Made by a program: the position numbers and the translations under genes. The notes beneath the pieces were generated by a model that was given only the letters and a program-made list of their open reading frames with translations, did no database searches and was not told the origin of the DNA. From contig JACAFH010000004.1 of assembly GCA_013538715.1 (NCBI GenBank), positions 1 to 64,000 of the forward strand: 64,000 nt of DNA, written 5' to 3'. This document shows positions 1 through 64,000 of the stretch, piece after piece. Position 1 is the stretch's first letter; every line of letters starts with the position of its first letter. This DNA is from Candidatus Nitrosothermus koennekei. Its GTDB lineage: Archaea > Thermoproteota > Nitrososphaeria > Nitrososphaerales > Nitrosocaldaceae.

Positions 1-539
1 AGTTTGGAAGAAGTGGCATAGGTATACAAAGGGTTAAATTATTTTATACAAAAGATGTATTGCAATATTTATTAGCATTAAAGATAGATTTTAAGTATGG
101 AGTATATGCTAATAGGATAAAATTAGAAGAGATTGCTCTACCATTTGATGATATAGTTAGTAGTAATGAAGTTACAAAATTTAGGAGTATGTTATATAAA
201 TGCATTAATGATGAGAAGGATAACAAAGTCCATCTCTTAATAGCAGGAGGAAGAAAGAGTATGGTCGTAGATTTTACTCTTGCAGCATTAGCAAATGGTA
301 TTGATATTTTATATTATGTTAGATTACCTCCATCATCTGGAGTAATGCAAAGCAAGTATATACTAGCAAATTATGATTTATCAAAATATCTTGATGGTAA
401 TATACCAGAGCAATTGATGAATAAGATGATAGAGATGCTTCACCCTATGGTTAAAGGCAATTTAATAAAGATAGAACTCCCGGTATTAGACGAATACTCT
501 AGGGAAAGTATTGCTAAAAATCTTAGCAAAAGTTTTTAA
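1..539 (+). CDS. CARF-fold CRISPR accessory protein, ring-nuclease-like (5' partial)
   Basis: The reading frame is open from the first bases of the window, so the start lies upstream. The TTG at base 60 is only an internal codon. The fold signal is a hydrophobic strand ending in the loop GGRKSM (about bases 245-262), which resembles the AGGRK(S/T)M ligand loop of NE0113-type CARF ring nucleases. Such proteins bind cyclic oligoadenylate made by type III CRISPR complexes and in some families degrade it to end the response. No HEPN R-x4-H motif is seen in the visible part. csx1 follows 22 bases downstream on the same strand, which supports a CRISPR signalling role. Subfamily assignment is from motif memory and could be wrong; a CARF protein of some kind is fairly secure. 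Confidence 0.65.
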   Translation, partial: FGRSGIGIQRVKLFYTKDVLQYLLALKIDFKYGVYANRIKLEEIALPFDDIVSSNEVTKFRSMLYKCINDEKDNKVHLLIAGGRKSMVVDFTLAALANGIDILYYVRLPPSSGVMQSKYILANYDLSKYLDGNIPEQLMNKMIEMLHPMVKGNLIKIELPVLDEYSRESIAKNLSKSF

Positions 540-561
540 TGTATTATAGGAGTATATAGAT

Positions 562-1809
562 GTGTCAGAACTAATAATAGCACCATGGGGTAACCCTGAA
601 AATTGGAAGAAGGTTAGTTACTTATATGACGGGAAGAAATGTGTTACACATGCATGTACATTAGCATTATCTGATATGTTATCAATTAAGAATATTGTAG
701 TAATATTGTCATCAACACTTATGGATAAACCTGCTAATAATTATAGAGAATTAGAGGATAAAGTCAAAGAAAAGATTAAGAGTACAAACATCCTAACCTC
801 TAATGAGATTAAATTATGGGTAGCACCAGGTATAGGTAGATTTGGCAAAGATAAAGTCTACATTCACAAAGGATCCATAGACCTATATTATAACTATGTA
901 TACTATAACACTCTAATATTATTTAATGAAATAAATGATGATATAAAGCTTCATCTAGATCTTACACACGGAATAAATTACATGCCGATTATGGTTAGAG
1001 AAGCAATAGAATTAGCAGCAGCTACATATGCAGCAGCAAATGGTAAGAGGATAGAGATTATTATATATAATTCAGATCCATTATCCCCAATACCTAAGCA
1101 AGACGATCCTAGTATAGAACTTAATATAAATCAAGTCGCAAATGTTAAATTCAAACCTTATGAATCATTAAATGAATTATTAACAAGATTAACATTAAAT
1201 TATGATTTTAATATATTTAGATGGAGTAGAATCTCTAATCAAAATAGTGTAAGTAAGGATGATATTGAAAGTATATATAAAGCATCTAAAGCTGGAGAGA
1301 TGGGTTTATTATTAGTTATTGGATCTATTATGGGTAAACTAAAAGATATTAAAGGGAGAGTAGATGATACTTTAAAGAAATTATTAGAACCAATGATAGA
1401 GTGTAAAATCGATGATCCTCTAATATTCGATTATACTCTTAAATTAAAAAAGGAGGTATCGCTTTTACATGCTATATTACACGCATTAACCTCAATAAAT
1501 ATAGAAGCAGAGGTAAAATTATCAACGCTTAAAGAATTGAATGAAAAATTTTATAAGAATACCGCTGTGTATTCAATATTATCAAATGAGTTACATTGTA
1601 TTTGCAATTTAGATATAAATAATCAATATACTCTATATGCAGAACTCAAGTATGGAGAAGAGTTTGATAAAACAAAGGAAGGTAGAACAGATCAAAGAAC
1701 ATTATATGCACATGCAGGGTTAGAGGAGAATGTTACATTATTAAGAAGAGATGATGGAGATATCTATCTAAAATATAAGTATATAGATAATATATTAGAG
1801 CAGATCTAA
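562..1809 (+). CDS. csx1: Csx1-family CARF-HEPN ribonuclease
   Basis: 415 aa. The N-terminal CARF half carries the motif DLTHGINYMP at residues 133-142, typical of the MJ1666/Csx1 family. The C-terminal part ends in a HEPN ribonuclease signature R-T-L-Y-A-H (R379 to H384, the R-x4-H catalytic motif) followed by AGLEEN, as in other Csx1 proteins. Family knowledge: Csx1 is an ancillary RNase of type III CRISPR-Cas, activated when its CARF domain binds cyclic oligoadenylate, causing collateral RNA cleavage. It lies just after another CARF gene on the same strand and overlaps the 3' end of convergent cas6 by four bases. Both key motifs are intact, so the enzyme looks functional. The length is normal for the family. 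Confidence 0.88.
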   Translation: MSELIIAPWGNPENWKKVSYLYDGKKCVTHACTLALSDMLSIKNIVVILSSTLMDKPANNYRELEDKVKEKIKSTNILTSNEIKLWVAPGIGRFGKDKVYIHKGSIDLYYNYVYYNTLILFNEINDDIKLHLDLTHGINYMPIMVREAIELAAATYAAANGKRIEIIIYNSDPLSPIPKQDDPSIELNINQVANVKFKPYESLNELLTRLTLNYDFNIFRWSRISNQNSVSKDDIESIYKASKAGEMGLLLVIGSIMGKLKDIKGRVDDTLKKLLEPMIECKIDDPLIFDYTLKLKKEVSLLHAILHALTSINIEAEVKLSTLKELNEKFYKNTAVYSILSNELHCICNLDINNQYTLYAELKYGEEFDKTKEGRTDQRTLYAHAGLEENVTLLRRDDGDIYLKYKYIDNILEQI

Positions 1810-2597
1810 ATCATGCCTCTAACATTAACCATCCCAAATCCTATTGCTCTTGATCTACCCATACCAAAATAATTAGCGTATGCTAATAACCTCTTTAGCA
1901 TGATTTTATACTCTCGATCATTGGAATCTATTATAAATTGTATCCAACCACTTATCCCTGTAGGTTTTCTATGCTCATCATATACTATTGATAATGGCAT
2001 TATATGATAATTAAACTCTAGCATAGAGTAATTACTAAAGATTACTAACCTCTTTATGTTAGGTATCCTCAACTCTTCTGGAGCAAACATATTCCAATGA
2101 TGAGCAAGAGACCATAACATCAATGAAGGTATAGGAAATAACAGATTCCTCTTCCTCTTTATATTAGACCATTTTGTAGGTAATTTTAACAATAATGGAG
2201 TTATTATTTTTATATTAACCTTATCCATATCTATCATTAAAGAACCAAATGTCTTAACCTCTAGTTCATAATCTTTAATATTAAAGATGGTATTAAATAC
2301 TTCTATATTAGAGATCTCAATAACTTTAGTTATAGGCTCAATGCTTAATGTGGTGAAATAAAAGTAATAATCATTATTAGCAAATAATTTAAGTGTATTA
2401 TCATTAGTATGTTTGATTAACGGTTTGTTATTATTGAAGATAGGAGAGATAACATATGGTTTTATATTATTCTTAAATAATTGATTATCCTCTCCTAAGA
2501 TCTTCATAATCATGCTTCTACTAACCTTAGATGAGAATGGTGGTATAATTAGATCATTACTAACTCTAAACTTTATCTTTGCTCTTGCTACTAACAA
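1806..2597 (-). CDS. cas6: CRISPR repeat endoribonuclease Cas6
   Basis: 263 aa. The C terminus carries the glycine-rich loop GMGRSRAIGFG (residues 245-255), which is the RAMP/Cas6 hallmark that contacts repeat RNA. The N-terminal segment IPPFSSKVSR also fits the first ferredoxin-like fold of archaeal Cas6. Cas6 cuts the CRISPR transcript inside each repeat to give crRNAs. I see no obvious catalytic histidine in the early conserved segment, as in several archaeal Cas6 enzymes, so the active site is unassigned. The only start before the upstream in-frame TGA is TTG at 2597. The gene is transcribed towards csx1 and away from the second CARF gene, from a 75-base divergent promoter region. No CRISPR array is visible in the window, so its substrate must lie elsewhere. 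Confidence 0.8.
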   Translation of the reverse strand: MLVARAKIKFRVSNDLIIPPFSSKVSRSMIMKILGEDNQLFKNNIKPYVISPIFNNNKPLIKHTNDNTLKLFANNDYYFYFTTLSIEPITKVIEISNIEVFNTIFNIKDYELEVKTFGSLMIDMDKVNIKIITPLLLKLPTKWSNIKRKRNLLFPIPSLMLWSLAHHWNMFAPEELRIPNIKRLVIFSNYSMLEFNYHIMPLSIVYDEHRKPTGISGWIQFIIDSNDREYKIMLKRLLAYANYFGMGRSRAIGFGMVNVRGMI

Positions 2598-2672
2598 TAA
2601 TCTTCATTCTAGTAACTCTCATTTAATATTATCTTAGAAATACTTTTATAAGAAAGATTAGATGCATCACTT
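2598..2672. promoter_or_regulatory. Divergent promoter region between cas6 and the CARF-HTH gene
   Basis: On the plus strand an archaeal TATA-like element (TTTTATAAG, about 2644-2652) lies about 25 bases before the ATG at 2673, which implies a leaderless or nearly leaderless transcript. On the minus strand an AT-rich TAATATTAAAT-like element lies about 25 bases before the cas6 start. The two genes therefore appear to be divergently expressed from 75 bases. Confidence 0.45.
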
Positions 2673-3467
2673 ATGAAAGAGTTTCATATTATCCTTTGTG
2701 GTACTTCTCTACTTACAAATTTTGGAAAGACTAAAGAGGCTAAAGAGTTGGATATGACAGAATGGGCAAGATTAAATCCTACCGATATTAAACAGATAGA
2801 GATAGAGAAGTTAGCACATAAAGGTGATAAGAGATTTGATATATTGTATAAATTCTTAACTAATGAACCAAAGGCTAATAGTGCTGAACTTAATACATTC
2901 ATAAGGTTTTGTGAACTTTATAATGCAGAGAGAGAAGCGTTATTGTATTGCACCGATACTGGCACTGGAGTATTATGTGCAAATGTTATCCATGAATACC
3001 TTCAAAATAGTAATTATGCTAGAATGGTTAGTGAACCTCAGCGCTTAAAATATTTTAAATCAAGTGAAGAATTTGATGATGCCTTAGTAGATATAATCGA
3101 GAGACTTACTAAAATCATAATAAATAAGAAGAGACAAGGGTTTAAAGTACATATAAATGCAAGTGGAGGATTTAAGCCAGAGAGTACCTATGCTGTTATA
3201 GCAGCTCTCTTATCAGGCGTAGATTCTATCTATTATAGGTTTGAGACATTTAGAGATCTTATCAAACTACCAGCAATACCCTTAAAGTTAAATATTGAGG
3301 AGCATAAAAAGATAATAGAAGAGTTAAGATATAGTAAAAAACCTTTAGATACATTATTAGAAGAAGGGTTTGAGAGGGATTATATAGATAGATTAAAAGA
3401 GATTGGATTTATTGAGATGGATGGAATATATGTAAAACTTAGAAGATGGTTAAAGTATCTTATATAA
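2673..3467 (+). CDS. CARF-domain protein of the APE2256/Crn1 type with C-terminal HTH-like tail
   Basis: 264 aa. The Rossmann-like CARF part has an N-terminal strand (FHIILCGTSLLTN), an inner segment YCTDTGTG, and the ligand loop NASGGFKPE (residues 162-170). That loop is characteristic of the APE2256 family (TIGR02619), which includes the Sulfolobus ring nucleases Crn1. The last 60 residues are helical and basic and resemble a winged-helix segment, as in Csa3 or Csx1 relatives. Ring nucleases hydrolyse cyclic tetra-adenylate and switch off Csx1. A CARF-HTH transcription regulator is the main alternative. A zinc-ribbon microprotein starts ten bases after its stop, suggesting co-transcription. 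I see no nuclease motif outside the CARF fold. Confidence 0.75.
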   Translation: MKEFHIILCGTSLLTNFGKTKEAKELDMTEWARLNPTDIKQIEIEKLAHKGDKRFDILYKFLTNEPKANSAELNTFIRFCELYNAEREALLYCTDTGTGVLCANVIHEYLQNSNYARMVSEPQRLKYFKSSEEFDDALVDIIERLTKIIINKKRQGFKVHINASGGFKPESTYAVIAALLSGVDSIYYRFETFRDLIKLPAIPLKLNIEEHKKIIEELRYSKKPLDTLLEEGFERDYIDRLKEIGFIEMDGIYVKLRRWLKYLI

Positions 3468-3477
3468 TAGATGAGGA

Positions 3478-3708
3478 ATGGTTAGTTGCTTATATTGTAG
3501 AAGAAGATTATGGTATAGGAGAGATCTTAGTAATCCATTTGCTACAAATAAAGAGCGTACATATGCTTATGAGTGCACTAAATGCAAGATAATCATTATC
3601 ATAAAGAATGAGAGTGATAGAAAGAGTAGAGGGACTAAAGAGTATTGGAGTGATAAGAGTATAGTAAAAGGAAGAGTAATAAAAGGAATAGTAAAAAATT
3701 CAGAATAA
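3478..3708 (+). CDS. Zinc-ribbon microprotein linked to the CARF gene
   Basis: 76 aa. Two CxxC pairs (CLYC at residues 4-7 and CTKC at about 33-36) frame a short beta-rich segment, the pattern of a zinc ribbon. The tail is lysine/arginine-rich and could touch nucleic acid. It begins ten bases after the CARF gene, with a purine-rich ATGAGGA just before its ATG. The 3' end overlaps the convergent secreted-protein gene by nine bases. I do not recognise a named family. Its placement suggests a small partner of the CRISPR signalling genes, but co-location alone does not prove that. Confidence 0.6.
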   Translation: MVSCLYCRRRLWYRRDLSNPFATNKERTYAYECTKCKIIIIIKNESDRKSRGTKEYWSDKSIVKGRVIKGIVKNSE

Positions 3709-4551
3709 TCTTCTTAGATGGAAGAATAATATGCTGCTCATTGTGATTACTGATGCTAATATGCCAATTGCATACTCTGAGAGAACATTAAAACTTACTT
3801 CAAACGTCTCACTATCACTAGCATTGCCACACTCTGCTTTCACTTGCCAATTTCCAGCACTTGTAGGAGTATACTCATCTGTTAGAGCACTCTTTGTAAC
3901 ATCTCTCTCTATTCCAACTTGATTGCTCCATATGAACCTTACAGTATTAGAGTTTGTATTTACACTAGCAGTTATCTTCTCTCCCAAGTTTATAAGAGTT
4001 TTATCTAGAGATAATTCACAAATATTAGTATTAGAGATAGGTCTACTACTCTTTCCTCTCTCTCTTATATCAAATATATGCCCATTATTATCTATCTTAC
4101 CACTAATAAAACTTGGGAATAAAGCTCGCATCTCATCGTCATTTGCAGTCCCAGTACTATTAACTATCCTCCCTATATTAAAGATGTAGCCATTGTTATT
4201 TAAGGTGTTTGTATTGTTTATTATATTGAGGTTACTTATTATATAATTATTTGTAAAGATACCAATGTTATGAATATAACCATTATTAATTAGGCGCTTA
4301 TTATTGATAAATGTATCATCTATTACAATCAAACCAAAATTCTCTATCTCAGCATTGTTAATCAATTCCCCTTTAATTACTATCTTTCCATAATTAGTTA
4401 TCCTAGCATTATTTATAATACTAGTATCATCTTCTATTATCCATTCTTCTGTTCCATTAATGATCTTATTACTGCTTATACTGGATGAGATAGCATATAC
4501 GTTACTTGCAGATATTAGTAATATTACCGCTACTATTATAGCTATCTTCAT
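3700..4551 (-). CDS. Secreted Asn-rich repeat protein with C-terminal membrane anchor
   Basis: 283 aa. An N-terminal signal peptide (MKIAIIVAVILLISASNVYA) is followed by about 120 residues of degenerate short repeats built on Ile-Asn-Asn and Asn-x-Gly-x-Ile. This periodicity suggests a beta-helix or solenoid. Residues about 180-255 look like an immunoglobulin-like beta domain with one Cys pair (ICELSL ... AECGN). A transmembrane helix and a short basic tail (HLRRLF) end the protein, so it is probably anchored at the cell surface. The closest comparisons in the window are the other secreted proteins at 26.6 kb and the pseudogene at 15.5 kb. The function is unknown. Lengths of the repeat steps vary, so no exact repeat unit is claimed. 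Confidence 0.7.
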   Translation of the reverse strand: MKIAIIVAVILLISASNVYAISSSISSNKIINGTEEWIIEDDTSIINNARITNYGKIVIKGELINNAEIENFGLIVIDDTFINNKRLINNGYIHNIGIFTNNYIISNLNIINNTNTLNNNGYIFNIGRIVNSTGTANDDEMRALFPSFISGKIDNNGHIFDIRERGKSSRPISNTNICELSLDKTLINLGEKITASVNTNSNTVRFIWSNQVGIERDVTKSALTDEYTPTSAGNWQVKAECGNASDSETFEVSFNVLSEYAIGILASVITMSSILFFHLRRLF

Positions 4552-4627
4552 ACTAAAAACTTATTAGTAACAGTTATTTAAACAAATCGTAAGAATAGTA
4601 TGTAATATATCTTTCATAAAATAGATA

Positions 4628-4714
4628 CGCCGCCGGTCGGACTCGAACCGACGACCGACTGGTTTCTACTAGATACTAACAGCCAGCCGCTCTACCACGC
4701 TGAGCTACGGCGGC
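4628..4714 (-). tRNA. tRNA-Asn (GUU) with a 13-nt anticodon-loop intron
   Basis: The acceptor GCCGCCG pairs with CGGCGGC, the D stem is GCTC/GAGC, the anticodon stem is GCTGG/CCAGT and the T arm is GTCGG/CCGAC with loop TTCGAGT. The anticodon is GTT and the discriminator base is G. Twenty bases separate the two halves of the anticodon stem: seven loop bases and a 13-base intron (4664-4676) at the canonical position 37/38. The cloverleaf closes fully once the intron is removed (74 nt including the discriminator). Confidence 0.93.
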
Positions 4715-4751
4715 TTATAAACTCTCATAATAAATTGATGTAATAAAAACT

Positions 4752-5291
4752 TTAGGATAATCTTTCCTTCTCATAGATATATATACCATCTAGAAAGACT
4801 CTTAGATCCTTGCCTTTAATGTTTGTAGCAAGCTCTATATTTGCTGCTGTTTGTGATACATCTTCTAAACTAGGACCCTCAACTATTATATCCTCTCCTT
4901 CAACACTTACTTTACAGTTACCTTGAATCTTTGCCTTTCTTGCTGCTCTTTCTCCTATAAAATTCTCTATCAATAATGTATTATCCTTAACCTTTACAGA
5001 GATAGGAAAATGTGAATATACTATCTTTAATTTGTATCTATACCCTTTTGTAACTCCATGAATCATATTCTTTACTATTGATCTTAATGTATTTGCTATA
5101 GAGATATACTTCTTTCTATTACTATATGGTATGAACTCGATCATACCTTCTTTAATATTAAGTTTAACTGGTATCTTACTTATATCCTTACTAATCTTAG
5201 TTTTAGAACTTGATACAGTAATTATATTATCTTTATAGTCTATCCTGATACCATCTGGGATCTTTAACTCAAATACCTGCTCAGTAGACAT
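4752..5291 (-). CDS. rpl6: Ribosomal protein uL6
   Basis: 179 aa, the normal archaeal length. It binds 23S rRNA near the sarcin-ricin loop in the large subunit. The C-terminal repeat shows the family segment VEGEDIIVEGPSLEDVSQTAANIE-like pattern with KGKDLRVFLDGIYIYE at the end. It is the last gene of the minus-strand ribosomal operon, and its start overlaps the end of the S8 gene by 11 bases. In many archaea L32e, L19e, L18 and S5 follow here; instead tRNA-Asn and a secreted protein gene are found. Confidence 0.95.
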   Translation of the reverse strand: MSTEQVFELKIPDGIRIDYKDNIITVSSSKTKISKDISKIPVKLNIKEGMIEFIPYSNRKKYISIANTLRSIVKNMIHGVTKGYRYKLKIVYSHFPISVKVKDNTLLIENFIGERAARKAKIQGNCKVSVEGEDIIVEGPSLEDVSQTAANIELATNIKGKDLRVFLDGIYIYEKERLS

Positions 5292-5673
5292 AGCCTATAA
5301 GCACACCTCCTAATCCTTCCTTTCTTGCTTCATGATGAGACATTACACCCTTTGGTGTAGATATGATAAGTATTCCTCTACTATAAGACGGTAGATAATT
5401 CCTCTCCCAATCTATATAACCATCCTTCTTTACATTGAAACGAGGAGTTATAGCTTTACACTTGTTTATCTTAGCATTTAAGGTAACTTTAAACTTACCG
5501 CCTCTTCCATCTTCAAAATATTCAAAACCATCGATAAATCCATGCCTCTTCATTGTATTGAGAACTTCTCTTGCTAATCTTGATGTAGGAGCTATTATAC
5601 ATTCGCCCTTTCTTCTCATCTCGTTATTGTATATCGTATTAAAGAGGTTTGGTATTATATTTTGCGCAGGCAT
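5281..5673 (-). CDS. rps8: Ribosomal protein uS8
   Basis: 130 aa, full length for archaeal S8. This small-subunit protein binds helix 21 of 16S rRNA. The C-terminal signature STPKGVMSHHEARKEGLGG is clear, and the N terminus (NLFNTIYNNE) fits. The gene sits between S14 (six bases upstream) and L6 (11-base overlap), the classic spc order. The DNA just before the ATG includes GAGTGAGAT, a plausible ribosome-binding site lying in the end of the S14 gene. Confidence 0.95.
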   Translation of the reverse strand: MPAQNIIPNLFNTIYNNEMRRKGECIIAPTSRLAREVLNTMKRHGFIDGFEYFEDGRGGKFKVTLNAKINKCKAITPRFNVKKDGYIDWERNYLPSYSRGILIISTPKGVMSHHEARKEGLGGVLIGYVY

Positions 5674-5679
5674 GTTATC

Positions 5680-5856
5680 TCACTCGTATTTCTTAAACCC
5701 TAGCTTCTTTGCTGCTTCTCTAAAGCATTGCCTACATAGCATTATATTGTATTTGTTAACTAGTGCTGTATACTGACCACATTTTTTACACCATCTAGAT
5801 CCTTTACCTTGCTTCCTCTCTTTTCTTCCTGTAAGTTTGTAATCTCTAATCTTCAT
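5680..5856 (-). CDS. rps14: Ribosomal protein uS14 (zinc-binding, short form)
   Basis: 58 aa. The frame reads [16 protein letters not shown] at the start and LGFKKYE at the end. Four cysteines in two pairs (CKKC at 23-26 and CRQC at 41-44) form the zinc knuckle of C+ S14 proteins. It assembles into the head of the small subunit. The gene lies between L5 and S8 with almost no spacing, as expected for the spc cluster, and is preceded by GGTGATATGAT. Its small size is normal for the archaeal protein. Confidence 0.95.
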
Positions 5857-5857
5857 A

Positions 5858-6376
5858 TCATATCACCACAGTCTTGAGCATATCTTTAAAGAATGCTATT
5901 GCTTCCTCTTTATTAATCATATGATTCTTTCCTATCTTGCTCCTTCTATATCTTCTCTCTCTAACTCTATACCCTGCTCTCGCTAATCTTATCGATACAT
6001 CCATACCAAATATTCCAATCTCTGGATTATATTTTATCCCTGGTATATCTATATGCTCTTTTATACCAAATGATACATTACCATATTCATCAAATGATGA
6101 ACTCTTTATCTGGTTATTCTTTGCTGCTAACAATCTCTTTAGTGTATTTATAGCATCATCACCCCTAAGAGTTACCATAACGCCGATAGGCTCTTTCTTA
6201 TGTATGTTGAAATCTCTCACACTCTTCTTTGCCTCTCTTGCACTTGGTTTATGTCCAGTCAACTCTTGTAATACCTTTTTTGCTTTTTCTAAAGGTTCTC
6301 CAGATTTTCCTACGCCTATATTTATAACTACTTTATCTATCCTTATTGCTCTCATTGGATTCTCCATTGTTTGCAT
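5858..6376 (-). CDS. rpl5: Ribosomal protein uL5
   Basis: 172 aa, normal length. L5 binds 5S rRNA in the central protuberance. Typical segments are [18 protein letters not shown] near the N terminus and [11 protein letters not shown] in the middle. The ATG at 6376 is preceded by AAGGTGAT, which matches the GGTGA-type ribosome-binding sites seen before other genes here; a Met eight residues in is an alternative start. It lies one base from S14 and four bases from S4e. Confidence 0.95.
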
Positions 6377-6380
6377 ATAA

Positions 6381-7100
6381 TCACCTTATCTTTATGGGGA
6401 TGTTATTATTCTTCCCAACTACTATCATCATATTGACTGGTAACTCTATCCTTCTCTCATCTATAACAACTACTGCTCGTTTTGGCAAAGTAAATGTACC
6501 ATCTTTAATCTCTTCTACAAAACCTAACTTACCAGTATTATCTCCTCTTGTTATAATAACATTAGCACCCTTCTCAAACTTTAAAATATCAATTACTTTC
6601 TGTTCTGGAACTTCAATCAATAACGAATCGTTAACCTTAGCATTTATACCATCTAATATACTCCTTCCATCATGTAATCCATATTGGATCTTATTACCTT
6701 TGATAGTAACCTTATTTTTTATCTTACATATCTTTAATTTATGCTCATTCTCACTTATCTCTATTGGAGTTAACAGTACACCTTCACCTGTTACAAGTCT
6801 ATAATGCTTATTTATTACATCTATACTAACTACATTCATAAGACCTACAGGAAAATGTTCATCATATCGCTTCTTTCCATCAACATAAACTCTACCTTCA
6901 ATAAGTATAGCACGAGCTTCGCGCATAGTATTTACTACCCGAATGATATCTCTAAGTAATACACCAAGAGGATATGATTCCATAAGAGGATATGGACCAG
7001 CACTTGGTTTAAGTACAAATCTATGAGTCTTCCTTGATATGGCCCAAAACGGAGGAGCCTTTTGAACTTTAAGGTATGTTGAACCACTTACTCTAGTCAT
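6381..7100 (-). CDS. rps4e: Ribosomal protein eS4
   Basis: 239 aa, the archaeal/eukaryotic S4e family, which is absent from bacteria. The N terminus GSTYLKVQKAPPFWAISRK and the S4 RNA-binding segment (AILIEGRVYVDGKKR) are clear, followed by a KOW-like segment NTGKLGFVEEIK. The start overlaps the L24 stop by four bases (ATGA type), so translation is likely coupled. It helps place the window in the Archaea. Confidence 0.95.
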   Translation of the reverse strand: MTRVSGSTYLKVQKAPPFWAISRKTHRFVLKPSAGPYPLMESYPLGVLLRDIIRVVNTMREARAILIEGRVYVDGKKRYDEHFPVGLMNVVSIDVINKHYRLVTGEGVLLTPIEISENEHKLKICKIKNKVTIKGNKIQYGLHDGRSILDGINAKVNDSLLIEVPEQKVIDILKFEKGANVIITRGDNTGKLGFVEEIKDGTFTLPKRAVVVIDERRIELPVNMMIVVGKNNNIPIKIR

Positions 7101-7447
7101 GCCTTACCCTCCAATTTATTCTTTCTAATCTCATCACTGAGATCTAGTGAAGTAATCATAACCTTTGATGAATGTATTAGAACTGGAACATTTCCACCCC
7201 TTAATTTTTCTCTTTGCACACCTTCTATCTCTAATCTACCATTCTCTGTATGAACTTTACTTACTTTTCCTTCCACTCCTTTAAATTCTCCACGCATGAT
7301 CTTAACTATATCACCTACTCTAACTCTAACACTATTTCTCTTATATTTTGTTTTTAGATCATCTGAGAGCATGGAACGTATCATTGATGACCTCTTATGT
7401 AGAGGTGCTTTATACAATGAATTTAATCTAGCTTTAGATGGCTTCAT
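7097..7447 (-). CDS. rpl24: Ribosomal protein uL24
   Basis: 116 aa. An early large-subunit assembly protein with a KOW motif, visible as VGDIVKIMRGEFKGVEGKV followed by VHTENGRLEIEGV. The N-terminal KPSKARLNSLYKAPLHKRS is typical of archaeal L24. It lies six bases after L14 and overlaps S4e by four bases. Length and order are standard. Confidence 0.95.
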   Translation of the reverse strand: MKPSKARLNSLYKAPLHKRSSMIRSMLSDDLKTKYKRNSVRVRVGDIVKIMRGEFKGVEGKVSKVHTENGRLEIEGVQREKLRGGNVPVLIHSSKVMITSLDLSDEIRKNKLEGKA

Positions 7448-7453
7448 ATTAGA

Positions 7454-7891
7454 TCACACTATCATCGATGCAAGTGTTGCCAATCTTGGCCAACGTTCTG
7501 CAGCTTCTGCTGCAACAGGTCCTTTTATATCGGTGCCTTTAACGTCTCCTTCAGGTGTTACTATTACAGCAGCATTATCCTCAAATGATACACGCACTCC
7601 ACTCAACCTTCGAATTGGATATTTCTGTCTTATAATAATAGCACCAAATATCTGCTTTCTTAATTCTGCAGGACCTTTCTTTACTACTACAGTAACTAGA
7701 TCACCAACAGATGCTGCTGGTTGTCTTGATAATCTTCCTTTAAACTTATTTACTTGAACTACTTGAACTATCTTTGCTCCAGTATTATCAGCACATACAA
7801 GATTTGCTGAGACTGGTATAGCTCTTGTTATATAAGATTTGAACTCTGCAGCACCCTTTGCAGATACTGCTCTACTCTTTGCCTTAGCCAT
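7454..7891 (-). CDS. rpl14: Ribosomal protein uL14
   Basis: 145 aa, a little longer at the N terminus than bacterial L14, as is usual in archaea. The signature around ADNTGAKIVQVVQVNKFKG and the segment VGDLVTVVVKKGP identify it. It sits at the subunit interface next to L19e. Start is supported by AGAGGTGA a few bases before the ATG. The first residues lie inside the end of the S17 gene (8-base overlap). Confidence 0.95.
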   Translation of the reverse strand: MAKAKSRAVSAKGAAEFKSYITRAIPVSANLVCADNTGAKIVQVVQVNKFKGRLSRQPAASVGDLVTVVVKKGPAELRKQIFGAIIIRQKYPIRRLSGVRVSFEDNAAVIVTPEGDVKGTDIKGPVAAEAAERWPRLATLASMIV

Positions 7892-8213
7892 GTTTGTTCA
7901 CCTCTATTACTACAAACGATGTTGTCTTATTCAATGGTCTACATTCTGCACTTGTTACGGTATCACCAACATTAACATCTATACAATCTGGTAAGTAAGC
8001 ATGGATCTTACTTTTTCTTCTTGCATACCTTTTATACTTGCTTATTAGATAAGAGTATTCACGCTCTATTACTACCATCTTCTTAGTCTTTTTGCTAACA
8101 ATATTGCCAACAAATAATTTGCCCCTAATTGATAATGAACCATGAAATGGACATAGACTATCGTTACATGTTCTTTCCGGTGCCATTACATTTATCCCAA
8201 TATTTTTAACCAT
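7884..8213 (-). CDS. rps17: Ribosomal protein uS17
   Basis: 109 aa, an early 16S rRNA binder. The archaeal-type N-terminal extension has a conserved Cys pair (CNDSLCPFHGSL), and the OB-fold core includes KTKKMVVIEREYSYLISKYKRYA-like sequence. It begins two bases after rnp1, in the usual archaeal L29-Rnp1-S17 order. Confidence 0.94.
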   Translation of the reverse strand: MVKNIGINVMAPERTCNDSLCPFHGSLSIRGKLFVGNIVSKKTKKMVVIEREYSYLISKYKRYARRKSKIHAYLPDCIDVNVGDTVTSAECRPLNKTTSFVVIEVNKHG

Positions 8214-8215
8214 AT

Positions 8216-8452
8216 TTATCTCCTTATCCTATCTTCAGGTCTCCCTATTATATCCTTCCCTTCTATGATAGAAGCATCAGCAATAGACTCTAACCTGATC
8301 ACTTGTTTCGGTATCATCTTTATAGAGTTATTAGTAAGAAGATGTATCATATTTTTACTCTCATATACTATCTTACCAGTAAGATTTAGTAGGGTAGGAT
8401 CTCTACTATCTATTATCCTTACATTCAATCCTAAAAGTTCGATCTTACTCAT
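8216..8452 (-). CDS. rnp1: RNase P protein component 1 (Rpp29/Pop4)
   Basis: 78 aa. The archaeal Rpp29 homologue, an Sm-like barrel that forms part of RNase P and helps the catalytic RNA remove 5' leaders from pre-tRNAs. Visible family features are the N-terminal ELLGLNVRIIDSRDP, the central GKIVYESKNMIHLL and the C-terminal GRPEDRIRR. Its location between L29 and S17 is a conserved archaeal arrangement. The start overlaps L29 by four bases. Confidence 0.9.
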   Translation of the reverse strand: MSKIELLGLNVRIIDSRDPTLLNLTGKIVYESKNMIHLLTNNSIKMIPKQVIRLESIADASIIEGKDIIGRPEDRIRR

Positions 8453-8655
8453 AGCTTCTTCCCCTTCTCTCTTAATATTGTAAGGATACGTGCTATATCC
8501 CTCCTATAATATTTTATCCTGCCAGTATCTTTCCTTAATGTACCTTTTGCAGCATCTATTTTAAGTTTAGCCAATTCTCCTTTTAATTCTACTAACTGTG
8601 ATAATAGTTCGTCAACACTCTTCTCTCTTAGATCCTTTAGTTTAAGTCTAGCCAT
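8449..8655 (-). CDS. rpl29: Ribosomal protein uL29
   Basis: 68 aa helical protein near the exit tunnel of the large subunit. The start MARLKLKDLREKSVDELL and the basic segment GTLRKDTGRIKYYRRDIARI are diagnostic. It overlaps S3 upstream by eight bases and rnp1 downstream by four, so the three genes are tightly coupled. Confidence 0.94.
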   Translation of the reverse strand: MARLKLKDLREKSVDELLSQLVELKGELAKLKIDAAKGTLRKDTGRIKYYRRDIARILTILREKGKKL

Positions 8656-9262
8656 TACTACTCTCCTCCTTTAACTCGAATTCTGGAATACTCTTATGCG
8701 CTATCTTGATCTTTATGCCATATGTTCCTAATTTAAGTTGAACATGGGATACTGCTTCATCTACATAAGTATTTGCCGGTTCTCCGCTCTTTGGTAATAT
8801 ACCAGCAGTATATTTTTCAAAATTGGCTCTTTCACTCCTTAATTTACCAGAGATGATTACTTCAGCACCAATGGCTCCTGCATTCATTATAACATTTAAG
8901 GCCCATAAAGCAGCCCTTCTAAATGCAGTGCCTTTGTTTATTAATTGTGCTACCCTATTAGCAATTACTCTTGCATTAAGCTCTGGTACTTCTATCTCTG
9001 ATACTGAGATCTGAGGATTCTGCAAGCCAAATTGTGATAGCTTATCTGTAAGATCTTTTATCCCGAATCCTCTTTTACCTATAACCAATCCAGGTCTTGT
9101 AACATGAAGTATTACTCTCGTTCCTAATGGAGTCTTTTGAACTTCTACTCCACCATAACCTGCATCTACTAACTCGTTTGCTAGGAACTCATCTAGTTCC
9201 ATATTTTTATAAAATTTATTCATAACCTCTTTTATTGCTGAATTTCCACTTGCCATACTCAT
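8648..9262 (-). CDS. rps3: Ribosomal protein uS3
   Basis: 204 aa. S3 lines the mRNA entry tunnel of the small subunit. The KH domain is seen in VTRPGLVIGKRGFGIKDLT, and the C-terminal domain contains GVEVIISGKL-type sequence (GAEVIISGKLRSERA). Overlaps L22 by four bases at its start and L29 by eight at its end. Length is normal for archaea. Confidence 0.95.
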   Translation of the reverse strand: MSMASGNSAIKEVMNKFYKNMELDEFLANELVDAGYGGVEVQKTPLGTRVILHVTRPGLVIGKRGFGIKDLTDKLSQFGLQNPQISVSEIEVPELNARVIANRVAQLINKGTAFRRAALWALNVIMNAGAIGAEVIISGKLRSERANFEKYTAGILPKSGEPANTYVDEAVSHVQLKLGTYGIKIKIAHKSIPEFELKEESSNG

Positions 9263-9720
9263 ACCTCCATAGCAACTATCTCTACATGTGTTAATATATT
9301 AAAACGTGGAGAGCCTCTACCAAATGCTCTCTCTATAAAGTTTCTTATCTTTATACCAGGATATGCTGCTACGTGTATTATCTTTAATCTATCAATATCC
9401 ATGCCCTTGTATTCAGCATTGCTCTCTAAATTATCAAAAAGTTTTATAAACTCACTTGCAGCCTTGACTGGGTATCTTCCAGCAGGAAAGCCTTGTAATT
9501 CTGATCTATGACCAACCTCTAACTTGTATCTCCTAAAAGGAACAGGCTCCTTCTTTGCTATTACATTCTCTAGATATTCTCTTGCTCTAGAGAGCTTCAT
9601 ACCATTTATAGCTTTACATATCTCTCGTGCATGTTTGTGAGATATATCAACTTCTCTTAGACTAGCCCTTACATGCTTTGTTTTATCATAATTTTGGAAT
9701 GAGTATGAGAAATGTGGCAT
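9259..9720 (-). CDS. rpl22: Ribosomal protein uL22
   Basis: 153 aa. L22 lines the exit tunnel. The conserved ARASLREVDISHKHAREICK-like N-terminal region and C-terminal GIKIRNFIERAFGRGSPR loop followed by HVEIV are clear. It begins six bases after S19. No anomalies seen. Confidence 0.95.
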   Translation of the reverse strand: MPHFSYSFQNYDKTKHVRASLREVDISHKHAREICKAINGMKLSRAREYLENVIAKKEPVPFRRYKLEVGHRSELQGFPAGRYPVKAASEFIKLFDNLESNAEYKGMDIDRLKIIHVAAYPGIKIRNFIERAFGRGSPRFNILTHVEIVAMEV

Positions 9721-9726
9721 ATGTCA

Positions 9727-10107
9727 TCACTTCAATGGAACATACAAACTTGATCTAGAAGCTCCTACACCTGGAGCATTATGAATTACGCGTTTATTAG
9801 TTATAACATATTCGCCTAGATAATGCCCGATCATCTCAGGCTTTATCTCAACTGGTACAAACTCTTTACCATTATAAACATGTATAGTCTTTCCAACCAT
9901 AGGAGGCAAGATTATCATATCTCTGAGATGAGTTCTTATTGGTTTATTACTAGATTTTATAGCTGTAAGTAATTCTCTTTTATCTTCACTGAGACCTCGT
10001 GTTAATGATCTTCTTTGTCTAGAATTCAAAAGATGACGCAATTCATCTGTAGATAGATTTATCAGTTCTTCTATACTCTTACCTCTATATCTAAACTCTT
10101 TTACCAT
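9727..10107 (-). CDS. rps19: Ribosomal protein uS19
   Basis: 126 aa, small-subunit head protein that contacts the A-site finger. It contains the signature [22 protein letters not shown] followed by [20 protein letters not shown]. The preceding gene is L23, separated by only 44 bases. In most archaea ribosomal protein L2 lies between L23 and S19; it is missing here and not found elsewhere in the window. Confidence 0.95.
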
Positions 10108-10151
10108 GGTAATCTCACCTTTATAGGAATTATTAAATCTAACTTATTCAT

Positions 10152-10418
10152 TTAGACCAACCCTAGTTTAGTTGCTAACTCTCTTGCTGCACCAGCAGCA
10201 GAAAACTTTACGAATGCCTTCTTCCCATATACAGTCCTAGCAATATTTATACTCTCTACATTTACATTATATAGCATCTTTATTGCTTCTTTTATATCTC
10301 GTTTATTAGCATTATCATTTACTATAAAAGATATCTTATTCTCTTTATCGATAGCCATATATGCCTTTTCTGTTATGTATGGATTTATAATTATCTTTCT
10401 AGCTTGCTCTATGTTCAT
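10152..10418 (-). CDS. rpl23: Ribosomal protein uL23
   Basis: 88 aa, a protein at the exit of the nascent-chain tunnel and a docking site for SRP54, which is encoded at 34.3-35.6 kb. Family segments: IIINPYITEKAYMAID at the start and NKRDIKEAIKMLYNV in the middle. It overlaps L4 by four bases. The L2 gene that normally follows is absent. Confidence 0.94.
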   Translation of the reverse strand: MNIEQARKIIINPYITEKAYMAIDKENKISFIVNDNANKRDIKEAIKMLYNVNVESINIARTVYGKKAFVKFSAAGAARELATKLGLV

Positions 10419-11221
10419 GCTATCACTCTCATAAGATCTAATAATGGTGCCTTCACTCTCTCATCCAATCCTTCAATAGCAGATCTACTCCATAGTGTTA
10501 ATCTTCCTGCATGTGATCCTGGAGCTAGATCTATTATACTTAATCTTGAAAGTGAAGTAACATCAATACCTGGTATAGAACCAGCAGCTTTTGATATATT
10601 AGTTGGATCTTTTACTACAATTAATACACTCTTACCTACTCTCTTACTTCTCCCTCTCATCCTTGATTTGCCACTTCTCTTTTTTATACGTTCTTTTACT
10701 CTTTCCAAATCTTTATCTATCTTTAATATCTTTAGTATATTTAATAGATCCTTTGCCTTCTTTATCTTCTCTATATCATCAGATATAACTAATGGTAATT
10801 CATTATCATATAAATGACCTCTTTTTGTTACTAATTCTTTTTTACTTGTTGCAGCAATAGCACTTGCCAATGCTAATGCTTTCTCCTTCTTATTTATGCG
10901 CTTGATTATTATCTTCTCAGATGTTGGAGGATGTGCTAATCTTCCTTTAACTACATTACCTACGCCTGCAGCTTGCCCAGCTCGTGGAAAGCCAGAACCT
11001 TTAATTCTAGCCATCCTTGCTATTCCTTGTCCTGTATTCCTAGATTCTGCACTTGTTCTTTCTCCTGCTAGTGGATCTCTTCCCTGAGGTTGAAAAATAG
11101 TAGATTGTACATGTATGAATGCTTTATGTATTAGATCTGGTCTGTATGGAGTCTCAAATACTAAGGGTAGTTCTATCTCTTCAATCTTATTGCCATCAAG
11201 AGAATATACATTTGCTTTCAT
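10415..11221 (-). CDS. rpl4: Ribosomal protein uL4
   Basis: 268 aa, the archaeal/eukaryotic L4 type that extends into the exit tunnel. Visible are the N-terminal VYSLDGNKIEEIELP, the tunnel loop SRNTGQGIARMARIKGSGF, and a C-terminal basic segment KKRSGKSRMRGRSKRVGK. The start overlaps L3 by four bases. Confidence 0.95.
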   Translation of the reverse strand: MKANVYSLDGNKIEEIELPLVFETPYRPDLIHKAFIHVQSTIFQPQGRDPLAGERTSAESRNTGQGIARMARIKGSGFPRAGQAAGVGNVVKGRLAHPPTSEKIIIKRINKKEKALALASAIAATSKKELVTKRGHLYDNELPLVISDDIEKIKKAKDLLNILKILKIDKDLERVKERIKKRSGKSRMRGRSKRVGKSVLIVVKDPTNISKAAGSIPGIDVTSLSRLSIIDLAPGSHAGRLTLWSRSAIEGLDERVKAPLLDLMRVIA

Positions 11222-12201
11222 ACTACAACCTCAAGTATATTTGGGGCGATTATCTTTGCAGTAGATCTTATAGCATATCTCATCTTTATCAACCTCTTTA
11301 TTGTTCCTGGAACAGAGCCTCTAACTATTATATAATCACTCTTTAATATACCATAATGCATAAATCCTCCAGATGGAGTTATATTATTCTCTTGAGGATT
11401 ATTTATACTTAGTATCCTCTTGTTATATTCTATTCTTTGATGAAATCCCATTTGTCCTGCTCTAGGAACTGTATACATTACAGATCTTGGATTCCATGCG
11501 CCTAAAGTTCCTAACGCTCTAACACTCTTCCTTGATTTATGTTGCTTCCTTTTTACTCCCCATCTAGTTACTGGACCTTCAAATCCCTTTCCTTTTGTTA
11601 TAGCACCAACATCTATAAACATACCAGGTTTAAATATCTCATTAACTCTAACCTCCTTACCAAGTAAGGACTTTAGATACTCAAATCTACTCTTTATATC
11701 ACCTCCTCCAACGCCAATCTCAAATACATATGGTTTTTTCTGCTCTAGTCCAGCTTCTCTAGGTATTGTGCATACAATAGCATTTAAGGAATTGATCATA
11801 TCAATCTTAGATTCAGCATTATTAATAGCAGAGTTCTGATCTATGTTCTTCATCACAAACTTTCTTGATATATTATTTGGCATTGAGTTACTGTAAACAT
11901 CAAATAATGTTTTTAATCCATGATTATTTGTATATCCTCTAAATCCAATTATCTTTAATGGAGGAGTTGAGATAATAGTAGCAGCATTCATTAACGGTTT
12001 ACCATAATTGGGAGTATGCTCTCTATCATCAAGTGTAATAACATGGATCATACCTACTTTATAACCAGCAAAACCAAGTAAAGTAGGTTTATCACTAACT
12101 ATATCAAATGTATTCATATCTGGCTCTAATGTGCCAGCCCTTTTTCTTGGCAGATATGCAATACTGCCTCTTCTTGGTGAGCTATGCCTCCTATGACCCA
12201 T
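11218..12201 (-). CDS. rpl3: Ribosomal protein uL3
   Basis: 327 aa, first gene of the operon. L3 nucleates large-subunit assembly. The N terminus MGHRRHSSPRRGSIAYLPRK and the central KGKGFEGPVTRWGVKRKQHK are diagnostic of archaeal L3. A long run of codirectional, overlapping genes follows, down to L6 at 4.75 kb. Confidence 0.95.
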   Translation of the reverse strand: MGHRRHSSPRRGSIAYLPRKRAGTLEPDMNTFDIVSDKPTLLGFAGYKVGMIHVITLDDREHTPNYGKPLMNAATIISTPPLKIIGFRGYTNNHGLKTLFDVYSNSMPNNISRKFVMKNIDQNSAINNAESKIDMINSLNAIVCTIPREAGLEQKKPYVFEIGVGGGDIKSRFEYLKSLLGKEVRVNEIFKPGMFIDVGAITKGKGFEGPVTRWGVKRKQHKSRKSVRALGTLGAWNPRSVMYTVPRAGQMGFHQRIEYNKRILSINNPQENNITPSGGFMHYGILKSDYIIVRGSVPGTIKRLIKMRYAIRSTAKIIAPNILEVVV

Positions 12202-12250
12202 ATCTTCTCACTATCACTTTGCTATTATACCCTATTATAAATCTTGAACC
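12202..12250 (-). promoter_or_regulatory. Promoter of the ribosomal protein operon
   Basis: Reading on the minus strand, a TATA-like ATTTATAATAGGG lies about 30-45 bases before the L3 start, with AGTGATAGTGAGAAGAT just upstream of the ATG. It is the only sizeable upstream gap before the 16-gene run, so it probably drives the whole operon. Confidence 0.45.
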
Positions 12251-12293
12251 GTTATTAAACTTTCACTATTGTTCACATGTTAACTTAAATGTC

Positions 12294-12841
12294 ATGTCTG
12301 CCAACATATTAGTCGAATTATCAGCCTTACCTATTGAAAGTCTAATTGGCAAACCATTAGAGGCCGCTATTAGAGCTCGAGTATATGCTGCAATGACAAC
12401 TGTTAGGTTCATACAAGTAGGTCTTCTAGATGATAGGGGGAATGTTAAGAATATCGCATACAAATACAGGAAGAAGACCGTTGATCCAAATACTCATGCA
12501 CAAACAGAAACAGATACACAGTTTGATGCACCATTACTTTCAATACTCCCAATCCCTTATATTAGAATCAAGGATATGACTGTGCATTTTAACTTTACAA
12601 AAGACAACGTCAACTGATACAACTCAGCATGAATTTGCAGCAAGTCTTTCTGCACGAGCAGGATGGGAATGGGGTAGTATCAAGGTAGATGTATCATATA
12701 GCTTTAAGAAAGAGACAAGATCATCAGTTGACCGTAGCGCTGTACTAGATATAACTGTCAATGTAGTACAAGATGAAATGCCAGAAGACCGTTCTTGGAA
12801 TATTAAAAGACTCGATAATGGAAAGACATGCGTCTGCATAG
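12294..12841 (+). pseudogene. DUF2589-family gene, two frameshifts (copy 1)
   Basis: The reading begins MSANILVELSALPIESL and continues to VHFNFTKDNVN, where a TGA ends it at 12617. One base later in frame +1 the family sequence resumes with ARAGWEWGSIKVDVSYSF and runs to VVQDEMPED. A further shift at about 12790 restores the family ending VLGILKDSIMERHASA. Together the three pieces reproduce the DUF2589 layout: helical N terminus, LLSILPIPYIRIKDMTVHFNF core, and QDEMP...LGIL tail. The function of DUF2589 is unknown. Two independent shifts argue for a decayed gene; programmed frameshifting or assembly error would need two events in one gene. Confidence 0.8.
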
Positions 12842-12854
12842 AGGTAACCAAGAA

Positions 12855-13331
12855 ATGTCTAACAATATTGCACTACAGCTTGAACAGCTTATTGCAGCTC
12901 TACTAAGGGGTGCTTGTAGATGCACATATAAGAGACAGCGGCAGCTATCCATGATTTTTTGCTTCAACTTACAAAAATAGAGGGTAATAAACATGTTTTG
13001 GAAACTCTTAACTTTACATTTGAGAGGATGATACATGATCAAGATAGTGGGGCATCAAAATTGTAAAACAATTACTTAGTATCCCACTTATTACTATGCT
13101 TCCTGTGCCTTATATTAATGTAGATGAAGCCGAAATTAATTTCAATGCTAAGATTATTGATATAAAGAGGAGAGCAAGCTATATGCTACTTATGCAAGTA
13201 GAAATGTATCTACAATTGATTTCTAGAGCTAAATTAACATAAAGATCAAGGTTAAGAGGAGCGAGATCCCAGAAGGGCTTGCAAAGACTCTTACTATACT
13301 CAGTGATCCAATTATTACAGAGGGGAGATGA
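12855..13331 (+). pseudogene. DUF2589-family gene, heavily decayed (copy 2)
   Basis: Starts MSNNIALQLEQLIAALLRG, then changes frame repeatedly. Recognisable pieces are IHDFLLQLTKIEGNKHVLETL, then SIPLITMLPVPYINVDEAEI with NFNAKI (DUF2589 core), then KIKVKRSEIPEGLAKTLTIL with SDPI before a TGA. The parts are in the correct family order but in different frames and with stops between. It starts 14 bases after copy 1, so the two were tandem paralogues, an arrangement usual for this family. Confidence 0.75.
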
Positions 13332-13339
13332 TGTGAATT

Positions 13340-13700
13340 ATGTCTAGAGATGATTCTAAACTAAAAAGGATTTACCTTGAAGATATAATTCAAAGTATTA
13401 CATCATCAATTGTTAATTCAAAATTACTAATAGACAAGCGTGTTAATGAAGTAAGAAAGGATTATGAAATAGACGAGTTTATGAGATCATTACCTATAAA
13501 CGTGTTTGAAATATCTGAGGTAGATGTAGAGCTAAGATTTGTGATCGATAAAGTTGAGAAGGATGATAGTAATAAAGTAATAATCGATACAAATAAAGTT
13601 TTCTACTGTATCTCAACCCTCATTATCCACTGTAAAATTCAAGATCACAGAAAAACCTTTAATAGAATATCAAGTTGACAAGAGTAGAGTTTTCAAATAA
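13340..13700 (+). pseudogene. Third gene of the DUF2589 cluster, single frameshift
   Basis: The first 86 codons from MSRDDSKLKRIYLEDIIQ are clean and include LPINVFEISEVDVELRFVID. Near base 13599 the frame shifts by one base, after which FSTVSQPSLSTVKFKITEKP continues to a TAA at 13698. The family is unknown to me; the ISEVDVELRFVID strand pattern recalls the DUF2589 core, so it may be a diverged relative or a conserved companion. It begins nine bases after copy 2. Confidence 0.6.
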
Positions 13701-14101
13701 ACGCTAGAATTATAACCCTTCTTTTTGTCAGAATGATACTTAAGTACAAAAGGGTTTACTCTACATACATAATTTCTAAATTTTCTTGAACATTCACTCA
13801 GTTATGAAAAAATATCTAAAACTCAAATATTTGCTGGATGTGGGATTTATAGTTCGGTTTTAATCTCTATACTCTTAAGAAGGATAGAACAATATCTGCA
13901 TGTTGTTTTATACTTAAAAAGAGAAACATTAATCTACTCTTTACTCCTTTCCTCTTATGAATTAGTAAAGAATCAACAACAGATAACTATCAACAAGACC
14001 CAATACACATACTCTTCAGAAGCAAGTAGATCTATACATTGTATTAATGAGGAGAGATTATAAGAGGATTAGTAATAGATTATATTATACACATTACTGC
14101 T
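13701..14101. other. Intergenic stretch, no gene seen
   Basis: About 400 bases without a coding signal in either strand. An imperfect inverted repeat (AACCC...TTTTGT against ACAAAAGGGTT, about 13715-13750) follows the third pseudogene and could be a terminator remnant or a mobile-element end. Confidence 0.4.
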
Positions 14102-14953
14102 TTACACAACTAAAGGTGTAAGATCCTTTCTAGCAGTAACTACCCATATCTTCCTCTTCTCTGCCTCCTTTATTGCCTCCTCTGCTACCTGCATAGCATA
14201 TATCACTTTTATAACCTTCTTCCTTAGATATTGAGGATATCTATTGCATAATCTCTCTATATCATTATCAACATCTTCTATAACATTAGGACTTGCTCTA
14301 GTCTTAACCTCTCCTATTATACATCTATCAGTATCTACACCATAGATATCTATCTCTATATCTGCTAACTCTAATCTAGATATGCTTAATGATATCCCTC
14401 TATCCTTTAATCTATGCTCTATAACATCTCTAGCCTCCTCCTCTAGAGTTAGAGATGTTCTCTCAATGTATGATTCTATGTATCTTAACCTCTTATCCAT
14501 TCTCTTAAACCCTTCTTGCATATCTTGTCTAAGCTTAACAAACTCCTCATCATGTCTTCTAAACCCTTCTTGCATATCCTTTCTAAGATTATTGCTTTCT
14601 TCTCTAAGATCTCTAATCTCTTCCTCAATCTTTGCAAACCTCTCATCCATTCTAGTCTCTAACTCTAGAAATCTATTATCAACAGCTAGAAATCTATTAT
14701 TCATATCCTCTTGCATAGAAGCAAACCTCTCATCCATTCTAGTCTCTAACTCTAGAAATCTATTATCAACAGCTAGAAATCTATTATTCATATCCTCTTG
14801 CATAGAAGCAAACCTCTCATCCATTCTAGCCTCTAAATCAGCAAACTTATCAAGTATCTCTTTATAGCCTATAACTCCTGCTACTGCATGTCTAAACTCC
14901 TTATCCTCTCCTAACATATCTAATAACTTCCTCTTCAATTCATTACTCTGCAT
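14102..14953 (-). CDS. Coiled-coil protein with C-terminal PD-(D/E)XK nuclease-like domain
   Basis: 283 aa. Residues about 30-160 form a heptad-rich coiled coil. Within it a 29-residue unit (MDERFASMQEDMNNRFLAVD...) is present twice in identical form, followed by a third partial copy. The C-terminal domain contains a strand IEIDIYGVD and then IIGEVKTRAS, giving the D...E-x-K pattern of PD-(D/E)XK enzymes. Such coiled-coil nuclease-like proteins are common in thermophilic archaea and have unknown roles. The gene is intact although its neighbours on both sides are decayed. A perfect 10-bp palindrome sits just upstream of its TATA-like box. Confidence 0.75.
   Translation of the reverse strand: MQSNELKRKLLDMLGEDKEFRHAVAGVIGYKEILDKFADLEARMDERFASMQEDMNNRFLAVDNRFLELETRMDERFASMQEDMNNRFLAVDNRFLELETRMDERFAKIEEEIRDLREESNNLRKDMQEGFRRHDEEFVKLRQDMQEGFKRMDKRLRYIESYIERTSLTLEEEARDVIEHRLKDRGISLSISRLELADIEIDIYGVDTDRCIIGEVKTRASPNVIEDVDNDIERLCNRYPQYLRKKVIKVIYAMQVAEEAIKEAEKRKIWVVTARKDLTPLVV
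14641..14814 (-). repeat. Exact 87-bp tandem duplication inside the coiled-coil gene
   Basis: Bases 14641-14727 and 14728-14814 are identical by eye across all 87 positions. A third copy starts at 14815 and diverges after about 16 bases. Each unit adds exactly 29 residues, keeping frame. The absence of any difference means a recent duplication or active homogenisation. Confidence 0.95.
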
Positions 14954-14983
14954 GTGTAGATTTATGCTTAAGAGGTATATAAA

Positions 14984-15007
14984 ATAAAGTGATATACATC
15001 ACTTTAT
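14984..15007. promoter_or_regulatory. Perfect 10-bp inverted repeat upstream of the coiled-coil gene
   Basis: ATAAAGTGAT, spacer ATAC, ATCACTTTAT. It lies 31-54 bases upstream of the start at 14953 and borders the TATA-like TTTTATATACC (minus strand). A dyad placed here is a good candidate operator; a terminator for anything to the left is unlikely because no gene ends there. Confidence 0.6.
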
Positions 15008-15332
15008 ACACTCTTCTTCTTGCTTGTACAATACAAATAATATAAGGCATCTATCTAGATATAATAAGAGATGTGTTCAATCTATCAATCTAATACAATT
15101 TATCTACTACCATTTCTCCTTCATTCATATCTTCTACTAATGCATTAATGTTACCTAATTCAAAGCATGAATAGATTTAACATCATTATATAGAATATTA
15201 AAGGATACTGCTAAGATGCTATCTATTTAATGTATGGTATATCTATCATTTTTTATCAACAAGCTATAAGAGGATTAGTAAAGAGCTACTATATAGCAAC
15301 TATTATTTATCCATTAAATAAATAATGATATT
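15008..15332. other. Intergenic stretch, no gene seen
   Basis: About 325 bases with no convincing coding or RNA signal on either strand. Confidence 0.4.
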
Positions 15333-15792
15333 TTATCTTCTTCGAGCATAAAGCATCATTATAACAAGTGATATTCCTACTATACCTATTGCTCCTAATA
15401 CTAGCTCTGGTACAACATTGAATGATGTATCGAATGTTGTTATTGGATCTCCAACCTCTGTTTCTAGTATTACTAGATATGTTCCAGCAGTATTTGTATC
15501 ACATCTTGTGAAATTAGTAGGAGATATACTGTGAATGGACTAGAAGAGGATGAAGAACCAGCAATCATTACAGTATATGTACTCTCTGGTATAGTAATGA
15601 TAGCTCCGTCTTCACATAGATGATCATCTACTCTAACCTCATCATTGGCATCACTATCAAAGTTACCTCTCTATTGTATGACCATTACATGTTACTGTTG
15701 TTTGAGCATATACCAGAGCAGGTCTAACAGCCATAGATAACAGCAGTATTAGAAGGGCAGTTACTAAACATTCCTTGTTGTCGTCATTAACA
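15333..15792 (-). pseudogene. Decayed surface protein with signal peptide and PE-type C-terminal anchor
   Basis: Read on the minus strand, an ATG at 15792 leads after one frame change into a signal peptide (VTALLILLLSMAVRPALVYAQ) and TTVTCNGHTIER before a stop. A second frame gives NFDSDANDEVRVDDHLCEDG and a third gives TAGTYLVILETEVGDP. The end is VVPELVLGAIGIVGISLVIM followed by YARRR and a stop at 15333. The ending (Pro-Glu, hydrophobic helix, basic tail) is the sorting-type terminus seen on thaumarchaeal secreted proteins and is like that of the intact gene at 26.6 kb. At least three frame changes make it dead. Confidence 0.7.
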
Positions 15793-16218
15793 TTTCTAAC
15801 TTATATTTATTTATGCTTTATGTAGAATTGCTATGTAACATCTGTTATATAACTAGTATTATAGAAGATATCCTCACTCTTTATTTATTAAATTGATAGA
15901 TCAAATCATTCCCTAATCTTATAAGAATAGCATATCTACAACTATGAAAGGCTTAAAATTAAAATGACTCTCAATATTAATACATTAATATATTTTTATA
16001 GTTCGTGATCTGTAATATTAAATCTTTATGATAAGCCTTATTGCTAATTAGATATACAGTAAAAGAGGATATTATGAACTAAAATTATACTTCAGTTTCA
16101 AGACTAAATGTGCTATACAGAGAGGGTATTTACCTCTTCTCTATATCGATTTCAATCCTATGATTCAAACTTGATATGAGACACTACTCTCCTTGCTTGT
16201 TCTTCTGCTTGCTATGTC
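15793..16218. other. Intergenic stretch, no gene seen
   Basis: About 425 AT-rich bases with stops in all frames and no recognised motif. Confidence 0.4.
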
Positions 16219-16636
16219 ATAGATATGCATTAGGATCATTCTTTAATGGATGCTGTTCATACCATTTCCTTAATGCATTATAGGACATTACTAGCGTTAA
16301 GGTCTTGACACCAGTCTTATCTCTACATAGCCTTCATGGAATATTAGATTGTTTATGCGCATATTAAGCAATTCACTAGGTCTAGCATCAAACTCATACA
16401 TAACGTAAAGCAATGCTTTATCCCTTTGCTGGATATTTATATAATCTCTAATTCTGCTATCTCTATCTTACTATTATCTGCAAACAACTCATGTATTATC
16501 TCCATGGAGGTATGAATTGAGTGTATGATTGGAGTTTATACTCTCCTATACATGCTAACCTTAATGCATTAATGAACCTGCTTGCATAGTCATATCCTGC
16601 TTTACACTTCTTAGCCAATACTCTGTTATCCTCTTG
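16219..16636 (-). pseudogene. Tyrosine recombinase (integrase) remnant next to tRNA-Leu
   Basis: Minus-strand pieces in correct order: QEDNRVLAKKCKAGYDYASR with FINALRLA (N-terminal SAM-like region), then in another frame RDKALLYVMYEFDARPSELL with NMRI, which is the box I region with its catalytic Arg, and then KTGVKTLTLVMSYNALRKWY with EQHPLKNDPNAYL. The box II H-x-x-R and the Tyr nucleophile regions are not found. Several frameshifts and stops show it is inactive. It starts within 31 bases of the tRNA-Leu 3' end, the usual attachment site for archaeal integrating elements. Confidence 0.8.
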
Positions 16637-16666
16637 TAGTTATACACATATACCACTTAATAATAA

Positions 16667-16784
16667 TGCGGGGGGTGGGATTTGAACCCACGAACCCCTA
16701 AGGGACGGGATCACCCATGATTAGATCTTAAGTCCCGCGCTTCCAAATATTCTAGCCTCTTTGGCCAGGCTCGGCGACCCCCGC
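16667..16784 (-). tRNA. tRNA-Leu (UAA) with two introns
   Basis: Acceptor GCGGGGG/CCCCCGC with discriminator A, T arm GTGGG/CCCAC with loop TTCAAAT, long variable arm containing CCCTTAGGGG, anticodon stem CGGGA/TCCCG and anticodon TAA. A 15-base intron (16712-16726) sits at the canonical position 37/38. The D arm reads correctly only if 18 further bases (about 16741-16758) are removed, giving GAGCCTGGCCAAAGGCG. Without both segments the gene is 85 nt, right for a class II tRNA. The exact splice sites of the D-arm intron could slide by a base or two. Confidence 0.88.
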
Positions 16785-17104
16785 TTTCTTGTTTTAATTA
16801 CTTATAGTCCTATAAATTCTAACCTTTATAATAAGTTTGAATTGCTACGACAATATCAATTCTTTATTTAATAATAGATAAGTGTATTACTGCTGATAAA
16901 ATAAATCGAGGAATATTATTATACAAATAATAAACTCCAGATATGATATAATAACATTAAAGATAAGTATAGATGCATATAATTTATTACAAGAATTGAT
17001 TATTTGTCATAAAAGAGGGGGTTAGGAACTATAGCTCTATGAAGTCTAATTATTCTACGTTTGTATTGAACATATGAATTTATGCATATTCATCTATATT
17101 AGAT
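16785..17104. other. Intergenic stretch, no gene seen
   Basis: 320 AT-rich bases between the tRNA-Leu 5' end and the DsbA-like gene. It presumably holds the tRNA promoter; nothing else is evident. Confidence 0.4.
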
Positions 17105-17749
17105 TTATTGTATACTCTCTATAACTTCTCTAAATTTAGAGATTGGATGTGCTCCGACTATTAATATCTTATCGTCATTATCAACTATTATAAATGAAGG
17201 AGTACCTCTTAAGCCATTCTGAATTGCTATCTCCCTATTTGATTCGACTCGATCTTTATATTTACCACTCTCTAAGCACTCTTTAAATTCATTAGTATCT
17301 AAGCCTAAGTCAGATGCTAGTTTTATAAGATTCTCACTCTTAGCCCATCCATCATTCTCCCCTTGTTGATTATTATATAGCAAATCATGATATTCCCAAT
17401 ACTTCCCTTGATCGTAAGCACAATATGATGCTTCGGCAGCAATGAATGAATCTGGTCCTACTATAGGAAAATCAACAAAATATAACTTTGCTATACCTTT
17501 ATCTATATATTCGCTCATTATAGCTGGTTTGGTATTATGAAACCATCTTCCACACATAACACACTGATAATCCCCAAACTCAATTATTGTTATCTTTGCA
17601 TCCTCATTACCTAAAACAGGCGAAGCGTTTGATATATCTATCCTTGATTTATTAATGGACGAACTTATAGAAATTAATGAATAAGCACCTATACTAACAC
17701 CTATTACACCTATTATAATCGCTAGTATAGCAACTCTCTTATTCTTCAT
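17105..17749 (-). CDS. Membrane-anchored DsbA-like thiol oxidoreductase
   Basis: 214 aa. An N-terminal transmembrane helix (about residues 6-29) precedes an extracytoplasmic thioredoxin fold with the active site C63-V-M-C66 and a cis-proline loop GTPSF near the end. The inserted helical domain between them (CAYDQGKYWEYHDLL) is the DsbA/BdbD type (Thioredoxin_4 family). It should form or isomerise disulfides in secreted proteins, some of which in this window have paired cysteines. Such genes are often multicopy in thaumarchaea. No partner quinone oxidase gene is next to it. Confidence 0.85.
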   Translation of the reverse strand: MKNKRVAILAIIIGVIGVSIGAYSLISISSSINKSRIDISNASPVLGNEDAKITIIEFGDYQCVMCGRWFHNTKPAIMSEYIDKGIAKLYFVDFPIVGPDSFIAAEASYCAYDQGKYWEYHDLLYNNQQGENDGWAKSENLIKLASDLGLDTNEFKECLESGKYKDRVESNREIAIQNGLRGTPSFIIVDNDDKILIVGAHPISKFREVIESIQ

Positions 17750-17782
17750 AATTACTTATTTACTTTAACCTAATTTAAAAAT

Positions 17783-18625
17783 CTAACTCTTGTCAATAAT
17801 ATGATTAAGAATTGATAAAACACCTAGTATAGCTTCTTCTATTCTTATAGTTATAACACCTTGATACGGGAAGAAATTATAAATATATTTTAAGGGTTTA
17901 TCATAATCTTCCATATTAAGTATCTCTCTAACACCATGTTTAGTAGAACCAAATACTATTACTATCCTTTCTTTATCCTTTACTACTCTACTTATCTCTT
18001 CTTCGAATTTAGAAGCAAGCTTACCTTTTCTGCTTGTTAATATTACATAGTCAAATCTATCCATGATTCTACTTAATTTATTATAGAAGATTATATTATA
18101 TCCCCAATACTCTTTTATCTCTTCGCTTCTTGCTATTCTACACTTTAGATTAGGATATGATGCAGTAAATATAAAATTAATTATACCTTTCTCCTTATAA
18201 TCGCCCTCTATAGGTATAAGTTGATCTAAACCTACTTCTGCATAAGGCAGACCATGCTTCTTAATTATAATACCTTGTCTTACCTCACCTTCCTTTATAT
18301 CTTCTAACCTTTTATATGGTTTATGGTGAGGAGCATTTAATGGTTCGAATAGTCCTGAATATGCCAATTCTGGCATCTTTTTATATACTAATCTTCTCAG
18401 ATATGGCGGTGTATTCATAAACTCTAGTATAAGCTTTAAAATCTTTCCATCATATCCATGATAGCTCTGATCATGATATATAATTATCTTCTTAACTCTA
18501 AATATAGCAAATATTCTAGCTAATATTGCAACCTTTCTACTCTTCTCTATAAGAGTATTAGCATCTATTAACGAAGAATCTGGTAATGCTACATATATAT
18601 CCATATTTATCATTATCCATAGCAA
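17783..18625 (-). CDS. SPOUT-class RNA methyltransferase (COG2106/DUF171 family)
   Basis: 280 aa. The segment PPYLRRLVYKKMPELAYSGL with FEPLNAPHH is the hallmark of the COG2106 family, related to human SPOUT1/C9orf114. An inserted OB-like stretch follows and the C-terminal half carries the knotted SPOUT fold with IVIVFGSTKHGVREIL as the cofactor loop. The family is thought to methylate rRNA uridine or related targets; the exact target here is unknown. The first Met may not be the start: MNMDIYVALPDSS, three to seven residues later, looks a more natural N terminus. It lies 40 bases from the proteasome gene on the same strand. Confidence 0.8.
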   Translation of the reverse strand: MLWIMINMDIYVALPDSSLIDANTLIEKSRKVAILARIFAIFRVKKIIIYHDQSYHGYDGKILKLILEFMNTPPYLRRLVYKKMPELAYSGLFEPLNAPHHKPYKRLEDIKEGEVRQGIIIKKHGLPYAEVGLDQLIPIEGDYKEKGIINFIFTASYPNLKCRIARSEEIKEYWGYNIIFYNKLSRIMDRFDYVILTSRKGKLASKFEEEISRVVKDKERIVIVFGSTKHGVREILNMEDYDKPLKYIYNFFPYQGVITIRIEEAILGVLSILNHIIDKS

Positions 18626-18665
18626 TTAATAAAATAAATCAAGGTGTAAAAATTTATACACTTCA

Positions 18666-19388
18666 CTATCTTGCCTTTGCTGCATATTCTGCTATCTCTT
18701 CTTCATTAAGGATACGCATCTTTTTACTAATAGAGTCTATAGTTGCTACCTTTATATGCTTAATACCTGTCTTATCCTCGCTTACTAGATAGATTGATTT
18801 TATAGCAAGGACACATGCATCGTTTAATGATATATTCTCATCATATGTTTTTTCCAAGAACTCTGTAACCTGCTCGTGACCAGAGCCTATGGATACTGCA
18901 TTATAACCTAAATATGTACCGCTTGGATCTGTAAGGAATATCTTTGGAGTGTTATCAACACCTCCTATGATTAATGATACTCCAAATGGTCTTACTCCTG
19001 CATATTGTGTAAATTGTTGAGCCATATCTGCTACGCTCTTTGCCACACCTTCAACATCTATTGGTTCGTCATAGATTAGTCTATTACTTTGTGCAACTAT
19101 TCTTGCTTGATCTACTTGTATTCTTGCATCTGGGATATAACCTGCTGCTGCTACACCTATATGTTCATCAATCTGGAATATCTTTTGTGTAAGATTATCC
19201 ATTTGTAATTTTCTTGCTCTCTCTTCAACAGCTAATACTATACCTTCCTTACTCTTTATTCCTACCGCAAGAGTTCCTCGTCTAACAGTCTCAATAGCAT
19301 ACTCAACCTGGTAGAGCCTACCATCTGGTGAGAATACAGTTATCGCTCTATCATAACCTGCTGCTGCTGGTAACACACTAATCATCAC
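18666..19388 (-). CDS. psmA: Proteasome subunit alpha
   Basis: 240 aa. The N terminus GYDRAITVFSPDGRLYQVEY is the universal proteasome alpha signature, including the gate region, and RGTLAVGIKSKEGIVLAVEE follows. Seven copies form each outer ring of the 20S core and control entry of unfolded substrates, docking PAN or Cdc48-type ATPases through the C-terminal ring pockets. No beta subunit is encoded in the window. Length is normal. The gene probably cotranscribes with the SPOUT methyltransferase gene behind it. Confidence 0.95.
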   Translation of the reverse strand: MMISVLPAAAGYDRAITVFSPDGRLYQVEYAIETVRRGTLAVGIKSKEGIVLAVEERARKLQMDNLTQKIFQIDEHIGVAAAGYIPDARIQVDQARIVAQSNRLIYDEPIDVEGVAKSVADMAQQFTQYAGVRPFGVSLIIGGVDNTPKIFLTDPSGTYLGYNAVSIGSGHEQVTEFLEKTYDENISLNDACVLAIKSIYLVSEDKTGIKHIKVATIDSISKKMRILNEEEIAEYAAKAR

Positions 19389-19786
19389 TAAGAGCCAGCA
19401 TTTAAAAGTTTCTTACATTATAGATGTGTTTATTATAACGAGAGTATATGATGTAGACTGTTTACCATAGTCACATTTAGATTATTTATATTAATCTCTC
19501 TAGATCCTCTCCTACAAGTATCTTTATCTTCTAGTTTAAAATCTCTTGCATGTATCATATCTACTGATATTATATGTCTTGATTACTATCTTTTGTTTGG
19601 GTTGTTTCTTCTTTTTATCTCATATACTCTCAACAAGATATGTATACTTTGTATACGATACTTAATATCATCTTTCTAATAAATAAATATAGTGCTAATT
19701 AGTTAGAACTAAATATTACAATTACTATCCATAATTTCATATTCTACTATATTCTCAAATTAAGATTTAAGAAAAATAATTAATAT
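19389..19786. other. Intergenic stretch, no gene seen
   Basis: About 400 bases between divergent genes. AT-rich, no motif recognised apart from presumed promoter sequence near each end. Confidence 0.4.
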
Positions 19787-20191
19787 ATGAAATATACATT
19801 AATAGTATTAATGAATGAGTTCTTTGATTGGGAATCCGAGAGTTTAGTTAAAGACATTCCTAAACATGGAACATCTAGATGTTTCTTTAATACTACTGAT
19901 ATAAAGATAGCACAAGGATACGTAACGACAAAGATTATTAATAGATATAATAAATATGTAAATATTAATATACAACCAGGCAGAGCTGGTATAGTCTTAC
20001 AAGAGACTTTATTTAATACAAATATTAAGTATAGATATGCATATATAGTAACTAATACACGCCAATCAAAGAGATTAATTAGGAGATTACCTGTAGAAGG
20101 GTTCTCAGATTGGCTTCTTATATATGATGATACATTATTTATAGAGATTGTTAAAGGCGGATGTGAAGAGATAGAGATAATAGCTGTTTAG
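19787..20191 (+). CDS. Hypothetical protein, 134 aa
   Basis: I do not recognise this protein. It has no signal peptide or membrane helix. The sequence alternates short strands and charged loops, with two cysteines, and a middle segment VNINIQPGRAGIVLQETLF. Codon use and the open frame of 134 codons look like a real gene. It is isolated, with about 400 bases upstream and a transposon remnant downstream. A TATA-like AAATAATTAATATATG lies directly before the ATG, suggesting a leaderless message. Confidence 0.5.
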   Translation: MKYTLIVLMNEFFDWESESLVKDIPKHGTSRCFFNTTDIKIAQGYVTTKIINRYNKYVNINIQPGRAGIVLQETLFNTNIKYRYAYIVTNTRQSKRLIRRLPVEGFSDWLLIYDDTLFIEIVKGGCEEIEIIAV

Positions 20192-20430
20192 CCTTATAAT
20201 TTAGCCTAATGAAGGGTATGAGAAACAAAGAAGCAACCGAGTTGAGTATCAAAAATAGTTAAGAACCATTATCTAGCAATAAATGTCACTTATCAACTGC
20301 CTACAAGTGTAATAAATTAGTTATCAATACATACTCTGCATCACATAAATTCTCAAGCAAAAGCTTATCTCTCAATACACATGCTTATGATATACGTATC
20401 TTTCTATAAACATAATACAAGAGCATTCTA

Positions 20431-20525
20431 AAATTGGATCTTGAACAGAGAGATGAAACATCTTATCCGACAACGGATCAGTCGAGGAAGTAAGAAGCCC
20501 ACGAATAAATTCGTGAATAGTTCAC
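20431..20525 (+). mobile_element. IS605/IS1341-type right-end remnant
   Basis: A short reading frame tail ending SYPTTDQSRK and TAA (20491-20493) runs directly into GAAGCCCACGAA, loop TAAA, TTCGTG and then TAGTTCAC (20518-20525). The GAAGCCC-hairpin-TAGTTCAC arrangement right after the end of tnpB is a typical feature of IS605/IS1341 right ends, where the hairpin also forms part of the guide RNA. No intact tnpA or tnpB remains and no left end is seen, so this is a scar. Confidence 0.5.
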
Positions 20526-20530
20526 ATAGA

Positions 20531-21031
20531 TTAGTATTCTTTATACCCTTTCTCTTCTAACCTCCTTGCTTTATCAATTACTTGTTTCTCTAAATCGTTA
20601 ATATAATTTTGTAACCTCTCTTCTATCTCTTTATATTTAAGAGATAGTATTCTACATGCTAACAGAGCTGCATTCTTTGCATTATTTATTGCAACAGTAG
20701 CAACTGGTATACCAGCAGGCATTTGAACTATTGATAATAATGAATCTAAACCTTCTAATGATGATTTGATAGGAACCCCTATAACTGGAAGCATACTAAT
20801 ACTAGCAACCATTCCAGGTAGATGAGCTGCACCACCAGCTCCTGCTATTATAACTTCAATACCTCGTTCTTTAGCATTTATAGCATACTCGAACATTCGC
20901 TTAGGCGTTCTATGAGCAGATACTATAGTTACTTCATAAGGAATCTTGAACTCTTCAAGTATAATACATGCATCTTTCATGATAGCAAGATCGGAATCAC
21001 TACCCATTATTATAGCAACTAATCTCTTCAT
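20531..21031 (-). CDS. purE: N5-carboxyaminoimidazole ribonucleotide mutase
   Basis: 166 aa. Class I PurE, which converts N5-CAIR made by PurK to CAIR. The N-terminal phosphate loop MGSDSD (residues 9-14), VSAHRTP and the [13 protein letters not shown] loop are intact. The start overlaps the purK stop by four bases, so translation is probably coupled. It is the last gene of the purQ-L-F-K-E operon; its stop lies just six bases from the transposon scar on the other side. Confidence 0.95.
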
Positions 21032-22200
21032 GCGCCAACTATCCTAATCATACTTCTAGCTCTCTCAGCCTTTGAAGCTGCTTCTTCTACACTATCAGCA
21101 AGAGCTGTTATATGACCTAACTTTCTACCCTTCTTACTCTCCTTCTTGCCATAAATATGTATCCTTACATTTGGTAGAGTTAGAGCATGATCAATACCCT
21201 CAATAACATATTTAACATGTGAAAGATCACCAAGTATATTTACCATAGCAGCAGCAGTAAGTAATTTAGGATTATGTAACGGTAGATCTAGTATAGCCCT
21301 TATATGCATCTCAAATTGTGATATGTCACATGCTTCAATGCTGTAATGACCAGAATTGTGAGGCCTAGGAGCTATCTCATTCACTAATATACGATCGTTA
21401 ACAAACATCTCAATCCCAAATATACCAGCCCCTTTTAATATATTCATGCACTTATTAGCAATATTCTCAGCCTCCTCTTTGATCTTTTCATCTACTTTTG
21501 CTGGTGCTAGTGTTAAATATAATATGCTATCTCTATGTATATTCTCAACTAGTGGAAATGTGGCTATTGAATTACTCACATTCCTTGCTACCATTATAGA
21601 TACTTCTTTAGAATAATTGACAAACTCTTCAAGAAATGATGGTTTATTGGCAATAAAGTATAATGCAGTATCTATATCATTCTTATCTCTAATAACAAAA
21701 TTTCCTCTTCCATCATATGAACCCCTTCTAGCCTTCAAAATTGCAGGATAACCAAGTTTATCCAATGCAGCAAGTAAAGTATCTCTAGAATTGACCTCTT
21801 CAAATCTTGGAACTGGTATGTTATTCTCTTTAAGTATCTTTCTTTGTATAAGTTTATCTTGTATTATATTTAAAGTATACGATGATGGAGCTACTCTATA
21901 ACCCTCTCTCTCTAATCTTGATAATATAAAAGCATTTGCCAATTCTATCTCATAAGTTAGTATATCTGATCTCTTTGCCAATTCTATTATAGCATCTTCG
22001 TTATCGAAATCTGCTACTATATGTTCATCTGCCAATTTACTTGCTGGACAATCTTTTGTTGGATCTAATATTACTACACTTAACCCCATTCTATATGCTT
22101 CTTGTGCAATCATCTTACCAAGTTGCCCACCACCAATTATACCTAGTCTTAAAGGTTTATCTAATGATAATCTAAACTTTGAGGTTATAGTATAGCTCAT
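21028..22200 (-). CDS. purK: N5-carboxyaminoimidazole ribonucleotide synthase
   Basis: 390 aa, ATP-grasp enzyme that carboxylates AIR with bicarbonate. The N-terminal [20 protein letters not shown], the ATP-grasp segment [15 protein letters not shown] and [18 protein letters not shown] near the end are diagnostic. Start and preceding purF stop share a base (TAATG). Paired PurK plus class I PurE is the bacterial-type route rather than the single class II PurE route. Confidence 0.95.
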
Positions 22201-23624
22201 TATTCACCCTTTACCTCTCTTCTACTCTTAAAGATAGGCCTCTCTATCAAGCCTAGATTAGTATAATCGCCAGTTGAACATGTAAAGCATAATTCATCTC
22301 TTGGCAAACCTATAGCATTTGCTAATGTATCTGGATCATTATATCCTACAAAATCTGCTTTAATAACTTCTGCTACTGCTTTATCTATACCATTAATATC
22401 TTCAACATTTGATGCTATAAGCTCTTCACGTGATGGAAAGTCTATACCAGCATAACATGGAAATCTTATTGCAGGATATGATACTATCATACTAATCCTC
22501 TTTGCTCCAGCATGTCTAATAGCATTAATTATTGCTATCGAGCTTGTGCCCCTAACGATGCTATCATCTACAACTACTACATGTTTATTATTAATCACTT
22601 CTTTAATAGGAATAATCCATCTTGCTATCTCTTCCCTATCCTTCTGATATGGTTCTATAAAACTCCTTAACTTACCTTTCTTACTATATCTATCCTTAAG
22701 CAAACCTTCTTCAAACTCTAAACCTAGCTCTTGTGCATAACCTAATGCAGCTGGTCTCGCAGAATCTGGGACTGGAATAACTACATCCGCTTTGATAGGG
22801 AACTTCTTTGCTAACGCTCTACCTATACTCTTCCTTGCAATGTATATATTTATTCCTTCCATTATACTTGTAGGATGAGCAAAATAGGTATATTCAAATG
22901 CACAATGTGCATGCTTCTCATTAGCGAATTGCTGACTATCTAAACCACTCTCATCTATTTTAAGTAACTCTCCAGGTTTTACATCTCTTATTAATTGTGC
23001 ACCTATACTTAGAAATGCACATGATTCAGATGCAACTACAAATGTCTCTGTCTCTTTATGATAACCCAATACTAATGGCCTAAATCCTTTAGGATCTCTT
23101 GCCGCAAATATCTTATTCTCATCAGTTACAAATGTAAATGAGAATGAACCTATTATATCATTCTTTAAGATCTTTAATGCATTATTCATATCATTCTTCT
23201 CATTCAAGAGTTTAACTATCTTCTTTGCTGCTAATAGTGTATCATTCATGTTTTGAGGCGTAAATGTGCATCCTCCAACCATGTTTGCTAACTCCTCAAC
23301 ATTTGCTATGGTTCCATTATGAGCAATACATAGATCGCTAACCTTTAATGGCTGAGCATTATCTAAATTACTCTTACCTATTGTGGAGTATCTAACATGT
23401 CCTATAGCAGCATTTGATCTATACTTTTCTATTATCTCTTTAAATTTATTTGATGACTCTGTAACTAATCCAAGTTCTTTATATGGAGTTTTGTTAGGTA
23501 TAGCTATACCCCATGCTTCTTGACCTCTATGCTGTAATGCTCTTAAACAATCTATAATTAGAGGTATTACATTCTCATTACTTAAAGAGAATGCTGCAAC
23601 TACGCCACAATTCTCTCTAACCAT
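22200..23624 (-). CDS. purF: Amidophosphoribosyltransferase
   Basis: 474 aa. First committed step of purine synthesis, transferring ammonia from glutamine to PRPP. The Ntn glutaminase domain starts after a five-residue propeptide at Cys6 (ENCGVVAAFS), and LQHRGQEAWGIA follows. The PRTase domain has the PRPP loop VVVDDSIVRGTSS. C-terminal cysteines (CYAGID... and CFTCSTGDY) suggest the Fe-S type of PurF. Overlaps purL by eight bases. Confidence 0.95.
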   Translation of the reverse strand: MVRENCGVVAAFSLSNENVIPLIIDCLRALQHRGQEAWGIAIPNKTPYKELGLVTESSNKFKEIIEKYRSNAAIGHVRYSTIGKSNLDNAQPLKVSDLCIAHNGTIANVEELANMVGGCTFTPQNMNDTLLAAKKIVKLLNEKNDMNNALKILKNDIIGSFSFTFVTDENKIFAARDPKGFRPLVLGYHKETETFVVASESCAFLSIGAQLIRDVKPGELLKIDESGLDSQQFANEKHAHCAFEYTYFAHPTSIMEGINIYIARKSIGRALAKKFPIKADVVIPVPDSARPAALGYAQELGLEFEEGLLKDRYSKKGKLRSFIEPYQKDREEIARWIIPIKEVINNKHVVVVDDSIVRGTSSIAIINAIRHAGAKRISMIVSYPAIRFPCYAGIDFPSREELIASNVEDINGIDKAVAEVIKADFVGYNDPDTLANAIGLPRDELCFTCSTGDYTNLGLIERPIFKSRREVKGE

Positions 23625-25737
23625 GATCCATTACCCTCGTGATTGAATCATAAGCATATCTAGCTTCCTCTAATCCTATATTTATATCATCAAATGATAC
23701 TGTATCTTTATCATAAAATCTACCTATAATACTATATGGTAATGAAGAGAGTAACTCTTTAACTTTTGGTAGATTATTATTACTAACTGCTATTACAAAC
23801 CTTGAATGTGATTCAGAGAATAGTATATCATCTAGCCTATTACATTCATTCTTTATACTCTTGATATCTACCTCTGCTCCTATATCATTTAAGATGCACA
23901 TCTCACTAATTGCTATTGCTAATCCACCTTTTGAGCAATCATGTACATAGTTTACTAATCCAGAATTAACAATCTTTTGAATTGTTGGAAATAACATTTT
24001 ATCAAGTTGTATATCAACTTTAGGAACATTTCCTGCTGATATGTTATGAATATATTCATAGTACTCGGAACCTCCTAACTCATCCTTTGTTATGCCAGTA
24101 ATTATTATCCTATCATTATCCTTAATACTTGCTCTATTTACATTATCTAATAACCCTATTACTCCTATAACTGGCGATGGTTTTATCTCCCCATGTTTAC
24201 TCTCATTATAAAAACTAACCTTACCTCCTACACATGGTATATCCATAATTCTGCTATAATCTGCAATACCATTAATAGCGTCTATGAAAGCCTGATATGT
24301 ATATTCATTCTCTGGATTTCCAAACTGTAAATGATCTATCATACCTATAGGTTCAGCACCTACTGATACTATATTTCTACATGCTTCTGAGAAACATCCT
24401 TGTGAACCATGATATGGATCAAGATAACAATGTTTAGAATTTCCATCCAACTTAACTGCTAAGAACTTACCTTCATACAATCTTAATATGCTAGCATCCC
24501 TTAAACCAGGTTTTATAACAGTTCTTAACCCAACTTCATGATCATATTGCTCATATATCCATCTCTTACTTGCAATAGTTGGATCCTCTAAGAGTTGTAA
24601 TATAATATCCTTTATATTCTCTGGTTCAGATGGTTTTAATGTATCATTTATGACTATTCTAGCTCTTGCTTTTCTGTTTATTAATGGAGCATTTGCTACT
24701 AATGAAGCAGGTATATCTGCTATTATCCCATCATAATATATTTTAAGATTCTTATGTTCTCTAACAATTCCTATTATTGCATATGGAATCTCATACTTTT
24801 TTAATATTGATACGAATCCTTCTAATGAATTCTTATCTATTATATAAAGCATTCTCTCTTGTGATTCTGATATGATAATCTCCTCCGCGCTCATCTCCTC
24901 TCTTAAATACACTTTATCAAGCATAACATCTATACCCTTACCAAATTTGTCAGCAGTCTCTGATAATGCACATGCTAAGCCTCCTCCTCCAAGATCCTTC
25001 ATACTCTTTATATAACCATGTTTTATAGCCTCTAATGTAGCATCTATTATTAATTTCTCCATGAAAGGGTCTGGTATCTGAACTGCTGATCTATCATCAC
25101 TAATCAATGCTTTAGATGCGAAAGATGCACCATGAATTCCATCTTTACCAGTTGATCCTCCAGCAAGAATTACATAATCGCCTTCATCTATTCTGTTTTT
25201 TAATAGCTCTGATCTCTTACACAGTCCTATACATGATACATCAACTAAGCAATAACCAGTAAATGATGTATCAAATTCTACCTCTCCACCAACTGTAGGT
25301 ATGCCTATACAATTACCATAATCTGCTATACCTCTGACAACATTCTTAAATAACCATTTAGCATGAGCATCTCTCATGTCTGAGAATCTTAAAGCGTTTA
25401 GTAATGCAATAGGCTTAGCTCCACTGCTTAGTATATCTCTTACTACTCCCCCAACACCAGTTGCAGCACCACCGTAAGGTTCTACTGCTGAAGGATGATT
25501 ATGACTCTCGATATGGATAGTTAATACATATCCACCTCCAACATCTAGCATTGTTGTGTCATAATTACCCTCTAAAACATACTTGCCTCTCTTAGGAAGA
25601 GTTTTTATATACTTCTTCGATGATTTGTATGAACAATGCTCTGACCATTGAGCACTAACCATACTTAACTCTACATTACTTGCTTTTCTTCCAAGACTCT
25701 TCTCTAGATATGCTAATTCTTCATTGCTTAAACCCAT
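23617..25737 (-). CDS. purL: FGAM synthase, large subunit (small-type PurL)
   Basis: 706 aa. ATP-dependent amidation of FGAR using ammonia from PurQ. Begins with the conserved SAQWSEHCSYKSSK and contains HNHPSAVEPYGGAATGVGG with two AIRS-like repeats. Small PurL normally works with PurQ and PurS. PurQ is directly upstream (10-base overlap) but I find no purS-like short gene beside them, so PurS is either elsewhere or too diverged to see. Confidence 0.95.
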   Translation of the reverse strand: MGLSNEELAYLEKSLGRKASNVELSMVSAQWSEHCSYKSSKKYIKTLPKRGKYVLEGNYDTTMLDVGGGYVLTIHIESHNHPSAVEPYGGAATGVGGVVRDILSSGAKPIALLNALRFSDMRDAHAKWLFKNVVRGIADYGNCIGIPTVGGEVEFDTSFTGYCLVDVSCIGLCKRSELLKNRIDEGDYVILAGGSTGKDGIHGASFASKALISDDRSAVQIPDPFMEKLIIDATLEAIKHGYIKSMKDLGGGGLACALSETADKFGKGIDVMLDKVYLREEMSAEEIIISESQERMLYIIDKNSLEGFVSILKKYEIPYAIIGIVREHKNLKIYYDGIIADIPASLVANAPLINRKARARIVINDTLKPSEPENIKDIILQLLEDPTIASKRWIYEQYDHEVGLRTVIKPGLRDASILRLYEGKFLAVKLDGNSKHCYLDPYHGSQGCFSEACRNIVSVGAEPIGMIDHLQFGNPENEYTYQAFIDAINGIADYSRIMDIPCVGGKVSFYNESKHGEIKPSPVIGVIGLLDNVNRASIKDNDRIIITGITKDELGGSEYYEYIHNISAGNVPKVDIQLDKMLFPTIQKIVNSGLVNYVHDCSKGGLAIAISEMCILNDIGAEVDIKSIKNECNRLDDILFSESHSRFVIAVSNNNLPKVKELLSSLPYSIIGRFYDKDTVSFDDINIGLEEARYAYDSITRVMDHG

Positions 25738-26408
25738 CTTCTCATCTCTAGATAAGATAATAAAGATTTAAAGATCAATAATCCATCATCGCTATTAAAT
25801 GGACTTAATATACACGAACTTGCTCTCTCTGGGTGTGGCATCATACCAACTACATTATAATCTTCATTGCATACTCCAGCAATATCATCTAGGGCACCTG
25901 TTGGATTATCCTTATATCTAAATACTATCTGTCCTCGCTTTATCATATCTTTTATGTTATCAGCATAGTATCTACCTTCTTGATTAGCTACTGGAATTCT
26001 TAACTCTTGTTTTAGCTTTAATCCATGAGTAAAAGGTGTTTTATTATTCTCTACTATTATGTTACACCATCTACATACAAATTTTAGTGATTGATTCTTT
26101 ATTAATGCTCCTGGCAATAATCCCGCTTCTACAAGTATTTGAAAACCATTACATACACCAAGTATAGGAACTTTGTCCATAGCTAACATCTTTATACTTC
26201 TCATTACTGGACTAAATGCAGCTATTACTCCTGCTCTTAACCTATCTCCATATGCAAATCCCCCAGGTAATATTATAGCATCATATCCTTTTAGATCCTC
26301 TTTTGTATGCCATATTAATGATACATCTAGATGCATTATGTCTTTTAGAACATAATATACATCTTTATCACAATTACTACCAGGAAATATTATTATTCCT
26401 ATTCTCAA
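25728..26408 (-). CDS. purQ: FGAM synthase glutaminase subunit
   Basis: 226 aa, class I glutamine amidotransferase. The nucleophile elbow is GVCNGFQIL; the N terminus IGIIIFPGSNCDKDVYYVL and the catalytic MMPHPERAS are also clear. It heads the operon. A TTTTTATGCC-like TATA box lies about 30 bases upstream on the minus strand, in the 185-base gap before the divergent surface-protein gene. Confidence 0.95.
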   Translation of the reverse strand: MRIGIIIFPGSNCDKDVYYVLKDIMHLDVSLIWHTKEDLKGYDAIILPGGFAYGDRLRAGVIAAFSPVMRSIKMLAMDKVPILGVCNGFQILVEAGLLPGALIKNQSLKFVCRWCNIIVENNKTPFTHGLKLKQELRIPVANQEGRYYADNIKDMIKRGQIVFRYKDNPTGALDDIAGVCNEDYNVVGMMPHPERASSCILSPFNSDDGLLIFKSLLSYLEMRRWV

Positions 26409-26593
26409 GATGATCTAACTAAAATAGACGGGCATAAAAATTTTTAGAATGTATCAAGTGTAATTATATGAAGCTCAGCATAAGTATTACAATCTATTAA
26501 CATTTGTAATAAGAATTTAATATGCATACCGCTTATAAAATTAATAATTTATAGCAAGATAGACTTTAATAGTACCTTCTTTTAAAGAAGATA

Positions 26594-27430
26594 ATGAATA
26601 TAGCGATAGCAGCACTTCTAGCAATACCTTTGATCGTCATATGCTCTAATGCGTATGCAGATACTGCATCAGTTACAATGGAAAGATCTATTATGGATGT
26701 TAATGGAACTAATAAAGTGACATTATGTGCAGGATCAATGCAACTTGATATAGATCATATACTTCTTATTGAAGGAAAATTTCTATCTCTTGCTATTTAT
26801 CTATCACCATTTAAACCTTCTATACCAGCAAATACATGCTATACATGGAATATACCGGGAGATTTTGATTCTGATAATACAATAGCTGGTATTCAACCAC
26901 CATCACTAACAACAGGAGATTGGAGTGTGCAGATAGATACTTTACAAGGTCATCCATATTATACAGATTTTGCTGTAACAACTATAGTTAATAATACAAG
27001 TAGCAATAATTCAGTGAGATTCTCAATAACACCAGATGTAGCTCCTATAGGAGGGAGTGCTACAGCTGAACTATGTGCGGGAGATTTTGATATACAAGTG
27101 AATAACTTATGGTTCTTCGATCCATATGAGCATCCTCCAACGCATTATTATCCAGTTAATACTTCAAAATTAACTACAGTTCAAGCAAATACATGCTATA
27201 CATGGAATATACCGGGAGATTTCGAACCTAATCCATCATCATTAAGAACCGCTTCTCTCTCACATGTTGGTGGTTGGCAAGTAGCTTTAGATGCTGAAGA
27301 AGGGTACTGGTCTGATGATTTTGAGGTAACTATATTTGTAGTTCCAGAATCTATAATTGGTTCTATTGCAATAACATCAATACCTATAATAATAAGTCTT
27401 TTACTATACAAGAGAGCAAATAAAGTATAA
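26594..27430 (+). CDS. Secreted surface protein with two Cys-paired repeats and C-terminal anchor
   Basis: 278 aa. Signal peptide at residues 1-22 (AALLAIPLIVICSNAYA). Two similar modules of about 100 residues follow; each has a first Cys in LCAG and a second in the identical stretch ANTCYTWNIPGDF, which suggests one disulfide per module, and each ends in a W-x-V ... DF-x-VT strand. The end is VVPESIIGSIAITSIPIIIS plus a basic tail, the thaumarchaeal PE-type sorting/anchor terminus. Function unknown; probably an envelope protein. The DsbA-like enzyme at 17 kb could form the disulfides. Confidence 0.75.
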   Translation: MNIAIAALLAIPLIVICSNAYADTASVTMERSIMDVNGTNKVTLCAGSMQLDIDHILLIEGKFLSLAIYLSPFKPSIPANTCYTWNIPGDFDSDNTIAGIQPPSLTTGDWSVQIDTLQGHPYYTDFAVTTIVNNTSSNNSVRFSITPDVAPIGGSATAELCAGDFDIQVNNLWFFDPYEHPPTHYYPVNTSKLTTVQANTCYTWNIPGDFEPNPSSLRTASLSHVGGWQVALDAEEGYWSDDFEVTIFVVPESIIGSIAITSIPIIISLLLYKRANKV

Positions 27431-27494
27431 TGCCTTTAAAATCTTTTTATTTCAAATAAACTAGATTTATATTATCATTGCTATTAATAATTAT

Positions 27495-27974
27495 ATGTAT
27501 AAAAAAGCAATAATAAATAGTAAGAGTTTTAATGATATATTTGAATTAGTAAAGAAATTGGTTGAGAAAGAGACTGGTATGAGAAGAGTAGGTTTAACAC
27601 TATTATTACAAGATATGCCAGGATATGTAGGAGCATACCATGCTATTGGTTCAAATTATATAGTCCTCAATAGAAGGATATTAAATATGGTAAAGAGTTT
27701 AGCAAAGAATGATGAAGAGTATAATTCGTATCTATTTGTTGTCATAATGCATGAGTATCTTCATAGTTTAGGTTTAACAGATGAGATAAGGGTTAGAAGA
27801 CTTACATATAAGATATGTGATTCTATATTTGGGAATGAACATATAACAAGCAAGATTGCAACTGATCCATTATCAATATATCCAGAGATAAGAAATTTAA
27901 CTGGCATGGGATTTGGGAAAGAGTTTCATATAATAAAGGATTTTGATAATTCTAACATGACTTATATAGGATAG
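27495..27974 (+). CDS. Small HExxH metalloprotease-like protein
   Basis: 159 aa. Contains H86-E-Y-L-H90-SLG-LTDE, i.e. HExxHxxGxxD(E), a zincin zinc-binding motif in which D96 or E97 could be the third ligand. No signal peptide, so it is likely cytoplasmic. Short zincin-like proteins of this size occur in thaumarchaea without known substrates. An ABC ATPase gene follows 19 bases later on the same strand and may be cotranscribed. Confidence 0.65.
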   Translation: MYKKAIINSKSFNDIFELVKKLVEKETGMRRVGLTLLLQDMPGYVGAYHAIGSNYIVLNRRILNMVKSLAKNDEEYNSYLFVVIMHEYLHSLGLTDEIRVRRLTYKICDSIFGNEHITSKIATDPLSIYPEIRNLTGMGFGKEFHIIKDFDNSNMTYIG

Positions 27975-27993
27975 AAAGCATCATTTATAAATT

Positions 27994-28953
27994 ATGAATA
28001 TAGTTGAGGTAAAGAATCTAAGAAAGTGGTTTAAAGTAAAGAGGATACTTGGGAAAAGTGTAACTATCAAGGCTGTAGATGGCATATCTTTTAACATAAA
28101 TAAAGGAGAGGTATTTGTTTTAGCAGGAGAATCTGGCTCTGGTAAGAGTACAACTGCTAGATTGATATTAAATGCTATAAAGCCAGATGAAGGTAGCATT
28201 ATATTTGATGGAAACGATGTTACTAAATTGAATGGTAAAGAATTGAAGAGATTTAGAAGAGAGGCTCAAATGATCCATCAAGATCCATATGCTTCTCTAG
28301 ATCCAAGGATGAAGATAATGGATATAGTAAGAGAGCCATTATCTATTCATGAGAAGAAGAATAAGAAAGAAGAAGAGGAAGAGGTATTAAAGGTATTGGA
28401 AGAGGTTAAATTAGAACCAGCAGAAGAGATAGCAACTAGATATCCTCATATGCTCTCAGGAGGACAGAGACAGAGAGTAGCAATAGCAAGAGCGTTAATA
28501 CTCAGACCAAAATTTATTATTGCAGATGAACCAGTCTCTATGCTTGATATATCAGTTAGAGGAGAGATATTAGATCTTCTGCGAGATTTACAGATGCGTT
28601 ATAATATGACATACCTTTACATAACTCATGATCTATCTACAGCAAGATATGTTGGGAATGAGATAGCTATAATGTATAAGGGAAAGATAGTAGAGATGGG
28701 TGATATTGATAAGGTATTATTAAATCCATTACATCCATATACAAAAGCCTTGATAGAGGCTATCTCTGAACCAGATCCAGAAAATCTATATAGAGAGAAG
28801 AATATCCTGATAAATAAAAGTATAATAGAACTAAATGATTATGGATGTAAATTCTATCAAAGATGTATGCATGCAATGGATAGATGTAAAAGAGAACCAA
28901 ATCTTGTTGAGATCGAAGATAAACATAGTGTAGCATGTTTTCTCTATTCTTAA
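27994..28953 (+). CDS. Oligopeptide/dipeptide ABC transporter ATP-binding protein (OppF/DppF type), orphan
   Basis: 319 aa. Walker A GESGSGKST (about residues 45-53), Q-loop region MIHQDPYASLDPR, signature LSGGQRQRVAIARAL, Walker B FIIADEP and switch histidine THD. The C-terminal extension has four cysteines (CKFYQRCMHAMDRC and SVACF), as in OppD/DppF proteins that can carry an Fe-S cluster. No permease or binding-protein gene is nearby, so it is either an orphan subunit or used for another purpose. A lysine/glutamate-rich insert (KKNKKEEEEE) interrupts the helical domain. Confidence 0.85.
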   Translation: MNIVEVKNLRKWFKVKRILGKSVTIKAVDGISFNINKGEVFVLAGESGSGKSTTARLILNAIKPDEGSIIFDGNDVTKLNGKELKRFRREAQMIHQDPYASLDPRMKIMDIVREPLSIHEKKNKKEEEEEVLKVLEEVKLEPAEEIATRYPHMLSGGQRQRVAIARALILRPKFIIADEPVSMLDISVRGEILDLLRDLQMRYNMTYLYITHDLSTARYVGNEIAIMYKGKIVEMGDIDKVLLNPLHPYTKALIEAISEPDPENLYREKNILINKSIIELNDYGCKFYQRCMHAMDRCKREPNLVEIEDKHSVACFLYS

Positions 28954-28991
28954 CCATAAATTAATAAGTAAATATTATAAATAAAATTATT

Positions 28992-30077
28992 ATGCCAAAA
29001 AATATACTTGTACTTTGTATAGATAGAGATGATGATATAGGTTCCAAAAGTGGATTAAAGACACCAATAATTGGAAGAGATAATTGTATAAATGCTGGAG
29101 TGAATCTTGCAGTTACAGATCCTGAAGAAGCAGATTCTAATGCTATATTTGCTGCAGTTAAGACTTATGAAGAATTGATAAGTAAAGGTTACAACTCAGA
29201 AGTGGCACTCTTATCAGGTTCTTATAAACGTGGAATAGAGGCTGATGAGAAGATAATATATCAATTACATACCATTATAGAAAAGTTCAAGGCAGATGGG
29301 GCTGTTATAGTATCTGATGGAGGAGATGACGAACTCATCATACCTGCTATACAGAATGTATTACCTATAATCTCTATCCAAAGGATCATCATAAAACATA
29401 GTAGAAGTGTAGAATACTCTTACGCTATACTTGCAAGGTATATGAGAGCATTAGTTTATGATCCAAGATATTCAAAATTCTTCTTGGGTGTTCCTGGCGC
29501 ATTATTGATAGTAGGCGCGTTATCTTTCTTGTTAGAGCTTGGAAGATATACAATACCTTTAATCGCTGGTGTATTAGGTATTATATTCATAATTCGTGGT
29601 TTTGATATAGACAAGGCTATGAAGAATATTACAAAGAATGCACCATCAAACTATATTAGAATATTCTCGTTTGCTGCTGGTATACTAATAATCTTAACAT
29701 CATTTCAAACTGGCTATAATGCTATTGTTCCGTATTTATATAGTGTTGATATATTAATGATAATAGGTGAGTTTGCTTACAATACACTTCCCTCACTCTG
29801 GATAGGTTTGGGGATAATATTTGGTGGAAAGTTACTAAGTATGATAGTAAAGAATAGATTAAATATAAATGCAATTGGAGATGTATTGAGGCTTATCATA
29901 TTAGCTTTATTCTATATTCCAGTCCAACAGTTTATGCTTATGTTAAAAGGAACGATTAGCAATCCATTTACTATAATCTCATCTCTCCTAATAGGTTTAG
30001 CTATAACTCTTCTTGTTGTATCATTAGGTTATAAATATTATGTTAATAAGAAGCATGAGAAGAGTGAGAGCTTGTGA
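28992..30077 (+). CDS. DUF373 family membrane protein
   Basis: 361 aa. The soluble N-terminal half starts with KNILVLCIDRDDDIGSKSGL and includes a DPEEADSNAIFAAVKTYEEL motif, both typical of DUF373 (an archaeal family of unknown function). The C-terminal half from about residue 160 has five or six transmembrane helices. The last codons overlap the uppS start by four bases, so the two are translationally coupled; a link to polyprenol or envelope metabolism is an inference from that pairing. Confidence 0.8.
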   Translation: MPKNILVLCIDRDDDIGSKSGLKTPIIGRDNCINAGVNLAVTDPEEADSNAIFAAVKTYEELISKGYNSEVALLSGSYKRGIEADEKIIYQLHTIIEKFKADGAVIVSDGGDDELIIPAIQNVLPIISIQRIIIKHSRSVEYSYAILARYMRALVYDPRYSKFFLGVPGALLIVGALSFLLELGRYTIPLIAGVLGIIFIIRGFDIDKAMKNITKNAPSNYIRIFSFAAGILIILTSFQTGYNAIVPYLYSVDILMIIGEFAYNTLPSLWIGLGIIFGGKLLSMIVKNRLNINAIGDVLRLIILALFYIPVQQFMLMLKGTISNPFTIISSLLIGLAITLLVVSLGYKYYVNKKHEKSESL

Positions 30078-30853
30078 GAAGTATCTTAAATGCTCTTGGT
30101 ATATACAAGTATTACCAACATTATCTTTTAAAGGAGATAAATAAAGGCGAGATACCAAAACATATTGCAGTGATTTTAGATGGTAATAGGAGATGGGCTA
30201 AGAAGAATACCTACATGCAAAAGATAGGACATGAGCGTGGAGCAGATAGGGTAGAGGAACTAATAGATTGGTGTAGAGAGTTAGGTATAAAGATAATAAC
30301 TATCTATGGATTATCTACAGAGAACCTTGAGAAGAGGCATGAAGAGATAGATTATCTATTTGAACTAATGGAGAATAGACTTAACAAACTCCTTAATGAA
30401 GAAAAACTTCATAAATATAGAATGAGAGTTACAGGAATAGGTAAATTAGAGTTATTACCACAAAGTTTACAGAATGTTATACAAAAACTAGAGGAAGTTA
30501 GCAAGAATTATGATAATATCTACTTCAATATTGCAATAGCTTATGGAGGGCAGGATGAGTTAGTTGAAGCAATAAAAAAGATAACAAGGCTAGTTAAAGA
30601 TGGGAAGTTAGATATTGAAAAGATAGATAAGAATTTAATAAATTCATATTTATATACATCTTATCTTCCACAACCAGAACCAGATCTCATACTTCGAACC
30701 TCTGGTGAACAAAGATTAAGCGGGTTCCTTTTATGGCAGAGTGCTTATAGTGAACTTGTATTCATGGATGTTTATTGGCCTGAATTTAGGAAGATAGATC
30801 TAATGAGAGCAATAAGGATATATCAGCATAGACAGAGAAGATATGGTGTATGA
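30074..30853 (+). CDS. uppS: cis-Prenyltransferase (polyprenyl diphosphate synthase)
   Basis: 259 aa. Condenses isopentenyl diphosphate into long Z-polyprenyl chains used as glycan carriers. Conserved region I is AVILDGNRRWAKK with catalytic D36; the YGLSTENLEKR motif, and the C-terminal RTSGEQRLSGFLLWQSAYSE are complete. Translation is coupled with the DUF373 gene. Length is normal for archaeal and bacterial UppS. Confidence 0.93.
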   Translation: MRSILNALGIYKYYQHYLLKEINKGEIPKHIAVILDGNRRWAKKNTYMQKIGHERGADRVEELIDWCRELGIKIITIYGLSTENLEKRHEEIDYLFELMENRLNKLLNEEKLHKYRMRVTGIGKLELLPQSLQNVIQKLEEVSKNYDNIYFNIAIAYGGQDELVEAIKKITRLVKDGKLDIEKIDKNLINSYLYTSYLPQPEPDLILRTSGEQRLSGFLLWQSAYSELVFMDVYWPEFRKIDLMRAIRIYQHRQRRYGV

Positions 30854-30868
30854 TATCAAAAAATAAGA

Positions 30869-31759
30869 TTATCTGGATAGTTTTTTACTTAATAGGGTAG
30901 GAACTTCAGCAGGCCTCTTTGCAACTGGTATATCTGCTTTTGCAAACATATTTATCTTTGATTCAGCAGAACCAAACGAACCATAAATTATAGCACCAGC
31001 ATGACCCATCCTCTTCTCTTTTGGAGCAGATCTACCTGCTATATACGCAACTACTGGTTTATCAAAACTCGTATCTATTATATATTGTGCTAATTGCTCT
31101 TCAGCATCTCCACCAATCTCACCAACTATAACAACAGAGTCTATCTCTTTATCATCTCTAATTATATCAAAGCATTCTATAAGATTAGTGCAGTTTATAG
31201 GATCACCGCCTATACCTAACGCTATCCTTTGTCCAAATCCTGCCAATTTTAATCTATAAGATATCTCATACATCAGAGTTCCACTTCTAGAGAATACAGC
31301 AGTCTTGCCATATGCAAATGGCATAGCCGGCATTATACCAAGTTTTATTAGATCAGGAATTATAACCCCTGGTGTATTAGGACCAATAACCATAGCGCCC
31401 TTCTTCTTTGCTAGATTCAATATCTTTAAACTATCTTTAATAGGTACATGTTCTGGTATTGCTACTAATAGTTTTATTCCATTCTCTAATGCATCAATGG
31501 CAGCATTTAAGAAATGTGCAGCAGGAACGAATGCGATTGAAATCTCTGCTTTTGTATCCTTCCTTGCTTCCTTTACAGAGTTGAATATAGGAACTCCATC
31601 AAAATCTTGTCCGCCTTTACCTGGCGTAACTCCTGCAGTTATATTTGTTCCGTACTCTTGCATAAGTGTTGTATGTCTAGAGCCAAATTTACCAGTTATT
31701 CCTTGCACTATAACACCATTTTCATTTCCATCTTGTAGTATCTTAAATAGATCCATCAT
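30869..31759 (-). CDS. sucD: Succinyl-CoA synthetase alpha subunit
   Basis: 296 aa. Binds CoA and carries the phosphorylated histidine, visible in RMGHAGAII near the C terminus. The N-terminal VQGITGKFGSRHT and GVTPGKGGQDFDGVPIFN are typical. The start overlaps the sucC stop by four bases. Complex acts in the citric acid cycle; in autotrophic thaumarchaea it supplies or uses succinyl-CoA alongside the hydroxypropionate/hydroxybutyrate cycle. Confidence 0.95.
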   Translation of the reverse strand: MMDLFKILQDGNENGVIVQGITGKFGSRHTTLMQEYGTNITAGVTPGKGGQDFDGVPIFNSVKEARKDTKAEISIAFVPAAHFLNAAIDALENGIKLLVAIPEHVPIKDSLKILNLAKKKGAMVIGPNTPGVIIPDLIKLGIMPAMPFAYGKTAVFSRSGTLMYEISYRLKLAGFGQRIALGIGGDPINCTNLIECFDIIRDDKEIDSVVIVGEIGGDAEEQLAQYIIDTSFDKPVVAYIAGRSAPKEKRMGHAGAIIYGSFGSAESKINMFAKADIPVAKRPAEVPTLLSKKLSR

Positions 31760-32853
31760 CTTCTCACACTCTTTACAACTTCACTTATAGCGTCTTCAAC
31801 AGAATCATACATCTTTGCATTACTATTGCTTAATATCTCTCTTGCCTTATCAGATTCAGCTCCTAAGATTCTTGCAAATAATGGAACGTTTATGACCTTA
31901 TCATTGTATGCCTTAACTATTGCCTCTGCAACTACACTTGTTCTAACTATACCTCCAAAGAGATTAACAAGTATAGCCTTGACTCTTGGCATCTTGCTTA
32001 TCAATGTTAACGCTTTATACACAGTCTCTGTAGTTGCTGTGCCTCCAACATCAAGGAAACATGCTGGTTTACCATTAGCGTCACTTAACATATCCAACGT
32101 TGACATCACTAAACCAGCTCCATTACCTATAACAGCTATATCTCCTTCAAGTTCTACTAATGAGAACCCACTCCTCTTAGCTTCTACTTCTAGACTTGAT
32201 AGTTCTTCATATTCTTTTAACTCTTCGTGTCTAAATAATGCATTATCATCTATTATTACTTTAGCATCCAATGCTATAAATGAACTATCGCTCATAACCA
32301 ATGGGTTTATCTCTGCCAATTCTGCTTCTTTTTCATATACTAATCTTGCTAATCTAGATACAAGATCTATGAAATTATCATATGATTTTCCTATTAGGTT
32401 TAAAGCATTGGCTACTTTTGATATATCAATAGTATCTTCCAAATCTAGATCCATAACTATCTTATCCTTTACACTCTCTATCTCTACCCCTCCTTCGCTA
32501 GATGCTATTAAAGAGTAACTTCTCTTACTTCTATTCAAGAATATAGAGATATAATATTCCTTGTTATGCTTTGTAAATGCTTCTACTAATAACCTCTCTA
32601 TCTTCTCTCCCTGAACTGTCATACCATAAAGCCTAGCATATTCTTTCTCAAGAGTATCTCTATCCTTGCATATAACTACTACACCTGCTTTACCTCTTCC
32701 TCCTACTCTCAGTTGTGCTTTTAATACAACTGGATATCCTAATTTCTCCGCACTCGCTATCGCATCACTCTTATTATTTACTACATAACCTTTTGGTGTA
32801 GATATACCATATTCGTTAAACAAAGTCTTTGCTTGATGCTCTAATAATCTCAC
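31756..32853 (-). CDS. sucC: Succinyl-CoA synthetase beta subunit
   Basis: 365 aa. ATP-grasp N-terminal half (MRLLEHQAKTLFNEYGIS, VVLKAQLRVGGRGKAGVV) and CoA-ligase C-terminal half (KPACFLDVGGTATTETVYKA with NLFGGIVR). First gene of a sucC-sucD operon. Nothing unusual apart from a slightly short length relative to the 380-390 aa common in bacteria. Confidence 0.95.
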   Translation of the reverse strand: MRLLEHQAKTLFNEYGISTPKGYVVNNKSDAIASAEKLGYPVVLKAQLRVGGRGKAGVVVICKDRDTLEKEYARLYGMTVQGEKIERLLVEAFTKHNKEYYISIFLNRSKRSYSLIASSEGGVEIESVKDKIVMDLDLEDTIDISKVANALNLIGKSYDNFIDLVSRLARLVYEKEAELAEINPLVMSDSSFIALDAKVIIDDNALFRHEELKEYEELSSLEVEAKRSGFSLVELEGDIAVIGNGAGLVMSTLDMLSDANGKPACFLDVGGTATTETVYKALTLISKMPRVKAILVNLFGGIVRTSVVAEAIVKAYNDKVINVPLFARILGAESDKAREILSNSNAKMYDSVEDAISEVVKSVRR

Positions 32854-32884
32854 AAGATGATGAGATTATATGGCTTATAAAAAC

Positions 32885-33208
32885 TTATTTTGATTCTAAA
32901 TTCTCTACAATCTTTTGAAATATCTCTTTGCCTCTATTCATGACCCAATCAGGGAATTCGTTTATATCCATTACAATTTGTTGCTGAATATTTGGTACCA
33001 GACAACCTCCATATATGATTACTTGCACAACAACAAACGAAGATGATAATGTTGCTATCTCTTCTTCAATTATATCATCACTCTCTTCTATAATACTTCT
33101 ATAGAGTATTATAGTTTTTTTACTCTTTAATGTTAATAGATTAGCCCTAAACAAAAGGTTCTTTAAGCGAGATAGCATACAATCCTCAATAGTAACCTGT
33201 TTATCCAT
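32885..33208 (-). CDS. Hypothetical protein, 107 aa
   Basis: Not recognised. It has an N-terminal helical part and a hydrophobic beta segment FVVVQVIIYGGCLVP, with a C-terminal amphipathic helix. No signal peptide. It stands alone between sucC and pus10 on the same strand and may be transcribed with sucC. The frame is clean and codon use matches the neighbours. Confidence 0.55.
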   Translation of the reverse strand: MDKQVTIEDCMLSRLKNLLFRANLLTLKSKKTIILYRSIIEESDDIIEEEIATLSSSFVVVQVIIYGGCLVPNIQQQIVMDINEFPDWVMNRGKEIFQKIVENLESK

Positions 33209-33256
33209 AATAGATTATGCCTATTTAGATTTATAAATAAGTAATGTAAAATCTAA

Positions 33257-34303
33257 TTAACAAAGTTCTACACTAATAACATCAAAGTATTTACAGATAA
33301 TCTGCTTCTTAAGTATGTTTGATATATTAGGTTCGACTCCACCTTCTATAAACTTTTTAATTGGTAATCCACTATCAGCCATCAGCTCTATCTCTAATGT
33401 ATGCTTATCTAATAAATTTGCTTTAAGAGAATATATCGATTTAACCTTCTTACTTGATAACTTAACAGTATCTACCTTTATATCTAATTGTTCATCTATT
33501 ACATCATTAGTAACAGCAATCACTTTAAATCTGCTCTTGAATTTTATAGCCTCATCTGGTAACTTTGTAGCTATGTTAGTAAACCATGCCTCTATGCCAT
33601 TCTCATTTATCTTTATTGTGTCATATCTTATGCTTCTCTTTCTTGGATTTACTATCTTAACAAAAAACGGTCTTCCATCTAATACTAAACTATCCTCATC
33701 CTCTCCTCCAATCCATGCAAACTTGCAAGCATCTGCATTATATAGCTCGAGTAAGTGGTTACTAATTATCTCCTCTACACTAATACCCTCTGAACCTTTA
33801 AAGTTGCAATTATGACACCCTTTACCTTTGCAATTATTACATATACTCTTCTTTTGCTCTATGCCCCTCTTATACTTCTTATATTTACCATACAAATAAA
33901 TAGACCTTCCTCTTACTGTGACAAATCTTCCTCTTAGATCTAGATGAATGTAAATATCAGCATCTACATATGCTACTTTTGCGTTATGAATATTTGCAAA
34001 TTCTTTAGATAAAGATAATGTTATATCGCTCTTTATGCTCTTCCTTCCTTTAATCTTTAGTCTGGATCTAATCTCGTCCTCTGCTTCTAATATTGCTGTA
34101 TTTAAAGTAACACCTATTTGAAATGTCTTAAATTCGTAATCTTTTACTGCTGTATTTATAAGATCTACTAACTGATAAAGCTCATCCATTAAACCATTAC
34201 ATATACTACATTTATTATTCTTAAGTGATAAGCCTTCTCTTTCCATGCACCTTTTACATAGGCTTATCTCACTTACCAAAGCCAAATCTTTTGAGTAGAC
34301 CAT
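33257..34303 (-). CDS. pus10: tRNA pseudouridine synthase Pus10
   Basis: 348 aa. Archaeal Pus10 makes pseudouridine 54 and 55 in tRNA. A THUMP-type N-terminal part has zinc-binding Cys pairs (CKRC, CSIC), and a second Cys cluster (CNNC...CHNC) follows in the middle. The catalytic segment is GGEDEDSLVLDGRPFFVKIV with the catalytic Asp in the EDEDS stretch. Its first 35 bases overlap the 3' end of srp54. Confidence 0.92.
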   Translation of the reverse strand: MVYSKDLALVSEISLCKRCMEREGLSLKNNKCSICNGLMDELYQLVDLINTAVKDYEFKTFQIGVTLNTAILEAEDEIRSRLKIKGRKSIKSDITLSLSKEFANIHNAKVAYVDADIYIHLDLRGRFVTVRGRSIYLYGKYKKYKRGIEQKKSICNNCKGKGCHNCNFKGSEGISVEEIISNHLLELYNADACKFAWIGGEDEDSLVLDGRPFFVKIVNPRKRSIRYDTIKINENGIEAWFTNIATKLPDEAIKFKSRFKVIAVTNDVIDEQLDIKVDTVKLSSKKVKSIYSLKANLLDKHTLEIELMADSGLPIKKFIEGGVEPNISNILKKQIICKYFDVISVELC

Positions 34304-35594
34304 GCATTGCTCTCCCTTTTACAGACTTCATTATGTCTTTTGAACGTTTATACTGCGTTAATAATTCCTTAACATCCTTTTCACTACTCCCAGATCCTCT
34401 TGCAACTCTTCTAATTCTTGAAGCATTAAATATATCCGGGTTTGCTCTCTCCTCTTTACTCATAGATTGTATTATATATCTCCATCTCTTCACCTTCTCT
34501 TCCATAACATCTACATCCTCTTCTTTAACAGCAGTAGATAATCCTGGAATATTCTCAAAGAGACTCTTTAACGAACCCATCTTGTTAACTTGCTCAAGTT
34601 GGTAATAGAAATCATCTATAGTCATCTTGCCACTAGTTATTCTCTTTATCTTCTTCTCATCTGCCTCTATCTCTAACTGTCTTGCCATATCAAGTAAAGC
34701 TTTGATATCTCCCATTCCTAATAGTCTTCCAACAAATCTGGTTGGTAAGAATTGTTCTAGATCATCTATTCTCTCTCCTGTAGATATAAACATAACAGAT
34801 GCTCCAGTAGCTGCCGCAGCAGAAAGGGCACCTCCTCCTTTTGCTGCCCCATCTAATTTTGTAACTATGATTCCTCCTACTGGCACTGCTTTATGAAAGG
34901 CTGCTGCTTGAGAATAACACTGTTGTCCTATAGTGCCGTCAATAACAAGTAATACTAGCTCTGGATTTACTAGATCATATATACTCTTCATCTCTTCCAA
35001 TAAACTAGACTCTTCCTTATGCCTGCCAGCAGTATCTATTATTAATACATCTATCTTATTATCAAAATACTCTAATCCTCTCTTAACTATCGATACCGCA
35101 TCTTTACTATCTTCTCCATAAACCTCTACGTTGATCTTGCTACACATACTCTTTAATTGCTCCAATGCTGCCGGTCTAAATGTATCAGCGCCTATAACAC
35201 CAACCTCATAACCATGTTTAGTTAACCATCTACTTAACTTTGCAGTAGCTGATGTCTTTCCACTACCTTGGATACCGATCATTAATACTTTATTAACTTT
35301 ATTAGGTTTGAATGGTAATGGCTTCTCTTCTCCAAGTAGTTTTGAGATCTCTTCATATAATATCTTTACAACGTGATCCTTTCTAGATAACCCAAGAGGC
35401 GGTTGTTCATTTAATGCTCGCTCTTTGATCTTTTTACTAACATCAAATACTAACCTAGCATTGACATCTGAGATAAGTAAAGATCTTTGAACATCCTTGA
35501 CTATCTCATTAATTAGAGCTTCGTCTATAGTTGATGCTCCAACCAATCGCTTTAATGTATCTCTCAAACCTTTTTTTAATGAATCTAAAACCAT
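34269..35594 (-). CDS. srp54: Signal recognition particle protein SRP54
   Basis: 441 aa. GTPase that targets nascent membrane and secreted proteins. The G domain shows GIQGSGKTSATAKL, DTAGRH and TKLDGAAKGG; the methionine-rich M domain with RIRRVARGSGSSEKDVKELL binds 7S RNA. Full length. The end overlaps pus10. The membrane protein gene upstream is read in the same direction. Confidence 0.96.
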   Translation of the reverse strand: MVLDSLKKGLRDTLKRLVGASTIDEALINEIVKDVQRSLLISDVNARLVFDVSKKIKERALNEQPPLGLSRKDHVVKILYEEISKLLGEEKPLPFKPNKVNKVLMIGIQGSGKTSATAKLSRWLTKHGYEVGVIGADTFRPAALEQLKSMCSKINVEVYGEDSKDAVSIVKRGLEYFDNKIDVLIIDTAGRHKEESSLLEEMKSIYDLVNPELVLLVIDGTIGQQCYSQAAAFHKAVPVGGIIVTKLDGAAKGGGALSAAAATGASVMFISTGERIDDLEQFLPTRFVGRLLGMGDIKALLDMARQLEIEADEKKIKRITSGKMTIDDFYYQLEQVNKMGSLKSLFENIPGLSTAVKEEDVDVMEEKVKRWRYIIQSMSKEERANPDIFNASRIRRVARGSGSSEKDVKELLTQYKRSKDIMKSVKGRAMHGLLKRFGFGK

Positions 35595-35627
35595 ACCTTA
35601 TCTTAAACTACTACATTTATAAAGTTA

Positions 35628-36404
35628 TTATACTTCACATCTAGAGAATTGTCTAAGCATCAATACTGATGATAGAATCAATATAGGTATACTTATCGCT
35701 ATCAACAAAGGTTGTAATGGAAGAATAATTGCTAATATACTAGAGCTTAAGCCGAAGAAGGGTGAGAAGAAGAATGCACTAGCACAAGCAGGACATGAAG
35801 TAAACAATCCTATCGTAGCTCCAAAAGTAGATAACCAACTACGACTAACGTTCTTTGGCTTGTTATCATAGATAAATTTTGTTATTGATATATTTAATGC
35901 TACTAAAGATGATATAACTATCAAAAATATGATATTGAGAGGTACTATCAATAATCCAAAATGGTTAGTGATGTATACTGCATAAACTGGCATATAACTT
36001 GCAATTACATAACGTGCTACTATCCTTGATGATGGTATCTCTATATTAAGCGATGATAATGGTTCTTCGCTATAAACTATTATACCACTTAGGAGCGAGT
36101 AAAATATAGCATAACCAATAAACGATATTATTGAGATAGTAATATACTTTTTATTATTCAATATATATAATACATTTCTTATATAAATATTAGATGATCT
36201 CTTTAATAAATTATATGTTGAAGTTATTATTATTGATAAAGATGTTATTAACATAATATAAAATAAAATGTTTAAAGTATCTAAAGTGTTATTTACATCC
36301 TTGCTAATCAATATTAGATTAACAAACTTATCATATATAAGAAATGTTATTACTAATCCTATTATACTTATCGTTAAAGCATATCTCATACTCCTTCTAA
36401 CCAT
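35628..36404 (-). CDS. Polytopic membrane protein with a C-P-A-C motif
   Basis: 258 aa with about six transmembrane helices. Between the last two helices lies TSCPACASAFFFSPFFG, a pair of cysteines set at a membrane boundary. Similar CxxC motifs occur in metal or redox membrane proteins, but I do not recognise a named family. The start is three bases upstream of the dph6 stop, so it is probably cotranscribed with dph6. A last residue group RCEV adds one more Cys. Confidence 0.6.
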   Translation of the reverse strand: MVRRSMRYALTISIIGLVITFLIYDKFVNLILISKDVNNTLDTLNILFYIMLITSLSIIITSTYNLLKRSSNIYIRNVLYILNNKKYITISIISFIGYAIFYSLLSGIIVYSEEPLSSLNIEIPSSRIVARYVIASYMPVYAVYITNHFGLLIVPLNIIFLIVISSLVALNISITKFIYDNKPKNVSRSWLSTFGATIGLFTSCPACASAFFFSPFFGLSSSILAIILPLQPLLIAISIPILILSSVLMLRQFSRCEV

Positions 36405-36406
36405 AT

Positions 36407-37102
36407 TTAATATATTTTCTTTTCTATACTTGCTTTAGTTATCTTATATACCCCTCTAACCCCATCCCATTCTATTCTTGCATCATCTATAACAATCATC
36501 TTCTTGAAATGTGGTGCATCTATTACAAAACTCTCTGCTTCTCCTCCTTCAAATGTTACATTAAATCCATATCTAATACTAAGTCTTATCAATTCATCTA
36601 CTGCATCCTTATCAATTAATCTTCCTAACCATTTATCGTCCAAACCATATGCTGCTACAGCATCTATTATGAATCTAAATCCCAAGTCAAGTAATTCATA
36701 CATGTATTCCTTCTGATCTCTCTTCCATAATGGTGCACCATACTCAAGCCCCAGTTTATTACAAATCACTCTAAACCTCTCATTTTGGAATCTACTTGCT
36801 ATACCTCCAGAGTATATCTTTTTTATACCTTCATCCCTTGCTATTTTTAAGATTTTAAAGAGAGCTAACATTTCTTGTTCGAGTGTATTTGCGTCTACTC
36901 TTTCTTCTATCAATGATAGGTTCATACATTTCGCCTGCATATTCACATATTCTATATTTGGATAATGAAATAGCATACTCTCAGCACTTTTTGGTATGAT
37001 TGTTAAAAGTAATACATCATACCCTTCCTTTAATGTATTATAGATAGTAAAATTACTATCCTTACCTCCAGAATATAATATACCAACTTTATCTAGTGGA
37101 AT
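36407..37102 (-). CDS. dph6: Diphthine-ammonia ligase Dph6, apparent ATT start
   Basis: 231 aa if started at the ATT (37100-37102). Catalyses the last step of diphthamide synthesis on elongation factor 2. The PP-loop ATP-binding motif SGGKDS lies about ten residues in, and VTFEGGEAESFVIDAPHF near the C terminus is diagnostic. The first ATG in frame (36976) is too far downstream and would remove the PP-loop. Upstream, the frame has no ATG, GTG or TTG before a TGA at 37109-37111, so initiation probably uses ATT (I-P-L-D-K-V-G). GAGAGTGAG just upstream could serve as the ribosome-binding site. Confidence 0.85.
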   Translation of the reverse strand: MPLDKVGILYSGGKDSNFTIYNTLKEGYDVLLLTIIPKSAESMLFHYPNIEYVNMQAKCMNLSLIEERVDANTLEQEMLALFKILKIARDEGIKKIYSGGIASRFQNERFRVICNKLGLEYGAPLWKRDQKEYMYELLDLGFRFIIDAVAAYGLDDKWLGRLIDKDAVDELIRLSIRYGFNVTFEGGEAESFVIDAPHFKKMIVIDDARIEWDGVRGVYKITKASIEKKIY

Positions 37103-37401
37103 ATAATCTCACTCTCTATCTCCTTATGTTCTTCTATTATAGCTACTCTAAATCTTGCTTTACCTTTATATCTACTTACTTTAAATCTAATTTGATTATC
37201 GACTATATCATTCCTTGCAATGTATAACCGTGTAGGCATTGAGATCCTCTTACCATTAGCCTCTATGAATTGAACCAACTCGCTAGAACCTAGCATATAA
37301 GCATTGATTTGTATCCCATCAAACTTACCTTTATAAAATATCTTAACTATACCACTTATACTCTCGTCTTCATCCTTTAATTCTATTGATAATGAACTCA
37401 T
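37093..37401 (-). CDS. Hypothetical small beta-rich protein
   Basis: 102 aa, unrecognised. Predicted mostly beta strands with charged loops; no membrane segment or cysteine. It overlaps the start of dph6 by ten bases, so the two are likely coupled, and dph6 may be translated by ribosomes finishing this gene. Function cannot be inferred. Confidence 0.6.
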   Translation of the reverse strand: MSSLSIELKDEDESISGIVKIFYKGKFDGIQINAYMLGSSELVQFIEANGKRISMPTRLYIARNDIVDNQIRFKVSRYKGKARFRVAIIEEHKEIESEIIFH

Positions 37402-37460
37402 CTATATTAATTACTCTCTACCTATATACTAAATATTCTTTTTCCCTTATGAATGGTTTG

Positions 37461-37622
37461 TTAACAGTTTATACACTGATTATTATCTTTATGGGTCTTA
37501 TAATGTTCTGCACAGAAATTCTTACCACAATCATAACAATGCCACTGACCTAAAGTGTAGCACGTAGAGCATACCGATATAGGTTTATTATAATCAAAAT
37601 CTGGCCTGTTTCTAACCCTCAT
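37461..37622 (-). CDS. Zinc-finger microprotein, 53 aa
   Basis: Reads MRVRNRPDFDYNKPISVCST and continues to a TAA. Eight potential zinc ligands occur in the order C-x2-C, H-C-x2-C, C-x2-H and a last C-x3-C group (CSTC, HCYDC, CAEH, CINC), a layout close to AN1 or B-box-like fingers. A plausible GGATAGTTC lies before the ATG. It sits on its own between the small beta-rich gene and purU. Such tiny zinc proteins are frequent in thaumarchaea; the function is unknown. Confidence 0.65.
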   Translation of the reverse strand: MRVRNRPDFDYNKPISVCSTCYTLGQWHCYDCGKNFCAEHYKTHKDNNQCINC

Positions 37623-37733
37623 GAACTATCCTCTACGATTATAAATGATGATATTTCTCTATTATTTACTATCATCATAAACTATTATCATGCCTCTATA
37701 TTTAAATATTGAGGTAATTAAAGTCTGTATGAT

Positions 37734-38576
37734 ATGAGTATAATTGCAGAGATTACAGTCATAGGCGAAGATAAGAAAGGTGTAGTTGCAAGTATAACAA
37801 ATTATATATTTAAAGAACAAGGTAACATAGAGAAGATAAATCAAAATGTTATAAGAGGATTATTTGGCATGCAATTAGAAGCATCTTTTAATAATACAAT
37901 TGATAAAGAGAAGTTAAAGAAGGGTTTGAAGAAACTAGCAAAAGAACTCGACATGGAGATCAAGATACATTTCGATGAACCAGATAGATTAAAGAATATG
38001 GCTGTATTTGTTAGCAAGGAACCACATTGTTTAGAGCTGATATTAGATACTTATGCTAAGGAAGATATTAAGGTTAATATACCATTGATAATTGGTACAG
38101 AGAAGACTCTTAAATGGCTTGCTGATAAATACTCTATACCCTTCTATTATATAGAACATAAGGATCAAACCATTGCTGAAAAGAAGATCCTAAAATTATT
38201 AGAGAGGTATAATATAGATTTTATAGTCCTTGCTAGGTATATGAGGATCTTAACTCCAAACTTTGTATGGAGATACCCTAATAGAATAATAAACATACAT
38301 CCATCGCTTTTACCAGCATTTCCAGGTGCCTTTGCATATAAACAAGCATATGAGAGGGGCGTGCAGATTATAGGATGTACAGCACATTTTGTTACAGAAG
38401 AACTTGATCAAGGACCTATAATATGGCAAGACGCATTTAGAATAATGCAGAATGATAAATTGGATGAGATAAAGAATAGAGGACAGAGATTGGAAGCAGA
38501 GACTTTATTAACAGCAATTAAATTATACATAACAAATAGGTTAAAGGTATATTGGGGTAAAGTATATATATCATAA
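37734..38576 (+). CDS. purU: Formyltetrahydrofolate deformylase
   Basis: 280 aa. An N-terminal ACT-like domain (AEITVIGEDKKGVVASITNY) precedes a formyltransferase-type catalytic domain with NIHPSLLPAF (Asn-x-His) and a downstream Asp in TEELDQGPI, giving the N-H-D catalytic set. It hydrolyses 10-formyl-THF to release formate, which can feed formate-dependent purine steps. It could instead act as a formyltransferase; the ACT domain favours PurU. No neighbour in an operon. Confidence 0.9.
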   Translation: MSIIAEITVIGEDKKGVVASITNYIFKEQGNIEKINQNVIRGLFGMQLEASFNNTIDKEKLKKGLKKLAKELDMEIKIHFDEPDRLKNMAVFVSKEPHCLELILDTYAKEDIKVNIPLIIGTEKTLKWLADKYSIPFYYIEHKDQTIAEKKILKLLERYNIDFIVLARYMRILTPNFVWRYPNRIINIHPSLLPAFPGAFAYKQAYERGVQIIGCTAHFVTEELDQGPIIWQDAFRIMQNDKLDEIKNRGQRLEAETLLTAIKLYITNRLKVYWGKVYIS

Positions 38577-39306
38577 TATTTAAACCGCTTTTGAGTATGA
38601 ATTACAAATAAAATCTTAATTATTAATTTTGTTATATATTAGAAACATCAAATTACTTGTTTTCTAGAATTGATATTATTAATAACTTTACAACAGTTGA
38701 TATATATGCTTTACTTGCTGCTGAAGAGAATGATAAAAGATATGATATTAATGAGATTGAAGTGTATATGATAATAACCTAGAAGAAGATTATCTACGAA
38801 ACGTATACAATTGTAAGTAATAGATTGTATTACTCTCAAAGTATATCCTATTTGTTATAAAGGTTGTCGTTTTTATACACTTAAAGATTAGACTGAACAT
38901 AAGTCATTTATACTTTGTAGATCTTCCATTATTATATAGAAATGGTTCTAGATTAGACTATAGTATTTGTTTGTTAATAGTATTGATATCAGAAGCAGGA
39001 AATTGATCTATTAAAAGATGTTAAAATTTGATTAGAGGTTTCGAGAAGAGCAAATAACGTAATTTTATTGATAGAAATAAGTGTATTTTTATGATTATTG
39101 CTATTTCACTCATTATATAATACATTCAAATCTGCTATGTCGAATTATTATAAAACTCACATTTAAATTATATTTCAAGCTTCTTTAAAGATGAATCTGA
39201 TTATATAATCTGTCAGTTTTGATGATAAATAGTGATTAGCGAAAACTGAATTATTCAACATAGTATTCAAACCAAAAAATAAATATAATAATATTTAATC
39301 TTACTT
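38577..39306. other. Intergenic stretch with no clear gene
   Basis: 730 AT-rich bases. One short open stretch (RIDIINNFTTVDIYALLAAE, about 38670-38780) could be a coding relic but matches nothing I know. No RNA gene or repeat found. Confidence 0.35.
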
Positions 39307-39969
39307 ATGTATATAGCAGAATTAAAGAGGGATGAAGTAAATAGAGATATTGCATTACTGCCTATAGGTTCTATTGAGCAACATGGAAGACATTTACCAT
39401 TAGCAACAGATGCAATCATAGCAGAGAAGATAGCAGAGAAGATAGCAGAGAAGATAGATTGTATAGTTCTTCCATGTATATATTATGGATTATCTCAAGA
39501 ACATAAACCATACTTTAACATAAGCATAAGAAATGATACTCTATCTGCATTAATATATGATATATATACATCTCTTAAGGAACAGAAGATAAGATTATTT
39601 ATAATAAATGGACATTTTGGCAATCATAGTTTATTAGAATCGTTACCAAAGATGGGATATGATATCTATGTATTATCATACTGGGATGTATTGGATGAGA
39701 GAATAGGGCATGCAGATAGAATTGAGACATCGTTGATGCTTGCTATAGCACCTCATTTAGTAGAAATGAGCAAGGCAAAGAGTGGACTAGCAAGGGTTGA
39801 TAATAGATTATTATCTACTCTTACACAACATGAAGGTTCTATAGCAAGGCTAACTGATGATGGTATAATTGGTGAACCTAATAAGGCAAGTATTGGCGAA
39901 GGCAAGAGATTACTTGAAGAAATAAGTAAAAAATTAGCAGATACGATCAAAATCTTAAATACATATTAA
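39307..39969 (+). CDS. Creatininase-family amidohydrolase
   Basis: 220 aa. The N-terminal motif LPIGSIEQHGRHLPLATDAI and the later IINGHFGNH supply the metal ligands of the creatininase fold. In archaea this family includes ArfB, the formamide hydrolase of riboflavin/F420 synthesis, and MftE-like peptidases. Which reaction applies here is not evident; F420 or riboflavin synthesis is reasonable for a thaumarchaeon. A short in-frame IAEKIAEKIAEKI repeat near residue 40 comes from a 12-bp DNA repeat. Confidence 0.75.
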   Translation: MYIAELKRDEVNRDIALLPIGSIEQHGRHLPLATDAIIAEKIAEKIAEKIDCIVLPCIYYGLSQEHKPYFNISIRNDTLSALIYDIYTSLKEQKIRLFIINGHFGNHSLLESLPKMGYDIYVLSYWDVLDERIGHADRIETSLMLAIAPHLVEMSKAKSGLARVDNRLLSTLTQHEGSIARLTDDGIIGEPNKASIGEGKRLLEEISKKLADTIKILNTY

Positions 39970-39973
39970 AAAA

Positions 39974-41509
39974 TTATACGGTATATTCTCTAAGACCTGA
40001 TTTAGTATCTGATACTCGTTTCAACATTACTTTATTTATTCCCTCTATCATCGCTTGTACACTTGCTATAACTATATCTTCGCCAGCAGCACGTGCAGAT
40101 GCTATATGACCATACTTATCCTCTACTTTAATACTAACCTCAGCCAATGCATCTGAACCTCCAGTTATAGCCTCTAACCTAAACTCTTTTAGTTTAATAC
40201 TCATAGTCTCACTAGTCACTTTTTGTATAGCCTTTAATGCAGCATCCACTGGTCCAACACCAGTCTCTGCAGTTATAAACTCTTTGCCATCAAATACTAA
40301 CCTTACAGATGCTGTAGGTACTACGTTTATTCCAGTAGTTACTACAAAGTCATTGAGTTTGATCTTTCCTTCTATACTGCTTTTATGCATAACCTCTGTT
40401 GCTATAGTTAATAGATCCGCATCTGTTATCTTCTTACCTTTATCAGCAAGCTCCTTTATTCTATTTACAATAATCTTAGTTTCTTCTCTACTAGGCTTCA
40501 AATTATACTCTTCTAGCATTGCTGCTATTCCATGAGCCCCTGCATGTTTCCCTGCCTCAAGCCATCTCTTTCTTCCAACCATTTCTGGATCTATAGGCTC
40601 ATATGTTAATGGGTTAGATAATATTCCATGGGTATGTATACCAGATTCATGCCCAAATGCATTCTCTCCAATTATAGCCTTATTAGGTTGAACTATTATC
40701 CCAGTTAAACTAGAGACTAATCTAGATGTTTCATAAAGCAATCTAGTATTTATTCTAGTCTTTTTACCATATAAACAGTGTAAAGCCATAACAAATTCTT
40801 CTAATGATGCATTTCCTGCTCTCTCACCTATTCCGTTTATTGTCAAGTGTGCACAACTAGCACCAGCCTCTATTGCTGCTATAGAATTTGCTACTGCTAA
40901 ACCAAAATCATCATGACAATGTATACTTAAAGGAACGTTTATTGTCTTTAATTCACTTATAAGATCATAAATATATTTTGGCGTAGCATAACCTACTGTA
41001 TCTGGCACATCCAATCTATCAGCACCAGCCTCTACTACTGCTTTATATACTTGCTTAAGATATTCCCTCTCGCTTCTTGTAGCATCTTCCGCTGAGAATT
41101 CTACTTTTAAACCATATGATTTTGCGTACTCTGTAGCCTCTACAGCCTTTCTTAGTGCCTCTTCTCTACTTATCTTTAATTTGTATTTGAGATGTATATC
41201 CGACGTTGCTATGAATATATGAACATAATTGAGATTGCATGATACTGCAGCATCTATATCACTTCTCTCACATCTAGCAAGGCCAGATATTTCACAATTC
41301 AACCCTTCTCTCGTTATTGCTTTGATAGCATCTTGTTCACCCTTTGATATAATTGGAAATCCTGCTTCTATTACATCAACACCAAGTCTAGCTAACTCTT
41401 TTGCTATCAACAACTTATCATCTGGTGTAAGAGTTACACCAGGGGTCTGTTCTCCATCCCTAAGTGTAGTATCATATATCCTTACATACTCATTACTCAC
41501 TCTTAACAC
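39974..41509 (-). CDS. leuA: 2-Isopropylmalate synthase
   Basis: 511 aa. Condenses acetyl-CoA with 2-oxoisovalerate in leucine synthesis. The TIM barrel starts YDTTLRDGEQTPGVTLTPDD and carries the metal motif IHCHDDFGLAVANS. A C-terminal regulatory domain of about 120 residues is present, as in leucine-regulated LeuA; citramalate synthase (CimA) is the alternative for this family. The start overlaps ilvN by 17 bases, making an ilvB-ilvN-leuA operon. Confidence 0.9.
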   Translation of the reverse strand: MLRVSNEYVRIYDTTLRDGEQTPGVTLTPDDKLLIAKELARLGVDVIEAGFPIISKGEQDAIKAITREGLNCEISGLARCERSDIDAAVSCNLNYVHIFIATSDIHLKYKLKISREEALRKAVEATEYAKSYGLKVEFSAEDATRSEREYLKQVYKAVVEAGADRLDVPDTVGYATPKYIYDLISELKTINVPLSIHCHDDFGLAVANSIAAIEAGASCAHLTINGIGERAGNASLEEFVMALHCLYGKKTRINTRLLYETSRLVSSLTGIIVQPNKAIIGENAFGHESGIHTHGILSNPLTYEPIDPEMVGRKRWLEAGKHAGAHGIAAMLEEYNLKPSREETKIIVNRIKELADKGKKITDADLLTIATEVMHKSSIEGKIKLNDFVVTTGINVVPTASVRLVFDGKEFITAETGVGPVDAALKAIQKVTSETMSIKLKEFRLEAITGGSDALAEVSIKVEDKYGHIASARAAGEDIVIASVQAMIEGINKVMLKRVSDTKSGLREYTV

Positions 41510-41981
41510 CTCTTGCTAATGCTGTAATACCTGTCCTAGCCATCTCTACTATATTATACTCTTTTATCAAACCTATAAATGCATCTATCTTATCCTTTGT
41601 TCCTGTAATCTCTATCATAATAGAATTCTTGCTTATATCTATTATCTTACCCCTAAATATGTTTGTCAAATTTATTATCTCAGTTCTTTCCTCTCGCCCC
41701 TTTATCTTAACTTTGATCAAAGCCAATTCTCTATATACTGTATTATTTATATCAAGTCTTGTGATCTCAACTATATCAATAAGTTTACCCATCTGTTTAA
41801 CCAATTGATTTATCATATGCTCATCTTGATCCATAGTTATTGTTATTCTTGAGAGATCACTATGTTCAGTAGGTCCTACTGATAAACTATCGATATTAAA
41901 GTTCCTTGCCCTTATCATATTTGTTAATCTAAAGAGCACTCCTGGTTTATTCTCTACTAATGCAGATATTATGCTAAACAT
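41493..41981 (-). CDS. ilvN: Acetolactate synthase small (regulatory) subunit
   Basis: 162 aa. The N-terminal ACT domain begins FSIISALVENKPGVLFRLTN with RNFNIDSLSVGPTE, which binds the feedback inhibitor valine. The C-terminal part is of the usual archaeal type. It lies six bases after ilvB and overlaps leuA. Confidence 0.94.
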   Translation of the reverse strand: MFSIISALVENKPGVLFRLTNMIRARNFNIDSLSVGPTEHSDLSRITITMDQDEHMINQLVKQMGKLIDIVEITRLDINNTVYRELALIKVKIKGREERTEIINLTNIFRGKIIDISKNSIMIEITGTKDKIDAFIGLIKEYNIVEMARTGITALARGVKSE

Positions 41982-41987
41982 ACCACA

Positions 41988-43667
41988 TCAAGCTGATAGT
42001 ATCATATCATTCAATCCTGTACCTGGAGCTACAAATGGCAATACATTCTCTTCTGGATCTATTGGAATATTTATGACAGTTGTTAAATTACTCTTTAATG
42101 CAGTTCTTATACCATTCTCAATCTCTTGCATACTCTCTGCATTTATACCTTGTGCACCATATGCTTCTGCAAGTTTGACAAAATCTGGCATCTTCTTAAG
42201 ATCTATCCCAATCATCCTTCTAGAATAAAACATCCTCTGCCATTGTGCAACCATCCCTAGTGAAGCATTATTCATGAGGAATACTATTACTGGTAACTCT
42301 TCTAATACTGATACTGCTAATGAATTTTCTGTCATGTTAAAACTTCCATCGCCAGCAACATCAACTACCGGAACATCGGGTTTTGCTGCTTTCGCTCCTA
42401 TTGATGCGGGGAATCCAAATCCCATAGTTCCTAATCCTGTTGAGCTAAAGAATGTACCTGGTCGTATAACATCAAAATGTAATGATGCCCACATCTGACA
42501 TTGACCAACTTCAGTAGTTACTATACTCTCTGCTGGTAATACTTCTCTTAACTTCTTTAATGCCTTCTTTGCAGTAACATCTCGTGGGTAATCCTTAATA
42601 TAATCTTTATAATACTCTTTAACTTCTTTTACTCTCTTTAGCCATAATGTATTATCCTTTTTTATGACATTTGGAAGCATCTTTATAATAGCTCTTAATG
42701 ATGCTTTAACATCCCCAATTATTGGTATATCTACTTGCTTGTTCTTCCCTATCTCTGCTGGATCTATATCTATATGTATTATCTTCATACCTTTACCAAA
42801 CTCATCAAATCTTCCTACTGACCTATCAGAGAATCTAGAACCTATAGCAAGTAATACATCTGCTTCTGTTATCAATTTGTTTGCTTCAGCATGACCGTGC
42901 ATACCTATTGGTCCTAAAGCCAATGGATGCATCTCTGGAAATGCCCCTTTGCCTTTGAATGTAGTAGCAACTGGTATCATAAGCATCTCAGCCAATATTT
43001 GCAATTCATGAAAAGCGCCAGAGATATTTACACCACCACCAGCCATTATTATCGGTCTCTCAGCATTTAATAATAACTCGATAGCATTCTTAACCTGATC
43101 AAGATCTGGATCTATTAAGGGTTTGTAACCTCTTATCTTTACTAACTCAGGGAATTCTACATCTGCTATCTCTTGCTGTACGTCCTTTGGGAGATCTATT
43201 AAAACAGGAGCTGGCCTACCACTCTCTGCTAGATAAAATGCCTTCTTTACAGTCTCTGGTATCTCTTTTGCAGAGTATGGTTGGAAGCAGTATTTTGTTA
43301 TAGATGTGCATATACCAATTATATCACATTCTTGAAAAGCATCTTTCCCTATCATAGCTCTTGGAACTTGTCCTGTAACTGCAACTATTGGACTGGAATC
43401 CATATAGGCAGTTCCTATACCGGTTACTAGATTTGTTGCACCAGGCCCAGAGGTTGCAAAACATACACCTGCTTTACCTTTTACTCTCGCATAACCATCT
43501 GCCATATGTGCAGCGGATTGTTCATGTCTAACTAGTATATGACGTATATTGCTAGAGTATAATTCATCATACAAAGGAAGGTTTGCTCCTCCAGGCATAC
43601 CAAATACTATATTAACCCCTTCTGCTTCTAAGGATTTGATAAATGCTTTAGCTCCCGATAACTCCAT
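41988..43667 (-). CDS. ilvB: Acetolactate synthase catalytic subunit
   Basis: 559 aa. ThDP enzyme that makes acetolactate or acetohydroxybutyrate for branched-chain amino acids. The N-terminal FGMPGGANLPLYDEL, the catalytic-Glu segment RHEQSAAHMADGYAR and the ThDP motif GDGSFNMTENS are intact, and length is normal. First gene of the operon; an 80-base gap separates it from a divergent zinc-finger gene. Confidence 0.95.
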   Translation of the reverse strand: MELSGAKAFIKSLEAEGVNIVFGMPGGANLPLYDELYSSNIRHILVRHEQSAAHMADGYARVKGKAGVCFATSGPGATNLVTGIGTAYMDSSPIVAVTGQVPRAMIGKDAFQECDIIGICTSITKYCFQPYSAKEIPETVKKAFYLAESGRPAPVLIDLPKDVQQEIADVEFPELVKIRGYKPLIDPDLDQVKNAIELLLNAERPIIMAGGGVNISGAFHELQILAEMLMIPVATTFKGKGAFPEMHPLALGPIGMHGHAEANKLITEADVLLAIGSRFSDRSVGRFDEFGKGMKIIHIDIDPAEIGKNKQVDIPIIGDVKASLRAIIKMLPNVIKKDNTLWLKRVKEVKEYYKDYIKDYPRDVTAKKALKKLREVLPAESIVTTEVGQCQMWASLHFDVIRPGTFFSSTGLGTMGFGFPASIGAKAAKPDVPVVDVAGDGSFNMTENSLAVSVLEELPVIVFLMNNASLGMVAQWQRMFYSRRMIGIDLKKMPDFVKLAEAYGAQGINAESMQEIENGIRTALKSNLTTVINIPIDPEENVLPFVAPGTGLNDMILSA

Positions 43668-43745
43668 TTATATAGCACCCTCTAAATTATACATATAGAG
43701 TCAATATCCAAAATAATTATAAATATTTTACTCTCATCCTCTTTC

Positions 43746-43940
43746 ATGCTTAAAAGACATAGATGCGAGATATGCAATAAAAGATTTAAAGTGATAGAAG
43801 AGCTAATGCAGCATATACAAGTCATACATGGAAGTGAGAGTAAATATACATGCTTTGAATGCAATAAAGAGTTTGAGAATGGAGAAGAGTTAAGATCACA
43901 TGCTAGAATGTATCATACATACAAACGATCACTTGACTAA
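43746..43940 (+). CDS. Two-finger C2H2 microprotein
   Basis: 64 aa and essentially only two classical C2H2 zinc fingers: CEICNKRFKVIEELMQHIQVIH and CFECNKEF...HARMYH. Both have all four zinc ligands. Such fingers are rare in archaea outside the thaumarchaeal and related lineages and may bind DNA, RNA or protein. The gene is divergent to ilvB and its last 12 bases overlap the 3' end of convergent ilvE. Confidence 0.8.
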   Translation: MLKRHRCEICNKRFKVIEELMQHIQVIHGSESKYTCFECNKEFENGEELRSHARMYHTYKRSLD

Positions 43941-44840
43941 CGTAAGCCATTTAGCAAATCTCTCTTCTTTACCTCTAGTAATATCATCATACACACTCTT
44001 CAATTTTGATGTTATCTCTCCTATTGCGCCATCTCCTATAACTCTATTATCTATCTCTATAACAGGTTTTACACCTGCTGCTGTTCCAGTTAAAAATACC
44101 TCTTCAGCAGAGTAGAGATCATCTCTTGTAATATTGGTTATCTCGTACTTTATACCTTTATATTCTGCTATATGAAGTATAGTATCTCTTGTAATACCTT
44201 CTAAAGCACCTGCAGTAGTAGGAGGTGTCTTTAATTTGTTATTACTAACAATAAACACATTCTCAGCGCTAGACTCTGCTACCATCCCATCTATATTAAG
44301 CATGATTGCTTCATCATACCCATTCTTTATTGCTTCCATTCTTGCCAAGGCTGAGTTTGCATAATTTGCTGTAGCCTTTGCTTGCACTGGCATTGTTCTA
44401 GGATCTATCCTTCTCCATGAAGAGATCATGCATTTTATACCCTTCTTATCTTCACCTATATATTCTGACCAATTCCATACAGCTATAGCAAGATCAATAT
44501 TATTCTTTAATGGATTAACACCCATCAATCCATATGCTGTAAATGCTATAGGTCGTATGTAACAATTTGGCATAGCATTAGCCTTAACAGTCTCTTGAAC
44601 AGCATCTATAACCTCATCATAACCATATGGTATGTTTATCATGTATATCTTTGCACTAGTATACAATCTCTTGATATGCTCATGTAACCTAAATATAGCA
44701 GTACCTTTCTCTGTCTCAAATGCTCTAATTCCTTCAAAGACACCAATTCCATAATGTAAACCATGTGTAAGTATGTGAATGTATGCATTATTCCAATCTA
44801 ATAATTTACCATTATACCATATTTTAGAACCTTTTAACAT
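43929..44840 (-). CDS. ilvE: Branched-chain amino acid aminotransferase
   Basis: 303 aa, fold type IV PLP enzyme. ALTHGLHYGIGVFEGIRAF-like start and the PLP lysine in MPVQAKATANYANS are clear; the family C-terminal EVFLTGTAAGVKPV follows. Final transamination for Leu, Ile and Val, matching the operon at 40-43.7 kb. Its tail overlaps the C2H2 gene on the other strand. Confidence 0.95.
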   Translation of the reverse strand: MLKGSKIWYNGKLLDWNNAYIHILTHGLHYGIGVFEGIRAFETEKGTAIFRLHEHIKRLYTSAKIYMINIPYGYDEVIDAVQETVKANAMPNCYIRPIAFTAYGLMGVNPLKNNIDLAIAVWNWSEYIGEDKKGIKCMISSWRRIDPRTMPVQAKATANYANSALARMEAIKNGYDEAIMLNIDGMVAESSAENVFIVSNNKLKTPPTTAGALEGITRDTILHIAEYKGIKYEITNITRDDLYSAEEVFLTGTAAGVKPVIEIDNRVIGDGAIGEITSKLKSVYDDITRGKEERFAKWLTLVK

Positions 44841-44873
44841 ATTTATAGCATCATAGAAGGGTAAAATAAACTA

Positions 44874-45569
44874 TTACTCTATTATAGTAATAGAAGCATA
44901 ACCTTCTCTAGTTGTTCTACTAACTGCATTATTATATTCTATAATTATCTTTGCATACTCCTCTAAAATACTCTTCATCTCCTCAATCGAGCTAGTAGCA
45001 TAAAAACCTGGACAGTTACCATCGAATTGGAATGTAGCATTGATTATAGGTCTATTGTTTTGTAAAGTTATCCACGATGTAAATGGATATAGTTTACAAC
45101 ACCCTGGTCGAGATGGATGTAATTTACAATATCCTTTCTCATTAAGAAATCTGCATTTTATAGGCTTTCCATCATCTATATTACTCTCACTCTCACTTCT
45201 CTTTAAAACAGGCATAGTTATCATTACTGATGGACCAAATGGTTCTTGCTCTTCCCATTCAGCAATCCTACATTCTTTTGATACTAACTCGTTTTTCTTT
45301 ATGTTTAGACACTTTGATATATTTACAATATCAACAATAGTTAATGGTAAGCGTGCTTGGTTCTTACAACAATTATGACACTCAGGCCATAAGCATTTCC
45401 ATAGTATGTAGAGATTATCTAACATTGGTATATGAAATATGACTCCGTTAACCTCAACCTGTATATCTTTTGCTTTTCTCTTACCTAATAATATACTCTC
45501 TACATTTTCATCTATCTTCCATCTTTCTTTTAGTTTAAGAAGAGATGCTTCTATCTTGTTATTAACCAT
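44874..45569 (-). CDS. YkgJ-family cysteine-cluster protein
   Basis: 231 aa. Cysteines are grouped as C-x4-C-x2-CC near the start and C-x6-C, then CC and C in the middle (CRFLNEKGYCKLHPSRPGCC), typical of the YkgJ/Fe-S or zinc-binding CxxCxxxxCC family. The biochemical role of YkgJ proteins is not known. The gene lies 33 bases from a divergent short gene, sharing a promoter region. Confidence 0.75.
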   Translation of the reverse strand: MVNNKIEASLLKLKERWKIDENVESILLGKRKAKDIQVEVNGVIFHIPMLDNLYILWKCLWPECHNCCKNQARLPLTIVDIVNISKCLNIKKNELVSKECRIAEWEEQEPFGPSVMITMPVLKRSESESNIDDGKPIKCRFLNEKGYCKLHPSRPGCCKLYPFTSWITLQNNRPIINATFQFDGNCPGFYATSSIEEMKSILEEYAKIIIEYNNAVSRTTREGYASITIIE

Positions 45570-45602
45570 AATTTTATATTATATTAGTGAGATTTAAGAG
45601 TA

Positions 45603-45932
45603 TTGATGTATAGAGTTAAGGGGAAATACGCATCTTCTACTGAAAATAGAAGGCTTGTATGGGAGGATATAATTTGGCCTTTAATATTAGATAATAATAG
45701 ACCTTATTTTACTATAGGAGAGTATCATTCTAAAAGAGATGACTATTTACAATCGCATGAAATAAATCCAAATAAGATAGCAGGAGGATTTGTATCATTG
45801 ATAGTTAAGGGGTTGATAATTAAGGATAAAGGAAGAGATGTATATACTATACATTATAGACTTATACCATATCTAAGGAAGAGAGTAGTATTAAGATATG
45901 GTCAAGCAGCAAGAGATATTTCAGTCAAGTAA
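45603..45932 (+). CDS. Small winged-helix-like protein, 109 aa
   Basis: Not named. The middle (IGEYHSKRDDYLQSHEINPN with KIAGGFVSLIVKGLI) looks like a helix-turn-helix followed by a wing, and the tail is basic. It might be a DNA-binding regulator. It is divergent to the YkgJ gene and precedes the tRNA-Gln by 41 bases on the same strand. Confidence 0.5.
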   Translation: MMYRVKGKYASSTENRRLVWEDIIWPLILDNNRPYFTIGEYHSKRDDYLQSHEINPNKIAGGFVSLIVKGLIIKDKGRDVYTIHYRLIPYLRKRVVLRYGQAARDISVK

Positions 45933-45965
45933 ACGTACAAATATCGATTAACTTAACTTATATCA

Positions 45966-45980
45966 AGCCCGGAAGCCCGG
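45966..45980 (+). repeat. 8-bp direct repeat AAGCCCGG at the 5' edge of tRNA-Gln
   Basis: AAGCCCGG occurs twice in tandem, at 45965-45972 and 45973-45980. The second copy forms the 5' acceptor strand of tRNA-Gln; the first lies just outside it. It may be a slip duplication or a target-site-like scar. Confidence 0.7.
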
Positions 45981-46097
45981 TCGAGAGAGATCGCCGAATC
46001 TAGTGGTCAAGGAAGGGTTAGATAACCTATTGAATACCAGGCTCTGGATCTAATGAAAAGAAACCTGGTGACAGCAGTTCGAATCTGCTCCGGGCTA
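45974..46097 (+). tRNA. tRNA-Gln (CUG) with three candidate introns
   Basis: Acceptor AGCCCGG pairs with CCGGGCT plus discriminator A; the T arm is AGCAG/CTGCT with loop TTCGAAT; the anticodon stem is CCAGG/CCTGG and the anticodon CTG (46044-46046). The 124-base gene folds correctly only after removing 15 bases in the D arm (45984-45998), 21 bases between D and anticodon arms (46014-46034) and 15 bases at the canonical 37/38 site (46048-46062). This leaves exactly 73 nt with every stem paired. Intron 2 holds a perfect GGTTA/TAACC hairpin. Precise splice sites may slip by a base. Confidence 0.85.
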
Positions 46098-46467
46098 CTA
46101 CTCGTATGGTTGTTACTCCTCATCAGAGCCATTATTATATGGTATGTATAATGCGAATTCAGTAGCAGGAGCAGTAAAGGATAGGGTATCTATAACGGAG
46201 AGGATATGTTAAGATACTTGCTAGGGAAGACAAAGGAATATGAGGAGGAGGTATACCAGTTTGCTAAAGTCAGCGTTATGGATCACAATGTGTATAATCA
46301 TTCTACTCTCTATAAGAAGGTTCTTGGACAAGTCATTTAGAGAGGCAATAAGGGATGATATAGATCGTTACATAGAGTACTGCAACAAGTCATATACATA
46401 AACCATGAAGTAACTATGCCATTAACCCCTCGAGATTAAAGACTACAATAAGAGGCATATTGTAGTA

Positions 46468-46849
46468 ATGCCATTTATATTAGCATTAAAGAACTTGTAC
46501 GATTATACTTGGCGAGATAGGTTAGAAGCAATATTACGTAACGCCATAAATCTGGTTATAGAGTGTGATCCTCGTACTCTAGCCAAGATAGCAAGGGTAT
46601 TAGGAGATAGCAAGTATAGTGATATGTTGGTCAAGAATTCATGGGATAAAGGAGTACTTCTGGAACTCGGTATACTCTGCTAGAGAGGTATTCACTGCTG
46701 TATATAACAAGTTGGATAAGCCACTCTCAATATCCTCAATAAAGAAGACCTTTAACGTTTATGAATCAAATCTGGATATAAAGGAGGATATAAAGAACAA
46801 TAAGATCATTATAGTTGATTTGGCTTCAGGCTTTATTACTCGCTTTTAG
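46468..46849 (+). pseudogene. Conjugative DNA-transfer ATPase (TraG/VirD4-HerA type) remnant
   Basis: Frame one reads LALKNLYDYTWRDRLEAILR through CDPRTLAKIARVLGD to LVKNSWDK. A shift then gives EYFWNSVYSAREVFTAVYNK and NKIIIVDLASGF. This is the pattern of the C-terminal region of type IV coupling/HerA-like ATPases (LLNL...DRLEDILRNAL, FW..EY, NKL, KILLVNLSKG). Walker A is not found, so only a middle-to-late fragment survives. A possible continuation is TVATQTINAFDKQVQSEML-like sequence near 47000. It lies downstream of the tRNA-Gln 3' end. Confidence 0.65.
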
Positions 46850-48200
46850 CCTCAGTATTTGTTCACATGTTATACATTACTGATAGAAGGAGATAGACAA
46901 GTATACTGATGAGGAACAAGCAAAGACGTTATTACCTTTACAGAGGCACAACTCATTAGTGCATTTGTCATAAGAGAATTATTAAACGCATTAAGTTCAA
47001 CGTTCTAATCACTGTGGCAACCCAGACCATAAATGCATTTGATAAACAAGTGCAGAGTGAAATGTTAAGGAGGTGATAGAGAACATCTCATACTATGATA
47101 GACAAAATCTTCCGTTCAAACTCATCAACATCGAAAGAATCAAAACAGCATTGATAGTCAGGCTCTCTCCCTACAAGAATAATAATGTTGTTAGGGAAAT
47201 TTTCTACTGCGGCAAGTATTGATTTGAATGAGTCAATGGTTACTTAACGTTCTGCCAATTGCAGTATTAAGACCAGCTATGGCAAGGTCTGTAACAGATA
47301 CAATAACTAACATGATAGTTATCGATGAAGCATAACTGCTTATTCCAAAGATATTGCAAAGTTTTAGCCATAGTAACTTGCCAACCACTGAATTTACTAC
47401 ATAAGAAAACGTGGTCATTGTGATAATTTCCGAGTCCTTAATATAGAGGACGACATAAGGAGAAACTTCTGGAACGACTCCAATCGCCAGAGGATATCAG
47501 ACTGGTTGCTGACATGGTTACGACCATCACATAAAGGTTGATCATTTCGAGCAACGACTAACAAAGACAAGCTATAGTAAAGAAAGATTCATAGTTGACT
47601 AACCTTTCATTATCAATGCAGTAGATGTTAGAATAAACCACATCGAATGAGAAGAGATGAAAAAATACTCATCAAAGATTAGATTCAGAGTTTTGCAATT
47701 CATCAAAAACTTCCGATTCGTCTAAATGGTTGAGAAAAGATCCTACTGGGTTGGGATGAGAGGATATACAGAAGTTGTTGAGGCTTGTAAAGTAATAGAA
47801 AAGATTCGAGTGAAGCTTGAGCACCAAAGATTCTGTACCAGCAAAAGAATCAGGTTCGTGGTAACAAACATGAATTCTATGTTCATTGCTTATTAGGTTC
47901 AAGAGAATGATTAATACTGGTTTCATAATAGTCCCAACCTTGGATACCGACAGGGTAGAGCTTGTCATCACTGCTTTGTTATTCATGCAGGTTCTTGCTG
48001 CGAAAACCATAGACATTGCAAAAAACTCTCTGAGATTGATAAGACAAGGAACATATTTGTGAAATTTGGAGATAATAATATGATATTAAGGGTTACAGTT
48101 GATAAGCCAGAATCTTTCGTGCTAATAATCATAAGTACTTCTAAAGAGTTTAGATTGTAGGTGAACTATATGGTCTCTGGATTAGAAACTTTTGATTTTG
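46850..48200. other. Decayed region with short coding-like fragments
   Basis: No intact gene. On the plus strand 47073-47222 is a 49-codon open stretch (VIENISYYDRQNLPFKLINI...), and ERLQSPEDIRLVADMVTT occurs near 47470. They look like coding relics, perhaps of the same conjugative or regulatory genes, but I cannot name them. Confidence 0.4.
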
Positions 48201-48212
48201 CACCAACAGATG

Positions 48213-48725
48213 GGATTTGGTTGTTGTAAGTATAGTTCTCTTTGCGGCCTTTCTTCTCCTCATTCCCTTCAGAAAAAAGTTGATTGGATGGTGTATGATG
48301 CTTATACAAGTTTCATTATAGTGTTGTTTGTAGAGATGTTCTGTTTCCCACTCAATATACTTCATCTCCTCTTCGTATCAACTTTCAAAACAAGTTTAGT
48401 TACATGAACTCAACGGGTATGCCTATAAGGCTTATTATAACAGGTTTTTGGTTTATTACTAGTAATTGCTGGATGGAGACCGATATACAGAGCGAAAGAA
48501 GAACTTGTTACCAAAGGTGTATACAGTTATGTTAGACATCATCAGTACCTGTGCCTTATAACTTTAGACTGGTTGATCCACTTGTCTACTAAACAGCAAT
48601 AATATGGTCTATACTTGTCTTAATGTATTACAGACTTGCAAAGGAGAAGAAAAAGGTGACAGAAAGATTTAGATCAGTATTTAGTAGTCTACAAGGAGAA
48701 AGTGCCGATGTTTATACCTAGTATT
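48213..48725 (+). pseudogene. Isoprenylcysteine methyltransferase-like membrane protein remnant
   Basis: Pieces in order, in changing frames: VVVSIVLFAAFLLLIPFRKK, YTSFIIVLFVEMFCFPLNIL, LLVIAGWRPIYRAKEELVTK with GVYSYVRHHQYLCLIT, TLDWLIHLST, MYYRLAKE-like sequence, and the ending VYKEKVPMFIP. This order and the GVYSYVRHHQYL motif match ICMT/PEMT-type membrane methyltransferases (family GLYRYVRHPQYLG). At least four frame changes or stops show it is dead. Confidence 0.7.
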
Positions 48726-49195
48726 TCAAGACTAACGGTAGTTCATATTTTGCATGCAAATTTTTACATTCTTACTGTCCAATACAGTGAAACTACTAAT
48801 GCAACAACAGTAAGAATTAGTTTAAACCTTGTAATTGAAACAACGCAAAATCCAAACGTATCTAACAATGACATGGTGCAGATTGAACAAGCAGATGCAA
48901 TAGCACAAGTAAAAGCACCACATACATTGGAAGTTGCATCTTTCTTTAATCCCAAACTATCAGTCATCTGCTTTCTACAAATAACGATAGACAAGCTTAT
49001 CCCTAAGACCACTATTAGTGATCTCAGTGGTAATTTTAAACTGCAGTCCATATGTCTTTGTAATGTATTAAAGAGAATGTCAGATATCAGAAAAGTGCTC
49101 CTAATGCTACTGAAATCACTATAACAGTCATGACATATCTTGGTTTTTCTAACAACACAGCATGAATCGTGCTACTGACAATTTAGTACCTCTTG
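48726..49195. other. Unassigned stretch inside the gene graveyard
   Basis: Open frames on both strands overlap here but neither resembles a protein I know. The minus strand gives a hydrophobic Cys-rich stretch (VCGAFTCAIASACSICTMSL), which might be a relic of a small metal-transport membrane protein. Confidence 0.3.
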
Positions 49196-49199
49196 CCTG

Positions 49200-49640
49200 G
49201 AGGAGTCCATTTTTCAGTAAGATAACTCTATACCGACACAGCTTGCGACCATTGCCAGGCCGGTTAATACAGGATAGAGTTCTAAACCAGCGATTGGTAT
49301 TAATGCAGTGTTGTATATGAACATGTAAAACAAGTTATGTCTGATCTTATTCATAGTTTTTATTTCCTATTACAGCTTTATCACTTTCAGAGGGGATCAT
49401 ATTTGCAATAATTCTGTCTATATCGAGTTCTTTCATTACAGCCTGTTAGTATGACGTCTTATGTTCATCAATGCCTGCAAAGCTTCCTTTGTTTGGCTCT
49501 GAAGTATCAAAACAACTGTACTGATAACCTCTTTATCCAAAGAAACTAATACTGCAGTATTCTCCTGCAACTTGCTCCATCAAGGAGAAACCTCTGAACC
49601 TGTCCAGTCCAACGTTCGAATCCCCTTAATCAGTATGCAA
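49200..49640 (-). pseudogene. P1B-type metal ATPase remnant (C-terminal part)
   Basis: Minus-strand pieces: NTAVLVSLDKEVISTVVLIL, SQTKEALQALMNIRRHTNRL, KELDIDRIIANMIPSESDKA, then KIRHNLFYMFIYNTALIPIA with GLELYPVLTGLAMVAS. These correspond, in order, to the nucleotide-binding domain (KTAVLVAVDGE...), hinge (ELGIDRVIAEVLPSEK) and last membrane helices (KIKQNLFWAFIYNT...AGLAM) of copper/heavy-metal ATPases. The phosphorylation site and N terminus are not present. Frameshifts and stops throughout. Confidence 0.75.
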
Positions 49641-49688
49641 GGAAACATCAAAATTATTAAATAATGATCTTACGGGATATATCAAAGG

Positions 49689-50813
49689 TTGAGATTAATA
49701 AAAGGTTCATCAAAGGATATAATAATAGAGAAAGAATGCAAAGATGATGAGATTGGTATAGGATACTTTATCCCTAAAGATACATTCTCTATATTTGATT
49801 ATAAGATATATGGAGAATGGCCATTTACTATACCAAATAAAGGTATAGCTATGGCTTACATCATAAACAAATCGTTCGAGATTGCTAAGACTAACAACAT
49901 AAAGACATGTTTCATAGAAGCGCTAAAAGATAGGAGCAAGATAAGGATAGCAAGAATACCAGGAAGAGAGATACCAATAGAGCAAACAGCTATACCAATA
50001 GGAACAAGGAATAGAATGGTTGATCTTGAGATAATATTTAATCTATACTTACATCCTAGATCATCGCTCTTAAAAAGTTTTATGAAAGGAGAGAAGAATT
50101 ATAGAGAATATGGATTCTCTTCCATGCCAGTAGCATTTAATAAAATACCTATCACCAAATTATCATATACTACAAAGTATGATAAGCGAGGCGATCTTCC
50201 TTTAAATGATGCTAGCGCTAAAAATAGATCTAGATTAGATGAGGATCAATGGAAAGAATCTATACGATTGATAAATAGTTGTGTAGATAAGATAACAGAG
50301 TATGCTAAAGTAAATAATCTGATTAGAATGGATGGTAAGCATGAGATCTTTGTTGATGAAGATGGTAGCGTAGGTATAGCAGATACATTTGGCAATCCAG
50401 AAGAGGATAGGTATATCTTTGAGATAAAGGACTTCTCACTTATAGAGAGGTTCTTCTATCTTTATGCTGAAAGATGGAATCTAAATCTAAATAAAGTTAA
50501 AGAGATTATTAAAGGATTAGAGAAGAGAGAGCATTACTATCAAGATATCAGCAAACAATTCTTAAGAAATTGGTATATAGATAATGGATGGAAGAGCAGA
50601 TTTGAGAAGGATAAGAACATAAGACCGTATTTAATGAATAGGGATGTTATAAATGCATATTCTAATGCTCTTATAGCATTTGCAGCTCTTTGGTCTAAAA
50701 GAGTAGAAGAACTTATTGAACTTACGAGAGTTGTTATAAAACCTATTGAAGAAGTTAGTGCAGAACTATTTACATTAGAAGAGTTAAATAGGAATGGTAT
50801 GGTTAAAGTTTAG
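49689..50813 (+). CDS. purC: SAICAR synthetase, divergent and extended
   Basis: 374 aa. The N-terminal GSSKDIIIEKECKDDEIGIG and a GIAMAYIINKSFEIAKTNNIK helix followed by CFIEAL match the SAICAR synthetase fold. The segment HEIFVDEDGSVGIADTFG occupies the place of the PurC DGE...IDE catalytic motif. It is longer than the usual 230-300 aa, the extra length lying in a C-terminal helical region. Role: condensation of CAIR with aspartate, following PurE. It lies 28 kb from the purine operon. Assignment rests on motifs and context, with the C-terminal part unassigned. Confidence 0.7.
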   Translation: MRLIKGSSKDIIIEKECKDDEIGIGYFIPKDTFSIFDYKIYGEWPFTIPNKGIAMAYIINKSFEIAKTNNIKTCFIEALKDRSKIRIARIPGREIPIEQTAIPIGTRNRMVDLEIIFNLYLHPRSSLLKSFMKGEKNYREYGFSSMPVAFNKIPITKLSYTTKYDKRGDLPLNDASAKNRSRLDEDQWKESIRLINSCVDKITEYAKVNNLIRMDGKHEIFVDEDGSVGIADTFGNPEEDRYIFEIKDFSLIERFFYLYAERWNLNLNKVKEIIKGLEKREHYYQDISKQFLRNWYIDNGWKSRFEKDKNIRPYLMNRDVINAYSNALIAFAALWSKRVEELIELTRVVIKPIEEVSAELFTLEELNRNGMVKV

Positions 50814-51276
50814 TTAACACATATCTTATCTTTGATATATCAGTAATACCTATCATATCTATTATACTTACATTAGATATAAACTCATCTATCTTCTCTT
50901 TCTCTATCTTAAGTATTGGCATCTTACCTTTGGCATTTATTATCCTTCCATCTTTAATACCGTACTTCTTCAATGCTAGTAATGACTGACCAGCAAAATG
51001 TCCTTTAGTATCTTTACCGCACAAGATTATTGTTTTAAGTTTATTGTTATAAGAATACTCTATTATCCTTTCTATTCCTTTATTCTCTGAAAATAATCTA
51101 GCAACTAATACTATCTTATCCATGATATCAGAATTAGCAATCTCTAGTAGTAGATCGATACTAGATAGTGTACATATAGCAATGCTAGCTCCATTTCCAT
51201 AGAAGATATCGTATTTTATTGGAAATATGATCTTGCATAGATCTCCTATAGCATCCAAGATTATATCTATTAGCAT
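50803..51276 (-). CDS. Stand-alone MtrA-like corrinoid protein
   Basis: 157 aa. The segment IILCGKDTKGHFAGQSLLAL (with H93) followed by GRIINAKGKMPIL matches the cobamide-binding domain of tetrahydromethanopterin S-methyltransferase subunit A. In the methanogen enzyme a histidine ligates the cobalt; H93 is a candidate here. The C-terminal membrane anchor of MtrA and all other Mtr subunits are missing, so it cannot be part of a normal Mtr complex. Cobalamin genes occur at 60-62 kb. Its 3' end overlaps convergent purC by 11 bases. Confidence 0.75.
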   Translation of the reverse strand: MLIDIILDAIGDLCKIIFPIKYDIFYGNGASIAICTLSSIDLLLEIANSDIMDKIVLVARLFSENKGIERIIEYSYNNKLKTIILCGKDTKGHFAGQSLLALKKYGIKDGRIINAKGKMPILKIEKEKIDEFISNVSIIDMIGITDISKIRYVLTKL

Positions 51277-51540
51277 AAGAGATAAACTATTTCTTTAAAA
51301 TATATTTGTATATAGCATAAATTATTATAACGATTTTTTATTATAGTGTTGAGATAACAATTGTCTCTTACTGATAATGAATAGATGATTAAAAACATGA
51401 TACTAACGATGCAACATATTATGACGGAGTATGAAACGTGCTATTCATGTTGTATATTAAACAATGGTTAAGAATTATGTTTATTGTAAAAACTAACAAT
51501 GATTGTAAACATTTATTAATATAGAAAATAATAAAATATA

Positions 51541-52500
51541 ATGGTAGAGATTTTTGGTAGAGGTTTAAGAGAAGTAATAAATGATACTCCATTATATCTT
51601 TCTCTTGTAAAAAGATATTGTGGTATAAGGTTATTTAAAAAAAGATATCCATTACTTGCTTCTGTAGATGTGTCCAATATATGTAATCTTCATTGCTTAC
51701 ATTGTTACTGGTGGCTTAATAGGAAGGAGGAGACGAGCCTATGTGTTGAGGAATGGAGGAGGATAATACGTAGTATGCTTAAAGGAAAGGTTATACATGT
51801 TGGTATTGTTGGGGGAGAACCTTTGTTACATATGGATTTAGTAAAGGTATTCTGTGAAGAGATGCCTAGGCATGTATCTGTAGTAACGAATGGAACGTTA
51901 CCATTGCAAAGACTAGAGGGTCTTTATTTTTACTTTGTCTCTATAGATGGGAATAGAGATGTACATGATCAGATAAGAGGCAAGGGTTCTTATGATAGAA
52001 CAAAGAAGAACATATTCGATTACATAGAGCATTATAGTGACAACAGGTACAAAGCATGGAAGGATATATGGTTATCATTAACCATAAACTCATTAAACTA
52101 TATGAGTATAGAGGATTGTGTAGATGAGTGGCATGGCAGAGTTAATAAGATAGCAGTACAATTTCATACACCGTTCATAAAGAGAGATCCTTTATTGTTA
52201 CCATTTGGAAAGAAGAGAGATGATGTTATATTAAAATTACTTAAGTTAAAAAAGAAGTATCCTAAATTTATTGCTAATCAATCAAAACAACTTGAACTAC
52301 TAAGAAAGAGTTGGGGAGGTAAAGGTACAACTCCTATATCATGCCCATCATGGGCAATACTATCACTAGACCATATGGGTAGGGTTAAGAGACCATGTTG
52401 TATAGGGAGTGCAGATACTGATGGTATTAAACCTATATGTGAAGAATGTGGATTGAGTAGCTATGCTATGTTATACTGTTATGGTATACGAAATGCATAA
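51541..52500 (+). CDS. Radical SAM protein with SPASM-like tail
   Basis: 319 aa. C48-x3-C52-x2-C55 (CNLHCLHC) binds the radical SAM [4Fe-4S] cluster; GIVGGEPLLHMDL is the GGE motif contacting SAM, and VSIDGNRDVHDQIRGKGSYD follows. The C-terminal cysteines (CPSW, CCIG, CEECG, C) suggest an extra Fe-S cluster, SPASM/twitch-like. Substrate unknown. A 264-base AT-rich gap precedes it and an MtrA-like gene is on the other side, but a link between them is not shown. Confidence 0.8.
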   Translation: MVEIFGRGLREVINDTPLYLSLVKRYCGIRLFKKRYPLLASVDVSNICNLHCLHCYWWLNRKEETSLCVEEWRRIIRSMLKGKVIHVGIVGGEPLLHMDLVKVFCEEMPRHVSVVTNGTLPLQRLEGLYFYFVSIDGNRDVHDQIRGKGSYDRTKKNIFDYIEHYSDNRYKAWKDIWLSLTINSLNYMSIEDCVDEWHGRVNKIAVQFHTPFIKRDPLLLPFGKKRDDVILKLLKLKKKYPKFIANQSKQLELLRKSWGGKGTTPISCPSWAILSLDHMGRVKRPCCIGSADTDGIKPICEECGLSSYAMLYCYGIRNA

Positions 52501-52718
52501 TTATAATAATGATTTGGTTGCACTAAGATTTCAATATTTTTAGATAATACATTAAACTCATTTCTTTTAAGCAGTTCTTTATAATCTATCTTTAATATAT
52601 CTAACTCTTTATATCTAATTTATAAGAATATGTAATACATTACTACAAGCTACTACCTCTTAAGATATAACAATACGTAAATCAATTATTTATATAATCT
52701 TGTTATTATCATTTTTCT
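52501..52718. other. Short intergenic stretch
   Basis: AT-rich with no gene. A TATA-like TTTATATAATC at about 52690 would serve the cas6-like remnant downstream. Confidence 0.35.
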
Positions 52719-52940
52719 ATGAGGATGTTAGTAGAATTGAGATCTCTATCAAAACATAGATATGTTAAAGACTATCTTCAATCTTTAGTCTTAGACGTAA
52801 TAGAACTTGTATTCTTGCATAATAAGAATGGTTACATTTCTGTTTCTCAAATATATTTCCTGTATTCAACTTAAGCTGATATTAGATGTTTTATAATCTC
52901 TTCTCCTCATAGAGAGTTTATCAGTGGAGTGATAAATTAA
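52719..52940 (+). pseudogene. cas6-like remnant with in-frame stop
   Basis: A single frame reads MRMLVELRSLSKHRYVKDYL, then VFLHNKNGYISVSQIYFLYS, a TAA at 52872, and then ADIRCFIISSPHREFISGVI to a TAA at 52938. The order (MR-x-LVEL start, hydrophobic helix, LH-x-K-x-GY-x-x-x-x-S-x-I-F, then FIISSP...FI) is that of the N-terminal half of the widespread Cas6 family, distinct from cas6 at 1.8-2.6 kb. The C-terminal glycine-rich loop is missing. One nonsense codon plus the truncation make it a relic. Confidence 0.5.
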
Positions 52941-53018
52941 CATTTTTATAAGATATAAGCATAAATATAAGTAGTATATTTTTAGAATAGAAAGAATTAA
53001 CAAAATTAAAAATAGAAT

Positions 53019-53365
53019 TCATTTCTTCAATGTAACTTCCATTGTTGAAATTACCTGTCCATTCAGAGTATCGACTTCATTTACTGACCATTCTCTTGGG
53101 CTATGGAGTTTAATAGTTATTTCTTCTTTATACTTCTTATCTTCTTGCAACCCTTCATACACTAAATTGAGAGTTTTATCATCTGACCATCTTCCTTTAT
53201 GATCACGCGTTGCTGCGGTGTTAGTAACAGAAAAGAGATGGACTAATAAAGGTTTACCCTCTAGGTTAGTATTCCTTCAACTGTCCAATCTCCAACAAAA
53301 ACTTTCAATCTTTGAGCCTCATTATGTAATGGAAAATTTCTTCTAATGTTAGAATTTTTTCACTA
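53019..53365 (-). pseudogene. DUF1579/lipocalin-like protein remnant, frameshifted
   Basis: Minus-strand frame RRNFPLHNEAQRLKVFVGDW with TVEGILT stops near 53270. A shift leads to NLEGKPLLVHLFSVTNTAAT, GRWSDDKTLNLVYEGLQEDK and VISTMEVTLKK ending at 53019. The FVGDWTVEG opening and a tail of antiparallel strands are those of DUF1579/THAP4-like beta barrels. No start codon in frame for the first part, so the 5' end is lost too. Confidence 0.55.
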
Positions 53366-54559
53366 TCCGTATAAACTCTAGCAGAATAGAGTATTTAAAC
53401 CTTCTTACATCTAATATGTAAACTTCTTTAATCATTATGCTTATTTATCAATTGTATACTAATCAATTAGTGTTAATCTATAATTCTTTTATAACACAGA
53501 TGTGCATTGAATAATAATATATTATGTTACTTACATTCCTCTATATTACTTATCAACAATATCCCCGTAAGAGAGATCATGTATGAGAGTGCTACTCCTA
53601 ACTTAAGAGTAATGTTCGTATTAAATATTCAAAATAGGTTTGGTATCATAAATCTTGTTTGTTTATCTGATAAGTATATAGCAGCGCCTACTCTTAACTG
53701 CTCTTCTGAAGAGCATACCCTTAAATCCACGCATAACATTTGATATATTAGAATCTATTATCTCGATAGGTATTATAATGTTGTTAGTGAAGATAATCTT
53801 GATACCATTATTCAACCTATCTATTAAGATATTGCCCCTCGTTCCATGCTTATATAACTATTATGTTGAGATACTCTGCTTTAGCCTCATATCTTCAACT
53901 TCTCGAATATGAGACACCGTGAATTGCTCACTCTGCACTCATTTAATCTATTTATGAATATACTTCAAATTTACGAGTATATGAGCTTAACATCTCTCTA
54001 TTTTTACTATTGATATTCTTTTTAACAAGGCTAGTATTCATAAGCCTATACATGTCCCTATGATACTCTTGTATTGTTAGTGCTTTTGAACCTCATCATA
54101 CCTAAATTCTCTTGTTCAACTTGTGGAGTATTGATAATTAAGCTGATAAATTATAGAGAAGCTCTACTGTTACATTATCGTTATTGCTTGAATTATCATA
54201 CACGAATAATTTTATGTGCAAGATTTATTTAAATAACTAATAAAAAATTATTTACGATTTAATTCTTCCATCCATGATTATAGTAATCATAATCATGCCA
54301 ATATCTCTTGTAATATCTACTACTAATCTCAATAACATCTATGATATTATCATCTTCTGCATCTACACTTATTTTGTAAACTTTAATATTTTGGATATGT
54401 ATTATATCTTAACATATATCTACTAATATTAAAATATTTTAAATTACATAGATTAGATAATCCTTGAGAGATTTAAAAAGACTAGAAAAATTTACTTATG
54501 TGCTAGGTACGCATTATGATGAAACTGAAGATGTAACGTTATATTTATCAACTTAACCT
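53366..54559. other. Intergenic stretch with no clear gene
   Basis: Almost 1.2 kb of AT-rich DNA with stops in all frames. An open stretch at 53507-53743 has no recognisable content. Probably more decayed DNA continuing from the cas6-like and DUF1579-like relics. Confidence 0.35.
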
Positions 54560-55945
54560 TTATTTATACAACTCAATTATCTCTTTAACAACTTTTCCTT
54601 CCATCCCTTTTGGTATCTCAATACCCATTAATGCTAGTAAGGTAGGAGCTACATCATAAATGCTCATCCTCTCAATCCTCTTCTTTATCCTCTTCTTCTT
54701 ATCATATAGTATGAATATTCCATCATATGAATGGACAGAATCATCAGGACCCGTATCATTCTCATCAAGATAAAGGCTCCTATGACCAATAGTTCCAGCA
54801 GATCTCCAATATAGATCATCAAAGAATACTAAAAGATCTGGTTTATCTCCTCTAGCCTCTCCATAAAGCTCTTCTGCTGTATAAACTTTATTGTTAAGAT
54901 ATTCTCCATTAGGGCCTCTTATTCTCTCTATCTTCTTCCTTAACTCTTCTCTAATTTGCTCATACTCATCCTTACTAATTATACCATTAGCCTCTCTACC
55001 TTTCACATTTATAAATATCCTTGCATAATAACCACCCCATCCCCATGCCTTTGTTTTACTCCAATCTACATCACATTTGTTTAGATCAGTCTGTTTATCT
55101 GGGTAACTCTTTAATGAGAGATACCCCTCTTGTATAAGCCATTCGTTTATACAAATACAACCTTTCATCTTAGTAGTACCATGATCTGATACTATTAGGA
55201 TGAGTGTATCATCATCTACTTGTTTTATCAACTCACCTATCTTTCCATCTATATACCTATAGTAATCTCTAACTACATGTTCATATCCATTGTTTGGAAC
55301 ATACTTATGATGAGTCTTATCATAATACTTCCAGAATGTATGATGTAATCTATCAACGCCAATCTCTACAAACATGAATAGATCCCACCGCTCTTTATTT
55401 AGAAGATAATTTATAACTTTGAACCTCTTCTCTGTCATCTCATATAACTCTCTTAATATATAATCCCTATTATCAGTTCTAAATTTAATATCAAATTTAT
55501 ATTCACCGACCAATCCTTCTATCTCATCCTTTAGATTTGAAGGGTATGTATATACATTCTTTGTAGTTGGTGTTATGAAACATGATATCATTGCTCCATT
55601 TATCTCATAAGGGGGATAGCTTGGTGGCACACCTATTAAGCATGATCTCTTTCCATATTCTGCAAGATACTCCCATAACCTCTTCTCTTTTATCTTATCA
55701 GATGTTGTTATCCACCCATCTGTATATGAATAATGCTGCCTATGTCTAAATCCATAGACACCTAATCTACCAGGATTCTTGCTAGTCATCATAACCATCC
55801 ATGCAGGAATTGTTATTGGAGGCTTACAACTCTCTAATATAGTACTAAATCCATTATCTATGACACTCTTTATATTTGGGAGATCTTCATGATTATAAAG
55901 AAGATCTGCAGGCATTGAGTCTAAACCTATTATCAATAATCTCAT
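54560..55945 (-). CDS. Alkaline-phosphatase-superfamily phosphodiesterase/phosphatase, paralogue 1
   Basis: 461 aa. The metal ligands and nucleophile are recognisable: LLIIGLDSMPADL (Asp), TIPAWMVMMTSKNPG (likely Thr nucleophile), VSDHGTTKMKG (Asp-His), and a C-terminal H in SYDGIFILYD-adjacent VHSYDG. This is the type I phosphodiesterase/nucleotide pyrophosphatase (ENPP-like) branch. It is next to a longer paralogue (six bases apart) and about 2.5 kb downstream of sat-cysH. A role in sulfated or phosphorylated metabolite turnover, such as 3'-phosphonucleotides, is only a guess from that setting. Confidence 0.8.
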   Translation of the reverse strand: MRLLIIGLDSMPADLLYNHEDLPNIKSVIDNGFSTILESCKPPITIPAWMVMMTSKNPGRLGVYGFRHRQHYSYTDGWITTSDKIKEKRLWEYLAEYGKRSCLIGVPPSYPPYEINGAMISCFITPTTKNVYTYPSNLKDEIEGLVGEYKFDIKFRTDNRDYILRELYEMTEKRFKVINYLLNKERWDLFMFVEIGVDRLHHTFWKYYDKTHHKYVPNNGYEHVVRDYYRYIDGKIGELIKQVDDDTLILIVSDHGTTKMKGCICINEWLIQEGYLSLKSYPDKQTDLNKCDVDWSKTKAWGWGGYYARIFINVKGREANGIISKDEYEQIREELRKKIERIRGPNGEYLNNKVYTAEELYGEARGDKPDLLVFFDDLYWRSAGTIGHRSLYLDENDTGPDDSVHSYDGIFILYDKKKRIKKRIERMSIYDVAPTLLALMGIEIPKGMEGKVVKEIIELYK

Positions 55946-55951
55946 ACTGCT

Positions 55952-57775
55952 TCACTCAAATATATCATACATTACTCTCCCTTCAGAATGTTTTGGAGAT
56001 GGTATGTCTAGAATATAAGATATAGTAGGTGCTATATCAATGAATCTAATAGGCTTATCCCTTACATAATTCTTCTTTATATTTGGACCATATGCTATAA
56101 ACATGGATCTAATAGTGCCATGCTCTTTAAGGTCTACAGAACCCAATTGTTGACCATGTATACTCCCTCCTTTCAATCCTACCTTAAGATCCTCAAATAA
56201 CTCTCCTTGTGTAATTCTATTATCTATAGCGAATCCTGGATTTGCTACATATATTATATCACCACTTCTATCTCCATTTATACCCAAGACTTCAGCATCA
56301 TTATTTGATAATGCAAATGCTATAGGTCTTGTATTTGTGATAGGATCCTTGATATCATATAATACATCTATTATCTCTTCTACTAAATCTTCATACTCTT
56401 TACCCTTCTCAACTATACCATGAGGATCTCTACCTTTTACATTTAGATATATATGAACCATTGCTGGTGCATATGCTACAGTCTTACTCCAATCAATAGT
56501 TAATTTCTTATCTTGTAGTTTTAAGTTTATGTATCCTTTTCTAAGAAGGTATGAGTTTATGAAGAATCTTCTCTTCCCAATTATATGACCATGATCCGAT
56601 AACACAAATATACATGTATCTTTATCCAATCCTTTTACTATATCTCCTACCATCCTATCTGCTATCTCGTATGTCTTTGTTGTTACACTCTCTGATAAGA
56701 GCTTCTCATTCTCATCTAATATGCTCTTATCAAATCTTAGAAATGCATGCTGAGTATTATCTATTCCATGCCATTGCATCATAAAGAGATCCCATCTATA
56801 TCTTTTAGTTAAATAATTCGCAGCTTTTGCAAACCAATCTGCTTGATACTCAACCTCTTCAAGGTATGTATCCGCGTCTACCCAGTTAAATACAAAAGGA
56901 AAATGGCTTATTGATTCTATAAATGGGCCTACCTTCTCTATCAATTCTTTTGATAGAGTTGTTGGATATGTAAAACCTTCCAACGGAAATACTTGTGAAA
57001 TATAAAGTTTAAAGTTTAATGAACCATTATACTCTAATTGCATTAATTTTGATCTAAATACTGCATTAAGATGTTCATCTATTATCCATTTAGAAGTAAC
57101 TCCTTTTTGTAAGACTAATCCATTACTTGCATCTCTATCCTTTGTTAATATTATCTGCTTAGGATTTGATAATTCTATCAATATATTATATATACTCTTC
57201 TTATCCTTGCCTATCTCGATAGTAGATTCCAATGCGTCGTTAAATACGATACCCTTCCATGATGATTGATCTGCTTTACTAAATGTTATTAATTTGGAGT
57301 TCTCTAACTTTGTAGTCGAATAACATGAAGCATTGCTTATTGCTAGTGGACTTGAACCCCATGGTCTTGAACCTGGTCCTCCAGGTGCACCAAATCCTTC
57401 AATCTGTATTCCATCTTTTATTTCTGGAGGCCATGATGCTATATACTTAAGTAGTAATGGTACCTTGTTAAACCTCTCACAAGTCTCCCATATATGCTCA
57501 GCCTTACAATAATTTGAGTAAAATGCACTAGATATCTCTGTTAGTTCAGTATTAGGCTGGTGTATCACCATATCTGTTATTCCGTGAGTAGATGGCATTG
57601 CACCAGTTGATATAGTTGTCCAGTTTGTTGATGTTACTGTTGGAAAGACTGGAACGCCTTCTGACCATACGCCATTATTACGAAGATACTGCATATTTGG
57701 TAATCTATTTTGAGAGATTAGACTATTAACAATACTTGGTAATGCAGCATCTAAACCTATTAAAGCAATTTTCAT
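55952..57775 (-). CDS. Alkaline-phosphatase-superfamily phosphodiesterase/phosphatase, paralogue 2
   Basis: 607 aa. Shares the IALIGLDAALPSIV metal-binding start, a TSTNWTTISTGAMPSTHGI nucleophile region, FVLSDHGHI, and IHGQQLG-type C-terminal histidine (GGSIHGQQLGSVDL). An insertion of about 130 residues (roughly positions 130-270) distinguishes it from paralogue 1. It is the first gene of the pair and probably heads a two-gene operon. Substrate unknown. Confidence 0.8.
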   Translation of the reverse strand: MKIALIGLDAALPSIVNSLISQNRLPNMQYLRNNGVWSEGVPVFPTVTSTNWTTISTGAMPSTHGITDMVIHQPNTELTEISSAFYSNYCKAEHIWETCERFNKVPLLLKYIASWPPEIKDGIQIEGFGAPGGPGSRPWGSSPLAISNASCYSTTKLENSKLITFSKADQSSWKGIVFNDALESTIEIGKDKKSIYNILIELSNPKQIILTKDRDASNGLVLQKGVTSKWIIDEHLNAVFRSKLMQLEYNGSLNFKLYISQVFPLEGFTYPTTLSKELIEKVGPFIESISHFPFVFNWVDADTYLEEVEYQADWFAKAANYLTKRYRWDLFMMQWHGIDNTQHAFLRFDKSILDENEKLLSESVTTKTYEIADRMVGDIVKGLDKDTCIFVLSDHGHIIGKRRFFINSYLLRKGYINLKLQDKKLTIDWSKTVAYAPAMVHIYLNVKGRDPHGIVEKGKEYEDLVEEIIDVLYDIKDPITNTRPIAFALSNNDAEVLGINGDRSGDIIYVANPGFAIDNRITQGELFEDLKVGLKGGSIHGQQLGSVDLKEHGTIRSMFIAYGPNIKKNYVRDKPIRFIDIAPTISYILDIPSPKHSEGRVMYDIFE

Positions 57776-57930
57776 ATTAATTATCTTATCATCGTCATTT
57801 ATATAAATTATTCTAACTTTATAGTTCTATTTAATTTATACTAATATATTAAGATAATACAACTTTAATGTATATAAAATATATTATAATCTTTGTATAA
57901 TTCAATAATTAAAAATATTTGGTATCTTTT

Positions 57931-58227
57931 CTAGCCTAGTATAATCAGCACTATTACTATACCATATATCGCTATAGACTCTATCATACCTAGGAATATG
58001 AATACTCTAGACTGCATTGCGGGGTTCTCGCTTAATGCTGCTAAACCAGCAGCACCTACATAACCTAAACCTATTCCAGCACCTAAACCAGCTAGACCAA
58101 ATGCTAAACCAGCACCTAACTCTTTCTGTCCTCCTGCATTACTTTCTTGAGCGAAAGCAGGTACAATAGCAACAGTCGCTAATACCACGAGAGCGCTTAA
58201 TATACTCCTTCTAAAACTCATTAACAA
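57931..58227 (-). CDS. atpK: A-type ATP synthase proteolipid subunit (c/K)
   Basis: 98 aa. A cleavable-looking N-terminal segment (SALVVLATVAIVPAFAQ) precedes two long glycine-rich transmembrane helices. The ion-binding Glu lies in GMIESIAIYGIV of helix 2. It forms the rotor ring of the ATP synthase. No other ATP synthase gene is in the window, so the subunit is encoded apart from the main operon. The leader followed by QESNAGGQ suggests processing. Confidence 0.88.
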   Translation of the reverse strand: MLMSFRRSILSALVVLATVAIVPAFAQESNAGGQKELGAGLAFGLAGLGAGIGLGYVGAAGLAALSENPAMQSRVFIFLGMIESIAIYGIVIVLIILG

Positions 58228-58375
58228 TTGCTCTCTCTCTCGCTATATTTAATTATTATCATTTTCTAAAGCGCAGTAGATAACATATCTATACTATGAT
58301 TATATCTAATAAAATAATTTATATACACACTATTATCTCTATTCAACAATAAAAAATTATTGATTTAATAGTTGT

Positions 58376-59515
58376 TTATGAAACAAATGGATCTTTATAA
58401 TTCATTATAAGATCTGTTATCTCTGGTCTCATCAGTAGTTCTGATGGACGCTCTTTGTTAGTTATCATACTCCTTAGTTTAGTTCCACTCAACTCTACTC
58501 TATTATCAGGAGAATGGGGACATACCTTCTCACTAACAGTACCCATACATACCTTACAATAGAAGAACGAAGAGAAGAATACAGGTTTTATCTCAAGATC
58601 TGGATACTCCTTAAATATCTCATGTGCAGCAAATGGATGATAATAATTTCCCACGCCTGCATGATCCCTCCCAACTATAAAGTGTGTGCAACCAAAATTC
58701 TTACGCATTATAGCATGCATGATAGCCTCTTTAGGTCCCGCATATCTCATCTCTGTATGTAATGTTACAAACATAGCACTATCTTTAGGATAGTAATAGT
58801 TTAGTAATGCCTCATACGCTTTGATTATAACATCATCCTTAAAATCTCCACTCTTCTTCTTTCCAATCAATGGATTTATGAACAATCCATCAAATAGGTT
58901 TAATGCAGTCTTTTGTAACATCTCATGTGCTAGATGTGGTATATTTCTTGTTTGGAAACCAACTATAGTATTCCATCTCCTTTTACTAAACTCTTCCCTT
59001 GTCTCTCTTGGAGTTAGCCTATATCTCTTTAATGGATTGCTAGATCTCTCTATGAGTTGTATCTTCCCTGCAATGAGTATATCATTCATGCTCATGCATT
59101 TTGCTACTCCAGGATGTTTAATATCTTCAGTCTGATAAACCGCTCTAGCCATATACTTTTTATCAAATGTAAATGTATCTTCAACATCCATTATTGCTAT
59201 TGTATTATTATTTCTCAGCACTATACTCTTTGCATCCTTTGCTTTCTTTGCAATATTCTCTTCAACATCCAATACTATTGGAACTGTCCATGGTGTACCA
59301 TTAGCCAATCTGCCCTCTTTTAATATACTTAGAAAGTCGTCATTACCAACAAAACCTTCTAATGGGCTTAATATTCCATCTGCTATATTCTCTATATCAT
59401 CAGCTAACTCATTATCTACCTCTATAGTAAATAGTTCACTTACCTCTTCTCTCCTCCTCTCTAACATCTTACCCTCAAGAACTTTATTTACTAGCACTCC
59501 TCCATGTGCGTTCAT
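58376..59515 (-). CDS. sat: Sulfate adenylyltransferase
   Basis: 379 aa. Makes APS from ATP and sulfate. The catalytic QTRNIPHLAHE motif and GRDHAGVGN are intact, and zinc-type cysteines appear in FFYCKVCMGTVSEKVCPH. No APS kinase domain is fused. It lies 38 bases after cysH on the same strand, forming a sulfate-assimilation pair. Confidence 0.95.
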   Translation of the reverse strand: MNAHGGVLVNKVLEGKMLERRREEVSELFTIEVDNELADDIENIADGILSPLEGFVGNDDFLSILKEGRLANGTPWTVPIVLDVEENIAKKAKDAKSIVLRNNNTIAIMDVEDTFTFDKKYMARAVYQTEDIKHPGVAKCMSMNDILIAGKIQLIERSSNPLKRYRLTPRETREEFSKRRWNTIVGFQTRNIPHLAHEMLQKTALNLFDGLFINPLIGKKKSGDFKDDVIIKAYEALLNYYYPKDSAMFVTLHTEMRYAGPKEAIMHAIMRKNFGCTHFIVGRDHAGVGNYYHPFAAHEIFKEYPDLEIKPVFFSSFFYCKVCMGTVSEKVCPHSPDNRVELSGTKLRSMITNKERPSELLMRPEITDLIMNYKDPFVS

Positions 59516-59553
59516 TTATCATCAGTGAATATTGCTTATCTAATAAAAAGTTA

Positions 59554-60273
59554 TCATTTCTTTAAAGGATTAAAGTGCAAGCCACATTCTTTATGAGAAC
59601 CATCTTCCCACCACCATCTCCCTGCCCTAAATGGTTCACCCTCTTTTATTGCTCTAGTGCATGGTTCGCATCCTATACTTGGATAGCCTTTATCATGTAA
59701 TTTATTATATGGAATCTCATTCTTTCTTATATAATCCCATACCATCTTCCAACTCCAATCTGCTAATGGGTTTATCTTTATTATCCCATTATGAGAATTA
59801 TCTATCTCTACCTTCTTTATATTATTCCTTGTATCTAGTTGATCCCTTCTCAACCCAGTTATCCATGCGTTTAGATCCTTTAATGCCCTCTCCAAGGGTT
59901 TAACCTTTCTTATCTCACAACATAACTTCCTTAATTCAACACTCTTGTAAAATAGGTTCATACCATATCTACTAACCATCTCCTCAATGTCTTTATGATC
60001 TGGGAAGTAAACCTCAATCTTTGTCTTATACTTGTCTTTAATAGCATCAATAACATCATATGTCTCTTGATTTAATCTACCAGTATCTAAAGTGAATACT
60101 CTAGCATCACTTCTAATCTTCATTAACATATCTATGATAACTACATCCTCTGCGCCAAAACTGGAAGCAAAGGCTATTTTAGGATGGAATGTATCTAAAG
60201 CCCATCTTAATACCTCTTCTGCACTCTTCCTTTCCATCTCTTCTGCAATGTTTTTGATATCTATAACTTGCAT
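59554..60273 (-). CDS. cysH: APS reductase, [4Fe-4S] type
   Basis: 239 aa, PP-loop-related reductase. Four cluster-binding cysteines are present: CC in RKLCCEIRK and C-x2-C in IGCEPCTRA. This pattern is diagnostic of APS-specific enzymes rather than PAPS reductases. The C-terminal ECGLH carries the nucleophilic Cys. It should reduce Sat's product to sulfite. No sulfite reductase gene is in the window. Confidence 0.92.
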   Translation of the reverse strand: MQVIDIKNIAEEMERKSAEEVLRWALDTFHPKIAFASSFGAEDVVIIDMLMKIRSDARVFTLDTGRLNQETYDVIDAIKDKYKTKIEVYFPDHKDIEEMVSRYGMNLFYKSVELRKLCCEIRKVKPLERALKDLNAWITGLRRDQLDTRNNIKKVEIDNSHNGIIKINPLADWSWKMVWDYIRKNEIPYNKLHDKGYPSIGCEPCTRAIKEGEPFRAGRWWWEDGSHKECGLHFNPLKK

Positions 60274-60290
60274 TCAAAAATACTTCTAGG

Positions 60291-61640
60291 TTAGTATTTA
60301 TAAGTATTACTACAACTTTCTACAAACTTTTTTGCCATACTATCATTTAAATATAAGTGCATGTATGATGCCAATGTATTCTTTACCATTATTCCATCTC
60401 TACTTCCATCTATCCCTTTACCCTTCCTTAATTGGTAGGCAAATTTTGCATCATGAGGTATATTCTGCATTATGGAGTGATGAAATTCATGCCCTTTAAC
60501 TATAGAACCTTTATTTATTATGATTGAATCATAAAGTGTGGAAGCGTATGTATAATTTAGAGTCAAGCTCTTAGTCATAACGGTGTCTAGATCAAACAAT
60601 CCAACCATATCATATACCTTACCATCAAAATCTGTAATACTTTTGGATAGATACATTAACCCCCCACATTCAGCATAGATGGGAAGATACTCAGCAGCCT
60701 TCCTTATGCTATTTATCATAGTGACATTCTCTGCTAATTCTTTGGCAAGGATCTCTGGAAAACCTCCTCCAATGTATAATCCATTAACCTCTGGTATGAT
60801 TTTATCATTTATAGGACTAAATGTAACAAGTTCTGCACCATAATCTCTTAATCTTTGAAGATTATTATCATAGTAGAAGTTAAATGAGTTATCAAGTGCT
60901 ACACCAATCCTTATCTCTTCTCTCTTTTCTTTCCTCTTCTTTACAGTATAATCTAGAGCTGGTGCATTCTCTGCTATCTCTATTATCCTCTTTATATCTA
61001 ACTGTAAGCTTACTCTCTCTGCTACCTCTCTTGCCCTCTCTCTAACACTAATATCTTCATATGTTGGTATTAATCCAAGATGCCTCTCATCTAATCTTAT
61101 CCTTTCATCCCTTCTTACAATACCTAATACTTTACATACACCTCTTAATGCATCTAAACAATACCTTTCATGCCTCTCACTTGCAATATTATTAAGAATA
61201 ACCCCAGCGATATCTAATCTAGGATCAAACTTCATGAAACCGTATGCTATTGCTGCAACACTCCTAGCAGTCTTTGATGCATCTATAACAAGTATTATTG
61301 GAGCTTTAAGGAGCCTTGCTATATGAGCAGTGCTTGCTTTATCATTCTTACCAGATATACCATCAAATAAACCCATCACTCCCTCTATAACGCTAATATT
61401 AGAATCCATACTAGCCTTAACAAACTCACCTATTACATCATTCATTAACCATGCGTCTAGATTCTTTGAGTCTCTATTACTTATCAGTGTATGATAACTT
61501 GTATCTATATAATCTGGACCTATCTTAAATCCCTGCACTTTATAACCTATCTTGATTAAAGCATGTATCAAGCCTATAGTTATACTAGTCTTCCCTACAC
61601 CGCTTGTTACTCCTGCTATGATTACTCTTGGTATTTTCAT
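60291..61640 (-). CDS. cobB: Cobyrinate a,c-diamide synthase
   Basis: 449 aa from the ATG at 61640. Amidates cobyrinate using glutamine and ATP. The Walker-like GVTSGVGKTSITIGL starts the protein, and the amidotransferase Cys sits in YAECGGLMYLS. I chose MKIPRVIIAG because the longer frame to 61712 would overlap the divergent cobO gene. Together with CobO it supports cobalamin synthesis, as known in thaumarchaea. Confidence 0.93.
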   Translation of the reverse strand: MKIPRVIIAGVTSGVGKTSITIGLIHALIKIGYKVQGFKIGPDYIDTSYHTLISNRDSKNLDAWLMNDVIGEFVKASMDSNISVIEGVMGLFDGISGKNDKASTAHIARLLKAPIILVIDASKTARSVAAIAYGFMKFDPRLDIAGVILNNIASERHERYCLDALRGVCKVLGIVRRDERIRLDERHLGLIPTYEDISVRERAREVAERVSLQLDIKRIIEIAENAPALDYTVKKRKEKREEIRIGVALDNSFNFYYDNNLQRLRDYGAELVTFSPINDKIIPEVNGLYIGGGFPEILAKELAENVTMINSIRKAAEYLPIYAECGGLMYLSKSITDFDGKVYDMVGLFDLDTVMTKSLTLNYTYASTLYDSIIINKGSIVKGHEFHHSIMQNIPHDAKFAYQLRKGKGIDGSRDGIMVKNTLASYMHLYLNDSMAKKFVESCSNTYKY

Positions 61641-61677
61641 ACTCTTTAAATTAACGACCTTCCTTATATCTCTAGAT
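61641..61677. promoter_or_regulatory. 37-bp divergent promoter between cobB and cobO
   Basis: Both starts are convincing by homology, leaving only 37 bases. TTTAAATTA (about 61645-61653) sits about 25 bases before the cobO ATG and TTATAT (about 61664-61669, ATATAA on the minus strand) about 25 bases before cobB. Both transcripts would be leaderless. No riboswitch fits in this space. Confidence 0.5.
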
Positions 61678-62199
61678 ATGAGTTTAGTGATAGTATATAC
61701 TGGTAATGGCAAAGGTAAGACTACAGCTGCTTTAGGAATAGCATTAAGAGCAGTTGCATATAACTATAAGATCTGTATGATTCAGTTCATTAAAGGCTCA
61801 TGGAGCTATGGAGAGATGAAGAGCTTTGAGAGGTTAAAACCAGAATTTGAATTGGTGATAGCTGGTAAGGGTTTTGTCGGTATAATAGATGATGATAAAA
61901 GTATAGATGAGCATAGATCAGCAGCTAGAAATGCTTTAGAGATAAGTAAAGAGAAGATCTTATCACAAAATTATGATATAATCATACTTGATGAGATAAA
62001 CTATGCTATTAAACTTGGGTTAATTGAGGTAAAAGATGTCATCTCTCTTATTAATAAGAGAGGAGATACTCATATAGTATTAACTGGTAATTATGCTCAT
62101 GAAGAGATCATCAATATAGCAGATCTGGTTACAGAGATGAGGGAGATAAAACATCCTTATAAGAGAGGTATCAAAGCTGTAAAGGGAATAGATTATTAA
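61678..62199 (+). CDS. cobO: Cob(I)alamin adenosyltransferase, CobA/CobO type
   Basis: 173 aa from ATG 61678. Transfers adenosyl from ATP to cobalt. N-terminal P-loop VYTGNGKGKTTAALG and the segment IILDEINYAI (Walker B) are clear, as are MIQFIKGSWSYGE and VTEMREIKHPY. Earlier in-frame starts lie inside cobB and add a non-homologous stretch, so they are rejected. Its stop is five bases from convergent RNase Z. Confidence 0.93.
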   Translation: MSLVIVYTGNGKGKTTAALGIALRAVAYNYKICMIQFIKGSWSYGEMKSFERLKPEFELVIAGKGFVGIIDDDKSIDEHRSAARNALEISKEKILSQNYDIIILDEINYAIKLGLIEVKDVISLINKRGDTHIVLTGNYAHEEIINIADLVTEMREIKHPYKRGIKAVKGIDY

Positions 62200-62203
62200 T
62201 TAT

Positions 62204-63115
62204 TCATTCTCTATAAGGAACCTCTATCATCATCATATCCTCTGCTGCTATTACATTATCATGTATACTCGCTTCCTTGAGTAAGATATCTGTATCATTA
62301 TATCTAGCGCTAAAATGGGTTAATATTAAGAGATGTACATTAGCCTCTTTAGCAAGCATTGCTGCTTCTCTAGCAGTTGAGTGCATATTTGATATAGCAT
62401 TACTAGCATGATCATCACCATATGTAGAATCAAATATTAGAACATCAGAGGATCTAAAGAACTCTGCTAGATGAGGGTTTGGTCTAGTATCACCAGATAT
62501 ACCTATCTTCCTTCCTCTCCTCTTTGCTGATGTTACATCCTGTGGATTTATTATCCTCCCATCAATCTCTATAGCCTCACCATGCTGTAGTCTATGCCAT
62601 AATTTACCTTTTGGTATTCCTAGTGCTAATGCCTTCTCTGGATAGAATACTCCAGGTCTAGGATACTCTTCTAAACAATACGAGTATGTTGTAACGCTAT
62701 GCTCTGCTAATCTTGCTCTTACTTCATACTCCTTACTCTTCACTACTATACCTTCACTTACCTCTTTAAAGAATAATGGATATGATAACCTAAAGTTTAG
62801 AAGACGCATATTAACTGTAATAAATTCATATAACTCTCTACTTCCATAAACCCTTAACTCTTTATCTCTCCCAAACAATTCTAATGTTTGTAAGAATCCT
62901 AGCAAGCCAATTACATGATCACTATGCATGTGTGTTATGAATATACTCATACTTTTATTAGTGCCTATACCACTTTGTAAAAAATTTCTTTGCATACCTT
63001 CACCAGTATCAAATACCAATACCTCATCGCCTCTAATTATTGCTACAGAACTTAGACTACGTTTAGCAGTTGGTACAGCTGATGAGGTTCCTAAAAATAT
63101 TATCCTTAATTGCAT
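62204..63115 (-). CDS. rnz: Ribonuclease Z
   Basis: 303 aa, beta-lactamase-fold nuclease that cuts pre-tRNA 3' trailers. N-terminal IIFLGTSSAVPTAKRSLSS and the zinc motif FITHMHSDHVIGLLGF (HxHxDH) are diagnostic, and HFSARY at the C terminus supplies the last ligand. The start overlaps the next gene by ten bases. It will be needed for the intron-bearing tRNAs in the window along with a splicing endonuclease not found here. Confidence 0.94.
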   Translation of the reverse strand: MQLRIIFLGTSSAVPTAKRSLSSVAIIRGDEVLVFDTGEGMQRNFLQSGIGTNKSMSIFITHMHSDHVIGLLGFLQTLELFGRDKELRVYGSRELYEFITVNMRLLNFRLSYPLFFKEVSEGIVVKSKEYEVRARLAEHSVTTYSYCLEEYPRPGVFYPEKALALGIPKGKLWHRLQHGEAIEIDGRIINPQDVTSAKRRGRKIGISGDTRPNPHLAEFFRSSDVLIFDSTYGDDHASNAISNMHSTAREAAMLAKEANVHLLILTHFSARYNDTDILLKEASIHDNVIAAEDMMMIEVPYRE

Positions 63116-64000
63116 ATAACTAACCTCCTCCTTAAAGTTGAATGAACATATAGATCGTATGAACTTAAACCTTGTGGAGCATCACTATCTTTACAAAGTA
63201 TAACTATACTCTTGCTAATCCTTTTACACTCATCAAGTATTGCATTAACTAACTCTTTACTGCTTCTTCCAAAAGTAGATGAGGCTCTTCCATAAGGCAT
63301 GTTAGTAACTACAGCATCTGCTCTCTTGATAGGAATTCTGGTTGCATCAGAGTTTATTATATTAGCAACGAATCCATTATGTTTAAGATTTAAAGATGCA
63401 TATCTACACATACTTGGTGAGATATCCAATCCTATAGAGTTTATAGAATGATATGATGCATAGAGTAAGATTGTCCCAGTACCACAGCATGGATCGAGTA
63501 GAGTCTCTCCTTCTCTTATATTAGATAAATTTATCATTAGCATGGTTAGTTTAGGATTCAACTCAGCAGGATGCTTCTTTATCTTATCAAGTAAGATCTT
63601 CCTCTTCTCATATAAGATACATCTATATATCTCCTCTCCAACAATAATACCAAACGTTACCTCTGGTTTGTCTAAATCTACTTTACTATCCTTTGCTATA
63701 CTCTTTATCTCATTTGCCAATCTATCTATGAGAGAGATATATTCACTATCCAATAACCTCCTCAAACTAATAATCTTACATGAGAATCTCTTTAAATTGA
63801 CTATATCATACTCATCAAAACTCTTCCCAGCGTATTTAATCATCACTGCTCTATCATGTACCCTCTTAAGGTCTTTACTTGATCTTGTTATCACTAACCT
63901 TTCATTTATAAATATCTCAGCCTCTTTATCATATGTTCTTATCAATCTAATAGTCTCATCTCTTGCAAGTATAGGATCCTCTTTCTTCATTACAAAATAA
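63106..64000 (-). CDS. trmG10: tRNA (guanine-10-N2)-methyltransferase (5' partial)
   Basis: The frame is open to the window edge beyond the Met at 63990 (LFVMKKEDPILARDE...), so the true start is outside. The N-terminal part is the THUMP-containing region, and the Rossmann-fold MTase has the SAM motif LLDPCCGTGTILLYA and the catalytic TNMPYG (DPPY-like). This is the Trm11/Trm-G10 family making m2G10 or m2,2G10. At least 298 codons are visible. Confidence 0.85.
   Translation of the reverse strand, partial: YFVMKKEDPILARDETIRLIRTYDKEAEIFINERLVITRSSKDLKRVHDRAVMIKYAGKSFDEYDIVNLKRFSCKIISLRRLLDSEYISLIDRLANEIKSIAKDSKVDLDKPEVTFGIIVGEEIYRCILYEKRKILLDKIKKHPAELNPKLTMLMINLSNIREGETLLDPCCGTGTILLYASYHSINSIGLDISPSMCRYASLNLKHNGFVANIINSDATRIPIKRADAVVTNMPYGRASSTFGRSSKELVNAILDECKRISKSIVILCKDSDAPQGLSSYDLYVHSTLRRRLVICN

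What the first reader, a model, noticed from the sequence alone, without database searches (positions are those of the whole stretch)
45974..46097. tRNA-Gln (CUG) gene with three introns
Removing 15, 21 and 15 bases yields a complete 73-nt cloverleaf in which all four stems pair. Two of the insertions are at non-canonical sites, in the D arm and between the D and anticodon arms. Multi-intron tRNAs are known mainly from Thermoproteales; three in one gene in a thaumarchaeal-looking genome would be notable. Intron 2 includes a perfect GGTTA/TAACC hairpin. The exact cut sites are inferred.
Basis: partly seen in the sequence, partly recalled or inferred. Interest (0 to 1): 0.75.

Follow-up and report, generated by a model that had tools for sequence, protein, structure and literature searches.

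The report
tRNA precursor with stand-in acceptor strand
This archaeal gene makes a glutamine tRNA interrupted three times, and just ahead of it lies a short spare copy of the tRNA's own 5' end that probably holds the precursor in shape while one intron is cut out; the same arrangement recurs in other tRNAs and in many related archaea, and I found no earlier description of it.

Summary
Window 45974-46097 is the genome's only tRNA-Gln(CUG) gene found, and removing 15, 21 and 15 nt gives a 73-nt tRNA. Each junction fits a strict or relaxed bulge-helix-bulge (BHB): positions 10/11, 24/25 and 37/38. Most 10/11-intron tRNA-Gln(CUG) relatives in the order are also multi-intron, and three-intron archaeal tRNAs are already known.

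The 10/11 BHB consumes acceptor bases 5-7 and U8, so it competes with the acceptor stem. The leader (45966-45972) carries a second acceptor strand. Such a stand-in accompanies 87/90 tRNA-Gln genes with this intron, against 8/52 without it, and all 67 confirmed named hits, including ten Bathyarchaeota. In this genome, four more tRNAs with introns near position 7-10 (Ala, two Ser, Met) have one and about 30 ordinary tRNAs do not. In tRNA-Ala the stand-in reads A3, pairing with U70, while the exon keeps the identity base G3: complementarity, not duplication.

Folding models give a mean BHB probability of 0.58 with the stand-in, 0.07 with it scrambled and 0.04 without the leader.

I propose that the stand-in frees the 5' strand for splicing and is then displaced and removed by RNase P. 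Not shown: RNA data, or how the strand is released.

The parts
45966..45972 (+). Leader stand-in strand AGCCCGG, complementary to the 3' acceptor strand 46090-46096
   Evidence: 7/7 complementary, 8/8 with A45973 to U46089; association with the 10/11 intron across the order
45974..45980 (+). tRNA-Gln exon 1: true 5' acceptor strand (positions 1-7)
   Evidence: 7 bp with CCGGGCU; bases 5-7 also form BHB helix H with intron 1
45981..45983 (+). Exon 1: U8 C9 G10
   Evidence: alignment with intronless tRNA-Gln AGCCCGGTCGTCTAG
45984..45998 (+). Intron 1, 15 nt, position 10/11; relaxed BHB: H CGGU/GCCG, bulges CG^A and AA^U, h' GA[GAGA]UC
   Evidence: reading of the sequence; same layout in own tRNA-Gln(UUG) and about 90 relatives
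45999..46013 (+). Exon 2: positions 11-24 (D arm)
   Evidence: D stem G10-U25, U11-A24, C12-G23, U13-G22
46014..46034 (+). Intron 2, 21 nt, position 24/25; BHB h GGU/ACC, H CAAG/AUUG (one mismatch), h' GGGUU/AACCU
   Evidence: reading of the sequence; G007 homologue has a perfect H CAAG/CUUG
46035..46047 (+). Exon 3: positions 25-37, anticodon CUG at 46044-46046
   Evidence: anticodon stem CCAGG/CCUGG
46048..46062 (+). Intron 3, 15 nt, canonical 37/38; H CUCU/AAAG (one mismatch), h' UC[UAAU]GA
   Evidence: reading of the sequence; present in homologues
46063..46097 (+). Exon 4: positions 38-73, T arm, 3' acceptor strand 46090-46096, discriminator A
   Evidence: T-arm pairing; Rfam tRNA partial match 46040-46097, 20.1 bits

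Best explanation
The locus is a functional three-intron tRNA-Gln(CUG) gene whose 5' leader contains a stand-in acceptor strand. In the precursor the stand-in pairs with the 3' acceptor strand. That keeps the tRNA body together and leaves the true 5' strand free to pair with intron 1, forming the bulge-helix-bulge at 10/11. The splicing endonuclease cuts there and the ends are joined. The true 5' strand then displaces the stand-in to make the mature acceptor stem, and RNase P removes the leader. While it is paired, the stand-in may also delay RNase P until splicing is done. Shown: the sequence anatomy, conservation, co-occurrence with the intron, and predicted folds. Inferred: the order of events, strand exchange, and inhibition of RNase P.
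For: (1) Co-occurrence: 87/90 tRNA-Gln genes with the 10/11 intron have a leader strand scoring at least 5.5 of 7 pairs within 30 nt, against 8/52 intronless genes and 11.5% of shuffled leaders (Fisher p about 1e-24, not corrected for phylogeny). A named-genome scan whose pattern did not include the leader gave 67/67, including ten Bathyarchaeota. Four within-genus contrasts (g14, g18, g27, g38, UUG gene) all agree. (2) Other tRNAs of this genome with introns near 7-10 (Ala 7/8, Ser-GCU 7/8, second Ser, Met 9/10) have stand-ins; about 30 ordinary tRNAs do not. A Met homologue with the intron (G023) has a bulged stand-in, and one without the intron (G007) has none. (3) Complementarity rather than copying: most Ala stand-ins read GGAUCGG or GGACCGG (A3 pairs with U70) while the exon keeps G3; lineages with acceptor AGCCCCG have AGCCCCG stand-ins and a compensated H helix. 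(4) Model: mean P(H) 0.58 with stand-in, 0.07 scrambled, 0.04 without leader; wild type above scrambled in 85/87. Own Ala, Ser, Met and Gln(UUG) 0.95-0.99 against 0.00-0.01. (5) In four own genes a TATA-like motif lies 21-30 nt upstream of the stand-in start, so the stand-in is probably transcribed. (6) RNase P RNA and two splicing-endonuclease genes are present.
Against: After splicing, the two-dimensional model still prefers the stand-in on average (0.52 against 0.25 for the exon strand in 48 fully spliced precursors), so release must rest on tertiary folding or proteins. For the window gene itself P(H) is only 0.16 with the leader, and 0.01 if introns 2 and 3 go first. For Ala of G007 and G023, Met of G023 and Ser of G019 the model does not form the BHB even with the leader. 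Eight intronless genes carry a stand-in-like strand, as do three genes of family f45. Two intron genes score below threshold (L146, L199). No good TATA match was found for the window gene. No RNA data.
Confidence: 0.8

Rival explanations
1. The stand-in mainly blocks RNase P. By pairing with the 3' acceptor strand it prevents early 5' maturation, so that introns are removed first; freeing the 5' strand is secondary.
For: [quoted passage not shown] Leader removal abolishes the predicted BHB, so early RNase P cleavage would be harmful.
Against: tRNAs with introns elsewhere, such as own Lys (L036), Asn and others with canonical introns, have no stand-in although they too must be spliced. The element tracks introns whose BHB uses the acceptor strand, not introns in general.
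Confidence: 0.12
2. The upstream copy is the true mature 5' strand, and the intron is larger, containing the spacer, the second copy and the described intron.
For: For exact copies such as the window gene the mature sequence would be nearly the same.
Against: The BHB needs the second copy as exon. Upstream strands often carry mismatches (CGCCCGG, AGCUCGU) while the downstream copy is perfect. In Ala only the downstream copy has G3 for the G3-U70 identity pair.
Confidence: 0.03
3. The copy is a non-functional scar of the duplication or recombination that inserted the intron.
For: Exact copies close to the gene in several lineages; copies without the intron exist (L070, L051-L053).
Against: Spacer lengths range from 0 to about 14 nt, stand-ins have changed sequence while keeping complementarity (A3-U70, GU pairs, AGCCCCG lineages), and the association holds from Nitrososphaeria to Bathyarchaeota.
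Confidence: 0.04

Closest known systems
Archaeal intron-containing tRNAs with non-canonical and multiple BHB introns (Thermoproteales, Thaumarchaeota)
   Same: Short introns with strict or relaxed BHB junctions, up to three per gene, removed by the splicing endonuclease (PMC4033280, PMC8450103, PMC3218864)
   Different: Those papers, as searched here, describe no leader strand standing in for the acceptor strand
Split (trans-spliced) tRNAs of Nanoarchaeum and others
   Same: Leader or trailer sequences outside the tRNA pair so that a BHB can form at an exon boundary (PMC4090602)
   Different: Here the gene is in one piece, and the leader pairs with the mature 3' acceptor strand, not with the leader or trailer of another half
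Circularly permuted tRNAs
   Same: Depend on unusual pairing around the termini and on the splicing machinery (PMC3978253, PMC3218864)
   Different: Gene order here is normal; only a 7-9 nt strand is repeated upstream
Leader-3' end pairing that inhibits bacterial RNase P
   Same: A leader segment pairs at the tRNA 3' end (PMC9433436)
   Different: There two leader bases extend the stem against RCCA; here a whole strand replaces the 5' acceptor strand and is tied to splicing

Membership tests
Archaeal BHB intron-containing tRNA | Removal of the insertions gives a complete cloverleaf tRNA | tested here: met
   73 nt, four stems
Archaeal BHB intron-containing tRNA | BHB, strict or relaxed, at each junction | tested here: met
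   Read by eye with cuts after bulge nucleotide 2 at all sites; BHB 2 and 3 each have one mismatch in H; BHB 1 lacks helix h
Archaeal BHB intron-containing tRNA | Intron positions conserved in relatives | tested here: met
   10/11 intron in 107 of 400 genomes of the order; three-intron homologues in G007 and G023
Archaeal BHB intron-containing tRNA | Splicing endonuclease in the genome, of a type that accepts relaxed motifs | tested here: inconclusive
   Two PF01974 genes, as expected for a two-subunit type; activity and assembly not tested
Archaeal BHB intron-containing tRNA | Spliced product and intron RNA observed | not testable with these tools
   No RNA data
Split tRNA | Halves encoded at separate loci | tested here: not met
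   All exons lie within 124 nt
Permuted tRNA | 3' half lies upstream of 5' half | tested here: not met
   Exons are in normal order

The most novel reading that the evidence does not exclude
A general, previously undescribed cis-acting element of archaeal tRNA precursors: wherever an intron's bulge-helix-bulge uses the 5' acceptor strand, the leader evolves a surrogate strand that pairs with the 3' acceptor strand, making the precursor a two-state RNA switch (splicing form, then mature form).
Probability: 0.72. Interest if true: 0.85.

Novelty: new variant of a known kind. Interest (0 to 1): 0.8.

Why it matters
It would show how introns can persist where their splicing structure and the mature tRNA compete for the same bases: the leader supplies the missing strand. 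It gives tRNA leaders, usually treated as discarded sequence, a defined role in folding. It predicts which tRNA introns need a stand-in and makes the order of splicing and 5' processing testable. It may also help tRNA finders, which miss or score such genes poorly.

Tried and rejected
ARAGORN and the Rfam gathering search did not call the gene. The BHB 2 register first considered (H UCAA/UUGA) would have made the mature tRNA one nucleotide short; the register CAAG/AUUG gives the right length and the usual cut positions. A T-arm pattern in the own genome found nothing because its spacing was wrong, and a looser one was too noisy to use. The idea that the upstream copy is the real exon was rejected on the tRNA-Ala G3-U70 evidence. 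The idea that leaders simply repeat the exon was rejected because stand-ins drift in sequence while keeping pairing. Bacterial promoter and terminator scans were uninformative for an archaeon. Searches of open-access papers for a leader stand-in strand found none; the subscription papers on Thermoproteales introns could not be read. The AT profile did not locate a shifted promoter in family f9 clearly.

Full report
What was checked. The window holds, at 45974-46097 on the + strand, AGCCCGGTCG|AGAGAGATCGCCGAA|TCTAGTGGTCAAGGA|AGGGTTAGATAACCTATTGAA|TACCAGGCTCTGG|ATCTAATGAAAAGAA|ACCTGGTGACAGCAGTTCGAATCTGCTCCGGGCTA. Leaving out the second, fourth and sixth segments gives a 73-nt tRNA-Gln with anticodon CUG. 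ARAGORN misses the gene, and the Rfam tRNA model sees only its 3' part at 20.1 bits. Homologues 84-87% identical over nearly the whole stretch, including the leader, occur in G007 and G023, another family of the same order. Named relatives found with the 10/11-intron pattern are Nitrososphaerales, Nitrososphaeraceae, Nitrosopumilaceae and Candidatus Bathyarchaeota.

The three introns. If each cut falls after the second nucleotide of a three-nucleotide bulge, all three junctions work with exactly these lengths. Intron 1 (10/11): H is exon CGGU (positions 5-8) with intron GCCG; bulges CG^A and AA^U; h' is GA/UC closing a GAGA loop. Intron 2 (24/25): h GGU/ACC; H CAAG/AUUG with one mismatch (CAAG/CUUG, perfect, in G007); h' GGGUU/AACCU. 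Intron 3 (37/38): the anticodon stem as outer helix; H CUCU/AAAG with one mismatch; h' UC/GA closing UAAU. The own tRNA-Gln(UUG) gene has the same 10/11 intron (A GA GUAA UC ACCG AA). Three introns in one tRNA gene is not new in itself (PMC4033280; PMC3218864; PMC8450103).

BHB 1 takes acceptor bases 5-7 and U8, which the mature tRNA needs in its acceptor stem. Eight bases upstream of the exon lies a second AGCCCGG (45966-45972), complementary to the 3' acceptor strand 46090-46096. The own tRNA-Gln(UUG) has AGCCCGG-AGU-AGCCCGG.

Association across genomes. From BLAST hits, pattern hits and fetched leaders I collected 142 distinct tRNA-Gln genes of the order. A leader strand pairing with the 3' acceptor strand (score at least 5.5 of 7, within 30 nt) is present in 87 of 90 genes with the 10/11 intron and 8 of 52 without; shuffled leaders reach 11.5%. 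Of the three misses, one (L185) is a parsing error and has an exact stand-in; L146 and L199 are weak. The Fisher p value of about 1e-24 ignores shared ancestry. Within single genera, g14, g18, g27 and g38 each contain UUG genes with and without the intron, and the stand-in follows the intron in all four. A scan of named genomes with a pattern that did not include the leader returned 67 confirmed tRNA-Gln genes with the intron, and all 67 have the strand (score at least 5, within 14 nt), including ten Bathyarchaeota; chance hits in bacteria mostly lack it. A phylum-wide pattern that asked for a stand-in but allowed the intron or its absence found 22 genes, 19 of them with the intron; the three without are all in family f45. 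The sets overlap in part and are not independent.

Other tRNAs. In the own genome, about 30 ordinary tRNAs have AT-rich leaders without such a strand, including tRNAs with canonical or D-loop introns. The others with introns near positions 7-10 have one: tRNA-Ala (7/8 intron, leader GGAUCGG), tRNA-Ser(GCU) (7/8, GCGCUGGGA), a second tRNA-Ser (GCGCUGGGA, intron boundaries less certain) and tRNA-Met (9/10, GCCCGA). Homologues agree: Ala in G007, G023, five genomes of f1 and three of f14 have GGAUCGG, GGACCGG or GGAUCGA; intronless Ala genes in general do not. Met in G023 has intron and (bulged) stand-in, Met in G007 neither. Ser in G019 has an intron inside the acceptor strand (5/6) and a full GCCGGGG stand-in. 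The Ala case is the most telling: the exon keeps G3, which makes the G3-U70 identity pair (established knowledge), while the leader has A3, which pairs with U70. The leader is therefore kept complementary to the 3' strand and is not a copy of the 5' strand. In lineages whose acceptor is AGCCCCG, stand-in, H helix and 3' strand all change together.

Folding. Over 87 tRNA-Gln precursors the mean probability of helix H is 0.58 with the natural leader, 0.07 with the seven stand-in bases randomised and 0.04 with the leader removed; the natural leader exceeds the randomised one in 85 of 87; similar at 55 C. For own Ala, Ser, Met and Gln(UUG) it is 0.95-0.99 with and 0.00-0.01 without the leader; in Ala and Ser the predicted fold also uses the leader spacer as the outer helix. 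For the window gene it is only 0.16, and for four relatives' genes near zero. After splicing the model still favours the stand-in in most cases. These are two-dimensional models without tertiary contacts or proteins.

Transcription and enzymes. In own ordinary tRNAs AT content peaks 26-30 nt upstream of the exon; in Ala, Ser, Met and Gln(UUG) the best TATA-like match lies 21-30 nt upstream of the stand-in, so the strand is probably transcribed; for the window gene no good match was found. The genome has an archaeal RNase P RNA (226.6 bits) and two splicing-endonuclease genes.

Reading. The simplest account is a stand-in acceptor strand that frees the true 5' strand for the BHB, followed by strand exchange and RNase P cleavage. 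The anatomy, co-occurrence and predicted folds are shown here; the order of events, strand exchange and any RNase P block are inference. The stand-in is usually equal to or weaker than the exon strand, which suits a temporary partner.

Limits. No RNA evidence; phylogenetic dependence only partly handled; literature limited to open-access papers, so a description in a subscription paper cannot be excluded.

Noticed in passing
L051, L052, L053 (family f3 tRNA-Gln CUG), leader: Stand-in AGCCCGG lies 18-21 nt upstream although the 10/11 intron is absent, and the spacer holds GGGCU, complementary to the exon strand (weaker in L051). A relaxed BHB could also be drawn in the leader. Unexplained.
   Followed up: partly
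L070 and family f45 genes (G479, G499, G583): Exact stand-in directly upstream of tRNA-Gln(CUG) without the 10/11 intron: possible relics of intron loss or stand-ins that preceded the intron.
   Followed up: no
L360 (G019 tRNA-Ser): Intron inside the 5' acceptor strand itself (5/6) with a full acceptor copy in the leader.
   Followed up: partly
window 16667-16784 (-): tRNA-Leu gene with apparent D-arm and anticodon-loop introns, scored only 18.5 bits by the tRNA model.
   Followed up: no
window 4628-4714 (-): tRNA-Asn with a short canonical intron; ARAGORN reports it with an unassigned four-base anticodon.
   Followed up: no
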